From NCBI GenBank assembly GCA_010093605.1, contig MU004187.1, forward strand, positions 67,383-131,382: a stretch of DNA of 64,000 nucleotides, in the 5' to 3' direction. Both the position numbers and the translations under genes were made by a program. Source of the stretch: Lophium mytilinum (taxonomy: Eukaryota > Ascomycota > Dothideomycetes > Mytilinidiales > Mytilinidiaceae). Shown here piece after piece: positions 1 to 64,000 of this stretch (position 1 is the first letter of the stretch; each line of letters begins with the position of its first letter). The notes beneath the pieces were generated by a model, which saw only the letters and a list, made by a program, of their open reading frames with translations, was not told where the DNA came from and ran no database searches.

Positions 1-372
1 GGGCATCTGCTGTTGAGGGCCTGGACGTCCAGACAGGTCCTGGACATGTACTTGAGGTAGGTTGCGATAGCGTCGATGTAGAGGGCGGACGCGCCGACTA
101 CAGCCAGGATCCAGGCACGGCATTGCTGTTCACACACATTGCATGTTAGTTCAGGGTCAGAGTGTAAGTTGGGCTGAGCAGTGATATTTGCAAACCTGGA
201 TGTGCGTGGGCGAGCATTCATAGACGACAGCGTCGGTCAGCTTGATGAACGAGTCAAAGTCGGGTCGGTGGTCTGTGGGATCGCGATCTTTCATTAGCCT
301 CCTCTCTAGTTGATCCTTCTGCACCTTGGCGAGGGCCTTGGCAACAGCGGAGTTAGCGTTGGTTGTCTGCAT
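1..372 (-). CDS. Unknown protein, partial at window edge
   Basis: Two exons are visible on the minus strand. Exon 1 is 196..372 and starts at the first ATG, giving MQTTNANSAVAK. A 70-nt intron (126..195, GTTTGC donor, GAACAG acceptor) keeps the frame. Exon 2 (1..125) runs off the window. The visible 100 residues hold a charged helix-like stretch (KALAKVQKDQLERRLMKDRD), a middle part containing FIKLTDAVVYECSP, and a mildly hydrophobic segment (AWILAVVGASALYIDAIATY) that could be a buried helix. The frame stays open upstream of the chosen ATG to about 477, so the true start may be further 5' or in another exon. I do not recognise the family. Confidence 0.45.
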
Positions 373-1006
373 GGCGGCGGTAGTGGCGACGACACTGGCA
401 ACGAGACGGGCGACTTCGACGTGGAGGAGGAGAGGAACGACGCGACGCGGCCGCGGTTTTGTAGTTTGCCGGATCAACCTTTCGCCTAGCGCCCCGCAAT
501 AATCCGGTCCGAGCTTGAACTCCGACGGTCACGTGAGATTCCCCTTCGCGGGAACATTGAAGTGAGCGAGACACGAAGCTGATGAAAGTTATAGGGTTAA
601 AGACAGAGTGGAAGGGGACTAACATATTATACTGCCGGAATGATGGACCCGTACACACTTACCAAAAGTAGCAGTTCAATGATCCAAAGGATCTATTACT
701 AGCGATCTCAAACCGAGGAGACGCGTGCTGCTGAGGACATATCCATATTTCTAGATACCTAAGCCCTGAGCCGGCATCTCAGGAGCCGAGTTCAGACTGG
801 ACACCACTGACAGCCATAATTACGCTTCATTGGTTTGTTCGCATACTGCGAGAATTGTTTAAGAGGGAGGATTGCTAACGATTACCCATGGATTTCATGA
901 TATGCGTAGAATACGAGAGATGAGTCGAACAGATGCAGAGGGGGTATATAGAAACACATTTCAAAACAGGCAAGATCCCTAGACCTACGGCTTTCACACC
1001 TTAAGA
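373..1006. other. Intergenic, no gene seen
   Basis: This gap lies between the partial edge gene and the minus-strand gene ending at 1007. The open frames here are short and without recognisable motifs. The first 150 bases probably belong to the 5' leader or an undetected first exon of the edge gene. Confidence 0.5.
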
Positions 1007-1972
1007 TCACCCCTTTCCGTCTTCTTGCCCCTTCTCATTTATAGCGCCCATGCAAAGCCCAGCAGCAGACCCTACACACCACGCCCGAGGAAACGCCATC
1101 CCCCACTTTCCCATTAGCCTTCTCAACTGCTCCTCGGTGCCAGGAACCACGTTCACAAACACCCTTCCTTGTGCTCCCTCATCGCCGCTGCAGTTCGGCT
1201 CTGAATGCACCGCCCCCTCCCCCGCACCAAGTCTGAACCAACAGCATTCTCCCGGAGCCGGACTCACGACCTCAAAGTTCAAGGAATCGAAGGTCGAGGC
1301 GAGAGACTGGCGCACCGAGTCAGCGGCTGTCGCGCAGCCGAGACAACGGGTGCTAGTACATGGATGGGCATATTTGGAAGAGGCGGTAGATTTGGCAGTG
1401 GACTGGACATATAGAGCGTTGGAGTTCGTTTTGGGAGAGAGGAAGAGAGTCGAAGGTCCCAGGAGGGTAGCACAGAGTTTCCAGGTACCAGTAGCTAGCG
1501 TTTTGGGTGCGTCTGAGGGTGTTATAGAGCTAGACTTGCGATGGTGCACGTTGGCCTTGCCAAAAAGCTTCCATCTGGGCTTTGACGGTGCGGTATCGGT
1601 AGGTTCTGGAGACACTGGAGATTCGAAGAAGAGGTCGTCTGTGTGCCATCGTGGTACATCGTACTCATTCGTGGGAAGCGTGGCGCGGACGGTTATCCAG
1701 TAGTCCCCTAAGCCAGCTTTCTTCAAGAAGTCGTTCACGTAGGCTAGGAATGGAAGGAGGGAGGGTAGGAGGGCAGAACCGGGCTCGAAAGTCGCATTAG
1801 TCCAGGCAGCGAAGGAGGATGGGAGAGATGAAGGCGCGAGCGGGAGGAGAGGGCCGCAGTATGTCCAAGTGGACGAGTTTAGGACTCGGAGAGAGGGGTG
1901 TGGGGGTGCGGACGAAGTGTAGGGCAAGAACGCGCAGGGGGAGGGGAGGGTAGAGTGGTCAGGAGGGTCCAT
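1007..1972 (-). CDS. DUF1826-like conserved protein
   Basis: This is a single-exon protein of 321 aa from the ATG at 1972 (MDPPDHSTLPSP). The frame is open further upstream, but only with non-ATG codons. After a Ser/Pro-rich N-terminus come a helical segment ending LPFLAYVNDFLKKAG, a RWHTDDLFFE motif, a WKLCATLLGPSTLF strand, and near the C-terminus GECCWFRLGAGEGAVHSEPN followed by RVFVNVVPGT. An H-x-D pair, then a 'threshold' phrase, then a late H-S-x-P pattern is reminiscent of bacterial DUF1826 proteins, which look like small double-stranded beta-helix folds. The match is by eye and the function is unknown. A central basic Ser-rich loop (about residues 160-180) looks like an insertion. Its 5' end faces the ankyrin relic. 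Confidence 0.6.
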   Translation of the reverse strand: MDPPDHSTLPSPCAFLPYTSSAPPHPSLRVLNSSTWTYCGPLLPLAPSSLPSSFAAWTNATFEPGSALLPSLLPFLAYVNDFLKKAGLGDYWITVRATLPTNEYDVPRWHTDDLFFESPVSPEPTDTAPSKPRWKLFGKANVHHRKSSSITPSDAPKTLATGTWKLCATLLGPSTLFLSPKTNSNALYVQSTAKSTASSKYAHPCTSTRCLGCATAADSVRQSLASTFDSLNFEVVSPAPGECCWFRLGAGEGAVHSEPNCSGDEGAQGRVFVNVVPGTEEQLRRLMGKWGMAFPRAWCVGSAAGLCMGAINEKGQEDGKG

Positions 1973-2235
1973 GGCGGAGGAGTGGGAAGAGCGAGGCCTG
2001 AGGAGGCGCAAAAAGCTTGCTTCATGAGAAATCCATCGTGGGTGGTGTGAAGGATTGGAGTGTCCGGGAAACCACTCATGCACATGTCTACCTAATCTCC
2101 GCGATGCTTGGCTGTATTCTAGCAACCCTGCCAGGTATTTAGGTGCGAGAATCACACCAACATCACCTATCCCAATAATTCCTATTCGACCCTCTTTTGC
2201 CAGATCTGCCCCAAGAGACTGTCATTGTTCCCTAG

Positions 2236-2568
2236 TCCACTTTTTATGGGCAGGCGCCACTGCACGCGGCTGTCTTCCAAGGCCACAAGGAGATAGTGAG
2301 ACTACTTCTTGAGCGGGTGGACATCGAGCTTGAGCTCCGGGATCAATATAGCAACACCCCGTTGTCTTTGGCCTGGAAGCTGGGACGTATGGAGCTAGTT
2401 GAGCTGTTGGAATCAAATCCCAGAGTGCACAACGAGCCACTTTCCGACACGTCCAATTCTGGACGTGATAACTACAATAGTACGCTAGCTTCGTGCTGTC
2501 CTGGGCGCCCTCACCATCTACCTCATCTTCCAGCACTGATGAGGAGGGCCTTAGACTACGACGTCTAA
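2236..2568 (+). pseudogene. Ankyrin-repeat gene fragment (relic)
   Basis: An open stretch without a start codon follows an in-frame TAG at 2233-2235. From 2251 it encodes about 1.7 ankyrin repeats: APLHAAVFQGHKEIVRLLLE, then a linker with the N-T-P-L start of a second repeat (NTPLSLAWKLGRMELVELLE). It then decays into non-ankyrin sequence and stops at 2568. The T/A-P-L-H-A-A ... G-H-x-E-I-V-x-L-L-L pattern is unmistakable, but no upstream domain or further repeats are present. It is probably the remnant of an NLR-type or ankyrin protein like the one at 45190-49134. Too little is left to call them copies. Confidence 0.6.
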
Positions 2569-3276
2569 GAAGATGATACTACCCGAGATTGACACAGTAT
2601 AAAGACGAGTATGCGAGCTTAGATAGTGGCCATTTTGGTCACGAATTGGTCGTCAGGTTTGATACGGACTGTTGCAAAGAGATATTACCACTCGAGCCAA
2701 TGGATCTGCGAAAGATGCACTAAGAGAGGTTGCCAGAAGCACTACTTCGTAGAAGGACAGAGAGATTGCCGATGGAGACAATACATCTTGCATAAAGGAA
2801 AGGTCTATGGAGAGGTTGCGAGTCTGGTGTTTATGCTTAACTCTGTGTTCCATTAGCGTCCAGCCACAATGTAATTGGGAAAGAAGCTAATGGAGAACTG
2901 GATGATGCCTCGAGCTGTCCCTGGCTGTCCTCTCCTATGCATCGCTAGTGGTTACAAAATAGCCGGTGCGATAGTACACTACAAAGTAATTAGCTCACGC
3001 GCCCATGGCGTGTCCAGTCGTGCCATGGATCACCAACCTCACAGCTGCACCCCCTCACCCCCTCACTTTGCCAGGTCTAGTCAGCGTCATTGCGCATGCC
3101 ACACGTAACGTGAGCGTCGCCTGAGGGCATGACCTCTGCGGCATAGTCCCGTGCAAGCTGCCCTCTTTCACGCACCCCGCTCTTATAAAGCCATCACCAC
3201 CACCCTAACCTTTGTCTCATCAACCACTAACATCAATTACTACTGATCTATCTACCATCAGCTTCTAACCGCCACA
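2569..3276. other. Intergenic and promoter region
   Basis: No coding sequence is supported in this stretch. Its 3' part is pyrimidine-rich (CACCCC/CTCACC runs at about 3050-3240) and forms the promoter and leader of the gene at 3277. Confidence 0.5.
3184..3189 (+). promoter_or_regulatory. TATA box of the gene at 3277
   Basis: A TATAAA hexamer lies 88 bases before the ATG, followed by a CT/CA-rich leader typical of strongly expressed fungal genes and by a good start context (CACAATG). It was found by inspection only. Confidence 0.45.
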
Positions 3277-3993
3277 ATGAGTGCGAGCACCCCAGCCTCC
3301 GCCTCCCTCACCCTCCTCCCGCACCCTGTCAATTCGACCGTGCACACTGTCGGCCAGCTTCTTGCAAGCAAAGAGCACATCGACACAAACTCCCTCGCCG
3401 ACCGCCACTTCGACGACACCTTCTTCGTCCCCTTCTACAGAGACATTCTCACCCTTAAGCCCGATGAGACACTCAATTCCTCCCTCGGCGGTATCCGCCT
3501 CCTGTCCGCTCGCGAAGCCAGCGGCTCCCTCGTCCAACTCAATGCCGAGAAGATGGAAGTGCGTGGCCTGAAAGATCCGCAGGGAGCACTAGACCTTGTC
3601 GCCAAGTCTCCGAGTGCGCAGTCATGGCTGAAGCTGCGGCTCGCGGAGGGCAAGGAGGTGGTGTTTGTTACCAAGGTCCAGAGTGTGAGAAACGCCAATT
3701 GGCGACGGTGCAGTGTCGTGGATGTGGGCAATGGGATGGTGAGGGTTAGGGAGGAGAGGAGGGCGAGCAGGGCAGACGAAGAGGCTGTGGACCTTGGTGA
3801 GGGAGGTCTCTTGAAGAAGGTGGACAGCGAGACGGGAGAGGAGCTGGCTGTCGCGAGTCCGACGGGAAGCAAGAATGATGTGCTGGCATTGGAAGTCAGA
3901 AAGGTGGTGTTGGAGGAGGGAGATGGCGGTGATGTGCAGTGCGAGCTCGGAGAGGCGCTGGGACAGGAAGAGGCTGCCGCCTTCTTGAAATGA
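3277..3993 (+). CDS. Unknown 238-aa protein
   Basis: This is a single-exon gene with a TATA box and a strong start context. No signal peptide or membrane segment is visible. The N-terminal half holds FFVPFYRDILTLKPDE and a central stretch LVAKSPSAQSWLKLRLAEGK, then a strand pair (EVVFVTKVQSVRNANWRR). The rest is charged, with Arg- and Glu-rich loops, and ends in a short acidic helix. Size and order (an amphipathic N-half, a 'W-L ... K-E-V-x-F-V-T' strand, alternating strands, a short C-terminal tail) faintly recall fungal gasdermin-like proteins, but this is an impression only and no protease gene lies beside it. Treat it as a protein of unknown function. Confidence 0.6.
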   Translation: MSASTPASASLTLLPHPVNSTVHTVGQLLASKEHIDTNSLADRHFDDTFFVPFYRDILTLKPDETLNSSLGGIRLLSAREASGSLVQLNAEKMEVRGLKDPQGALDLVAKSPSAQSWLKLRLAEGKEVVFVTKVQSVRNANWRRCSVVDVGNGMVRVREERRASRADEEAVDLGEGGLLKKVDSETGEELAVASPTGSKNDVLALEVRKVVLEEGDGGDVQCELGEALGQEEAAAFLK

Positions 3994-5035
3994 AAGTATA
4001 CTATAAAGTAGTGGAAGCTGGTGCTATCGCTGTGGTTCTTCTCTGGCGTTCGGGACTGCAAAAGCTTCCACTTCACGGGCAATCAGGGGAGTTTTGATGG
4101 GATGAATGAGATCGAATTGTGTTTCCGGAGTTCAAGGAGGAAGGTTCAGAGACCAAACAACCTAATCTCAAAATCAAAATATCCACTCCATGGAGCTTTA
4201 TCAGGATTACTTTGCGATCGTCGCTATCAATCATACAGACCGTGAGCAGATGACCATGTTGAATTATATTATATGTATCTCTGGAGCATGGTCCAATGGG
4301 GTTGAGAATGGCTGATCTAGTCTGCCGTACTAAATACGGCCAACCATACACGCATACATACACAAAATAGACTTCCCTGCCTCACATCCACGACATCTCT
4401 CCAACGACATCTCATCGCTCATTCCACACTCATCTCCTCAAACCCCGTGAACATATCTCCGTTGTAATGTTTTGCTTTCTCTGATATACAGTCTCCCACG
4501 GGCGGGGCAATCCTCGAGCTGACCGGACTAACTACCCCAGCCCGTCACTCCTGCATTGCCACGTTTGATTGCATAGGTACTGCATGCATATGCACCCTGA
4601 CAGCGCGGGTCTTCCCGGTTCACGACTTCATCCACTCATGCTAAATAATAATGGGCAAACCATACCGGTGGGATTAGACTAGTATGCATAGATAGTGCAG
4701 TAGTGAGCGTTCGCCCTCTCTTGTCGGGTCCAACCTCCATGAAAATGATTCGACTGGAAGCGTCCCGGCGCTTAGCTCCAGCTCCTTCGCACTCTGAATA
4801 TTGCTTTATACCTGGTGGCTTGCTTGAGAGCTGCGAGAAGAACGACGTGGACGGCGCAGCAGTTCAGCAAAGGTTCGAGGACGACCCAGATTGGGCGGAA
4901 TAGCGATGCTAAGGGAACCGGACGAGTCATTTGACACTTTTCGCTGTGATGATGGTATATATAGGTCCAAGGGGCTTTCCATTGATCAATCTACCAGTCG
5001 CCAGAGCTCCGGGTTCATCCTACCCGCGCTTCGCA
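3994..5035. other. Intergenic, no gene seen
   Basis: About 1 kb without a credible reading frame. It contains the 3' flank of the 238-aa gene and the promoter of the GMC oxidoreductase. Confidence 0.5.
4956..4963 (+). promoter_or_regulatory. TATA-like box of the GMC gene
   Basis: A TATATATA run lies 73-80 bases before the chosen ATG at 5036. Its position supports that start over the upstream in-frame ATG at 4931, which would place the box inside the coding region. Confidence 0.45.
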
Positions 5036-7090
5036 ATGCGTCTGCTACTTCATTTGCTGGTTTTCTTCTCTCATGCGAACGCTCTTCCTTTGCTCGGATC
5101 TTCATTCGGTATCCCAGCTAGCGCTACGTATGACTACGTTGTCGTTGGTGGAGGAACAGCGGGTCTCACAATTGCAGCTCGCCTTGCAGAGAACCCCAGA
5201 TTTTCGGTGGCAGTCATCGAAGCAGGGAGTTTCTATGAGATCTCCAATGGCAATTTGAGTCAGGTCCCGGCCTTTGATTACTATTGGACGGGGAAAGACT
5301 ATAATCCATTAGTTGATTGGGGTTACCAAACCGTACCTCAGAAGGTTCGTCATGCAATTCAACTCAGATCACGTTAAGACATGTTATTACCTAAACCATG
5401 TTCCTTCTACGGGACTTGCAAGTGACCCTAATCTAGGGCATCTCAGACGCCATCGTCCACTATCCTCGTGGAAAATGCCTCGGTGGAAGCTCCGCCCGCA
5501 ACTACATGGCCTACACACGTGGCAGCGCAAGGTCTTACGACCTGTGGGCTGACTCCGTCGGTGACCCAAACTACAAGTGGCTCAGTTTCCTCCCGTTCTT
5601 TCAGAAATCGATCACTTTCACACCTCCGGATGCCAGCAAACGAGCCTCGAATGCCACACCTGGAGACGTGAAAGATCTTGGCAATACCGGCGGTCCCCTC
5701 GACATTACATTCCCCAACTACGCCCAGCCGTGGTCTTCTTGGGTACAGCTCGCTTTGAAGGGAATCGGGATCGATCCGATCGCTGGTCTCGTTAGCGGAA
5801 AGCTTTTTGGTTCATCGTATACCACTAATACTATTCAAGCATCGACGCAAACAAGAGAGTCATCTGAGACTGCTTTCTTGCAACCGGCACTGTCTAAGAG
5901 CAATTTGATTGTCTATCAGTCTACATTGGCTCGGAAGATCATCTTCAATGGCAACAAGGCTGCGACGGGTGTTCTCGCTGACACCTCGGGGGTGGAATAC
6001 ACCCTCTCTGCTAAACGCGAAGTCATCGTTTCCTCTGGCGTCTTTGGTTCTCCCCAGCTCCTGATGGTTTCGGGTGTAGGTCCGGCAGCAAACTTGCAGG
6101 AACTTGGTATTCCAGTTATCTCAGATCTCCCGGGGGTCGGGCAGAACATGTGGGTAAGTTATAGTTCTAAGTCTAGTGTTGATATCCGCCCCAAGTTATT
6201 GACATGTTCCAGGACCACGTCTTTATGGGGCCAAGCCACCGTGTCCACGTTCATACGTCTTCATCATTCGCTAGCCCCCTTTTCGCAGCCCAAGCAACTT
6301 TAGATTACCAGTCCAAACAGTCAGGCCCTTTGACCAGTACCGGCGGAGACTTCTTCGGTACGCCGATTTCAGTTCAGACTTTCCTTGCGAAGCCACTCCT
6401 TAACGTAATGACACAGGCTGGGAAAAGCTCAGCTCCACTCACCTCTCCGAGGCAGCCCTCTCAAATCTCAGCTACTTCACTCTTGACTGGCCACATCTTG
6501 AATACCTCAGCATTCCCACCTATCTCGGGCCCGGATTTCCAAGCGACACTGCGCAATATGCTTCTCTTGCTGCAGCTATTGTAGCACCCCTTTCTCGTGG
6601 CACCGTCTCTATTACTTCCCCCAACACCACCGACGCACCCCTTATCGACCCGCGCTGGCTAACCCACCCAACTGATATCGCGCTCGCTATCGCTGGCTTT
6701 AGGCGCGCTCGGGAGGCATTAAAAACGCCGGCGCTTGGCCCTGTTTTGATAGGCCAGGAAGCATGGCCCGGAGCGAGTGTGCAGAGCGATGCGGCTATTT
6801 TGGCGTCGATCAAGTTGGGGATGCAGAGTTTAAGCCATGGGTGTTGTACGTGTAAGATGGGGAAAACCGAGGATAGTATGGCGGTGGTGGACTCCAAGGG
6901 GAGGGTAAAGGGGGTGAGTGGGTTGCGAGTGGTCGATGTTAGTGCGTTTGCGTTATTGCCGCCCGGGAATCCGCAGAGTACGGTTTGTAAGTGTCCCTCT
7001 TACCTCGAATTGCGAAGAGACGAGGCGATGGACTGATCATTAATAGACGCATTGGCTGAGAAGATTGCGGATGACATCAAGAGAGGGTAG
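5036..7090 (+). CDS. Secreted GMC-family FAD oxidoreductase
   Basis: Five exons were worked out: 5036..5344, 5437..6153, 6213..6357, 6417..6986 and 7047..7090. They join in frame to 594 aa, the usual family length. The N-terminus (MRLLLHLLVFFSHANA) is a signal peptide. The FAD dinucleotide fold follows (YDYVVVGGGTAGLTIAARLA), then the GMC signature PRGKCLGGSSARNYMAYTRG and the second signature around SSGVFGSPQLLMVSGVGP. The C-terminal substrate domain ends with SHGCCTCKMG (catalytic His) and GNPQSTVYALAEKIA, where Asn replaces the second His found in many relatives. Such enzymes oxidise alcohols, sugars or polyketide intermediates with O2. The substrate cannot be told from sequence, and no other secondary-metabolism genes adjoin it. 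Each intron has GT/AG ends and restores a conserved motif. Confidence 0.93.
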
Positions 7091-7438
7091 GTTCATGTAA
7101 CCACTACGTACTATTTTACGTTGGAGACGACGAAGTACAGTTGCAGCTGAGTTTTTGCTCATGGAACGAGATAAATATATGCTACGATCAACGATCTGCT
7201 TAAGGCGCGCTGTCCAGTCCTCTGGCTCAAATCGGATTTTACACTGAACCATTTGCTATCTTAGTCCCTCCTCTCCATTCTCCCACGAGGTAGGAGCGGT
7301 GTAGACAAGGCAGGCGTACACCTCTGTCTTCTTACCTTTGACCTCACGCCTTCTGACTCATACACTTTCCCTATATACATCTTCATCATCCGCTGATTTC
7401 CTCCCCCTAAAAGACTCCTTCCAAGCTCGCGACCGACG
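7091..7438. other. Intergenic, promoter of the next gene
   Basis: No coding sequence is seen. The 3' half is CT-rich (CATCTTCATCATCCGC...), as in fungal promoters and leaders. Confidence 0.4.
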
Positions 7439-8362
7439 ATGCCGTCACACTTATTCCATGGGCCTCACTCATCGTCTTCCGAGGACGAATGGGAGCGCCG
7501 ATCCACAACCACCATCCAGAGACTTCGCACGTCTTCAGAAGACGAGTCTGGAGGCCGAAGATTGAGCCGCTCATCCACCTCCTCTTATCGACGTTATTTC
7601 TACCGCATGGCCCGCCCCAGCTACTCCTCAACCCCTTCGATCAACCGACTCCCACCACCCCATCATCGAACAACCGTCCATCGACCCCCGCTCACACTTT
7701 TCGGTTCTGGCGAGCCCCTCTGCGAGCACTGTCTCCATGACGTCCATATCTCCCCTCGTTGCCTCGCCTCTCACCCGCCCCGTCAACAACGCCTGTATCT
7801 CCAAGCGCGCTCACGGCGCAATGATAAACGGCGCTGGCGGAATTGGTTTAGGAAGCATATGCTGCCATGGCCGCACTCACAGCCTCGACAGCAGGGATCT
7901 CGGGAGCCGAAACATCACAGCACGTGGCCGTTCCATCGCCCAGAAGGATACGTGACAGAGTGGGAGTTTGCCAGGTTGAAACGGGCAGAGCGGAAGCGAC
8001 AGGAGAAATTAGAGGCAATGCAGAGGACCACGAGGACTGAAGAAGCGGAGCGGAAGAGCTTACATGTGGAAGAAAGGACACAGGCGTTGAGGCACCAACG
8101 GGAAAGACACACGCCGCATGAGAGTCCGGATCGGCGGCCGGTGAGGCGGGGGAGGGATAGGCAGAGGGCGAGTAGGGGGAGTGCTGGGAGTGGTAGAAAT
8201 TTCAGGGACGGTAGGATGCCGGTGTCTCCCCAACCTGTCCCGAGTCTTTCGCCGCCGACAACTGAGAGTCAACCTTCGACGGCTGATCTGCCGCCTTATA
8301 GCCCCAGTCCGCCGTCGTACAGGTCTCCACCGTTATCGTACCGGACGGCGTCGCCACGGTGA
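7439..8362 (+). CDS. Basic low-complexity protein, unknown
   Basis: This is a single open frame of 307 aa starting CGACGATGCC. It is rich in Ser, Arg and Pro. An N-terminal acidic/serine patch (SSSSEDEWERR) is repeated as SSEDESGG. A short Cys/His cluster (CEHCLHDVHISPRC) follows, then a very basic stretch (ARSRRNDKRRWRNWFRKH). A predicted coiled helix around EFARLKRAERKRQEKLEAMQ precedes a Pro/Ser-rich tail (DLPPYSPSPPSYRSPP). No family is recognised. The composition suggests a nucleic-acid or membrane-surface binding disordered protein. The uninterrupted length supports a real gene, but low complexity lowers certainty. Confidence 0.5.
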   Translation: MPSHLFHGPHSSSSEDEWERRSTTTIQRLRTSSEDESGGRRLSRSSTSSYRRYFYRMARPSYSSTPSINRLPPPHHRTTVHRPPLTLFGSGEPLCEHCLHDVHISPRCLASHPPRQQRLYLQARSRRNDKRRWRNWFRKHMLPWPHSQPRQQGSREPKHHSTWPFHRPEGYVTEWEFARLKRAERKRQEKLEAMQRTTRTEEAERKSLHVEERTQALRHQRERHTPHESPDRRPVRRGRDRQRASRGSAGSGRNFRDGRMPVSPQPVPSLSPPTTESQPSTADLPPYSPSPPSYRSPPLSYRTASPR

Positions 8363-9416
8363 TGCGGCGGCTTGGAGGATGGTAGACACGAAGACGGCGT
8401 AAAGTTCGGAGCCAACCAGTAGGACACGGTGGCTGAGTTCTGATGGTACACAATCGAAGAATGCTTGAAAAAGCTTCCCAGTTGGAAGGAGGTCTCGCAC
8501 TCGCCATCCTTGTCTGCTCATTCTAGTCCTAGCGGATGAGATGCCAGCCGTCAGCATTAGCACGCTTCTCTCAGGGTGGCAAATCGGCATTGCCTCGTCC
8601 CACGTTCTAAGAGGGGAGGTCTGCATTGTGCTTGAGGGTTTGAACCGCCTCTGGTTGAAGAATGTGGGATAGATCGTGCCCTTGGATACCAATGCGAAAG
8701 GTCGGCGAGTCACTTTCTAAACTTTGGCTTAGTGACCCAAATCACTATGTGAAAGCTGCGAAACGCGATTTGATTCACATAACACATTCCTATCAATGCG
8801 ATAAGTTCAAGTGGTCCTCCAGTCAGCCTCGCTCTCAAATACGAAAGTCGCTAGGGAACGAGAGGACACATCGCACACTCTTACGCATCACATCACTCAT
8901 GTCAGAATCCTAACAGGGGTAAAGAGCTCATTACATTCGTACGAGGAAAACCCTTCTCGGGTCAAAAACCTCTAAATATCCAAACTAAATCCACAAGAAT
9001 TCTCATCCATCTGCGCATCGACTCCTACTAAGTATCTGTCGGGTTGAACCGCTGCCCCCAAGGAGTGACAAAAGGTGGGAATACATGGCGGGGGAAGGGT
9101 CTAGATAGCATAGTCTACAGAGGCCGGGTTTGTGCCTCGCATATACAAAGTATATGGCGATACATGCAATGAGACCTTGATTTTAGGAAGTGAAGGAGAG
9201 CGTGCCCGAAGGCGAAGAAGAGAAGAGGGACGCGGGGAGGACGAGCTTAAGAAGATTTTCGTGGCAGTTGCTGAGTCAGAGGTGAGGGTGGTTCCGTGGC
9301 TGATTGAGGCTGGATGACGAGGCCATGTGGGATGAGTTTGTGGTAGAGAGGAAAACCCGTGGAACTGTGCCCCCGAAGTGCCACTTTTGGCCACTCCTAG
9401 CCTTGGGTTCAAAAGG

Positions 9417-9566
9417 TGTTGAGTACAGAATCTACGAGGACACCTATACCTTACCGCATACTTGTGGTTCGATTCCCGACTACTTTTGTAGTACTGGTTC
9501 GAATGAGCCCCGCATTCCTTATAAGCAGAAAGTGTTGAGCAAAGAGTATATAAGGACACGTATAAC
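9417..9566. repeat. Imperfect 34-bp direct repeat pair
   Basis: Positions 9417-9450 and 9533-9566 both start TGTTGAG, carry GAGGACAC/AAGGACAC-type cores and end in a C/G-TATA motif. They match at about 26 of 34 bases. A third TGTTGGAGTATATAATA phrase follows at about 9579. TGTTGAG/TGTTGG starts are common at fungal LTR ends, so this could be eroded LTR material, but no element body is visible. Confidence 0.4.
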
Positions 9567-9836
9567 ACAACGTCCAACCTGTTGGAGTATATAATATCGC
9601 TTATTTTCCGGTCCCCCTAATCTTAGGCGGGGCGTGCTTTTTTCATCCAACACAGCCTTAGTCTATGACACTCACGGCACGTGCTTCATACATTACTTTT
9701 TCAAGTGCCCTATCGATCCATGAGGGAGAAAATCGTCTGAGGGCCTCCTGACACCTGCAGCAAATGTCAAGAAAGAGCAGCTGTTTACTCTTTGACTCGC
9801 TATTATGTTTAGCTACTGGCAAGGTTAGTCTTAAAT

Positions 9837-9942
9837 TTAGGCACATGGATATCACACTGCTCCGGCTCCGCTTTTGCTCACTCTACGCCACTGTAAGGCC
9901 TTCCCCAGGTAGCAGGTGAAAGCTTTGTCAAAAATTAGCCTG
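9837..9942 (+). repeat. Dispersed repeat copy (divergent)
   Basis: About 105 bases align with 49600-49707. Shared blocks include GGCTCC-GCTTTTGCTC, CCACTGT and CCCCAGGTAGCAGG, followed by AGCTT-GTCAAAA. The match is roughly 70 percent by eye. The same core layout, more diverged, is present in the copies at 49812-49967 and 22852-23009. Confidence 0.5.
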
Positions 9943-11750
9943 GCTTCTACTGGTGAACTAGAGGGACAGGACAGTGAATCTCTGAGCGAAATGCAGTCTT
10001 AAGAACCATCGTAGATGAGCCCGTAGAATACGCAAGGTTTACAACACCGCTTTCACGGAGGAAGAGAGAAACTTCCATTTACGAAGTTATTCAACTGGCA
10101 GCTCAGAGCCCCTCTGAAGTGTCTCAGTTGTGGACACCCGATACAACGCTAGGACAACGGTATTTACAATCCTGCTTACTACTGTCTATGCTCTCTTATT
10201 GAATTATCAAGAGTTAGATAATTTGTAAGATTGAAAAAAGGGGATTGCGACGCATGAAGATACCCGTGAGCTCTTCGGCTTTGCTCTTGGACATATTAGT
10301 AATAAAGAACGTCTTCTCGATTCTTAGCATCTCGATTCGCTCTGACAGAATGCCCAAGGCTTTATGAACCTTGATGAGGAAACGTTCTGTCGCGTCGGGA
10401 AGCACTTTGACGGACAAGAAAATCGAGACTAGGCGTTCGGTGGCTATAAAAATCATGATTGACTAGTCATATCCCGAAAACGATATGTTGGATGGTTGCT
10501 CCATTTAGGAAGCATGTAGAACTGTCTTCTTCGCGCTTCCAATGGGCGCAGCTGTCACCTCTGTTACAACTTTCGACGGTGTATAAAGATACTAATGACA
10601 TAGCTAGCTTGGCGAGGCTTGGGGACAAATTTTTGTTTCGTAAGGGATCAGCTGCTATGATTCGGCGATGGGTGAACGGTTTCAAGAAAGAGTCTAGCCT
10701 CGGGGAATGTCATGGGCATCGGGTACGGAGTATTGAAACCCCACAAAGCGTGATGTTGAAAGGAGTGGGAGCTTTGATGGGGAGGTCGAGGTAATGGCGT
10801 GCGGCTAGTCCCGATACCCAACCTAGTAGCGATCCGGTGAAGAGACGGGCCTTCTTCAACCTCAACACCTCAGGCTATCAGGTCGACTCCCTTCAACCAC
10901 ATCGAGAAGTATGATTCCATCATCAACACCATAACCGTGGTAGCGAGCAGATGGGCCAGAAACGACTTTGTTCATGTAGGAGCATCGCAAGTGAGGATGA
11001 GCATGGCGCGTGCTCAGCTAACTCTAAACACCCAACCGAGCCCCATATCATGATTTGGAATTATGCGGGCGGTCAGTGGTGCGGCGCCTCTCTCCTCTGT
11101 TCTATCCCGGTCAGCTTCCTCTGGTTCAGGCTCCTTGGCGCCACTCCTTCGCAGTCATGTCGAGTATTTGTCATTTCATGCCTTTTCAATCTCGTGGCTT
11201 CCTGTAAGCGTTGACATTTTCGTTGACTCTGTCATCTTGGCTCTGAAACATCATGTCCATTGGCTGGCGCGCATACTCGGTGTTGGCCTTCTCAGTCTTT
11301 TGTCGTGATTCATCAACATTTCTCTTCTCCAAGCTAAGCAGAGACCTGGCGGTTTGGTACAATCTTTTCGCCCCACTGTCCGACGGCTTTGGAATCCATG
11401 TGGCTATCTGCTGCCGCCTCCCGTAGGACCGTAGGGTCGGGTGAGCCAGGATAGGTATATCTCATGGGCCCTACACATCGTCGTATCTGAGAAGCCTCTC
11501 CTAGCGGGCGCGATATCTCTTATCCAGTCCAGTTCTGCGGACGACTCCTACCAAAGTCAAACGGGTGCTGTTCCCAATTTTTACAGTCTCCTCTCTTACC
11601 TCCGAGATCGCCGCTTACACCTTGCCTATGCCAAATACTTCGCACATCATGAACTCTTCCACAGCCTCACAGCCACCCATGTCCAATCGTCAGCCGGAGC
11701 CATGTCGCCGAGATATCAAGCACAGCATCGCCTACATCACTTGTTCACAG

Positions 11751-11876
11751 TCGTCGAACGTCGACTCTAGAGCAGAGCCGCTACCAGAACGATCGCCATC
11801 CCTTTGCTCCCGATCCTCGACGGTCGAGTCCTGGGCAGAGTCACTACCGGAACGGTCAACGTCAACAGTGCCCTCG
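11751..11876 (+). repeat. Two-copy 63-bp tandem repeat
   Basis: The unit starting TCGTCGAACGTCGACTC at 11751 recurs at 11814 as TCCTCGACGGTCGAGTC. CTACCAGAACG/CTACCGGAACG blocks follow in both. The period of 63 keeps one frame open (SSNVDSRAEPLPERS then SSTVESWAESLPERS) inside an open stretch from about 11565 to 11963. This may be the remnant of a repeat-bearing gene. Confidence 0.5.
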
Positions 11877-13262
11877 GATCAGAAGACCAGGTCCCAAGAC
11901 CCAACCGTGGAAGCCTACCGGCGGCTTAAGATGGCTCTGTTTTTCAAGAATCATGGCAACTAGTTGAGACACTGTCACAGCACGGCTTCTGGCTCAAGTA
12001 TCCTGCAGCTGTCATGACGACTTTGACAGTATATCATCTCAGGATAGTCTAATCCGCGAACCGCTCAACCCTCCGCGCTCACTCGTATCAACCTTCCGCT
12101 TGCGAAATCGCTCTGGGAAACGACGCACAAAGACTCTAAAGCCAACGTTGTCGCGATAACAATCGAAATCCCCGGTCATATCGACTGCCTTCTGGAGGCT
12201 CCCCGCATCACTCACAGCGTTCGCCCTCTATCCTTTAAACACTCACCAGACTCAGCTGTGTTATAATAACGGGACGATTCAAATACACGGGTGGGGAGTT
12301 TGGTTGGGGAACTGGAGTAAGACGTTTACGGGACACGGCATACCATTTGTTTGGTGTTATTAGGGCGTTTTGCTTTCCAGCATGAGCATCGGACACATTA
12401 ATGCATGGTTCAATCTTACCGACCAATTCTTCAAAAGGAAATTCCATCGCGTCTCTTGGAGTTTGTCGTGATACTCTCCTCGATGCTTTCAACTCCCTAT
12501 GATTTTCTTTACCTGCTCCACGCCTTGCTGTTGCCAGAACGTGCCTAATTAGGGACTCTGGGCCTATCACTCTATCCTACTGCCAGGAATACAGAACTTC
12601 TATGTTCCAATCCTTACTGTCGTTCAGGGGTATTCCAAGCGCAAAGCGATAGGCTTAGACGCTTTGGATTCTCGCCTTCAATAGTCAAGAGCGTACTGTC
12701 TATTCTCTCATGACCGACGCCTGCGCTGTGATGACGGGGAGGCACATGGGCTATGTTGGAGCTGGATCAAAAGTTTTTAGCCCTCTTCACGATGGCTGGG
12801 ATGGAGAGACATTGGATGGCAAGGATGGTAGTGATCAAGTCCGGCGTGGTAGTGGAACGTTTCTAATTGGGAATGCTGATGATGTATATTACACAACGTA
12901 TGAGGACGAGGGGGTGTTATTTGGACGTCTAAGCAAGACTGATTGGTATACGTACATATTAGAGAGCGCTCCTTTGGAGAAAGAATGAACAGCGGCAGTT
13001 GAAGGGGTCGGTGAAACGCAGGCTTCACGGTATATATACTCGAGCAAGTTGCCACAGTTTTGTTTTCGAACAGCCTCTGCAAACGCTACATAGGATACGG
13101 CACTGTTCTAATCTCCGAAGATAACTATACACTCTCCTGACTGGTAGGGGCAGCTTTCAACACCCACAGAAAAGTGGTCGGCACGTGACGCCAAGCCAGC
13201 CTTCGATTTCAAGCCAGGGACCTCAGCAATTCTCTCCGACGGCACCACCGCTCCATCATTCC

Positions 13263-14203
13263 ATGCTGCTTCCACGATTACTTGCGCCCGCCCGGGTAGC
13301 AATTGCCTCCTCGCGATCATCCTCAATTGCTCTAGCAGCATCGTCTGCTCACGCCTTCGAGGTTGTGCGCTGCGCTGCCGCGGCTCCCATCTCTCCCGCC
13401 CTCACATTCGTTCGACACGCATCCCATCAGACCCAGGGACGCGCCAATGGAGCAAAGGATGGACCGGGAAAGCGGTTAGGAGCGAAGAAGAGCGGAGGTG
13501 TGTATTTGGAATTTGTTTGCCAGTGCTCCACCTGTAGTAGCTTCAATACCCTCCATGGCATTTATTTCCTTTACCAAAACGGCTACCCACATCTCAATAC
13601 TTGGAAGAACAGCTCATGACCTATTCTATAGAGGAATATGTCATCCCAGGCAACATCATCTTCCGCCAACGGGGCACCGGCTGGTTCGCAGGCGAAAACT
13701 GCGCCATGGGCCGCGACCACACCATCTACGCCACGGAAGCCGGCTTCGTGAAATACTACCGCGATCCCCTCAAACACCCGAACCGCCAATACATCGGTGT
13801 GGCCTTCAAACGCACAGAGTCCCTCCCGTATCCACCGAACGCTGCCCGCCGGCGAAGGCTAAACATGCTCGCGGTACAAACCTCGCCAGACACATCTATC
13901 ACAACCATTATTGGCGAGGGCAGGATTCTGGAGGGTGATATGACAGTCAAGGAAACAAAGGTTAATGCTATGCCCAGGCATAAGAGCGGGCAAGAGTTGG
14001 TAATGGGAAAAACGTATGCGTTCCGTGAAGCCAATTGGCAGATCGGACGGGCAGCGGAGAATGCGGGGATTAAAGTGCGGCCGTTTATTCCTGGTGATCG
14101 ATTCAGAGCGTGGCAAAAGTCGGCGGCGAGGAAGGCGGCGAATGCGGAGAAGAGAGGGTTGCGAGGGAAGAGGGGTGGTGGTGGGAAGAGCAAGAGGAAG
14201 TAG
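13263..14203 (+). CDS. MRP7: Mitochondrial ribosomal protein bL27m
   Basis: Two exons, 13263..13497 and 13632..14203, with a 134-nt intron (GTGTGT donor, CTATAG acceptor), give 268 aa. The N-terminus is a Ser/Arg/Ala-rich mitochondrial presequence ending near FVRHASH. The bL27 core follows: [11 protein letters not shown], then [20 protein letters not shown] and [22 protein letters not shown]. The long fungal C-terminal extension is present and ends in a basic [12 protein letters not shown] tail. bL27 binds near the peptidyl-transferase centre of the mitoribosomal large subunit. I chose the ATG at 13263 because it begins the presequence. An in-frame ATG at 13185 is less likely. The exon junction exactly restores the conserved G-E-x-Y-V-I-P-G phrase. 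Confidence 0.93.
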
Positions 14204-14867
14204 GAGAAATCTCGTTTGTACGACTATGCATAGGGGGAGAAGGGTATACTTGCTACCCGTTGTGGACATACTGTACTATGACTATGAAAAGATTCGATAT
14301 TGGCATGACCCAGTGTGGCAGATGGAAGGTCTTACTCGGCTCTAAATGGCATTGAAGTGTGAGAGCTTGAGATGCTAATCAGTCAGATACTCGTTTATAA
14401 TTTGTAGGAAGCCCATTACTACTGATATCTGGAATCCCTGTCGGGTATAATCGAAAGCGGTTTCTTTCTGAGTAGAACGCATTCAAGATTGCTTGAGAAA
14501 TACTAGCCAGCAGATCTTCATACTTCAGCTTCAAAAATGGACATCGAGTCAAGATAGGTACGCCTATGAGGATAAATGACTCTACCATCATCCTAACCCA
14601 ACACTCACAACTCGGCCAACTCCTAGCAAGTCCCAAGTTTTCAAGACCATCAAAGGATGCACCAAGCGGAGACTCGACACACGTGATCAACAACATAGTC
14701 AAGCTTCCCGAGAAAGTCCACCTCGGCCCATCTCCACACTTGAGCCGGGGGTGAAGTTAACCGCGGGGAACGACGACTACCATGCCGCCCTACCATTATA
14801 TACTAACCATGCAGCGTCGAGTATCTGCGTCCATTACCATCTTCCATATACCCAATAGCTAGACACT
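14204..14867. other. Intergenic, no gene seen
   Basis: The region carries the 3' flank of the bL27m gene and the promoter of the CoA transferase. No coding evidence was found. Confidence 0.5.
14797..14802 (+). promoter_or_regulatory. TATA-like box of the AMACR-type gene
   Basis: A TATATA hexamer lies 66-71 bases before the ATG at 14868, in a suitable position for a core promoter. Confidence 0.35.
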
Positions 14868-16192
14868 ATGACCCAACAGCCGCCATTGACCGGCATCCGC
14901 GTGCTGGAGTTTGCAGGGCTGGCCCCAGGTACCACAACCTCAACCTCAACCTCCAGAAGAGCTTCAATGATATCAAATGGAAGCTAATGCAATAACTCAG
15001 GCCCCTTTGCGGGCATGCTCCTCGCCGACTACGGCGCGACCGTCCTCCGCCTCGACCGCGCCCCCGTCATCCCCACCAACGACCAGCTCACCCGGCACAA
15101 AACCTCCATATGCGTCAACCTGAAATCACCAGGCGGCATTGCCCTAATCAAGAAGCTCGTTGCCCACGTAGACGTTGTCATCGACCCCTTCCGGCCCGGC
15201 GTGCTCGAGAAACTAGGGCTAGGACCTGAGGAAGTCCTCCTGAAGCTCAACCCGCGCCTCGTCGTCGGGCGCATGACGGGGTTCCGCCGCGACGGGAAGT
15301 ACAGCCAGATGGCCGGGCACGACATAAACTACATTGCGGTATCTGGCGTGCTGTCCATGTTCGGACGGAAGGGCGAGAAGCCGTATCCGCCTGGAAACGT
15401 GGTCGGGGACTTTGCGGGAGGCGGGGCTATGTGCTTCCTGGGTATACTGCTAGCCCTGTTTGCGCGCGCACATAATGGAGGGATTGGACAGGTGGTGGAG
15501 GCGAACATGGTGGACGGGAGTGCGATTTTGGCGACCATGCCACGGCTGGGGCTGAAAACGGAGGTGTGGAGGGCGCCGAGGGGAGAGAATATGTTGGATG
15601 GGGGCGCGCCGTTTTATGATACGTATGAGACGAAAGATGGACGGTTCATGGCTGTGTGAGTATACCCAGATCTCCTTCGATATTTCTGGCACCCTTTGGA
15701 CGAGACTAACGGATGGATAGGGGTGCTATCGAACCCCAATTCTTCGCCCAGCTCCTTAAAGGCCTCTCCCTCACCCCGTCCTCCCTGCCTGGCGCTCAAC
15801 AGGACCGTAAACACTGGCCCGCCATGAAGACCCTTTTCACCTCCACTTTCAAATCCAAGAACCGTGCCGAGTGGGAGAAGATTTTCGACGGCACAGACGC
15901 GTGCTGCACTCCCGTAATCACACAGGCTGAGCTCGAGGCGGACGGTTTCGATCAGCGGCCGGCTGTGACATTAAAAGCAAGCCCTGGCTACGCGATCGCA
16001 GAGGGCAGCGCAGATCGACCGGCCGCAGTGGGTCAGGGGTCAGGTGTGAAGGGGGGTGGGTGGAATAATGATCTACTGAAGCCTGGGAAGGGCGGAGAGG
16101 AGACTCTGGATCAGTGGCTAGGGTGGAAGAGGGGGAAGCAGTTTGGGGTTGAAGGGGGCGGGTTCGTCATTAATGATACCTCGAAGTTGTAA
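14868..16192 (+). CDS. Alpha-methylacyl-CoA racemase / CoA transferase III
   Basis: Three exons, 14868..14928, 15001..15655 and 15721..16192, join in frame to 395 aa. The short first exon encodes [20 protein letters not shown] and the second resumes [20 protein letters not shown], the CoA-binding start of the family-III fold. The residues expected of an AMACR are visible: His in [11 protein letters not shown], Asp in [11 protein letters not shown], and Glu in [11 protein letters not shown]. Such enzymes epimerise 2-methylacyl-CoA esters for peroxisomal or mitochondrial beta-oxidation. The C-terminus (INDTSKL) is not an obvious PTS1, although its last three residues SKL are a perfect one, so peroxisomal import is likely. 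The acidic/basic triad favours racemase over formyl-CoA transferase. Confidence 0.92.
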
Positions 16193-17488
16193 GGAATGAT
16201 AGTAAGTCTTGTAGTATATCAGAAGGTATTTGGAGTTCCAAGGTTGTCATTGGACCTACCCAGATCATTCCTGTTGGACGTGCTCTGCGATGTTGCTCCC
16301 CATTTCTCCTCATTCAGCCTCACGTCAGCACAGGAGACGGCAAGATTTGATGGAAGTGTGGGTTATGTTTAACACTGTCCTAAGGTGGTGCTGACGATTG
16401 CGATGTCCTACTTTCTCCTAATAGACTTGAGCGGTAAGCGATACCAACACCAACTAACGACTCTCAAAATCGAGGAAGAGGAGTAATATTATGTATCTAT
16501 GAAACGCATCTCGATCATAGGATCCCTACTACACGGAACCCATTGCAAGCAACCTTGACCTAGTTCGCACGTTTTCCCCAGTAATCGAACAGCACCGTCC
16601 AGGTGCATATTCAATTTTCAGGCACGATCGTGCCTACTCATCGGGCACTTCTCGGACTTGTTTGACACTCCACACCAACTCCATGGACTGTCGGGACCGG
16701 CGAAGTTGATCTCCCACGCCCTCTCCTCAAGCTTCTGTGCCATTAAGTTGGTACGACACTGCGCCTCCATTGCGCGAAACGATAGCAGCCTTTTCCTCTT
16801 TCTCACGCCCCAAACCATCGCTCGGGTTACCGTAATGTTTGATGCCCACCAAAGGCCATGACGTATTCTGGTGGATGTGTTGATCCCCAAGCCTCAGCCC
16901 CATACCGCTAGCGCCGTCTTGTCCTTGAAAACCCTCTTGCTGTCCCTCACAGAGAAGAAATCAGTTCGCCTAGGTGGTGGGAAATGGTTTAAACGCCGTT
17001 GAGGGCTGTAGCACGTGGTCGTCAGATGCCCTCACTCAAACACGACCACGAAAAAGGATGCAAGGATAGCACCCTACAGTTGGTACGAGGACTCCACGAG
17101 TAGGAAAGAGGCTGGGTGATTTCTGGTACGCTTTGCGCCGTTTTGGTGGAAGTTCTTATGAATCTACCCGTCTGGAATGAACTTTGATAGACGAGGCGTG
17201 CACGCAGCGTCATACACCTCGTAGCCCAGTTTTGTTGGAAAGAGTTACAGAATCAACCGCGCGAGTCGATTTCTCATAAATACGTCATGCAGGCGGAGGA
17301 GACGTATCGTGGTGGGGTTTAACGGCATAAAGTCAATCATACCTCATCGGTCGAGGACATCCACATGAGAGGAGAAATCAAGGTTCATGATCATCTAGCA
17401 ATATTGAATCAAAGGAAAAGACAATTCAGAGATTTCAATACCTTCTCCCATTCCTACATCCTGCGCCCCATCCCATCCCTAAGAGCCT
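16193..17488. other. Intergenic, no gene seen
   Basis: About 1.3 kb between two convergent genes. Only short frames without motifs occur, and no repeat or RNA gene was recognised. Confidence 0.5.
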
Positions 17489-20400
17489 CTACTTCTTCTC
17501 CTTCTTCACCAACCTGTTGACACTCTTGCCCAGATTCTTCATCCAACCCCCCTTTGAGATCTTCCCTTGCCGACCATCACCAACCGACGCTTCAACCTCA
17601 TAAGGCGGGGGCGCGGTTCCTACACTCCCACTCCCCAATTCATATTCATTCCCATATCCAACATTAGCGTTTCCATTGCCAGTCGATCCCGCATTCGAGT
17701 ACCCCGAATCCATCCTCGAGTGCCGGCCCTCGCTTTCCTGCAGCGCCCTCTTCTCATCCGAATACCCACCCGAGCTTGACACAGGTGCGTAAGGATCCAG
17801 CATGCTCCTTACCTGCTGTACCGGTCTCTTCTCCTCCTTCTCCCCCAGCAACTGATTGCTCACCACTCTGGTCGAGTACCCAGCATACCCCCTGCCACTC
17901 GGTGCCGACAGCGCGCTCGACCGCTCCGGCCCAGAGCTCATCCAATAATTCCTCCCGCGCACACGATACGGCCGCTCACGGTAGGAAGCCGCATACGCCA
18001 TGCCCACAACCTGCGCGACTTTCTTGAGCTGCTGCCCGTAGTGCGGCATGCGGTAGAGCGTCTCGACGAGGCGGTAGACTCCATCTTCGTCCAGAGCCTG
18101 GCGGACGGTAGAGCCAATTTGCTGGCCCGACTCGAGGAGCTTGACGTAGTGCTCGTAGCGATCTTTGTCCTTCTCGAGCGCGTCGAGGCGCGTGCGGCTG
18201 CCTCCGAGGCTGACTTTGCTTCGCTCCTCTTTGATGAGGTGCTCAAAGTACTCGAGGGTCGCGTCGTTGATGCCTCGCGTGATGCTGTTCTTCTTTAAGT
18301 ATACGCGGAACTGCGCCGCCGCCTCCTGGATTTGGGTATGCTCTTGACGGAGCTCAGTGATGTGTTTGGCGAGGACTTTGAGTTGCGCTTCCTTCGCGAC
18401 GGTCTCGTTGCCGTTGACGGTAATTGCTGCAGCGACCGTAGGATCAGTTTCAATCTGGTTCTTCTCGGTGAACTCGACGCGGATGTGCTCGTGTTCGGAC
18501 CAGTGGTGTGAGCATTTCGTACATTTTTCGTTGGAGAAGGCGGCGCAGTGGATGAGCTCGCGCGTGCCGACTTTGTAAGGGGGGACGTTGGTGAGGCAGC
18601 AAGGATTATGGCCTAGCATTAGGTTAGCATACGCATTGGGTATATTAGCTTCTGGAGCAAAGGAAGGGTTACGTACATAGTGACTTGCGAAGTTTGACCG
18701 TTTCCCCATTTGGACCTGAGCGATCCTTAACAGTCACGCAAGAGGCGTGAGCGCAGACAGTCTTAGGCTTGTCTAATTGCTTAGCATCCACTACCGTCTT
18801 GTGAATGTTTAGTTTCGATTGAAGAGCTAGGCCTGTAGCCCTGGTGTTTTTCAGATCGTCCATCTGCTTCTCGTTTTGTGTGACGCTATCAGTGATGGCC
18901 TTTGAGATCTGCTGCATCGGCTTCGTGAGCTGAGAAATGAGGTATCGAGTCTCGTTCAAGCTCAACGTGCTCTTGACTTGGTGCGGGATCAAATTATGAG
19001 TGTATTGTAGAAGCCTGTTTGCTTCTTTCGCAGAATGATCCCAGCTACGCCGGTAGTCGTCCAAGTTGCCGATATCAATACCCTTCTTCCGCGCGGCGAG
19101 ATATCGGAAGCTTTCAGAGTCGAAGCAGTAGACATTATCTCGGTATAGCCCTTTGATGACGTCCTTGTATTCGTCTAGCAGTTTCTCGAGGGGATTGAAA
19201 GTATCTCCTGGTTGGTAGTTTGACCCGCGAGTGTTCGTGAAACCGAAGATCATGTTCTGGGCGGCGTTTCTGTGGAGATGCGTCAACAGCTCTTTAACGC
19301 AGAACCGGAACAGTACGTTCAAACGCGAATTGTTCGGCTTCAAGAGGATGAGGATGCCATGGAGCTGGTCGTAGTTTCGCAAAACTGAAAGAACGTTGAC
19401 CATGTTCTTCCTGTCCTGCTCGATGCCACGAACATCCCCGATTCCGGGTGTATCGATCAACCGTACCAGAGTACCACCGATATAGAGAGGATAGACCGTC
19501 GCTTTCTGAGTAGCCGAATCTCCAGACATACCATCCGCTTCGTCTTCGTCTGCACCAATCTTGACCCGATGTTGAAGTAGTCTGCCCGTCTGCTCGTCGA
19601 CGCTCTGTGTTGCGAAAGAGCAAGGAATGATCCAATTCAGCTTCTCCGCCGACATACCCTCGTCGAGCGAAGAAAAAGTGAGGTAGTTGACAAAGGCATT
19701 GATGAACGTAGACTTGCCAACGCCCGTCTCGCCAAGAATGAGAATATTCAGCTCTCGCGGATTCGGTAGACTCTCCAGAGCGCTCATCAATCGGCGGCTC
19801 GTATACCTTGCAAAGTTAGGTCCGTGACCTTGGCCTTGACATCTGAAGGAAACCCTATCATAGGGAGTGCGTCCACAGTCGCAATACATGAACCGATCGA
19901 CGGTACCGTACTCGACAGGTACGTGACATTTCCAGCAGATCCATTCAAGAACGTGCTGAGAACTGCATTTCTCACCCGGACATGGGAGCTTGACACCTTT
20001 CCTCGAGGCCGGTACATGAATAATAGAGGAATCCAGATATGCGTCATCATAACGCATCAGACTTTTGTCGGAGAGATACTTCTGTTGTTCGAGAACGTCC
20101 TTCGCAGTCATGCTTGTGCCCTGGAACTTTGATATGCGTGCCTTGTCGAGGTCTTCGCCCGTGGCGTCGCAGTCGACCACTATGTCGAGCGAGCCTGGCT
20201 GCGCATTACTCAGAATTCTCGAGAATAGCTTGACATTAGCTTCCCAAGACTCCTGTTTCCTCATCGCTCCACTGTTGAAGTAGAAAACGTATGAGTACCC
20301 TCGGCTGTTCCGACGTAGGAGGTCGTTAAGAGGTTGTCCGCTGTGTCCGACATACTTGGCACCACCGTCGATCATCGACGTAATGAGCTTGAGTTTCTCG

Positions 20401-21551
20401 CTGTAGTCGCCCATCATTGCGGTCAGTTTCGCCGGTGCACATGGTCCGTTAAAGAGATCTTGGAGCAGCTGCTGTGGCTCCCCGGCCTCGGCCTTACCCG
20501 ATCTTACCGCTCTGATAATGCGTGCGTAGCTAGACTTGAGATATGATTCTGCTTCTTTGGCTTCATTCAATTTGTCAAAGACTTCCATGACATGTTCCGC
20601 TGAATCGTATTCTCGATGAAGCTTGAGGTTGTGGTAGTATTCGTTCAAGATTTGTAAGGAGTTGCGGAGTTCGTCCATCAACTCGACGAACTTTTTCTGA
20701 GTATCTGTGTCAAGTTGTCCTACCGAACCTTGGGTGAGTACTGGGATCCCTAAGAGGACGAGGAAACTGATGGGGAGTAGCGTGTAAAAGAGAGGTTGTC
20801 CTTTCCCATCTTCAGTGAGAGTTTGAACCAGTCTAGGAAGACGCAAAATATGGCCATGCGCACTGTCGACTCCCGCTGGAGGAGTTTCCTCGTAATCCAA
20901 CATATCTGAGTGAACTTTGATCTCAAACGAATCGTTTATGCTCATCAAGGCCTTGTACCTTGCCGGTTCGGCGTAATCAGAGCTTTCGTCCTCTTCGAAC
21001 TTCTTGAACGCTTGCTCCAGGCTTTTCTCTATTTCGATTCGATTCTCATCGCTTGAGATTTGGCGAGTCGCAGTGACGACGCTCTGTGAGCCCCAAGTGA
21101 TACCAGTGACGATATGAGTCGCGGAAGTAGAGCTGAGGGTGTCAAAGTCCAGGGCTTCTCTCGCGTCGTTGCTAGCAAGATTCAGAGTTTCTTGCTTAGT
21201 ACTTAGGGTGTAGTAGAATGCCCGATGTACCGTGGGGAAAGTACCACGCTTCTGTAGGACATATCGGCCTGACTTTTCGGGAGCAACCAGACCTGCCAGG
21301 ACGCTAGCGCCAAGCTCCGGGCCGATGTCCATTCTACTGAACTTCTCTTTGAGGGTGTCGTTGTTGCTGGAAGTCATATCGATCTTACTGACGTCCGCAC
21401 TGTTGACCGCTGATTGGGGTAGCGGTCCTCTGACTAGTGACTGAGGGAGGAAACAGTCGTTTTTGGCATCATACAGTGCTCCCAACGCAGCGCTTGAGCC
21501 CAACGCTGGTCTCTTAAGTGTCGGTGAAGACATGCTGGATAAAGCCCTCAA
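17489..21551 (-). CDS. SNTX-like domain fused to AIG1-type GTPase
   Basis: Two exons (18677..21551 and 17489..18612, 64-nt intron with GTACGT donor) give 1332 aa, or 1326 from the second Met. Residues about 20-190 (LGALYDAKNDCFLPQSLV ... ATHIVTGITWGSQSVV) resemble the MACPF/CDC-like N-domain of SNTX-family proteins. A helical middle and a region around 420-510 follow, then a cysteine cluster (C524, C529, C539, C542, C557, C559, C571). The GTPase has a P-loop GETGVGKS at 607-614 and Walker B/G3 IDTPGIGD at about 699-706, then KELLTHLHRNAAQNMIFGFT. The splice joins KLRKSLC to HNPCCLTNVPPY and a C/H cluster (CTKCSHHWSEHEH). The C-terminus is Ser/Gly-rich and ends very basic (NRLVKKEKK). The GTPase part belongs to a known fungal family of unknown role. 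The SNTX match is by pattern only. It is probably a cytosolic or membrane-associated recognition protein. Confidence 0.85.
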
Positions 21552-23542
21552 TCAAAGCAATAAGTTTGCTGTTCGCGAGGCTGAGATATCTGAAGTCGGT
21601 ATGCGAGGTTGAAGCAAGGCCTTGAAGGTGTGCACTAATAACAAGATGTTGATCTGAACCGAGGGATGTGGAATGAGGTAGTGTGAAGAAAGAGGATGAC
21701 CGCAGTCAACAATTCATGGAGGAATGAACAAGGGCCCTCGCAAAGGAGGAGAGGGGTACCGGAGATATAGACGGCGGCCTCAAGTGACAAGGCTGAAGAC
21801 CTCAAGGCAGACTTCCGCCCAGCCGGTCTAGATACAACAGCGCCATCATGCAACCCATCAAGGCCCCGGCCAACAATAAGCGATAAGAAATGGCAGGCTG
21901 AGGTATGGTTCCCATTTTCGAGGCTTGCACTGCGGTGGCTCAAAGAGAGCAAGTAAAGACTAGCGTAGTTCAGCCTTGCGATCAGATGAACGAGATTGGT
22001 AGAAAGTGTTACGGCGACTACCCCGGCGCCAAGTCTAGACTCCAAGGTTGAGTGTTGTTGCAGAACGCATATACGTGGGGGTACTGATTGGATGCATCCT
22101 CAGCCAACGAAGCCTGACCTCGAGCAAGGGTACAGATCTTGGGTTCTTCTTGGCCGTATAGGTGACCTGCTCTACACTATCTTGGCGATGTTTTCGCCAT
22201 TCGAAGTACCGTTATTACCGTTCAACGTAATGCGCGTGACTCGAGAAACGTGGTCGAACTCCTTGCGGTTGTCCTCGGCGACGCTTGCCAAGAGGCCTTT
22301 GTACATCCCCAGCATCATCGTTCCCCAGTTCCAAGGCTGAAAAGGCGCCGAAGACGCAATGGCTGTTGTAATACGAATGCTGCCGCATCGAAGGGGGGCG
22401 CGCTGCTTGATGATATGTCTCCAATTGGTGATGGTATTGAGCTGCGAGTGAAACCCTAAGAGGCGCTGCGCGACGTAGCCTGAGACAGCGAAGTCGGTGC
22501 GATGTGATTGGCTAGTCTTACTCCATGGTTCCTTGCACTTCAACATGTTTCCTTCACATCAAGGCTCAGATCTCTTGGGGTTGAGACTCCTTGGAGACTA
22601 TTGTAAACTTTTAAGCAAATTCGAGCTTTGTGCGAGAACAAGACTCCACCTTAATTCTACTGGTTAGGGTACCAATGAATTTACCTTTTCTCCTCACAAC
22701 GTGATAGTACGATATTGGCCATCATGACTCCTTATGTCTTCCGCCCTTCAACTCTATTGCTCTTTGACGACGTGTTTTTCGATGCTCCTTTCTAGCCTCT
22801 GTACCTTTAACCAGCAAACTCCACCAGAACATGAACCAAATATTTTTCAAGAAGCAAAGGTGATGTCAAGTTTCAAGCATCGCAGATTAGACTGCCTCTT
22901 GAATACTCGGCTGCTTCGCAGCCAGGCTACCCCCTACAGTGGTGTCAGGTGAGCAAAATCGAAGTCAAGCAGTGACAGATCTGTGTGCCCAGACATATGG
23001 CTTAGTCCTGTAAACCACTCTTTCTGACTCTTTAGATTCGCCTAGTATCAGGTCACTACAGCCTATCAGCTCTAAGGAATCTACGACAGCGAGTCTGAAG
23101 AAGATGTCTCCACCAGCGGAGGCTACAGTTACAGATGAGACGTGTGATGATCTCGTGACGTCGAGATTTGACGGTCGAAGCAACGGGCAGTAGATGGCTT
23201 ATGGCTCTCCACGTAGCTTTCGGGAATGGGAGAACGTTACTGCCTACAGAGCTGCTTACAACTTTACTTCACCTGCGAACTCCAAGATTTATCAATCGTA
23301 ATTTCTAGGGTGGTGTGTCCTACCAAAGCCCGTCTTCGGCGAGCGGAAAGCTCAGTCTGTCCAAACCATTTGCAAACCCTTAAGCCATCAGAGCTCTGTG
23401 CCTAGTTTTCTGCCACTGTCCGAGGCGCCCGTGTGATGATCCTGCCACCAAAGCTCCACTGGCGTTCGCCTTTTGACACGCCAAACGCCACGCTCATGCA
23501 ACCCTTCGTAGAACAAGAAACAATCAGAAATCTCGGTCACCT
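21552..23542. other. Intergenic with one repeat copy
   Basis: About 2 kb without a supported gene. Frames of up to 136 codons exist but show no motif or coding bias I could recognise. A dispersed repeat copy is at 22852-23009. Confidence 0.5.
22852..23009 (-). repeat. Dispersed repeat, inverted copy of 49812-49967
   Basis: This stretch matches the reverse complement of 49812-49967 over about 157 bases, roughly 85 percent by eye. Long shared blocks include AGATTAGACTGCCTCTTG, AGCCAGGCTACCCCC, AGCAGTGACAGATCTGT and GACATATGGCTTAGTC. No terminal inverted repeats or coding sequence are evident. It looks like a short non-autonomous element. Confidence 0.75.
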
Positions 23543-24736
23543 TTACACCACGTCTTCCATCTCGTCGTCATCCTCATCGCCTAGATCATCGTCCGACTTG
23601 CTCTCAGGGGGCTTGTCCGCAATGGTGGCCGAGATCGCGTTGGGGTTGAGATCCGAGTTACGCTTCCAGTGGGCGGCATATGTTCCGGACTTGACCAATG
23701 CGGCGATCTCATTCAACGTCTCCTTGAGGTAGGCCTCTGGCTGACGCGTCCGCTTCTTGAGTTCCTTCATCGCCCAGTATTCATACGTGTCGAAAAGCCT
23801 GTGCAGCTGGTCGAGGAGCTCGTTCTTCGGAATACGAGCCGCCTTATTTTCTTGACGAACTTTGCGCTTGCCGCCGACGTCCTGGAGAGCCTGTTAGTAG
23901 CGCGCGAGAGTGTTACACGGGTGGTACGTACAACAAAGTTCATGAAGGCCTTCTGGGTTCTTTCACCGTCGGCGTAACTGTGGGCGGAGAGGTCTGTAAT
24001 GTTCGTCTTTGCGTTGTTGCCTTCGATAGCCTTTTTGGTGCGCTTGGCTAAGAAGTTCTGCGTGTCGGCATTCAGATTCTCTGGTATGCATTCGAGTATC
24101 CGTCGTGGCGTTCCTACGAGACTAGTGTGTTCTGCAAGAATGATTAGAGTGATTTTTGCAAAGTAAGTAGAGACACTGACTTGGTATGGCTTTCCTGAAC
24201 TTGCTCCTGGGCTTCTGCACTCTGTACTGGCCTTGGCCTCCCATGTCTGTGCGCGACCTTCCGAATGCTGCTGGTTTGTAGCCTGGTAGATCCTTCTCTG
24301 TGAATATGTAGGTGTTCACGTCATCGGCGTTCGAGATCGGGGCGACGTTGTATTCGCGAGGGATGTCCTTGAGCTCGTCCTTGACGTCTTTCGGGGCGAC
24401 ATTAAGGTTGAGCGCGCTTGGGTTGAGGAGCATCTTCATCTAAACAAAGCAGGTTAACATGATAGTAACCGAAGGACTAATCGGGTCTCTTCCTACTTCC
24501 TCATTGCCCATGGCATTCTGCTTGATCGCAATTTTGCCAATCTCAATCTCCTCGTCGTCGCCGACATGCTCCCACGCCTGGAGAAGCCAGTCCGGCACTC
24601 GGGTCAACCAGAATTCCTGCAGGCTGCGCTCAGATGGGATGTTCAGCTCGCCGGTATCTTCGTAGATGTCGTCGTCCATGAAGCCAGAGTCGGGGTCTTG
24701 TTTGAGGCCCTCCATCTTCACACCGTTCATAGCCAT
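23543..24736 (-). CDS. TFG2: TFIIF subunit beta (TFG2)
   Basis: Four exons, 24497..24736, 24181..24439, 23932..24131 and 23543..23890, join to 348 aa. The acidic N-terminus leads into FWLTRVPDWLLQAWEH, IGKIAIKQ and MKMLLNP, the dimerisation barrel with TFIIF-alpha. YIFTEKDLPGYKPAA and IPKHTSLVGTPRRILECIPE follow. The C-terminal winged helix is AARIPKNELLDQLHRLFDTY, YWAMKELKKRTRQPEAYLKE and LNEIAALVKSGTYAAHWKRN, followed by an acidic tail (GDEDDDEMEDVV). TFIIF escorts RNA polymerase II into the preinitiation complex. The fourth acceptor could also lie nine bases downstream, which would drop three residues. The gene shares a 346-bp divergent promoter with CWC24. Confidence 0.93.
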
Positions 24737-25082
24737 GGTGAAGAGGAGCTGTAGGCGCAGCTACGAGCGCACGCGGCAGGGGCAAAGATGGGATCGCCAG
24801 GTGATGGAGGTGTCAGAGAGAACGCTTCGCGGTGTAGAATGGTAGAATGGTGTAGAGAGCGGCAGGTGGAGGTTGGAGACAAGGTGAAGAGCGCGGACGT
24901 GAGGCGTCAACATCAAAGCCGAGCCGCAAGCGCAGATCCGGGGACCTGGAACGCTAGCACCGACTAGGTAAGGCGCACCACTCGCCTTGATTTCTCAGCC
25001 CTATGGAACTTCTTCGACCTCCGGCCCAAGTCCTTCACCTTTCTCTCAACACTCCACCGACTCGACTCCACCCACCTCAGAA

Positions 25083-26006
25083 ATGGACGGCCCAGTTGCA
25101 GTCTTCAAAAAGCGAGGTCCCAAGGGCACTATCCGAAAAGCACCCCCTCCTCCATCTTCAGACTCGGATTCCTCCTCTGGCTCCGATGTTGAAGGCGACG
25201 ATGGGCGCATGGTGAAGCGGCGAAAAACCACTGGCATCCTCAAATCATCTACGGCAGACCAGAAAACCAAGGCTGGCTTTGAAGGAGCTACGAAGTTCGA
25301 CGCCGACCGCTCTACGACTATTCAAGACAGCAACGACGCCACCAAACAGTCCAACTGGTACGACGAGAAGGCCAACGACGCCTTGAGCTCAAAGAACCTG
25401 CTTGGCACCACGAGAAAGAAGCCGGAAACCTCTTTCATCCAGAAGAATGCCGATGCGCCGAATCGGCAGGTAGGACCCATGAAAGCTCCTACGAATATCC
25501 GAACGATCACGGTCACCGACTATGCGCCCGATGTGTGCAAGGACTACAAGCAGACGGGATTCTGTGGTTTCGGCGACAACTGCAAGTTCTTGCACGCGCG
25601 CGAAGACTATGCTCAGGGCTGGAAGATAGACCGGGACTGGGAGGCCTCAAACAAGGGCAAAAAACAGTCAGGCACCGTCGTTGCGTCACGGACGGTGAAA
25701 CTGGGTAGCGATGATGAGGACGAGGCCGATAGTGCTATACTGGAGAAGATACCGTTTGCGTGCATCATATGCAAGGACTCGTACAAGAACCCAGTCACTA
25801 CGAAATGCGGTCACTACTTTTGCCAGAAGTGCGCGTTCACGAGATATCGAAAGGATCCGTCGTGTGCGGCATGTGGAGCGAGCACGAGTGGGATATTCAA
25901 CACGGCGCAAACTCTGCACAAGCTATTGGACAGAAAAAAGAAGCGGGAGGATAAGCGGAAGGCTAAGGAAGCTAAAGAGAACGGCGAGGATGAAAAGGAT
26001 GATTGA
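25083..26006 (+). CDS. CWC24: Pre-mRNA splicing factor CWC24 (RNF113 family)
   Basis: A single exon encodes 307 aa from the ATG at 25083 (MDGPVAVFKKRGPKG), which matches the family's usual N-terminal phrase. An in-frame ATG at 24987 would add 32 poorly conserved residues. After an acidic Ser-rich region come the spliceosome-binding middle (ATKFDADRSTTIQDSNDATK), a C-x8-C-x5-C-x3-H zinc finger at about 25535-25595 (CKDYKQTGFCGFGDNCKFLH), the linker WKIDRDWE, and a C3HC4 RING at about 25761-25870 (FACIICKDSYKNP, CGHYFCQKC, CAACGAS). CWC24 joins the spliceosome before the first catalytic step and contacts the 5' splice site. The tail is lysine-rich. Confidence 0.95.
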   Translation: MDGPVAVFKKRGPKGTIRKAPPPPSSDSDSSSGSDVEGDDGRMVKRRKTTGILKSSTADQKTKAGFEGATKFDADRSTTIQDSNDATKQSNWYDEKANDALSSKNLLGTTRKKPETSFIQKNADAPNRQVGPMKAPTNIRTITVTDYAPDVCKDYKQTGFCGFGDNCKFLHAREDYAQGWKIDRDWEASNKGKKQSGTVVASRTVKLGSDDEDEADSAILEKIPFACIICKDSYKNPVTTKCGHYFCQKCAFTRYRKDPSCAACGASTSGIFNTAQTLHKLLDRKKKREDKRKAKEAKENGEDEKDD

Positions 26007-27789
26007 AGAACATGGACTGTTAAGGGTATCAGTTTGGCCCTCCTTGCTGCCCTGAACAAAGTTTCGCCATCGCTCTGTGCTGCGCTCTCTCTCACGGCAC
26101 ATTCAAGGCCTTTGACTAGACCTGGTTCTATGGATCAGCACAAGCTCGCTCGCACTAGCTATCCAGCGCCCGAAATCTGGAGGCCAACCTCCTTCAATAC
26201 TGCACACTCTCAACCCGATTCAAGGCATTTGATGTAGCCGAAAACTTGTTTCAGGCGTGTACCCAGTCCTGCAATGACAAGCAGGAGAACCATAAGCTTC
26301 TATTCTAGGATGCCATCCACTAGATAATGAGAGCATCATACCGAGGGTCACCCGAAACTGGCACGCGAGGCACGAAACAGGTGGCACACTAAGCATGCTG
26401 TCTGCCGCTGTTTTGTGGTACTTGAATGCATTTTTATAGATGCGAATGAAACCATTACCTTAGCTTTAGCCCATCTGGGAACTCGTTGAGCACCCCAAGC
26501 AGTGGCAGACAGGTGTATACACGACTGCAAGGGAGGAAGATAGGCAAGGCAACCGAGCAGGTGTCGCCTTTCATGTCAGACAGCGCAACTTCATAATTTA
26601 GAACGCTCAAAAGTCACTGGTATCCAAAGGAGTTCATCACTTTATGCATATGTATCCCTTGGCCCGTTGTGGCGAAATGCTCGGACTTCTGTTGAACCCA
26701 ATGTTCAAAGGGACACTCTGACACCGTTTGAGGTAGCCCACAAAGCTTTCGGTCTTGTCACAACTGATCTTTTCCGATCTCTTATAATGTACTGCAGGAC
26801 CCCAGGCGGTGTTAGGCTAGTGCACGAAAGTAGTATACACGGTTTCAACGTAACAACATCATGCCTCTTTAGGGCTGTCCCGCTATCATACATCAGTGCC
26901 ATCGCCTCTCAGAGCTCGCATGTTACCAATGAAACCTAGGTTGCAGCCGACAGTATTGCCCATAACTGATAACCACCAGGCATGCTCCACTTCCCCTTGA
27001 TAGACAGAATCTATTCATAACGTCTCTGCGTGTGATAGTGATCGAGACGGGGCAGACGAGCGCGGTAGTTTTCCGGGCGGTGGTTCCAGTGGAGGCGCGT
27101 GCACCAGAGTGCGATGGTCCTTTCGATTCGGCGGCTCAACCCAGAATCAGCTCGTAGAGTATGATCAGCGTATTTATGACGATCAGAGGTACTGCATGGA
27201 GTCAGAAAAGCACATGTACATCAAAATCTGTGACAACTCACTCCTCATCAACGTCCGTACCGAGGACACCAGGTTCACCATCTTTGCCTTTACGCTATTC
27301 TCCTGCATGCCACCGAAGCCGGGGTCTGAGCCAGACGTCCATCCAACTGTGAGGGCTGATCAGTATCAGAACCGAGTGCATTGTTTCCAGGAGGTCATAC
27401 TGCGTGCTAAGAAGCGGTCTTCTGAGAGAACAGCGATCGCATTGACGAGGAGGACAGATACTGTGGACTGTTAACAACAGCTTTTTGCAACATGAACGCG
27501 GTAAATTCACCATAGAACAAGCCGCCCAGGCCAAAGAAAAAGGCCATGGCGCCTATGGGAGTAAGGGCGTTGACAGCGCGACGTCCTGTTCCAAGGCGCA
27601 GGGCAGAACGGGGAAATGTGTATTCGAATCGTGGCCTGTCGTCAGGTTGCTGGCTGATGGATATGGGGCGGAGGTCAAAGATCTGCGCTAGCGGAGATAC
27701 GATTTGCCGAAGATGGTCTGAGCGTCCCACCATCATTTCGAAAACCTCACATACGCCGCCCGCCGCACCATCAACGACAACCCGCAACC
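26007..27789. other. Intergenic, no supported gene
   Basis: About 1.8 kb. A minus-strand open frame from 27736 carries one hydrophobic stretch (IGAMAFFFGLGGLFYGEF), but no splice or family support. The last 300 bases are the RPS11 promoter. Confidence 0.45.
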
Positions 27790-28555
27790 ATGGCGACCGA
27801 ACTCACCGTCCAGAGCGAGCGCGCTTTCCAGAAGCAGCCGCACATCTTCCTCAACACTAAGAACAAAAAGAAGAACAACCGCGTTGGAAAGGGTGGCCGA
27901 CGATGGTACAAGGACGTTGGACTGGGCTTCAGGACCCCCAAGACCGCCATTGAGGGATCGTACATCGGTATGCATCCCCATTGCCCTGTTTGAAATTGCG
28001 CTGCGATCCTGGATACCACATTTGAGCTGGGAGATATGCGATTTGGAAGAGCTGCATACAACTAGACACGACTTAGAGACTTTCGACATCAGATTCTAAC
28101 GTATCCTCCAGACAAGAAGTGCCCGTTCACCGGGCTTGTTTCTATCCGCGGCCGTATCCTCACTGGAACCGTCGTCTCCACCAAGATGCACCGTACCCTC
28201 GTCATCCGCCGGGAATACCTCCATTTCATCCCCAAATATGCCCGTTACGAGAAGAGGCATAAGAACCTCGCTGCACACGTGTCGCCAGCTTTCCGTGTTG
28301 TGCCCGGTGATCAGGTTACCGTTGGCCAGGTATGCATGAATCTATTTTACGATCAAGAATGGCACTTGCTAACATTTCATAGTGCCGACCCCTCAGCAAG
28401 ACCGTACGTTTATCTCGTCCGCAGCAAAATCTACGCAGGCGGGCAATCCGATCAACCACAAGATTACTGACATTCTCCCCTAGGTCCGCTTCAATGTTCT
28501 CCGAGTGCTACCCCGAACTGGCAAGAACGAGGTCAAGCAGTTCAGCAAGTTTTGA
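27790..28555 (+). CDS. RPS11: 40S ribosomal protein S11 (uS17)
   Basis: Four exons, 27790..27967, 28112..28329, 28383..28403 and 28484..28555, give 162 aa. The sequence starts [20 protein letters not shown] and runs through [40 protein letters not shown] and TMHRT-type RNA-binding residues ([20 protein letters not shown]). It ends [21 protein letters not shown]. The third exon is only 21 bases and encodes CRPLSKT, which is required for the conserved C-R-P-L-S-K-T phrase. uS17 binds 18S rRNA helices in the body of the small subunit. Introns of 144, 53 and 80 nt have canonical ends. A CT-rich leader precedes the start. Confidence 0.96.
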
Positions 28556-29080
28556 GCTGGTTCTTTTGGTGTTGAAAGGGCAGGGATCTGGAGGGTTCGA
28601 CAGCGACAAAAGGGATCATGTTGAATTACGGGCATCGGGTCACTAGGCGGTTGCTGGGTATATGCGAGCACCGTCCGGGACTATCTCATTTGGCAGCGAT
28701 TTCACCTTCCTGCCTATAGCAGTTAGAGAAATGATAACGAAGTCAGCTTGCTGCTAAATTTTCTACCGGGTATTGCTCGTAACTCGGGCCTATAAGCTTG
28801 ATTCCACTAGGTCATGCGAGGACATCGGGTTGACTACCTATTGGATGGGTTCTCCAAATGCAAGAGCGAAACGGCCAGATGTAAACGATGTGATGACAGT
28901 AACTGAGTGAGCCCTGTACGAAGTATATGACGTGAATGTAATCCTGTACTGTTTTTGCAGCAACGTTTTTGGCCAATCTGGAGCGGCCAGACCTCAAAAA
29001 AGTTCCGCCGAGAAAATCGCCCACCGAAAACCCCACCACCAACGTAACTTTTCCTCGACACACAGATCACAACCCTCACA
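28556..29080. other. Intergenic between RPS11 and ENP1
   Basis: No coding sequence is seen. The last 100 bases are CA-rich and form the ENP1 leader (ending CTCACAATGCC). Confidence 0.45.
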
Positions 29081-30605
29081 ATGCCTAAAGCACCCAAATC
29101 CCCCGGCGGACGCGACTCACAGCGACACAACCCTCTCACCGAAGACTACCTCTCCTCACAACCACTGAAGCAAAAGTCAGGCAAGAGGAAGAAGAATGCC
29201 AAAGACGATGAATCGGAGCGCTTCGTAGACTCCAAGTCCTCGAGAAAAATTCTGAGAATAGGGCAAGATCTCGTAGATGAGGATGAGCAGGAGCAAAATG
29301 CGCGAAAGGTGCCAGCCGCGAATCCGGCGTTCGCTTTCGACACTCGGTTTGACGGAGAGGAGGAGGTAGAGGAAGAGGTCGGCGAGTACGACGATGATGA
29401 GGCATGGGGCGATGAGGAAGAGGAGGTCGAGGAGGTCGAGATTGACCCTAGCGATCTGGAAACCTTCAACCGCTTTATACCCACAGACGACAATCCAATT
29501 GTGTGGCCAGGACAGGAGGCGGAGCAGAGTTCAGGACCAGGAACAAATCTCGCGGACCTGATACTACAGAAAATAGCAGATGCTGAGGCAGGACGAGGGG
29601 AGGAGCGAGAGATAATGGGAGGTGGGGATCCAGACGATGCGATCGAGCTTCCGGCGAAGGTGGTTGAGGTGTACTCAAAGTATGTTTTCACACGCCTAAC
29701 TTTTCACGAACATAGCTAACAACCTTCTTTTCAGAATCGGCATGATGCTCGCACGCTTCAAATCAGGCAAACTCCCCAAACCGTTCAAGATCCTCCCGAC
29801 CCTCCCCGCCTGGGAAACACTCATCTCCATCACCCGACCCGAAGAATGGACACCCAACGCCGTCTACGCCGCTACCCGCGTCTTTGTCTCCTCGAAACCT
29901 CACATCGCGCAGGAATTCCTTACCATGATCCTCCTCCCCGCCGTCCAGGATGACATTCGCGAGACCCACAAGCTAAATGTGCATCTCTTCAATGCGCTGA
30001 AGAAGGCGCTATACAAGCCTTCCGCGTTCTTCAAGGGCGTCATCTTCCCGCTTCTCAAAGACGGCATGTGCACGCAGCGCGAGGCGCAGATCATCTCCTC
30101 TGTGTTGACGAGAGTGAGCGTGCCTGTGCTACACTCCGCGGCGGCGCTGCACCGTCTGTGCGAGATGGCGGCTGAGCAGATGAGTTCGGATCCTGATTCC
30201 GCGGGGCCGGTGAATATGTTCATTCGGGCACTACTGGAGAAGAAGTATGCGCTTCCTTATAAGGTTGTTGATGCGCTCGTCTTCCACTTCTTGCGATTCC
30301 GGGCTGCGACGGGCGGGAATGCGAACGGTGATGCTATGGCGATTGATTCGGAGGAGGCGATTGGAGGCGTGGCGAAGTTGCCTGTCATCTGGCACCAATG
30401 TCTGCTGGCATTTGCGCAACGATATAGGAACGATATCACCGAGGATCAGAGGGAGGCGTTGTTGGATCTGCTGCTAACGAGGGGTCATTACAAAATTGGG
30501 CCCGAGGTGAGGAGAGAGTTATTGGCGGGGAGGGGAAGGGGTGTCATGATCGAGCCTGAGGTAGGAATGGGTGGGGATGACACTATGATGGCTGTGGACG
30601 CTTAG
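29081..30605 (+). CDS. ENP1: Bystin / ENP1, 40S assembly factor
   Basis: Two exons, 29081..29679 and 29735..30605, with a 55-nt intron, give 489 aa. The N-terminus is basic (HNPLTEDYLSSQPLKQKSGK), then strongly acidic. ETFNRFIPTDDNPIVWPG leads into VVEVYSKIGMMLARFKSGKL and PKPFKILPTLPAWETLISIT, hallmarks of the bystin domain. LNVHLFNALKKALYKPSAFF and FKGVIFPLLKDGMCTQREAQ follow, with VIWHQCLLAFAQRYRNDIT near the C-terminus. ENP1 binds pre-40S particles in the nucleolus and is needed for 18S rRNA maturation and export. Its neighbours RPS11 and SSF1 serve the same process. Confidence 0.96.
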
Positions 30606-31006
30606 GAAGCTATCTTGATGAGTTCATGGCTTGAATTCAGTATAGAGAAACGGCGTCCAGGAAGTTCATATGAGGGGCCCAGGCCTGGAGTTATGTTTCT
30701 GATACCAAAAAGTCGAACGAACGAATAACTAATGCTGTCTGAAAGTCTTTGATTTTTCGTCTGACGGAACATGTCAGTTTCCCAGAGACTTTTGATTCTC
30801 TTCTTAAGATACAGCCTGTGTGCTCTTCCTCGTAAGAATAAGGAACTGTGTTGCGTTTCGAAATGCTTGAAGAGCATGACTCGTGATCCGAGCGTTTCAT
30901 TGGCTCCCCGCATCCTACATGACGAAACGCGGAAGCGAAAAAAGTTCCTCGAAAACCTCAAAGTTCACCACCACCGTTCAGCAACATCACGATCACAACC
31001 ACAACT
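30606..31006. other. Intergenic between ENP1 and SSF1
   Basis: About 400 bases with no gene. The final part (GAAAAAAGTTCCTCGAAAACC and a CAACCACAACTATGG start) is similar in style to the ENP1 leader. Confidence 0.4.
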
Positions 31007-32449
31007 ATGGCGAAACGACGAGTAAAAAAGCGCACACAACCCGCGCCTAGCGACAATGGAGCTGTAGATCGCTCGCCGAAGAGCATGGTCATTCGCATAG
31101 GAGCTGGAGAGGTTGGCAGTAGTGTGTCGCAACTCGTGAAGGATGTTAGGCATCTCATGGAGCCTGGGACGGCTGCTCGGCTAAAGGTACGCTTCAAGTA
31201 CCCCTTAATTCTACTTTGATCTCTTCTCTTCTTATTACACTCGATTGAAAGAACTGCGCTTAATGCTGACAATTATATTCAGGAACGCCGCGCGAACAAA
31301 CTCCGCGATTACACCACCATGGCCGGCCCCCTAGGCGTTACCCACCTCCTCCTCTTCTCGCGCTCCGACACTGGAAACACAAATCTGCGTCTCGCCCGCA
31401 CCCCCCGCGGCCCCACCCTCCATTTCCGTGTCGAGCAATACGCTCTCTGCAAAGATGTACTGAAAGCGCAACGGCGGCCACACAGCGGCGGCTTCGAGTT
31501 CCAAACCGCTCCTCTCCTCGTCATGAACAACTTCATCACACCCGAAGCCGCCGTAGCAGCCGTGGAAAAGAACGGCGTTGAGGGAGAGACGAAGCAAGGG
31601 CCCCCACCCAAGCACCTAGAAAAACTCGTCACAGAAATGTTCCAGGGACTTTTCCCGCCTATCTCGCCCCAGACTACACCCTTGACTTCAATACGGAGAG
31701 TACTACTTATGAATCGCGAACCGCTTACCAAAGAGGAGAATGGTACATATACCATCAATCTCCGCCACTACGCCATCACGACCAAGGTCATGGGCCTACC
31801 TAAGAGCATCCGCCGGCTCAACGCAGCAGAAAAGCTAAAAGGCAGCAACAAGAAACGCTCTGCGCTCCCTAATCTAGGGAAACTAGATGATGTAGCGGAC
31901 TACCTCCTTGACCCCGACGCAGGTGGTTACACCTCCGCCTCCGAGACCGAGATCGAGAGCGATGCTGAAGTCGAAGTCCTCGCCACCTCCGCGCGCAAGA
32001 TTCTATCCAAGCGCGACCGTGCCGCCGCGCCCGAGCGGCCCGATGGCCACAAATCCGGATCCCGTGGTGGGAAGGGCAAAGTCGAGAAGCGGGCTGTGAA
32101 GCTGGTTGAGCTGGGCCCGCGGATGAAGCTAAGGCTGACGAAAGTAGAGGAGGAGATCTGTGGCGGGAAGGTGCTGTGGCATGAGTATGTCAATAAGTCA
32201 GCTGCAGAGGTGAAGAAGATGAATGCGACCTGGGAGAAGCGCAAGAGGGAGAAGGAAGAGAGAAGGAGGGTGCAGAAAGAGAATATTGAGAAGAAGAGAA
32301 AGGAAAAAGGTGGGAAGAAAGGGGAGGAGGGAGAAGATGAGGATGATGAAGACGAGGAGGACTATGATATGGATGATGATGTCTGGGATGAGGACGCGGA
32401 AGGCGATGGGGACGAGGAAATGGAGGATGGGGATGGGGCTGGTGGTTGA
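31007..32449 (+). CDS. SSF1: SSF1 / Peter Pan, Brix-domain 60S factor
   Basis: Two exons, 31007..31186 and 31283..32449, with a 96-nt intron, give 448 aa. The Brix domain starts SMVIRIGAGEVGSSVSQLVK and DVRHLMEPGTAARLKERRAN. It continues with DYTTMAGPLGVTHLLLFSRS, LRLARTPRGPTLHFRVEQY and APLLVMNNFI, then TSIRRVLLMNREP and INLRHYAITTKVMGLPKSIR. A late motif RMKLRLTKVEEEICGGKVLW is typical of Ssf1/Ppan. The C-terminus is a basic coiled region (KRKREKEERRRVQKENIEKK) followed by an acidic tail. The protein acts in the nucleolus with Rrp14/Rrp15 in early pre-60S assembly. Confidence 0.96.
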
Positions 32450-32806
32450 AAGCTCAGCGTGGTCGGCTGCGAGGGGCGGCGTAATGCAAATAGGTTAAGG
32501 CATGTTTTATGATACCATTCTGGAGTCTTAGATTGACAGTCTTTCTCAGTGACGAAGGTTACCCTTTGAACATAGGGCGGTTTCGTCCTAGTACATGTTA
32601 TGCAACCCAGGTGCACCTTCATGATTGCAGCCTCAGGTTAGCAGGGCTGATGTATACTTTTAAGAAGGCAGTCGCAATAGGGAGACACCCCTGGACCTAT
32701 CATAGAATTGAAACCTATAATGGTATAATCTTGAGCGTGATTTGCAATATGTAAATGTGAAGCACAACATCCAATGCCAAGTGCCTGAGGCTTAACAGCG
32801 CCCCCT
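32450..32806. other. Short convergent gap
   Basis: About 360 bases between the SSF1 stop and the stop of the minus-strand F-box-like gene. It contains only 3' flanks. Confidence 0.4.
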
Positions 32807-33753
32807 TCAACTCAACCCATCCCTCTCGCGCTCCGCCACAATAGAATCGTGCATTTCATGATTCCGAAATCCTGCATGGAATCCCGCCTCCCACTCCTTT
32901 TCAGTGGTGCGGTTCCACCGCCGCGCACTCTTTTCATCCCCAGCATCTGTTACATACCTCCACCTCCCCCGTATGACCTTCATCCCCGTCGCCTTCTCGA
33001 TCTTCGTCCTCCGCCTCTTCCTCTTCTTCTGGTCCTCCAGTCCATCCTCTCCATGTATCAGCTTCGCCCGAACTTCAACATCTTCCTTCATGAACATAGT
33101 AGTCTCAACACCTACACAGTCATAGACTGCGACGCGCAGCCGCGGAAAGCAGGCAGTCGGGAAGAGGGGGTTGGGCGTGAAGAGGTCGAGCTTAGTGAGA
33201 TTGAAGGTCTGGAGGGCGACGGTCATAGTCTATCCCATACTCATCAGTCATGTCCATACACAAGGCGGTACTGCCACATCGCATGTAGTGTTAGACTCAC
33301 GATCTTGTCCGGCCACTCCCTCCGATCACAGCTCTGACAACAATGAAACGCATCATTCATCAGCGCCCGCCTGCTCGACGCCTTCCCGCAGAACGCGCAG
33401 TTCCTCATCACCCATTTGACCCACGCGCAGCGATAGGTACGGAGCGTCTTAGATTTTATAGACGCGTCGGTGCTCACAGGGATGTACTTCCTGCTGTAGC
33501 TCGCGAGGGCTTTGAATTTCGTGATGCTCTGGTGGGAGAGGAGAAGGTGCTTTGTGAGAGACTCCACGACATCTCTTAGGTGGCGGCACGTGGCGGCGAC
33601 GTTGTAGAGGGGGCAGGATATGTGGGGTCTGGGGATACCGTGGTAGAAGGAAGTGTTGATCTGTGCGAATTCTTCGGTTTCGCGGCAGCCTATTGAGTAG
33701 GAGAGGATGTGGTGGAGGAGCTCAATTGGAAGGGCGGCGAGAGTTTCGGCCAT
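32807..33753 (-). CDS. F-box-like protein
   Basis: Two exons, 33301..33753 and 32807..33229, with a 71-nt intron (GTGAGT donor), give 291 aa. The N-terminus MAETLAALPIELLHHILSYS is an F-box-like helix pair (L-P-x-E-L-L-x-x-I-L). YNVAATCRHLRDVVESL and a CxxC-type cluster follow (NCAFCGKASSRRA, FHCCQSCDRREWPDKI). The splice restores the phrase WPDKI-TMTVALQTFNLTKLD, then FTPNPLFP. A basic stretch (DQKKRKRRRTKIEKA) precedes the acidic end. The Cys-rich plus WPDKI layout is common in fungal F-box proteins that read substrates for SCF ubiquitin ligases. The substrate is unknown. Confidence 0.85.
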
Positions 33754-34273
33754 TGTTGGCGATCGAATTGTGGAGAATACTACCTAGGTACGGCGAGAAG
33801 GGTGAAGGCGGGATGAAGTGAGGTTGCGATAGAGTGAAAGGCTTATCTAATCTGCACGTGACGTCGACCAATCCAACACATGTCGGTGGAAATGTTATAA
33901 GTTTAGGTTGAAGTTAATCTATAGGAACTGAGTAAACAATCAAGCTGATCAACGCCCTATCTTATCCCACGCCAGATACTCACTCTGCCTTTAGTACATG
34001 GGTCCAGCGCTACTAGTATGCCAGTAAAAATGGTGAAGTCCTACTTTTCCCAAGCTTGATAGCTCTCCACCTAGACGGACGCAAGCGAACCCGCGGGGCA
34101 GAGTGGGGCACCACCGAAATTATTTCATCCAAGCTCGCGCCTCTGTTCTTCTTCGACTCACTCAACCTTCCTTTCCTCGTTCTTCGACGCCACCACTTTG
34201 ACTCGAGCTCAGCCTACCAGCTGAAGCTGTAACCCATCCATCACATTCCCGTTTTCCGACACAACATCCTCCA
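33754..34273. promoter_or_regulatory. Bidirectional promoter region, F-box-like / RPC31
   Basis: 520 bases separate two divergent starts. A CT-rich run near 34140-34200 precedes RPC31. No TATA box is evident on either side. Confidence 0.4.
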
Positions 34274-35158
34274 ATGGCGGGCAGAGGCCGCGGCGGCGGT
34301 TTTCGCGGCGGCAAAAGCGCGGGCGGCCTCGACTTTCCGTGGGAACACGACCCTGACATCGACCAGTATCTCAAATGGGAGCCCGACAAGCTATTTCCTG
34401 TATGTAGCCATTGATCCCCAGCTTCTCGCTTCATGTTTCACCATCTGACTTTGCGAATCAGGAAATCGAGCCCACCATTCCCGCCCCCCCGACAGCCGAC
34501 GAGCTACGTTCCGTGTACCACTCCCGTCGAATTCGCGACATGCGCCGCGCGGGCCCATTTTGGGCGACGGGCGATCTGAGCAAGCGCGCCGGTCGAGGCG
34601 CTGGAGGTAGAGACAACAAGGGCAATGACACGTTCAATGCTTTCACCGGGATGGAGACGTATAGCTCCAAATATGTGCCCAAGAAGCGTGTTCTACCAGA
34701 CCTCAAGAGCTATCCATTCGGTACGTGAAACGTCCAAGTACGAGGGAGGGGGCACACAACGCTGACAATATGTCGCAGTCAAAGAATTCTTTCCAAAGGA
34801 GTTGTGGGACGTGATGGGCATCTCCGACGACGAGGATGACAAGAAGAAGGCCGCTGATGGCACAAAACCTCCCCCGAAGAAGCGGAAGATGTTACAAATT
34901 GCCAAGGCAAACGACATGTCGAGGCTGGAGGCGCTTGAAGCGGAGGCAAAGCGGAAAGCGGACGCCGGAGAGGAAGACGATGACGACGAAGAGAAGGAAG
35001 AAGAGGACGGCGAGGGAGGCGAAGAGGTCCAAGATGACGATTTTGAAGAAGATGAGTCGGATGGGGACGACTATAATGCCGAGGCGTACTTCGATAATGG
35101 CGAAGACGACTTTGGCGAGGAGGACGCAGGGGGTGATGATGGTGGATATTATGAGTAA
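34274..35158 (+). CDS. RPC31: RNA polymerase III subunit RPC31 (RPC7)
   Basis: Three exons, 34274..34399, 34462..34720 and 34779..35158, join to 254 aa. The N-terminus is a Gly/Arg patch (MAGRGRGGGFRGGKSAGG). PPTADELRSVYHSRRIRDMR and DTFNAFTGMETYSSKYVPKK follow, with PDLKSYPFVKEFFPKELWDV as the conserved hook. The C-terminal 100 residues are highly acidic, ending DDGGYYE. This order is diagnostic of C31, part of the C82-C34-C31 subcomplex that opens promoters of tRNA and 5S genes. The second junction (G+TC = Val) restores the conserved F-V-K-E-F-F-P phrase. Confidence 0.93.
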
Positions 35159-35340
35159 GACTCATGCTAGTCGGTCTTTTGCTTAATTGTTTGGCGTTCG
35201 TGCATCTATGGACTTGGATACCCAGGGCTTCGCGCATATGGAATATATATATGCTGAGGGCTCCCTACCGCAACTCAAATATATATCACTGAAGTGCCTT
35301 GTTTATGAGCGCGTTTATCTTCCTCTGCCGCTATCCAAGG

Positions 35341-35545
35341 TGCTTCAGCGCACTTCCAAAAGGTTCAATGGAGACCATTTCCTTTACATCCGTGTACAGC
35401 GCTTTGCCATTGCATGAAGTCCCTCAACGCACCTCCCAATATCTAGGTGATATCCTCCCCTCGCCCTATCTGCGTACAGTGCTTTGCCACTGCATTAGGT
35501 GCCTCAACCCACTCCCAGAAATCCGAAAGTGATCCTACCAGCTCC
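35341..35545 (+). repeat. 80-bp tandem repeat, about 2.5 copies
   Basis: Units start at 35341 (TGCTTCAGCGCACTTCCAAA), 35421 (CCCTCAACGCACCTCCCAAT) and 35501 (GCCTCAACCCACTCCCAGAA). The first two end with GTGTACAGCGCTTTGCCATTGCAT and GCGTACAGTGCTTTGCCACTGCAT (shown as the shared core ACAG-GCTTTGCCA-TGCAT). A decayed partial unit may begin at about 35290 (GAAGTGCCTTG). The array fills the 390-bp gap between RPC31 and the SDR gene. Confidence 0.7.
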
Positions 35546-35548
35546 TAC

Positions 35549-36524
35549 CTACCAAGCCATGCACCCCCCAGTAACATCAATTGACTGCCCGTTAATCCAT
35601 CTCGCTTTGTCTTCTGCTAAGAATGCAACCACATGAGCTATCTCCTCCGGGGTCCCTAATCTTTTCTCTGCTGTCGGTCTGCTTGTAAATTGCTTCAACA
35701 CGGCAGGATCGAGTTGTTTCACCGCATCTGGATAGAATGTCAGCCCACTGCATAGATGTTCACAGGTGAAAAAGGAGGAGCTTATGTCGCACCTGTAGCC
35801 GTAGGCCCCGGCATGACTGAGTTTATCGTAATTCTTTTCGCGTCCGCAAATTCTAAGGCTATACTCCTTGTAAAATGATCCAGCGCCGCCTTCGCCGCGG
35901 CATATAGCGTGAAAGGACTCGGGCTCGGCACTATTGCAGCTTGTGACGAGATCATTATTATGCGTCCTTGAGGCTTGATGACTTTGAGCACGGCTTGCGT
36001 GATGAAGATTGGACCGGCGAGGTTTGCGTCGAACATGATGTGGAAGTCGGAGAGAGTTGTGGAGGTGAAAGGTCTTTGGTGGATGAGAACTGCGTTGTTG
36101 ACTAGATGGGGAACGTGTGAGACGAAAGTGCTTAGGGAGAAGGGGCTTGAGGACGAAGCGTATGAGATCAGAGACCTAAAATATCGATTCCGTCGGTTTT
36201 GAAGCCGTCTAGGGCCGCTTTGACGATCTTTTCTCCAGCTTCGGGGTCTAGTAGGTCGACTTTGAGTGCGAAAGCTTCGCTACCAGAGCTCTTTATCTTT
36301 TGCACGATTGCTTCGGCCGCTGTGTTGTCGGAATTGTAAGTGATGGCGATCTTCGTTGCACAATCAGCTCGGAAAATCGGAAAAAAAATAGTCTAAACGT
36401 GGGCTTTCGAGAGAATACCTACACCTTTAGCTCCTCTCTCCGCAAATTCTAGCGCAATTGCCGCTCCAATTCCCCTCGATGCGCCTGTTACTACTGCGAT
36501 TTTGCCTGCTAGAGTTTGGCTCAT
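35549..36524 (-). CDS. FabG-like short-chain dehydrogenase/reductase
   Basis: Four exons, 36423..36524, 36176..36350, 35793..36101 and 35549..35727, give 254 aa. The Rossmann glycine motif is TGASRGIG (13-20), NNA at about 94-96 follows, the active site is RIIMISSQAAI with Ser144/145, and Tyr159-AAA-Lys163 (LYAAAKAALDHF) completes it. The late phrase PGPTATGDAVKQLDP and the C-terminal GQSIDVTGGCMAW are typical of 3-oxoacyl-reductase-like SDRs. The first intron acceptor is slightly uncertain because several AGs precede the I-A-I-T-Y strand. The substrate is unknown. The motif after the second strand (AITYNSDN) favours NADP. The gene is divergent from YIH1. Confidence 0.88.
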
Positions 36525-37250
36525 GACTGCGGGGTTTTGATACAGCTAGTGACTACTAATTGACTCTGAAAGGAGAGAAAGAAAGACTAGTACAGATTAC
36601 CAACGGATTGCAGCGCCTCGAAAGTAAAGACTAGTACACTAGGTACTCATATATACTTCTGCCCTACTAACGCACCACTGACACAATCATAGTACCGAGA
36701 ATGCCCGGCAATGTAGCCTTCCATCAGAGTCCGGGATCGGATGCGATTCAGTCCGCGATCACGGTAGCGGACCTGTACCTGAGCTCCAGCCGAAGTCTAA
36801 CGGTTTTTGCGCGGATAAACTACCTTCGGGACTCTGTAATTGCTGCAAGCTTGGCTGAAAAGTTGAGCTCGATTGTAGATCACATCAGAGCTGTCTCGGA
36901 CGATGAGAATGCGCAAGGTCAGTCATGTTCGAGGACAAGTAAGAGAAGAAATATCAAGAAAGGACGGGTCTTCGAATTTCGTGAAGGAGGTAGAAGGGAG
37001 TTAATAGGACGATTTTTTTAGACTCTGCTGTCAAGATGGAGCAACCTGTTCTTCTAGAACGTTATGACTTTATCGAACATCTTGATAATAAGTAGTCATG
37101 TAAGATAATACGAATACAGCCTCATGATATCAAACTCACGAACTATGTACAGAAAGCTGCAGTTGATGCAAGCTTCAGGGACCGTTTCGTCTGACGTCGT
37201 TAGATCGACCTCCGCCAGACCTCCGCAAAACCTCCGCAACCACCACGACT
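36525..37250. promoter_or_regulatory. Divergent gap between SDR and YIH1
   Basis: 726 bases. An open frame at 36701..37021 (106 codons, ATG start, basic C-terminus) is present, but has no motif, so I do not call it. Near 37200 a CCTCCGC-rich leader precedes YIH1. Confidence 0.4.
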
Positions 37251-38138
37251 ATGACCTCTACCAACCCAACTCTTGACGACGAATTGACCTCCATCAACTC
37301 GATATTTACTGAATCAACCTTGACACCAGTTTCCGAAGATCATCTAATATGTACACTCACGCTCCCCTCGCTCCCCTCCGTCTCGTTGCGCCTCGAATTT
37401 CCCCCCACCTACCCTGATGCCCCTCCCTCAATCCTCGGCACGCAAACCGTCGGTGACGGTATCCCAAAGGGCGTAGGGACACATATCGTAGACATCGCCC
37501 GCACCACGTTAGCGGAAATATACACGATCGGCGAACCATGCATATACGACCTCCTTGAAGAGCTGCGCGAAGCATTAGAGAAGGCGCAAGACAATGGGAG
37601 TCTAGGGATTCACGAGCACGAACACGAGCATGAAAACGAGATCCAGGAGGATGCCAGTAGTCCAAGAGCTAGGGACCAAGTAGCTGGGGAAGGCTTTGGG
37701 GAGCCCCCGCCCTGGACCCTCGCACCCCCGATCTCAGAGAAGAAATCAGTCTTCCTCGCACGCGTTGCACGCGTCGACTCTCCCACACAGGCCAAGACGT
37801 TCCTGGCGCATTTGCTTGCGACGGACAAGAAGGCGGCGAAGGCTACACATAACATCACAGCGTGGCGGATACGCGGTTCAGATACTGCCCATGCGGGGGC
37901 GGACATTACATATCAGGACTGTGATGATGATGGGGAGACGGCGGCGGGAGGACGGGTACTTCATCTCATGCAGCTGATGGATGTGTGGGATGTCATGGTA
38001 GTGGTGACAAGGTGGTATGGGGGTGTGCATTTGGGACCGGATCGGTTTCGGATCATCAATAGTGCGGCAAGAGAGGCGTTGGTCTTAGGCGGGTTTGTCA
38101 AAGGGGAGGCAGAGGGAAAGGGGAAGAAGAAACCTTAA
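37251..38138 (+). CDS. YIH1: YIH1 / IMPACT homologue, Gcn2 regulator
   Basis: This is a single exon of 295 aa. The N-terminal RWD domain runs from about residue 8 to 112 (DDELTSINSIFTES ... LRLEFPPTYPDAPPSIL ... CIYDLLEELREALEKAQ). A linker follows with an unusual His/Glu repeat (GIHEHEHEHENEIQED, about 37610-37645). The C-terminal IMPACT/UPF0029 domain starts SVFLARVARVDSPTQAKTFL and contains THNITAWRIRG, DGETAAGGRVLHLMQLMDVW, VVVTRWYGGVHLGPDRFRI and REALVLGGF. The family binds Gcn1 through the RWD domain and dampens Gcn2 activation on amino-acid starvation. The C-terminus ends in a basic tail. Confidence 0.95.
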   Translation: MTSTNPTLDDELTSINSIFTESTLTPVSEDHLICTLTLPSLPSVSLRLEFPPTYPDAPPSILGTQTVGDGIPKGVGTHIVDIARTTLAEIYTIGEPCIYDLLEELREALEKAQDNGSLGIHEHEHEHENEIQEDASSPRARDQVAGEGFGEPPPWTLAPPISEKKSVFLARVARVDSPTQAKTFLAHLLATDKKAAKATHNITAWRIRGSDTAHAGADITYQDCDDDGETAAGGRVLHLMQLMDVWDVMVVVTRWYGGVHLGPDRFRIINSAAREALVLGGFVKGEAEGKGKKKP

Positions 38139-38309
38139 CATACCAAAGAGCTGATAGGATCTCGTCCAAATTTCTTGAAGCATATTAAAGCACCTCATGC
38201 AACGGCAAGCACTCTGCACAGATACAGTGTGGAAAGAGGATATAATCTGAATAGCGGGGAGTGTGTTGGAGTGCTTCATGCGGCCTTTTCAAAACAGCCA
38301 CCAGTCGAG

Positions 38310-40599
38310 CTAATCGAAAGGCAATGTCGCGTTCCAATTCCAGTCAAAGTCTCCTTGCCAGTCAATGCTATCCATCCAATCCGAAGCCAGCTCTTGTCCT
38401 GATTGGAAATCTACAGTGTCGCTGAAAGCCCCAAAAGACGATATATCGATTTGCATCTGGCTCTCGTCTGCGAAATTAGGCACTACGCTGTCACTGCCAT
38501 GGACAGCCGCTACGTTCGCTGCACTCCCTGCATGCGTGACGCGGATCTTGCCAAAGTACGGCACAATTATCTCCCGGGATTCGGTGAGTGAACCTCTCAT
38601 GTAGTAAAGGTCGGAGAAGTAGGTCAAGACGTCAACCGATTGGCTTGAGACGGCACAGTCTCGGGTAGCGGTGATTCGAGTGAGAGTCTTCGTCACTTCA
38701 TGAATGAGGTTCCAGTCGTAGTCTGGCGGTCCACTCAAATGCGAGTTCCGGTATCTGAATTGGTGGATGACAAGGACCATGGCTGCACTAAATGCTTGGA
38801 AGTCCAGAAGATCGCAAACCAACAGCAAAGTTTGGTCATTCATTGTCCGAAAACTTTGATAGCATTGTATGATTCTCCTGCACACATGTGTAGTCTGAGC
38901 CTCGCTCTCGGTATGCTCCTGCTCATTTCCTTGCGTGGACTGGAAGTTGTATGGGAGGTGGATATACTTCAGGGTTTGTAGATGGTACATCTCGAGGCAG
39001 GAACGGTGATAGAAGTCCGCAAGCGACGAAGAAGGCGGAAGCGGTTGGCTCAGCAGACGTTCTAGCGGGATTGCAACCCTGCGACGAAGGTCATCGTGCA
39101 TTCGCTGAGTCTCATCATAGGCGACCCCGTCATAATTTTGATTTCTGTCGATAACAGCTCCTACAATAAAGGCAATGTCGTGCATAGCTTGCTGTTCAGT
39201 ACTGAGTCCCGGGAGTTTCTTAGAGATACTTGGGTGCGAGGATGCAACGGCATATGGAAGTCCTAGAAGCATGGATATCTGCCGTTCAGTCTGCCACAAA
39301 GGAGACCATATTGAGCCTGGGTACTCATTGGGGTTCTTTCGAGGTAGACCAATTAAGAGAGCAGAGTTGATAGCTCGGCGGATAACAGACCAAGCTTTGC
39401 GAGGTCTCCCAAGGGATACGTAATTTTGGCATTGTAAGAAACCGCATTCAACGCCCTCAAGCGTGCCACCAGAGTCTGCGTCGATAGCCACGAGGACTTC
39501 AGCGCCGCCTAAAAGAGCGTCTACAACCCCACATCGTGAGCGGTTGAAGGCAGGCAACGTGGGATTTCCAAAGGTGTTTCGGCTCGGAAGGATGGCGTCG
39601 AGGCCTTTTGGAAGATGTTGAATACAACATGCAAGCCATAGCGCTGCCTTTGCAACCAGGGCAGGCTTGCCAGATCTCATGGAGTCGCGTATGAACTGTT
39701 GCACGCTAGGTGTAGTACTCGGAGGTGGGTTTGAGTGGGACGTCGAGGGTGCCACATGGCAGACAGCCCAGTAAGGTTCCGTTAAACGTAGTATCAAAGT
39801 CAGATCATCTTCTGCAGGTATCAAATCAGACAAAGCCTGGATGTAAGCCTTCGCCTGATGAGGAAGACCAACTTTTGGGCTATTTGTGTCACCGTCGTGT
39901 GCCTCAGAAAGGAGGAAGGTAGACTCCTTGAACAATCGTAGAAGAGGCACATCTTCGGTTTGATATTCCGGGCTCAGATCATGTCCTTGTTGTTCATTTA
40001 CCTCTTTAACAGCCTCGGTGTGAATGGCGTCCGATGTCGATTGCTGCAGGTCGAGGCCTATTGCGTTGCAAATGCGACGAATTTGATCGGACAGTTCGTC
40101 CAGCCTCTGATGCGTGGGTGTCTGGCTATTGTGGCCATTGACAGTTTGATAGCTTGACCCAGAAGGCGTTGTGGATGCATTCGATCTGCGTACCTTGAAG
40201 TGACAGCAGTCAAATTAGCGGGTATTCATTAAGAAGGGTTTTGTCAATACAGATATTAGATCCTTCCGGTCTTCATTGTGCTACAAAGGTAACGCCGTCT
40301 GAGGTGGCTTAGTGCATTAATACACTTGCCAAAAGTATCGTTTCACAGCCTTTGAGAACATACCAGGCCACCTCATACGGTGTCAAACTGCCGCGCCATG
40401 CTTGAATGAGGCTGACTGTAATAGGACCGACCGTACTTACTGGCTGTTGCGAATCACAAATCGAGTCGTGTAGAGCACAAGCTTGACAAGTGTCTTGACC
40501 CGCGGAGAAGATGCAACGGACTTTGCGTCGCCGGCACTCGACACAACTCTTGGTGCCTAATCGCATTCGCTTCGTTGATCCATTAGGTAGTGCGCTCAT
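38310..40599 (-). CDS. Zn2Cys6 transcription factor
   Basis: Two exons, 40441..40599 and 38310..40193, with a rather long 247-nt intron, give 680 aa. Exon 1 carries the binuclear zinc cluster CVECRRRKVRCIFSAGQDTC-QACALHDSIC (spacing 2-6-8-2-6). The splice joins DSQQP to VRRSNASTTPSG, a linker, and a short helix (LDELSDQIRRICNAIGLDL) that could dimerise. The fungal_trans middle region is recognised by PLWQTERQISMLLGLPYAV and neighbouring helices. An acidic Trp-rich C-terminus (DWMDSIDWQGDFDWNWNATL) looks like an activation domain. No ATG precedes the second exon in frame, which confirms the intron. The divergent neighbour is the peroxiredoxin-like gene at 41446. Confidence 0.9.
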
Positions 40600-41445
40600 T
40601 TTGTGTTGACGGAGAAAGGACGAACGCGGAGGGTTCCTTGGTCGGTCGAGCTCGGAGTCGGCACATTAGATGTCATGGTTCCAATGGACTAGGATGTTCC
40701 GTTGGTGCTAGCTTCATACGCCCCTTTACACCCTCAGATGCCGCCGTCTGAGGTGGCCCCGCGAGGATTTAGGCTGTGCAAAATTAGTAAGTTCAGGTTT
40801 TTGACAGTGCGTTGAGGCGAGTCTGACAGCGGTAAACCAGTCTACGCAGATTGATAAGAGGAGAGTGGTTGTGCCAGTATGTACATAGAGTTGATTGGTA
40901 CACGCCAAGCCACTTGTCTCTTGTCCAAAGGCTAGACAACGTAGGAAGAATATCATGTTCTATAAGAGCAAGCACTCTTTACTCAGGCACGTAAGTCGAC
41001 AGCTTCAACCCGAGTCTGCATTTCATATATGTGTCGAGGGCTCGTAGCTAGCGACATGTGGAGTTGAAGCAGTCTCACGATATACACAATCTACCCCACC
41101 GAACGAGAGAAGGCCACACCGTGACATACTACCAGGAACCGTGGCACGCATTCTTTGCTGACATATTGACCCCTAGTAGTACATAGGGCGTTTGCGCCCT
41201 TATCCTCAACATCGGACGGAACCACAAGTACACCGAGCTGAGAAATCAACATCGCGGAGACACCTATCTTATTTGGCGATCTTCTTCGGTGTCTTCGGTC
41301 AATTCGGACAGATCAATACTATAGAAGACGTATTCCATTCCAACAATGTGCACTATTCAAACAGAACAGCTTAATAGCATCCGGAAGCAGCGCTCCAATA
41401 TTCTACAACATTTTCAACCTCCAAGTTCAATCTATACATTCAATC
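40600..41445. promoter_or_regulatory. Divergent promoter region, TF / peroxiredoxin-like
   Basis: 846 bases between divergent starts. No gene is seen. CGG/CCG-rich words occur (for example CGGTCGAGCTCGG near 40640-40655), as Zn2Cys6 proteins often prefer, but no defined site can be claimed. Confidence 0.35.
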
Positions 41446-42090
41446 ATGTCTCTTTCTGAACAGCTCTCCGCTCAATTCCAGGGCTTCAACCAAAATGCCC
41501 CGCCACAATTCAAAGATCCCATCCTAGCGGCTATGGACGAACACGTAGCCTCCTTCAAACCCAGTGCCGCTCTCCAGGTCGGCCAGGCCTTCCCAGACTT
41601 CTCCTTGCCCAACGCCGTGGGCGGAAAAGTCTCTCGAGACGAGCTCCTTGCCAAAGGGCCATTCTTTATCACATTCTACCGTGGAGAATGGTGTCCATTC
41701 TGCAACCTCGCCATTGGTTCCCTCCAAGCACACCTCGACGAATTCACTGCCAAAGGCGTCACCCTCGTCGCCGTCTCCCCCGAGCTACCAAACGGCAACC
41801 TCACTATGACGGAGAAACACGATCTCAAATTCCCAGTGTTGTCTGACCAGGGAAATGAGCTTGCCAAGAAGCTCGGTATAATTTTCGCGATGCCAGACTC
41901 GCTTAGGCCTGTTTTCGACATGGTTGGACATGATCTGAAGAAGAAGAATGGAGACGACTCGTTTGAAGTTCCTTTGCCGGCAGCATTTTTGGTCGATGGG
42001 AAGGGGGTGGTTAGGAACTCGTACGTGGATCCGGACTACACCAAAAGGCTCGAACCAAAGACAGCACTTGGGTGGATTGACTCGCTGTAA
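41446..42090 (+). CDS. AhpC/TSA peroxiredoxin-like protein
   Basis: This is a single exon of 214 aa. A helical N-terminus (FKDPILAAMDEHVASFKPS) precedes a thioredoxin fold that starts QVGQAFPDFSLPNAVGGKVS. The active-site phrase is FITFYRGEWCPFCNLAIGSL, with Cys83 and Cys86 in a C-x-x-C, and LVAVSPELPNGNLTMTEKHD and FPVLSDQGNELAKKLGIIF follow. The C-terminus (VPLPAAFLVDGKGVVRNSYV) is the usual final strand. The fold and motif fit the PRX-like/AhpC-TSA group that reduces peroxides. The extra Cys86 replaces the typical T-x-x-C layout of 2-Cys peroxiredoxins. The neighbouring Zn2Cys6 factor may control it. Confidence 0.92.
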   Translation: MSLSEQLSAQFQGFNQNAPPQFKDPILAAMDEHVASFKPSAALQVGQAFPDFSLPNAVGGKVSRDELLAKGPFFITFYRGEWCPFCNLAIGSLQAHLDEFTAKGVTLVAVSPELPNGNLTMTEKHDLKFPVLSDQGNELAKKLGIIFAMPDSLRPVFDMVGHDLKKKNGDDSFEVPLPAAFLVDGKGVVRNSYVDPDYTKRLEPKTALGWIDSL

Positions 42091-42354
42091 AGTTGATCGG
42101 GAGGATGTTTGAAGTGGTTATTGTATGAATGCATTTTGCAAGAATCTTTCGCGAACCTAGAATATCTCACAACGTTCTTTACCACTCATATAACTCCAAA
42201 CCCGCTTCATATAAGAAAGTAAGAAATTGAGAAATTGAAAGGAGATATAAATGCAAGTGATGTCAGAGCTTTAAGGTTCAGTGGCATATAAGCCCTGAAT
42301 CCCACCCAACCGAACGGACCACCATCTCTACAACTCATTAAGAAAGACCCTACC

Positions 42355-42853
42355 ATGGCAGACTCAACAGCTCAGGAAGCTCCAATGACTAAAGTTTGGC
42401 TCACAACACTCATTGCACCCACTTCAACCACAGACTCGGCCTTCATAAAGGCTTGGGCCGACGCAATTAATTTCATCTCTGCCTACTCCGGCGCTTCTGG
42501 CAGCCACACCCTCTGGCGCGACCTGGAGGACCCCGCCGTGGTCGCCATGATCACAGGCTAATCCTTCCGCAGCGCTGAATCTCGCCGCTGACAAGGATTT
42601 CTGGGAAGCGGGATACCAGCAACGCGTCTCAGCGCTAAATAAGCACGACACGCTTTACTGGATCGATGAGGATGTGAAGAAGTTTAACTTGGGAAACAAA
42701 AATGAGATGGTGGTGCAGGTTCTGCCTGAAGAAGGTGAAGACGATACGGTCGCGGCGGTCACGGTGAATGCGAGAGGCCGCGGGGGCGGCGGAACAGGGG
42801 AAAAAGGTCCGTTTGAGGATCAGCGAGTCTACGGAGGTTGGAAAGGAGGGTAG
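42355..42853 (+). pseudogene. Frameshifted small protein (ABM-like)
   Basis: Frame 1 (42355..42561) starts MADSTAQEAPMTKVWLTTLI and ends after DPAVVAMITG at TAA. From 42554 the frame one base later continues without a break of sense: QANPSAALNLAADKDFWEAG, then LYWIDEDVKKFNLGNKNEMV and a stop at 42851-42853. Read through with a shift near 42553, the gene would encode about 165 aa, with a TLWRDLEDPAVV phrase like that in antibiotic-biosynthesis-monooxygenase-type dimeric barrels. A two-base loss or one-base gain explains it best. A 164-nt intron (about 42394-42556) ending TCACAG would also restore frame but removes the conserved half and has a poor donor. It lies head-to-tail after the peroxiredoxin-like gene. 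Confidence 0.55.
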
Positions 42854-43315
42854 GGAGCAGGCGATACGGACACTGAGGTTGGAGAGGATTGATCTAGGAG
42901 AATAATATTGGCTGTTTAGACTGCGGCCGAGCTGAGACTGAGAGATATACAGATACATCGTGTAAAGTGACGGAGACGAAATGGCGGAGCTGTTCACGAT
43001 CGACGTGGAGAAAGTGTCCGTGCACCTGGTGTGAAGCCTAAGAACATAGAGCTGAACATAATCCCTTCAGCTTCGCCACCACGGCGTCGGCTCACCAATA
43101 TTGACGAAGGCAAAGCCACAAATTGCTTCAGTGGCCTAATCATACGTTGTTCGGCGCCTCTACAGCATCGTCGTTATGTGGCTTGCTCAGCCTCACGTCT
43201 GAGTCAAACAACAAAGCGTCCCTTCAGCTATAAATTCTCAAAAGCATCAAGCCAATCCCTCTCTCTTCACCTTCCTACTTCTACACGTGCTACTTTCCGC
43301 GATACATCGAGCAAA
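42854..43315. other. Intergenic and leader
   Basis: No separate gene. The frame of the next gene is open upstream from 43031, but only from a GTG codon, so it probably reflects leader sequence. Confidence 0.4.
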
Positions 43316-44509
43316 ATGGGCGGACTCGCCTTCGCAACGCCTGGGCCCGACGGGTCACCACCGCTCACCGTTCCTCGCATGTCGCCAGCCGTCTATCAAA
43401 CCCTCAAATCTAAAATAACCCCGATTCTCTCACAGTTCTTCTCCAAAGTCGCCACGCCTCCAGAAGCGCCCGGCAAAACGTCCCACGGCGACATCGACTT
43501 CCTTGTCGAAGGCCCGCTAAATTCATCCTTCACCCCCAACGATATTGCGGAAGCTCTTAATGCCACCCGCCATGTCAGAAACGGAGCTACCCGCAGCTAT
43601 GCCGTGCCACATCCCGAAGTACCCGACGCGTTCGTACAGGTGGATACGCATGTCTGCCCGGATGGTCGACTAGCTTGGGAGTGCTTCCACCAGGCGTATG
43701 CGGACCTGTGGCAGATCATTGGGGTCGCACATCGCTCGCTTGGGCTGACGGCGACTGACAAGGGCTTGCATGTTCGGATTGAGGAGATTGAGGCGAAGGA
43801 CTGGAAGGCGAGTATGCTGTTCTTGACGGACGATCCGGTCCGGGTTTTGCAGTTCTACGGACTGGATGTAGAGAGGTATCAGAAGGGATTTGAAGAGATG
43901 GACGAACTTTATGAGTGGGTAGTTGGAGGGAGGTTCTTCAGTCGAGAGGTGCTGGAAAAGAGGGAGGAGAAAGCGAATGATCGACGAAGGTTGAAAGAGA
44001 GGAGCATGTACAGGATGTTCATCCGTGAGTGGATGCCGGCACATCCTGATGCGGGGATAAAAGACAACTGGACAAGGCGGGATGTCTTAACAGAGGGCTT
44101 GAAGGAGTTCGGGAAGCAGAAGGAGTACGACGATATCTTACACGAGCATCAGATCCAAGAAGATGAAGCGGCGTTGTGGCAAAGGGTTGCGGCCGCCATA
44201 CCCAAAGATGGCAATGGGCTCAATCGGGCGCTGAAGGCTTTGAAGGTATGGGTTCGTTTCGAGGATGGCAAGCCGGTTGTGCGGACGGTTCCGAAGCTAG
44301 GTGTGCAAGGACGACCTCTCTGGGTTTTGGTAGTCCAGGACGAGGAGAACTTGCTCCAGTGGGTCGAAGGGCACTGGGAAGAAGTTAGAGCGTTGGAGAA
44401 AATGAGGCAAACGGACGAAAGGCACGAAAGGGAAGCTCAAAAGAGGCCGATGGATGGCGAAGCAACTGAAGAGGTAACATCTGACGAAAGAAATACAGAA
44501 GCACGATGA
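43316..44509 (+). CDS. Nucleotidyltransferase-like protein
   Basis: A single exon encodes 397 aa from the ATG at 43316 (MGGLAFATPGPDGSPP), which has a GCAAAATGG context. The N-terminal part contains TSHGDIDFLVEGPL, a G-D-x-D motif as in minimal nucleotidyltransferase folds, then FVQVDTHVCPDGRLAWECFH and SLGLTATDKGLHVRIEEIE. A later region (YGLDVERYQKGFEEMDELYE) precedes a charged helical middle with REWMPAHPD. The C-terminal third holds repeated Leu/Trp heptad-like helices and an acidic/basic tail. I recognise the motif, not a named family. The activity is unproven. Related proteins are annotated in fungi only as hypothetical. Confidence 0.75.
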   Translation: MGGLAFATPGPDGSPPLTVPRMSPAVYQTLKSKITPILSQFFSKVATPPEAPGKTSHGDIDFLVEGPLNSSFTPNDIAEALNATRHVRNGATRSYAVPHPEVPDAFVQVDTHVCPDGRLAWECFHQAYADLWQIIGVAHRSLGLTATDKGLHVRIEEIEAKDWKASMLFLTDDPVRVLQFYGLDVERYQKGFEEMDELYEWVVGGRFFSREVLEKREEKANDRRRLKERSMYRMFIREWMPAHPDAGIKDNWTRRDVLTEGLKEFGKQKEYDDILHEHQIQEDEAALWQRVAAAIPKDGNGLNRALKALKVWVRFEDGKPVVRTVPKLGVQGRPLWVLVVQDEENLLQWVEGHWEEVRALEKMRQTDERHEREAQKRPMDGEATEEVTSDERNTEAR

Positions 44510-45189
44510 GCAAAAGTAGAGTCTTAAAGGAAATTTTATATCCATTCCTTACTCAAAGCGGATACAAATGCTATTCTCTCGCCTCGCTATGGACTATGAC
44601 CCATTCCAACACCTGGGGGAGCTTCTACGGTATATCTGCGTTCTTAACGAAAGGAACTAGAGACTGGGCTAAGTAAGAAATTTAGTGCCACAAGGAAACT
44701 TATTCTCATTCTCCTAGCTATCTTAGCGACATGGACGGAGTGCTAGGAATAGGCCCTTTCGGGATTACTTAATACGGTTCACATGTGAGCCCTGGAGCCC
44801 AAATAACAAGTGGTACTTTCACCCTCGCCTCGGATGTTCAGAACACCAAGCTGAGAGAAAATCTCATCTAGCCAATGATGATGCATCAGATTTCCTTTCT
44901 GCTTGGCCGTACATGGCTCTCGAAGGATTCTTCGCTCATGAGTTCGAGTGTTACCCGAGAACGGACACGTCTATGTGATACCCTCCTAAGATGTCTAATT
45001 GGCAACGACAGCCAAGACTGCGCACAAGTACAACGTTCTCCAAGTCTGAGGTTTAAGCTGGATCTGTATTTTACCCCTCTTCATCAACCCAAACTTCTCA
45101 CTTCGTCTACGAACAGCACTTTCGAAAAGGCCTACGGATCTTCGCCGTATCTATCTACTACTAGCTAAACACGATACAAAAGCTACGCA
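44510..45189. other. Intergenic, no gene seen
   Basis: About 680 bases with short frames only. The promoter of the NLR gene should lie in the final 300 bases. Confidence 0.45.
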
Positions 45190-48100
45190 ATGAGCGTACC
45201 GGCCTTCGGAGACTTTGTAAAGTTGATTGAGCTTGCCAATGAGGTCTATCGGCGCTTTATGGATGCGCCAGAACAATTCCAGGCTCTCTCTGATGAGTAA
45301 GTACTCCGATTCTACTCTTTCTAGAGCTCATAAACCCGGTACCAGCCTCCTGCGGATCTCATGGCGATCATTACGTTCCCTCGTTACTCCATGGGCTTCC
45401 ATTGTTTTTAATCAGCACCGCTGCCAAAAGAAAATCATCACCAGACACTCATCATTTGAGTAGGGTCAAAGGCCTTGAAGCGGTCCTTGGAAACGTTAAA
45501 AGTATCCTATCCAAACGGGAGCTCACAAGCAAGCAAACGGAGGTTTTGGTAAGCATCTTCGTCGGATGCCAAAATGTTCTCACCCCAATGAACACAAAAT
45601 TGGAGAAGTACCAAGGCATTGAGCCTCATAAGAAAGATAGCGACATTCAAAACATGCGCGTTAAGTTCCGAACGGCGTGGAAGAAAGTGAATTGGGACGC
45701 CAAAGAGGTCCAGGAGCTTCGAGGCCGCCTCACTTCTAACATATCACTATTGAATGTTTTCTACGCAGATCTCAATAGGTAATCTTCCAGCAAGTCCAGA
45801 TAACTTAGGAACTTCGGACTAATGACGGACAGCCAAGCCATCAGCAAAATACACGTCCATCAAGAGAATCAAAACCTCCAAACTGAAACTGCAAAGGCTC
45901 AAGCAAAGCGAAGAGAAATCCTTGACTGGCTCACCTTGCTCACACCAGTTAACTATACTACTCAGCAAGATGATTTCATCCGCCGACGACAAGAACACAC
46001 TGGTGAATGGTTATTGGGGTCGAGCGAGTTCCAGACCTGGTTCCGTAACAAAAACCAAACATTGTTCTGTCCCGGCATTCCAGGAGCGGGAAAGACGATA
46101 ATGACATCAATTGTGGTGGACAATCTCCATTCGAGTCTCAAGAAGGGCGACAACATTGGCATTTCATGTATCTATTGCAATTTCCGGCGACATCATGAGC
46201 AGAAACCCGAAGACTTGCTCTCCAGCATATTGAGACAATTGGTCGAAGGACAACCGGTCATTCCAGACGAAATAGAGATTTTGTATAGTCACCTTAAAGA
46301 CATAAGGGCCCGGCCATCCTTGAAACAGATATTGACGGTTTTGCAAGCCGTGATTCTCACCTTTTCGAAGACTTTCATCATTGTTGACGCCCTTGATGAG
46401 TGTCAAATTTCGGATGGAGGTCGTCAGAAGTTCTTGACCGCATTGTTCAACCTTCAGGTCCAGACGGAATCAAACATCTTTGCAACTTCGCGATATATTC
46501 CGGAGATCACCGCAAGATTTGCGTCCGCCATACGAGTTGAGATTCGAGCAACTGACGAAGATGTACGAAGATACGTTGATGGTCGTCTTCCAGAGCTGCC
46601 ACCGTTTGTATCTCGCAATCCCAACTTGCAGGAGCACGTCAAGTCGGTCTTGGTAGAAGCCGTTGAAGGAATGTATGTGTTTCACCAATCGTCTCATCTG
46701 GCATGACTGAGTAGCCTTGTATAGGTTCCTCCTCGTAGACTTGCATTTCAGCTCGCTGGTCGGAAAGAAATCAGCCAAGGCACTCAAAACAACATTGAAA
46801 ACCCTCCCGAGAGGATCTGATGCATATGATCGATCCTACGACGATATCATGGGGAGAATCAAAGGTCAGGTTGGCGATTACCAGCAACTTGCGATGGAGA
46901 GTCTCTCATGGATAACTAAAACTAAAAGACCTCTAACTGCTACGGAACTCCAGTTTGCTCTTGCTATAGAGATTGGGGAGCCTCGATTTGATGAAGAAAA
47001 TATCCCTGAACTCGAGGATATTATTTCAGTGTGTGCTGGACTTGTCACTGTCGATGAAAAGAGTAGAATCATTCGCCTAGTCCACTACACAACGCAAGAC
47101 TACTTTGAAAGAACGTGGAAGACCTGGTTTCCTGACGCACATACTTTGATTACGAACGCTCTGGTGACCTACATATCTATGGATGCTCGTCATGGCCTTG
47201 AATCGATTTTTTGGCACTTTTCGCATTCGAGACCGCTTTTTGATTTAGAGCTCTATCCTTACGCGCTCAAGTACTGGGGAAAGCATGCCAGACTAGCATT
47301 AGAAAGCAAACTTGACCCTGCCTCAACTTGGGAAGAAGTAAAAGAGCCGATATTGAATTTCCTACAAAAGGAAAAGTCGCTGAAAGCCGCAAGTAGATTC
47401 GCGGCGGTCCAATCTGAATCCACAGGCCGCCACGCGAGATTCAGGATTGGGATACTGTTTGCAGCATACTTCGGACTGGAGCACGCAGTGACAACTCTCT
47501 TTGAACTAGGACAAGACATCACTGTTGTTGACGATACAGGGAGAACGCCACTGTACTACGCGGCAAGAAACGGTCACCACATCGTAGTGGATTACTTGAT
47601 TAAGACAGGCGTCGATCTGAGTCGCCAGCGCTGTGACGAAGCACTGTCGACAGCAGCAGTGAACGGACACCCATTGGTTGTAGCTTTATTGCTTGCGAGT
47701 GATGAGGTCGACGTAAACATTCGAGTTCATGATTCCTACGGCGTGACCGTAACTCCCCTTTCTGGGGCGGCAAGGGCGGGACATTTGGCGGTGGTAAATC
47801 TATTTCTGGCTGACCAAAGAGTTGACGTAAATGCACGAGATTCCAAAGGCCGGACGCCACTAGCCATTGCATCGAGGATGGGGCACTTGGCAATGGTCAA
47901 ATTGTTTCTTGCTGAACAAAGAGTAGACGTCAACTCCTTTGAACAGTTCGATATTACGCCATTGGGAGCGGCAGTACAGGAAGGCGGGGAAGCTGTAGTG
48001 AATCAGTTGCTCGCTGATCCAAGAGTCAACCAAAATGCACATCCTAGGGGATCTATGAAGGAGGCAATTCCTCTGGTGGAAGCCATCGCAATCGGTGATG

Positions 48101-49134
48101 AAGCAATAGTGAAAAGGCTACTTGCTGATGGTAGATGCGCCATAAATGGTTTCGGGTACGGAGGAAAAACACCCCTCGAAATGGCAGTAGAGAATGGGAA
48201 CGTGGCATTAGTACAGCTATTGCTCGCCAACAAAAGAATTAACGTAAATGGAGCTGGGACCCACACTGCACTGGGAGCAGCAGTATATCACAGCCGTGAG
48301 GCAACGGTCAAGCTGTTCCTTACGGACCCTCGGGTTGACGTGAACGCTGCTTGTATTGGCAGCTCAACGCCACTGGGATTAGCCGCAGAATCTGGCAATG
48401 AGAACATCGCAGAGCTGTTGCTTGCCGATCCAAGGATTGAAGTAAATGCCCTGGATTTGGATGGATGTACACCACTACACAAGGCGGCAGAACGAGGACA
48501 GGGCCATATTATGAAGCTCTTACTCGAGGTAGACAGCATAGATGTGAATGTTGCTGATTCAAGTGGACAGACAGCTCTAGGGATAGCTGCAAGGACGGGT
48601 TACCAAAAAGCAGTGAAGCTCTTGCTCGCTAAAGCTGAAATAGACGTAAATGCGGTCGATTTGAACGGACGGACACCATTAGCATTGGCAGCAACCTCTC
48701 CATGGCGCGCACTTGAGTTCGAAAGGCCAGACGCAGGCGAGGCAGTAGTCAAACTGTTGCTTACAGATGAAAGAGTTCAGGTGAACGCCTTCGATTCAGC
48801 AGGGCAAACCCCACTGGGAATAGGGTTACGTAGAGGCACCGAGGAAGTGGTGAAGTTATTGCTTGCTGATGAGAGAGTGGATGTGAATGCGGTAGACTCG
48901 GAAGGACGTAGTCCCTTGACTTTGGCGACGTCAGTCCCATGGCTGGAACAGGAGAAGGAGGTGGTCATGGAGCGCTGGGGCTACTACCCGAACGAGCAAG
49001 ACGATCGCGAAGTGGAGCTCAAGAGACGCGAAGGGCGGGAGGCTGTGATCAAACTCTTGTCTGAAGACGACAGAGTAATTGACAAGCAACGTAGCAGCCA
49101 ACTTGTGCAAGGTGGAAACGATGTCAAGGACTAA
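45190..49134 (+). CDS. NLR-like NACHT ankyrin-repeat protein
   Basis: Four exons, 45190..45296, 45464..45778, 45833..46672 and 46725..49134, join in frame to 1223 aa. Residues 1-140 are a helical domain typical of fungal NLR N-termini (PAFGDFVKLIELANEVYRRF ...). The NACHT follows: P-loop GIPGAGKT at 222-229, Walker B IIVDALDEC at about 323-331, and a conserved helix around LRQLVEGQP. A winged-helix region precedes a VHYTTQDYFE motif. From about 665 to 1205 there are some 15 ankyrin repeats of the form G-x-T-P-L ... V-x-L-L-L-A-D-x-R-V-D-V-N-A. Such proteins sense ligands and trigger heterokaryon incompatibility or defence-like cell death. The repeats are diverged, not near-identical. The effector domain and partner are unknown. 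Confidence 0.94.
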
Positions 49135-49599
49135 GGAGCCGAGTGAATACCAACGGGCAAATTTCAACCTAACCTGTACTTAGGCAAAGCGCTGAGGAGG
49201 AGTTCTCCAGAAGGACAGTACCTGGGTAGTAGTCTATGCAGACGTGTTTGCTCCTGTCTGAGGTGCTTCGATGCCCTGATACAAACCCGAATAAGATGTG
49301 AATGTCTGGCAGTATGGGTCTCAACGCGTTGAAACAGCTCTAACTGGCCTGCGTTGCCATTGTCCTGGTTGCATCGGCATATTTTCAGTACTCAACGATG
49401 TTCCTGACCAAGGGACTATTTCAGTCTCTAAATAATTGATGAAGACTATTTAGAATGAGTCTTCCGTCCATGGCGACCGTTAGACAAATAAAGGCTACTG
49501 AAGTAAAGATAGAGTCGTTAGTAGGGTTAGCCTGTGTCTACGTATATTATCTTGATAGATGTCCGCTGATAAGTGGAATGCAGTACTATGTTAAAAATC

Positions 49600-49707
49600 T
49601 AAGCACGTGAATATCTTACAGCTTTGGCTCCAGCTTTGCTCGGTTGACAACACTGTCAGGGGTGCCCCAGGTAGCAGGATAGCTTCATCAAAAGGAGCTC
49701 TTAAATC
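49600..49707 (+). repeat. Dispersed repeat copy, matches 9837-9942
   Basis: This is the second member of the diverged pair: AGCTTTGGCTCCAGCTTTGC and CCCCAGGTAGCAGG blocks align with 9837-9942 in the same orientation. Confidence 0.5.
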
Positions 49708-49811
49708 CACGGGCGTAAGGCCTTAAAGTCGAGGAATCAGTATTGCTAGCGTTTCTTTTCTCATTCGCTCGACTGCGTAGCCTCTGCAGTATTCTTCATA
49801 ACACAAACACG

Positions 49812-49967
49812 ACTAAGCCATATGTCAGGGCATACAGATCTGTCACTGCTTGGCTTCGATTCTGCTCACTTGACACCAATGTCGGGGGTAGCCTGGCTAA
49901 GAAGCAGCTGAATAGGCAAGAGGCAGTCTAATCTGTACTGCTTGAAACTCGACATCGCCTTTGGTAC
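49812..49967 (+). repeat. Dispersed repeat copy, inverted relative to 22852-23009
   Basis: The sequence reads GACTAAGCCATATGTC, ACAGATCTGTCACTGCTTGG and AAGAGGCAGTCTAATCTG, the reverse complement of 22852-23009 over about 157 bases. Directly after it, GCCTTTGGTACT is duplicated (CGCCTTTGGTACTCGCCTTTGGTACTT at about 49956-49982), which could be a short tandem duplication at an insertion edge. Confidence 0.7.
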
Positions 49968-50214
49968 TCGCCTTTGGTACTTCGAAATCCTCGGGAGTTC
50001 TCCAAGCAATGGCGATCCAGTGTGCCCAGACTTAAGGCCTGTCACTATAGCTATTGACGGCTTAAGCTGAAACATGCTGGGTATCATTCCTTCTATCATA
50101 CCAGACCTCATCTACGTGATGCCATCCCAAATCTGAAGAATGAACTTTTAGTTCCTTTCCAACGCCATAGCCCCACAAAAGCGATGCTGAAAAGACTAGC
50201 CCCATGGAAAGCTC

Positions 50215-51780
<1,566 letters not shown>

Positions 51781-52932
51781 ATGTTTTCTCGTCAAGTTTT
51801 CCGCCCGGCAGCGACTCTGCGCCAGGTAATTGATCCCATTGCTCTCCAAGAGTCTACCCATTATATACTGACATCAAGCTAGAGCGTCCGCCGATATGCG
51901 ACTGAACCTCCAAAGGGTGGTTCTAGTACTGTCCGGAACCTAGGACTTGTAGCTGCAGCAGCCGCCGTTGGAGGTGCTTACTACTTCAATTCCGCCAAAT
52001 CGCCAGTTCCAGCGGTGCTCGAGTCAAAACCAGCTGGACAACCCAAACCCGCCTTTACTGGTGGTGATCAGGGTTTTCTTTCCTTGGTTTTGGACAACGT
52101 CCAGGAGATCAATCACAATACCAAGAAGCTCAGATTTAAGCTGCCCGAAGAGGACATGACCTCAGGCTTGCACGTCGCATGTGAGTTCTCTCGGTCCAGG
52201 CCTATTGTGCAGCATCAATTGACAGTTTGTAGCTGCCGTTATAACAAAGTACAAAGGACCGGAGATGGAGAAGCCTGTGATCCGTCCATACACTCCAATT
52301 AGCGACGTTGGTAAGCTTGTGCCCTCGAAGTATATCCGCGACTCCACTGACCCTTCATAGACGACCAAGGCTACCTCGACTTCATAATCAAGTGTTACCC
52401 GAACGGCGCCATGTCCGAGCACATGCACAACCTGATCCCTGGACAGCGTCTGGATATCAAGGGCCCCATCCCGAAGTTCCCATGGACACCCAACAAGCAC
52501 GAGACAGTCGTCATGATTGCTGGAGGGACTGGCATTACCCCCATGTGGCAAGTCGCCAATGCCATCATGAAGAACCCTGAAGACCGTACGAAGGTTACTC
52601 TAATTTCGGCCAACATCTCTGAGGATGACATTCTGCTAAAGGATGAGCTAGCAAAGCTAGAGAACACATATCCCCAGCGCTTCCGCGCCTTTTACGTTCT
52701 CGACAAGCCCCCAGAAAAGTGGCAGGGTGGCAAGGGCTTCGTGTCGAAGGAGCTCCTCAAGACTCTTTTGCCCGAGCCCAAGGAGGGCGATAAGGTCAAG
52801 ATCTTCGTTTGCGGTCCTCCGCCAATGTACAAAGCTATCAGCGGCGGCAAGAAGAGCCCATCGGACCAGGGCGAGCTAGATGGCTACCTTAAGGAGCTCG
52901 GATATAGTAAAGATCAAGTGTACAAGTTCTAA
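51781..52932 (+). CDS. MCR1: NADH-cytochrome b5 reductase 2 (MCR1)
   Basis: Four exons, 51781..51825, 51883..52180, 52233..52310 and 52361..52932, give 330 aa. The start [20 protein letters not shown] is a mitochondrial presequence. A transmembrane segment ([16 protein letters not shown]) follows, as in dual-located Mcr1. The FAD-binding part is [28 protein letters not shown] and the RPYTPISDV motif (exon 3), with [15 protein letters not shown]. The NADH part has [20 protein letters not shown], the strand TLISANIS and [13 protein letters not shown]. The enzyme passes electrons from NADH to cytochrome b5 or ergosterol and D-erythroascorbate pathways in the outer membrane and intermembrane space. 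The 78-bp exon 3 is needed to keep RPYTPIS. Confidence 0.96.
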
Positions 52933-53294
52933 GATGTGGAAAGTCCTGTATCAGTATACTTTGTGCATCGGTTTCTTTCCGATTAGAATAGAGGTATCCG
53001 ATAGAGAGCGAAGCAGTGTATAACAACACATGTGTTCTTGGTAATTCAATGAAAGCCGGTACGATTATTGTAACGATTTCTTTTGCCCATCATAGCAACT
53101 CGCGACATATATCTACTCTCTTGTTGTGTTGATCAAGAAAATAAGAGAAGGGCCAATGATATATATTGTGGCGGGCGGGCTAGCGTATCAAATAACCTAG
53201 CTGCGAAGCTGATCCCTGTAGCACGATAGGCGCTACCAGCAACCCTTGGTAATGGGACTCGCCAGGCGGACGGTACAACTCCTAACCACCAAGC
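52933..53294. other. Short intergenic gap
   Basis: About 360 bases with the 3' flank of MCR1 and the promoter of the following gene. No gene seen. Confidence 0.4.
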
Positions 53295-56200
53295 ATGGGA
53301 TATCCGCCGCAAGCTAACCACGGCTTGTCTGCTGGCTCATACAACCAATATCCTTCTGTTCCTCCCCCACCACCGTATCCGCGTAATTGGGGAAGTCAGC
53401 CTCCAAAGCAGGCTCCGCCCTTACCGCCTAGGCCTTTACCTCCACCATTGCCGCCTCGGTCTCCTCAGCCTCCGAAGTATGGGCCGTCTCCGGTTCATAA
53501 TATTCCTGCTGTTCAAGACGTGACTGCAAGAATCCAAAGGCTCAACACCAATGATTCGTTCTATTCCTACCCAGACCCTCCAAACCCTCCTGGGTCCCAG
53601 TGGAATGCTTCTCAAGTTGGCCTAGCTGCCCAAAGTGGCCATCATTTAGCCCCTTCGTCACAGAATTGGCAGAGTCCAGAACACTCAAATTACCAACATC
53701 AAGTTTCAGGGCAGACGCCTGGAGTCTATCAGCAACCAAACGTCAGTCATGCATCAGCTGACCCACACCAAAATGTCCATTATGGTGCAACCTCACAGCC
53801 TCAAGCCCCTCAGCCGCTAGGGTCTCACATGGTATCAGGTAGTGGTCAATATAGTAGTGACCAACAGTCTCATCAAGGTTATTCAGGGCCACCATCAAAT
53901 CCAAGCTTTGGGTCTGCAAATGCCGGCACAAACTCCTTCCCAGTAGCGAATTACGAGTCTTCACAGCCTACATACCCTCAACAATCTCAAAATGTGCCTT
54001 TGCAACAATATTCGAATTACTCAGGTCAAACCGAGCATTCCGGGGTAGTCTCTTCTGCCTCTGTCAGCTCAGCTCCGACTCAACAATCTCAATACTCGCA
54101 AACTGGATACCACTATCCACCCCCGCCCCCGTCTCCAAATCCGCACCAACAATCCCCTGGCTATCTAGTTTCTCCAACACCTTCACAAGCAACGACACCA
54201 CATCTGTCTGCTCCATCCCCTGTCTATGCTGCCTATAATCCGCAACGTACTTCACATCCTCTTTCTCCCTCATCTCCGATTGGGTTCCAGCAATCTCCCA
54301 CGAACTATTCCGGGTCTCCGAAACCTTTAGTAGAAGCAGTATCTCAAGTTCACAAACAATCCCCGGCTTATGCTGCTTACAACCCCAGTCAGTCGTCTGG
54401 AGACTACAATCAGCCGCCACATACCCTTATATCTCACAATCCATCAGCAGCACTCAAGTCTCAGAATCAGTTTCCACTCTCCTCTACAACTATTCAAAGC
54501 TCAAATGTACCTGTTGAGCTCGATTCGACCCCGGCTGTATCTACCTTTGCGGCGTCTAGCTCACCCGGGTTCTTTGCCGAATTGGAGGCTCCTGGGCCAG
54601 TCGCACGTCAAAGTCCACTCCCAAACCTAGACAGCGATAAGGAGGTTGTGGTATCATTCTCTAGTAAACTTCCTTCTGAGCTCCCGTCTGAGCTCCCGTC
54701 TGGGCTCCCGTCTGAGCTCCCGTCCGAACTTCCTTCCGAACTTCCGTCCGAGCAATCAAACTTTCATCAGTCGAACGAAGCAGGCGCTGGTAAACACCCG
54801 TATCACCCTGACTTGAGGAACACCACTTCGAGGACATCCACCCCTTCGATCCCGACGAATAATCAGCCATATCAGCCACCGTTACGGACGCGGCCTCCTC
54901 GCATGATCACGAATGAATCAGAAATCTATATCCGCATCCTTGATCCACCTCCAAATATTCCAGCCGAACACAGCTCAAACTACTACATGCTCCGCAAGTG
55001 CTCTTATCCTACAGACATCGCATATCCCGCTTTCTGGTTTCGAACATCCTTCGTACCTGATTTCAATGTCTGCACCTACTGTTTCGAAACACATATCCGC
55101 AATTCCCAATTTTCCGAGATGTTTGAGGGCACACTACAGCCGGCTTTCCCCAGTACTAGGTGCAACTTTGGAGTTCCCACGGTGTTGAGGATGATGTGGT
55201 CGTTGGCGCTTAAGACGAATAATTTCGCATCCTTGAAAGCATACATGGAGCGACGGGTTTCACTTCCACGATGCTATGGCTCTCATGGCGTCGTGGGAAG
55301 TACAGCTGGACCGGAAGGGATCAAATGGTACTCTCCACGGAATGACCAAGCATTAGGCTTTGTCGCCTGCGAAGCATGCTACGAAGAACAAGTCAAAGGA
55401 ACATCCTTCGCCTTAAATTTCGAGCGTTGTCCGCGAGCACAAGGTCCAAATGATACCTGGGCGTGCGATCTATCATTCTCATACATGCTGCGGGCTATCA
55501 ATCTGTACAGCATGGCAAACATGTGGCCCTCTTTCATCACCTCTGCTACCCGGCGGGTGACGCTGCCAGAATGTGTAGGCCTCTCGAGCGTGAAAACGGG
55601 CACAAGATCATGGTACACCACTGCAAAACCAATCAAGGGCGCAATTGTCTGCGAAGCGTGTTATCTGGACCATGCCGGGCTTACTGACTTCGAGCGGGAA
55701 TTTGTTTCGTACCCTGTGGACGACACCAACCGCAATCAGGCGTGCAATTGTGACTTATGGCCCTTGCCTTTGAAAGTCAGCATGGAAGTAGCCCGAGATA
55801 CGTATAACTTCTCCATATTTTGGGACACTTTCAACGTCTTCTCCAACAACCCCCCTTGTACGAATGAGGGTATCACAGACGGAACATGGTACACCCTCAA
55901 AGGCGGCTGCCAGAACTTTGATTTATGCATAACCTGCTACACCGGCTGGGTGAGAGCCCTGAAACTTACCCAGCACTTCGAACCACGCGCACCCGCCCCT
56001 CCTGGCACCAATCTCATGTGCGACTTCAACGCCGCCTCCCCTCGCTTCGCGAAATACATCAATAAGTATGCCGAAGCGATCAGCACCCCTAACTTCGCCG
56101 CCTTCTCCAACTACGTCCACCGCGTCGCCGATCTCCCCATTTGCCAGACCACTGATTTCGTCGCCAATCGCCGCTGGTGGATACTGCAGAACCTAGATCC

Positions 56201-56741
56201 GCGCAAGACCGTCCACGTCTGCGAGTCCTGCTACGAAGACGCCATCCGCGGCACCGCCCTCGCACACATTTTAGAGCACACCCCAACCCCTCTCCCACAA
56301 GGCATCATGTGCGAGATGTATTCCGCCAACATGCGCAAGCGATGGATCACGCTTTCAAACTCGAAAACTCCTGACATCGAAGCCTTCGTGGAGTACTGCC
56401 AGCACCGCAACGCCGTCTATACGCAGACAGTGCCGGCTATGAAAGCTATCATCGCTCAAGCCAAACTCCGCTTGCAGCAGCAGACGATCCTGAATGCCAC
56501 GAGCAGTTTCTATAACTCCGCGAACGCAATTTCGGCGGCGTCAGCGCAAATACATTATGGACCGGGTGGGACTACAGGCGGCCATTTGTACGGGAATGGC
56601 GCGTTAGGGTATCACTGGGAGACGCCTTGTGGGGTTCAGGGGGCGGTCGCGGGGCAGCAAGCGATGGGGCTGGTGGCACAGGGGATGGGAGATACGGCGA
56701 GGGTGGGGGTGTTGGAGAGGATGTGGAAGGAGGTGGAGTAG
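53295..56741 (+). CDS. Pro/Gln-rich protein with Cys modules, unknown
   Basis: This is a single exon of 1148 aa. Residues 1 to about 530 are disordered and Pro/Ser/Gln/Tyr-rich (PPPPYPRNWG, PPLPPRPLPPPLPPRSP), with many QSP-Y-AAYNP-like phrases (SPVYAAYNPQ, SPAYAAYNPS). The tetrapeptide array LPSE at about residues 459-486 follows. From about 560 on the protein is folded and carries five modules. Each has an aromatic/Cys unit, W-Y/W ... C-x-x-C-Y ... F ... C: CTYCFETHIR, VACEACYEEQVK, IVCEACYLDHAG, DLCITCYTGWVR, HVCESCYEDAIR. The modules probably bind zinc or form disulfides. No signal peptide is seen, so zinc binding is the better guess. The family is unknown to me. The Pro-rich part suggests a scaffold. 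The C-terminus is Gly-rich. Confidence 0.8.
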   Translation: MGYPPQANHGLSAGSYNQYPSVPPPPPYPRNWGSQPPKQAPPLPPRPLPPPLPPRSPQPPKYGPSPVHNIPAVQDVTARIQRLNTNDSFYSYPDPPNPPGSQWNASQVGLAAQSGHHLAPSSQNWQSPEHSNYQHQVSGQTPGVYQQPNVSHASADPHQNVHYGATSQPQAPQPLGSHMVSGSGQYSSDQQSHQGYSGPPSNPSFGSANAGTNSFPVANYESSQPTYPQQSQNVPLQQYSNYSGQTEHSGVVSSASVSSAPTQQSQYSQTGYHYPPPPPSPNPHQQSPGYLVSPTPSQATTPHLSAPSPVYAAYNPQRTSHPLSPSSPIGFQQSPTNYSGSPKPLVEAVSQVHKQSPAYAAYNPSQSSGDYNQPPHTLISHNPSAALKSQNQFPLSSTTIQSSNVPVELDSTPAVSTFAASSSPGFFAELEAPGPVARQSPLPNLDSDKEVVVSFSSKLPSELPSELPSGLPSELPSELPSELPSEQSNFHQSNEAGAGKHPYHPDLRNTTSRTSTPSIPTNNQPYQPPLRTRPPRMITNESEIYIRILDPPPNIPAEHSSNYYMLRKCSYPTDIAYPAFWFRTSFVPDFNVCTYCFETHIRNSQFSEMFEGTLQPAFPSTRCNFGVPTVLRMMWSLALKTNNFASLKAYMERRVSLPRCYGSHGVVGSTAGPEGIKWYSPRNDQALGFVACEACYEEQVKGTSFALNFERCPRAQGPNDTWACDLSFSYMLRAINLYSMANMWPSFITSATRRVTLPECVGLSSVKTGTRSWYTTAKPIKGAIVCEACYLDHAGLTDFEREFVSYPVDDTNRNQACNCDLWPLPLKVSMEVARDTYNFSIFWDTFNVFSNNPPCTNEGITDGTWYTLKGGCQNFDLCITCYTGWVRALKLTQHFEPRAPAPPGTNLMCDFNAASPRFAKYINKYAEAISTPNFAAFSNYVHRVADLPICQTTDFVANRRWWILQNLDPRKTVHVCESCYEDAIRGTALAHILEHTPTPLPQGIMCEMYSANMRKRWITLSNSKTPDIEAFVEYCQHRNAVYTQTVPAMKAIIAQAKLRLQQQTILNATSSFYNSANAISAASAQIHYGPGGTTGGHLYGNGALGYHWETPCGVQGAVAGQQAMGLVAQGMGDTARVGVLERMWKEVE
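54669..54752 (+). repeat. In-frame 12-bp tandem repeat, seven units
   Basis: Seven 12-base units vary between CTCCCGTCTGAG, CTTCCTTCTGAG and CTTCCGTCCGAG and encode (LPSE/G)7. The array lies inside the protein at 53295 and shows synonymous drift between units, with one unit (CTCCCGTCTGGG) changed to LPSG. Confidence 0.9.
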
Positions 56742-57159
56742 GAGAGGTGGCGGGGTTGGGTTGGGTATAGCTGGAAGATCGGATTGTGGGAATGGTTTAT
56801 GGGGAAAACATTCCTGGGAAGCAAGAGGTGGCATGTTAGGCATAAGTTTGGGCACTTCTTGCAAATGCTTCGGGCACCCCGATAGGCCATAAGTTTTTAA
56901 TGACGATACGAAGGCTGACACAGCCATTAGACCACGGGTACATCGCTAGCAAGGCTGTCTTACCGCGCACCACGTCCACGGCCACAAGCTCTGCTATTAC
57001 CGGGCGAACTCAGCAAGCCAGTTTACCAGTAACACTTGTAGTAGCTCCCCTCATAGCTTTTTCTAGAATCTATGCTGAAGTAATGTCGTGAATTGGTTGG
57101 ATCTTACCACGTGAATAGATTCACTTGCTCTCTTCGAACTTTCCCCTCTCATCTTTCAG
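56742..57159. other. Convergent gap
   Basis: About 420 bases between two convergent stop codons. It contains 3' flanks only. Confidence 0.4.
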
Positions 57160-58521
57160 CTACTCTGAATCATCCTCATCAATCCCAAGCTCCATCCCAC
57201 CCATCCAATCTACCAATCCCTCCTCATCTTCCCACTGCTCTCCCTCCCCTCCATCCCGAGCCACTCCCGCATCTACCGCAGGACAACACCTTGAACACTC
57301 CCCCTCACAATCCACCTCCTGCCGATGCCGCCACTCCCAGCCAGTCATAAGATTCACAACGATCTTATTCGCGCCCAGAAATCGTCCCCCCGGCGCAGCG
57401 TCCAGCCTTTTCTTCACAGCGAGGAATTTCTGCACGTACACACTCCAGTTCTCAGCCCGCTCACCCCGCAGCATCGCAGCCGTTGGCCCAGTCCAGCTAT
57501 CCAGTGACCGGTCCAGGGTGATGTCCACGGTGGCGAGCAGCGAGCGCACGTCGTGCTCGTACGCGAGGCGTTGCCTTATGGTGCCAGTGGAGAGAAACAG
57601 ATCCACTGGAACCTTCAATGGGATCCAGACCCTACGCGACACGGGATTCGTCGCAGCTTTCTCAACCTCACGGGCGAGGTAGTAGAGACCTGATGGACGG
57701 ACTTCCGGCACTGGTTCTTCCTCCGCGACATCCTCGTTCTCGAAGAGCTCCGTCGCCGTCGCGTCGGTATCCTCGCCGTACGCAGCCTCGAAAGCGTCCT
57801 CGTCCTCCTCTTCAACTGCAGCCTCCTGCTCAGCCTCTGCGGCCAAACCCGCCGCCGTTTCTCTCGCTATATCCGCAACCTCCCTCCCCTCCTCTCCGGG
57901 GAGTTTCACCACCCCCTTTCCCGCGGGTACCCCTCTAAGCGCTAGAAACGGCAAAAGCACATTCACCAAATTCGAGTCGCCAGCATCAAACTGCAGCACC
58001 GACCGCAACCCAAACACGACAGGCCGGTCCGGCATCCGGCTCCACTCACACCGGCCCCCTCTCCCCGTGCCATCAATTACCACCGGCGGCAGCGGCGCGG
58101 GTGAGTTATTCAACACCCCCACAAATGCTGCGATATTCCGCCGTATGAGGAGGAGGCGTCCCGCATCGTCTTCCCTTGGCGGGTTGACAGCGATCCTGAT
58201 CTCCGAGCAGAAAGAAAAGTCAGGCTTCTCCCACTCCTCGCGGAACGCCCAGGGCGGGTGGTTCGAGGACCAGCCGGTCGCGGTGATGAGGATGTGCAGG
58301 GTGCGGTTGTTGCGGTGGAGCTCTTCGATTTCGCGCCAGATGGAGCGGGAGGCCCGGGCTGCGCCGGCGGGGATGTAGGGGTCGTGGTGGGTGGTGTGGA
58401 GGAGGCGCGGGGGTGTGGTGATGTGGGAGCAGTAAGGGAAGGGGAGGTAGGAGTAGATTTGCCAGCGGAGCTCGAGCGGTAGTTTGTTTAAGGTGCCGAG
58501 GGCGAGGTCGGCGAAGGGCAT
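57160..58521 (-). CDS. F-box/2EXR-like protein
   Basis: This is a single exon of 453 aa. The N-terminus (LGTLNKLPLELRWQIYSYLP) is an F-box-type helix pair seen in many fungal 2EXR/F-box proteins. SHITTPPRLLHTTHHDPY, a conserved loop with RSIWREIEELHRNNRTLHIL, and EIRIAVNPPREDDAGRLLLI then DGTGRGGRCEWSRM follow. An acidic linker (EEEDEDAFEAAYGEDTDATA) divides the protein. The second half includes SRRVWIPLKVPVDLFLST and WEWRHRQEVDCEGECSRCCP, with a Cys cluster. Such proteins are presumed ubiquitin-ligase adaptors or recognition proteins, but this one has no known substrate. Confidence 0.75.
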   Translation of the reverse strand: MPFADLALGTLNKLPLELRWQIYSYLPFPYCSHITTPPRLLHTTHHDPYIPAGAARASRSIWREIEELHRNNRTLHILITATGWSSNHPPWAFREEWEKPDFSFCSEIRIAVNPPREDDAGRLLLIRRNIAAFVGVLNNSPAPLPPVVIDGTGRGGRCEWSRMPDRPVVFGLRSVLQFDAGDSNLVNVLLPFLALRGVPAGKGVVKLPGEEGREVADIARETAAGLAAEAEQEAAVEEEDEDAFEAAYGEDTDATATELFENEDVAEEEPVPEVRPSGLYYLAREVEKAATNPVSRRVWIPLKVPVDLFLSTGTIRQRLAYEHDVRSLLATVDITLDRSLDSWTGPTAAMLRGERAENWSVYVQKFLAVKKRLDAAPGGRFLGANKIVVNLMTGWEWRHRQEVDCEGECSRCCPAVDAGVARDGGEGEQWEDEEGLVDWMGGMELGIDEDDSE

Positions 58522-59505
58522 TTTGAGGGTTGGAGAACGGGCAGAGTATTAGAGGAATTGGATAGGAGATAGAGGTTTGAAGGTAAACGAAGAGAAGGGA
58601 GAAGTCCAATTAAAAGACGAAAGTTTTAGGTTCGGATTATGATTATGACCCTAGCTTTAAGTACCTTGCAGATATCTGTGATAGATGCGCGGGGTTTATG
58701 ATGACTCAGAGAACTAGACTTATAAGAGATGGTAGAGATGACTCTAGAGTACGGCTCAGGCAACAATATACACATGTAGCTGCCGGGTTCAGGATAATCA
58801 CCGTGTGTAGAAAGATGTGGTGTAGCTGCGCCACGATGTCTGAGCTTGGTGTTGAAGCTGAAAAGCACAGGCTAGAAAAGGGGTTAGAAACATGGCGCAC
58901 GGACCAGGAGGCTAAGATATGAAATGTTGTGACTCGGAATCTATTAGTGCTTGCTTACTGGAAGCTCATTGTTTTTGTTTTCGAGAAGTTTGATAGAGCA
59001 TATTGTAGTGCTTACGAGGTTTTGTGGACAGGAGATCGGCGTTTGGGGCCTGCAGACTGCCCTGCATACGACAAACAGATGGTGGGTTGAAACCGCATGC
59101 ATGACGCACAACATCTCAAACAAACGTTCAAGTTGAGCAGGAAGAAAGTCTGTGCGGCATCAAAGGCGCAGCAGTGGAGCGAAAGATGCATGATATGCAC
59201 GTCGTCATCACGTGACGCTAGACCTCATCCGCCGATCTCGGGGACGTCGCGGAAACATCCCACAGCGGATTCTTCACAACGACATTGCTTTTATGTACCA
59301 AAAGAAAGAAAATACGATCATGTGGGTAGAGGTTTCTTCATTGCGCATGGAAAAGATCATCAGTGCTCAAGGAAGCTAGATACAGAATCCAATGTGTCTC
59401 CGCAGCCTCTCTGCCGCGCTCGCAGCTCCACGAGCTTGCTGAGCCATCTCCTCCAGAGCTTTTCTTCCCTTCCGAGTCTATCTAGTCGGGCCATTTCAGC
59501 TTGAT
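58522..59505. other. Intergenic, no gene seen
   Basis: About 1 kb. Several open frames of 60-135 codons exist, none with a motif or support. Confidence 0.45.
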
Positions 59506-61685
<2,180 letters not shown>

Positions 61686-64000
61686 TTACTGGGCCTGCTG
61701 CTGCACTTGCGGCGGCTGGTTCTCTCCCTGTCCGCCTCGACCTCTACCTCTTGGTCCACGCCCACCTCGTCCACCCCTGAAATCACCTCGCGGGCCGCCT
61801 CTTCCGCGTCCTCTCATGTTATCCAACTGAGGAGGCGGTGGGGCATTGGTATACGACTTCGGTCTGAAATTCGGGTTGTTCTCCACCACTCCCTCCAACG
61901 GATCAGTGTTGTCGACAGGGGCGAATCCGCGTCCATTCGCTGCGCCGCCACGACCACGAGGCACGAAGGCTGATGCCTGGCCGCGAGGCGCGAAACCACC
62001 GCCTCGTCCACCACGGGGGTTAAAGGGCAGGGTTTGAGTATGCGGAGTACCGTTGCTGTTGCCGTTCAGATTGTTGTCGAACCCTCCTCTGCCTCCTCTT
62101 CCACCACCGCGGAAGTTGCCGTTAGCATGGCCCGCTACTGCTCCACGGAAGGAGCCTCGCAGAGGTCCTGGGTTGGCCGCTGGAACAAGCTGGCCGTAGC
62201 CTCCAGGACCGAGTGGGGCTCCATAACGTGGCTGCTGAGCGGTGAGGGGTTGAGCTGTTTGCTGGGGGTGCTTCGCTAGGCCAGCCGGCGACCAGGCGAC
62301 GACCTGTTTTTCCGAGAGGTTTAGGACCGATGTCATGGGAACTGTTGATCCTCTGAATGGAGAGCAACGCTCGCCGAGCGTAGTACCACTCATGAAAGTG
62401 GTGTCGAAAACGATATCCAGTAGTGTCGTTCGCGAAGTGCGTGTCAGTCCCACGACAGTACCGCGCTGTCCGATCGGAACCCGACCGGAGTCCTGAACAT
62501 ACACGACCCTGTCACCTAGATAGAACTTCTGGTTACCAACACGTTGTTCGGCATCCGAGGGCTTGAGAAGAGCGCTTCTCGGAACACCCTTGAGCTTCTT
62601 AGGTTCCGGTGGCGACCCACTCGCCAGAGCTTCGTCCGCCGCCCTCTCAATAAGCCCTACCACGTCTGAGTCGAGCTGTGCCGCCTCCAGCGGGACCTTC
62701 TCGAAGCTCTTGGACTCGATCGACTTCAACCAAGCCCCGATCTCCTTCATCTTCTCCTTAGCAACTTCCTCTGGGTAGAAGTTCTTGTCTTCGTAGATGT
62801 CGCCCTTCGGGTTCCGCATTATTCCAGCAATGAACTCCGGGAACTTGATCATGTATTGCGCAATTAGGTCGATTGCTTTCTGAGAATACTCCCATCCGGT
62901 ATCGCCCTTGCGAGAATACCCCAGGACCTTAAGTTTCTTGGCCTCAAACTTCAAATTGAGTCCAAGATTTAGACGCAGTCCACTCGATTGGACCGAGAAA
63001 GACGACGTGAGTTTGCTGAGCACCAACGGATTAAGGTTGAGCATCCTAGCGACAGCAAAGGAAGGCGTGTAAGGTGTAGTTAGCTCGGAGCGGTGGGCGA
63101 TTTCTCGGCCAAATTCGCGTTCAGCAGTCTTCGACGTCAAGACCCAAACAGTAGCCTTCCCATCTGCGTGGCTAATAACTTCCAAAGGCCTACCATACGC
63201 GTAGTCCCCCAAGAAGAACGCCCTGGAACCCTCTGGGAATTCTTGTTCGATGGGGAGGGCGGCTTTCTCAATGAACCGTTGATCCTCGTTGATCACTTCG
63301 TCCACGATTGCCTGAGTCGCATAGTCCGTTTCCATTCCAGGAATGATACCATACTCCTTAATCGTAGCGCCGTCTTCAGTCTTTTTGAGCCCTAACAGCA
63401 TTTCGACATGCACGAGGGACTCGACGTCTCCAATAACCATACCGAGTCGTCTGCTATACGTGTTCTCGATCCTGTCGGCTTTCTTTTTCCAATTCGAGAT
63501 TTCTTGTGGTCCATGAGGAATGGCAACAGGCTGCGGCGGTCCTTGCTCCGGCAAAACGTAATCAAACAGTTCGTCGGAAACCTTCACCACCTTCGCCTCC
63601 TGCAAGAACGGATACCCAATATGAATGCTTCTTCCCAGTTTCTCTTGGGCTTTTGTGACCTTCCCTCGCAGATCTGTATCCAACAGCGTGACCACCATGC
63701 TCTCATTCCTGCTCTCTTGCTGGAACACGCTGACTCCATGAAATCCAAGCTCCCCGTGGAAAGGAAGGACTTTAAGACTTGGGAACCCAGCAAGTGAAGC
63801 TGCACCCAAGTTGACGCCCTCCATTAGGCCAACGAAAACTTCCAGCCCTTCCATGGTGGGCAGCTCGAATATGTTCTCGACGCAATGGCAATTCGGAAGA
63901 TCCGGAAAGATACCTGGGAGGGAGGACTCGTAAGTGTAGTTCTCATCTTTCTGGTAGGTAAACTTGAGGGATACCCCAAATTCGTTTCTAGCAACTTCGT
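61686..64000 (-). CDS. XRN1: 5'-3' exoribonuclease XRN1, C-terminal part
   Basis: The frame runs past the window end, so the N-terminal nuclease domain is missing. The visible 771 residues begin in the middle region (NEFGVSLKFTYQKDENYTYE and SSLPGIFPDLPNCHCVEN). MEGLEVFVGLMEGVNLGAAS, the PAZ/Tudor-like D1-D2 part, GRSIHIGYPFLQEAKVVKVS and SRRLGMVIGDVESLVHVEM follow, then GSRAFFLGDYAYGRPLEVIS. The SH3-like region is FYLGDRVVYVQDSGRVPIGQ and GQRGTVVGLTRTSRTTLLDI. The C-terminus is disordered with RGG/RG clusters (NFRGGGRGGRGGFDN, RGGRGGRGPRGRGRGGQGE) and ends in QPPQVQQQAQ. XRN1 degrades decapped mRNA in the cytoplasm. The layout matches fungal XRN1, not the nuclear RAT1. Confidence 0.95.
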   Translation of the reverse strand, partial: EVARNEFGVSLKFTYQKDENYTYESSLPGIFPDLPNCHCVENIFELPTMEGLEVFVGLMEGVNLGAASLAGFPSLKVLPFHGELGFHGVSVFQQESRNESMVVTLLDTDLRGKVTKAQEKLGRSIHIGYPFLQEAKVVKVSDELFDYVLPEQGPPQPVAIPHGPQEISNWKKKADRIENTYSRRLGMVIGDVESLVHVEMLLGLKKTEDGATIKEYGIIPGMETDYATQAIVDEVINEDQRFIEKAALPIEQEFPEGSRAFFLGDYAYGRPLEVISHADGKATVWVLTSKTAEREFGREIAHRSELTTPYTPSFAVARMLNLNPLVLSKLTSSFSVQSSGLRLNLGLNLKFEAKKLKVLGYSRKGDTGWEYSQKAIDLIAQYMIKFPEFIAGIMRNPKGDIYEDKNFYPEEVAKEKMKEIGAWLKSIESKSFEKVPLEAAQLDSDVVGLIERAADEALASGSPPEPKKLKGVPRSALLKPSDAEQRVGNQKFYLGDRVVYVQDSGRVPIGQRGTVVGLTRTSRTTLLDIVFDTTFMSGTTLGERCSPFRGSTVPMTSVLNLSEKQVVAWSPAGLAKHPQQTAQPLTAQQPRYGAPLGPGGYGQLVPAANPGPLRGSFRGAVAGHANGNFRGGGRGGRGGFDNNLNGNSNGTPHTQTLPFNPRGGRGGGFAPRGQASAFVPRGRGGAANGRGFAPVDNTDPLEGVVENNPNFRPKSYTNAPPPPQLDNMRGRGRGGPRGDFRGGRGGRGPRGRGRGGQGENQPPQVQQQAQ

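What the first reader, a model, noticed from the sequence alone, without database searches (positions are those of the whole stretch)
17489..21551. SNTX-like N-domain fused to an AIG1-type GTPase
The N-terminus of this 1332-aa protein carries the phrases LGALYDAKNDCFLPQSLV, ATHIVTGITWGSQSVV and ATRQISSDEN, with spacing that fits the MACPF/CDC-like domain of SNTX-family proteins. It is followed by cysteine clusters, a complete AIG1-type P-loop GTPase (GETGVGKS, IDTPGIGD) and a second Cys/His module. In animals SNTX-type domains form pores or occur in intracellular immune-like proteins, and AIG1 GTPases act in immunity and membranes. A single fungal protein carrying both could be a nucleotide-gated membrane-acting recognition protein. 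The fungal GTPase family is known, but its role is not.
Basis: partly seen in the sequence, partly recalled or inferred. Interest (0 to 1): 0.75.

Follow-up and report, generated by a model that had tools for sequence, protein, structure and literature searches.

The report
Fungal stonefish-toxin-like domain fused to GTPase
A fungal gene joins the pore-protein fold of stonefish toxin to a GTP-binding switch; each half belongs to a known kind, we found no study of the combination, and one key residue suggests it may not make pores.

Summary
On the minus strand a two-exon gene (ATG 21533, intron 18676-18613, stop at 17489) encodes 1326 aa. Residues 7-256 match Pfam MACPF_SNTX (E 5.8e-22) and the solved stonustoxin chains (E 3.6e-12 and 1.5e-10), aligned from residue 4-5 onward, leaving little room for a signal peptide. 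Then come an unassigned stretch, DUF7656 (E 1.4e-24), a Cys cluster, a P-loop GTPase, a Cys/His cluster and a cationic amphipathic C-terminus. The 'AIG1-type' label fails: 25.3 bits against a cut-off of 27, and no canonical G4. It is the only MACPF_SNTX and DUF7656 place found in its genome. Against pore formation, the glycine reported as needed for stonustoxin prepores aligns with Ser209. Best reading: a cytosolic, GTP-switched, membrane-associated protein that uses a perforin-like core to assemble, probably not lytic. Two single-sequence structure predictions were of low confidence and no homologue was retrieved, so the mechanism is inferred. New member of a kind already in Pfam; ten paper searches found no study of it.

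The parts
18677..21533 (-). exon 1 (residues 1-952 and the first base of codon 953)
   Evidence: open frame; first in-frame ATG at 21533
18613..18676 (-). predicted intron, 64 nt
   Evidence: GTACGT ... GCTAAC ... CTAG; the one of two acceptors found that keeps the frame open; no RNA data
17489..18612 (-). exon 2 (to residue 1326 and stop)
20766..21515 (-). MACPF_SNTX domain, residues 7-256
   Evidence: Pfam PF24674 E 5.8e-22; stonustoxin chains 4wvm_B and 4wvm_A by phmmer
20736..20792 (-). most hydrophobic 19-residue stretch of the protein, residues 248-266, overlapping the end of the MACPF_SNTX match
   Evidence: Kyte-Doolittle mean 2.27; whether it touches a membrane is not known
20376..20735 (-). 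unassigned stretch, residues 267-386 (helical by eye only), in the place of the FAT domain of stonustoxin
   Evidence: position only: one phmmer alignment runs 5-397 against 4-388 of 4wvm_A; the region alone finds no stonustoxin and no Pfam family over its cut-off
20079..20375 (-). DUF7656, residues 387-485, in the place of the thioredoxin-like domain of stonustoxin
   Evidence: Pfam PF24676 E 1.4e-24; fold prediction of low confidence
19824..19982 (-). Cys cluster, residues 518-570, putative zinc module (inferred from spacing)
   Evidence: C518 C523 H527 C533 C536 H537 C551 C553 C565 H570; no Pfam match
19164..19754 (-). P-loop GTPase domain, about residues 594-790 (outer bound approximate): G1 at 601 (19710-19733), G3 at 694 (19434-19454), FTNTRG at 765 (19224-19241) where a G4 might be
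   Evidence: MMR_HSR1 31.9 bits over cut-off 21.9; AIG1 25.3 under 27; Septin 21.3 under 26.2; motifs
18485..18755 (-). Cys/His cluster, residues 927-995, split by the predicted intron
   Evidence: C927 H929 C932 C953 H954 C957 C958 H974 C975 C983 C986 H988 H989 H993 H995
17555..17929 (-). Ser/Gly-rich stretch, residues 1181-1305, probably disordered (inferred from composition)
   Evidence: 20 Ser and 19 Gly of 125 residues
17492..17545 (-). possible cationic amphipathic C-terminal helix, residues 1309-1326
   Evidence: helical moment 0.686, reached by 9 of 20000 shuffles of the same residues (window chosen as the best of five in the last 22 residues, not corrected for) and by 2 of the protein's 1309 windows, itself included

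Best explanation
The gene encodes a cytosolic fungal GTP-binding protein. Its N-terminus is the perforin-like core of the stonustoxin branch of the MACPF/CDC superfamily. An unassigned segment and DUF7656 follow where stonustoxin has its FAT and thioredoxin-like domains, and in place of the C-terminal PRYSPRY domain stands a GTPase between two Cys clusters, with a possible cationic amphipathic helix at the very end. Most likely the tail helix and the core dock on an internal membrane, the GTPase controls assembly, and the cores join edge to edge into homo-oligomers without inserting into the membrane. Shown: the open frame; the MACPF_SNTX, DUF7656 and P-loop GTPase matches; an N-terminus collinear with stonustoxin; one place found in the genome. 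Inferred: splicing, cytosolic location, zinc binding, membrane docking, GTP control, homo-oligomers, lack of lysis.
For: Domain matches. Alignments start at residue 4 (beta) or 5 (alpha) of this protein and residue 4 of the toxin chains, so little precedes the core. At the stonustoxin interface the alpha chain carries K54 and K205 and the beta chain E55 and E206 (PMC8704401, passages); here strand 1 has Asp52 and strand 4 Lys206, opposite charges in one chain, as a homo-oligomer would need. The glycine reported as needed for prepore formation (G208/G209) aligns with Ser209 in both alignments; in the CDC perfringolysin O, side chains at a conserved glycine pair trap the prepore (PMC7527733, passages). 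The C-terminus has a high amphipathic moment. The C-terminal domain of SNTX-like proteins can be absent: Glycera and green-turtle forms lack SPRY (PMC4202326, passages).
Against: Both fold predictions were of low confidence and no homologue was retrieved, so conservation of Asp52, Lys206 and Ser209 is untested. Asp52 faces the stonustoxin charge in phmmer's beta-chain alignment and in a gapless strand alignment that I made by eye; phmmer's alpha-chain alignment puts it two residues off. That the stonustoxin glycine is equivalent to the CDC glycine pair is my inference. The stretch after residue 68, which I take for the first membrane-insertion region, is well conserved with stonustoxin, which favours a pore. 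No canonical G4 was found, so GTP specificity is not assured. The tail helix may bind something other than a membrane.
Confidence: 0.4

Rival explanations
1. Nucleotide-gated pore former: an intracellular sensor or cell-death executor in which GTP binding releases the MACPF-like core to open pores.
For: Homology to a pore-forming family; the stretch after residue 68, taken for the first membrane-insertion region, is well conserved with stonustoxin; a hydrophobic stretch at 248-266; a NACHT-ankyrin gene, of a kind that I recall as often tied to fungal incompatibility, lies about 24 kb away.
Against: Ser209 in place of the glycine reported as needed for prepores; one place found in the genome and no repeats of 18 bases or more in 17000-22500, unlike expanding immune families; nearness to the NACHT gene may be chance.
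Confidence: 0.2
2. Septin- or dynamin-like trafficking or scaffold GTPase in which the MACPF-like fold only serves protein contacts, with no membrane role.
For: The best, weak matches of the GTPase among solved structures are septins (E 0.01), and it resembles septin, AIG1 and dynamin profiles weakly, each under its cut-off; one place found in the genome; several neighbours are housekeeping genes.
Against: The amphipathic tail suggests a membrane; the domain is under the septin cut-off.
Confidence: 0.3
3. Secreted toxin against competitors or hosts, as stonustoxin is in venom.
For: Homology to venom proteins that also lack signal peptides (PMC4202326, passages).
Against: Little room for a signal peptide, a GTPase and Cys clusters suited to the cytosol (inference), no PRYSPRY match in Pfam, Ser209.
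Confidence: 0.03
4. Artefact: two neighbouring genes read as one.
For: None found.
Against: One uninterrupted frame of 952 codons carries the MACPF_SNTX, DUF7656, first Cys and GTPase parts.
Confidence: 0.01

Closest known systems
Stonustoxin subunits (PDB 4wvm), SNTX branch of MACPF/CDC
   Same: N-terminal MACPF/CDC-like domain collinear from residue 4-5; no room for a long signal peptide; two further segments follow in places like those of the FAT and thioredoxin-like domains
   Different: No PRYSPRY match in Pfam; GTPase, Cys clusters and amphipathic tail instead; Ser at the reported prepore glycine; DUF7656 not shown to be thioredoxin-like
Glycera SNTX-like proteins (PMC4202326, passages)
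   Same: SNTX-like N-terminus without a SPRY domain; no signal peptide
   Different: No GTPase mentioned in the passages seen; expressed in venom glands
AIG1/GIMAP GTPases (Pfam PF04548)
   Same: P-loop GTPase with G1 and DTPG G3
   Different: Under Pfam's cut-off; no canonical G4; the best weak matches among solved chains are septins
Septins (PF00735)
   Same: Weak similarity around the P-loop; best weak matches among solved structures
   Different: Under the cut-off (21.3 against 26.2), no canonical G4; this genome has separate septins

Membership tests
MACPF_SNTX (Pfam PF24674) | profile match over curated cut-off | tested here: met
   78.7 bits against 27, residues 7-256 on profile positions 3-270 of 301
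MACPF_SNTX (Pfam PF24674) | sequence homology to a solved stonustoxin chain | tested here: met
   E 3.6e-12 and 1.5e-10
MACPF_SNTX (Pfam PF24674) | MACPF/CDC fold with bent central sheet and two helix bundles | not tested
Stonustoxin-type pore former | glycine reported as needed for prepore formation (alpha G208, beta G209) | tested here: not met
   Ser209 aligned to it in both phmmer alignments; role of the glycine from a passage of PMC8704401
Stonustoxin-type pore former | MACPF-FAT-thioredoxin-PRYSPRY order | tested here: inconclusive
   no PRYSPRY match in Pfam; FAT and thioredoxin places filled by unassigned sequence and DUF7656; Thioredoxin_11 finds nothing in this genome at E 1
Stonustoxin-type pore former | lytic activity | not testable with these tools
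   needs purified protein
AIG1/GIMAP (PF04548) | profile match over curated cut-off | tested here: not met
   25.3 bits against 27 for the domain alone, 16.7 in the whole protein; not listed at E 0.01 in the genome scan, where another GTPase scores 24.2 and a true septin 20.7
AIG1/GIMAP (PF04548) | G1-G4, G5/IAN and conserved box (definition from a passage of PMC7053062) | tested here: not met
   G1 and G3 present; no [NTRA]KxD between residues 700 and 860, FTNTRG at 765; G5 and conserved box not assessed
Septin (PF00735) | profile match over curated cut-off | tested here: not met
   21.3 bits against 26.2; septins elsewhere in this genome reach 242 bits
DUF7656 (PF24676) | profile match over curated cut-off | tested here: met
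   87 bits against 27

The most novel reading that the evidence does not exclude
A homo-oligomeric perforin-like machine gated by its own GTPase: fungi would use a stonustoxin-type core inside the cell as a GTP-switched assembly that deforms or opens internal membranes, an intracellular role for a fold best known from venom.
Probability: 0.15. Interest if true: 0.78.

Novelty: new member of a known kind. Interest (0 to 1): 0.42.

Why it matters
Stonustoxin-like domains are studied mainly as venom toxins, yet here the same core sits in a fungal protein with no apparent signal peptide, joined to a GTPase. If the core assembles under nucleotide control, it would point to an intracellular use of the fold and give a genetically tractable setting in which to study it. 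If it is not lytic, it would show what the fold does apart from making pores.

Tried and rejected
Homologue search. Viral contigs: protein queries gave no confirmed relative (no pattern match, 7 pattern matches, none confirmed) and two DNA patterns gave no match. Prokaryote contigs: 28 pattern matches for exon 1, none confirmed; with a single protein this search reaches close relatives only. A degenerate pattern for the LG.LYD motif hit one prokaryote contig, L004; it lies in a 51-residue frame and the genome behind it has no MACPF_SNTX match, so I count it as chance. None of 299 genomes of that phylum matched; no control genome rang, so these do not prove absence. Fungal genomes other than the window's own are not held, so the survey of domain order and strain copy number was not done.

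AlphaFold on single sequences: GTPase pLDDT 36.3, DUF7656 49.0. No fold search was run on either. I had hoped to show that DUF7656 is the thioredoxin-like domain of stonustoxin; residues 241-500 find no stonustoxin by phmmer at E 10 and Thioredoxin_11 finds nothing in this genome, so this stays a guess from position.

The AIG1 label was tested and dropped. NCBIfam gave nothing over a cut-off. Classic MACPF (PF01823) finds nothing in this genome at E 0.01.

Papers. Ten searches listed no paper that I could recognise, from its title and the start of its abstract, as a study of a fungal SNTX-GTPase protein. The library is open-licence PMC only and Ellisdon 2015 is not held. I saw passages, not whole texts, of PMC8704401, PMC10566576, PMC7593815, PMC7053062, PMC4202326, PMC4986456, PMC11238149, PMC7527733 and PMC8262678.

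I then mended: the residue at which the alignments start, 'helical' for residues 267-386, the Cys/His lists, the bounds of the Ser/Gly stretch, the controls on the tail helix and on AIG1, and the description of the neighbours.

Full report
What is there. The gene lies on the minus strand at 21533-17489. A frame of 952 codons is joined by a predicted 64-nt intron with fungal-looking signals (GTACGT donor, GCTAAC, CTAG acceptor) to a second exon, giving 1326 residues. Shuffling the bases of the region 200 times gave a longest open frame of 282 codons.

Domains. Pfam gives MACPF_SNTX at residues 7-256 (78.7 bits, E 5.8e-22) and DUF7656 at 387-485 (87 bits, E 1.4e-24), both well over their cut-offs of 27. 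Phmmer against solved structures finds the two stonustoxin chains first (E 3.6e-12 and 1.5e-10). The alignments start at residue 4 or 5 of the window protein and residue 4 of the toxin chains, so little precedes the core. Stonustoxin is ordered MACPF/CDC 1-265, FAT 266-385, thioredoxin-like 386-517, PRYSPRY 518-703 (PMC8704401, passages). The window protein has unassigned sequence and then DUF7656 at almost the same positions (267-386, 387-485). This is an argument from position: that region alone finds no stonustoxin, Thioredoxin_11 finds nothing in this genome, and the fold prediction was of low confidence (pLDDT 49.0).

The GTPase. G1 (GETGVGKS, 601) and G3 (DTPGIGD, 694) are clear, and the MMR_HSR1 profile passes its cut-off (31.9 against 21.9 bits). 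AIG1 does not: 25.3 bits for the domain alone and 16.7 in the whole protein against 27. As a control, AIG1 scanned over the whole genome lists two other places at 24.2 and 20.7 bits and not this one (E up to 0.01); the second is a septin (242 bits with the septin profile), so scores in the low twenties carry little meaning. The first is a separate coiled-coil GTPase (21.6 bits by hmmscan) that shares with the window GTPase a weak match from the P-loop to G3 (26 of 104 identical, E 3e-4 for a single comparison). No canonical G4 lies between residues 700 and 860; FTNTRG stands at 765. Septins are the best weak matches among solved chains (E 0.01) but the septin profile is under its cut-off too (21.3 against 26.2). 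I call it an unassigned P-loop GTPase of the wider septin/AIG1 kind; that grouping is a judgement, not a test.

Other parts. Cys clusters at 518-570 and 927-995 have no Pfam family over its cut-off and look like zinc modules by spacing. The last 18 residues could form a cationic amphipathic helix (moment 0.686; 9 of 20000 shuffles reach it; 2 of 1309 windows of the protein, itself included; chosen as the best of five windows). The most hydrophobic 19 residues are 248-266, at the end of the MACPF-like domain (mean 2.27). No repeats of 18 bases or more were found in 17000-22500.

Does it make pores? Three points bear on this. First, in stonustoxin G208 (alpha) and G209 (beta) are reported as necessary for prepore formation (PMC8704401, passages); both alignments place Ser209 there. 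In perfringolysin O, a CDC, side chains at a conserved glycine pair trap the prepore (PMC7527733, passages); that the two sites are equivalent is my inference. Second, the stonustoxin subunits meet through strand 4 of one and strand 1 of the next, with K54 and K205 in alpha and E55 and E206 in beta. Here Lys206 aligns with the strand-4 charge in both alignments, and Asp52 with the strand-1 charge in the beta alignment, though phmmer's alpha alignment is shifted by two residues. Opposite charges in one chain suit a homo-oligomer. Third, the stretch after residue 68, which I take for the first membrane-insertion region, is well conserved with stonustoxin, which speaks for the pore reading. On balance I favour an oligomerising, membrane-associated, probably non-lytic protein (0.4) over a scaffold GTPase without membrane role (0.3) and a GTP-gated pore (0.2).

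Distribution. The genome (43.18 Mb, 24 contigs) shows one MACPF_SNTX place and one DUF7656 place, both in this gene (counts are lower bounds), no further match to exon 1 at E 0.001, and no classic MACPF. Searches of viral contigs and of prokaryote contigs gave no confirmed relative; none of 299 genomes of one bacterial phylum matched (no control rang). Other fungal genomes were not available, so spread and strain variation in fungi are untested. That Pfam holds a family for the middle domain suggests that relatives are known to databases.

Surroundings. Of 26 further open frames of the window scanned with Pfam, 7 had no match; the others include ribosomal L27, a CoA-transferase, TFIIF beta, bystin, Brix, RrnaAD and Xrn1 parts, and a NACHT-ankyrin gene.

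Novelty. From memory, not from a call: Ellisdon and colleagues (2015, not held) described SNTX-like MACPF proteins as spread through eukaryotes, and fungal proteins named after an AIG1-type G domain exist in databases. Ten paper searches (listed under Tried and rejected) showed no study of such a fungal protein. I class it as a new member of a known kind, moderately interesting because the function of the kind is open.

Noticed in passing
45822-49134 (+): A STAND/NLR-type gene: NACHT (NPHP3_N, E 1.9e-33), winged helix and ankyrin repeats; two frames join through a predicted 52-nt intron (46673-46724) into 1086 residues.
   Followed up: partly
L005 592-2076 (-), genome place C12:288698-289129: A separate coiled-coil-looking P-loop GTPase with a hydrophobic stretch near its C-terminus, weakly AIG1-like (21.6 bits, under cut-off), in the same genome.
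   Followed up: partly
53295-56741 (+): A 1148-residue open frame with a Pro/Gln/Ser-rich first half, a 12-base tandem repeat (54675-54753) and a second half with many Cys, without a Pfam match at E 1e-4.
   Followed up: no
1010-63854: Of 26 further open frames scanned with Pfam, 7 had no match; the rest include ribosomal L27 and S17, CoA-transferase, TFIIF beta, a RING/CCCH protein, bystin, Brix, UPF0029/RWD, RrnaAD, Xrn1 domains, GMC oxidoreductase, redoxin, a short-chain dehydrogenase and an F-box protein.
   Followed up: partly
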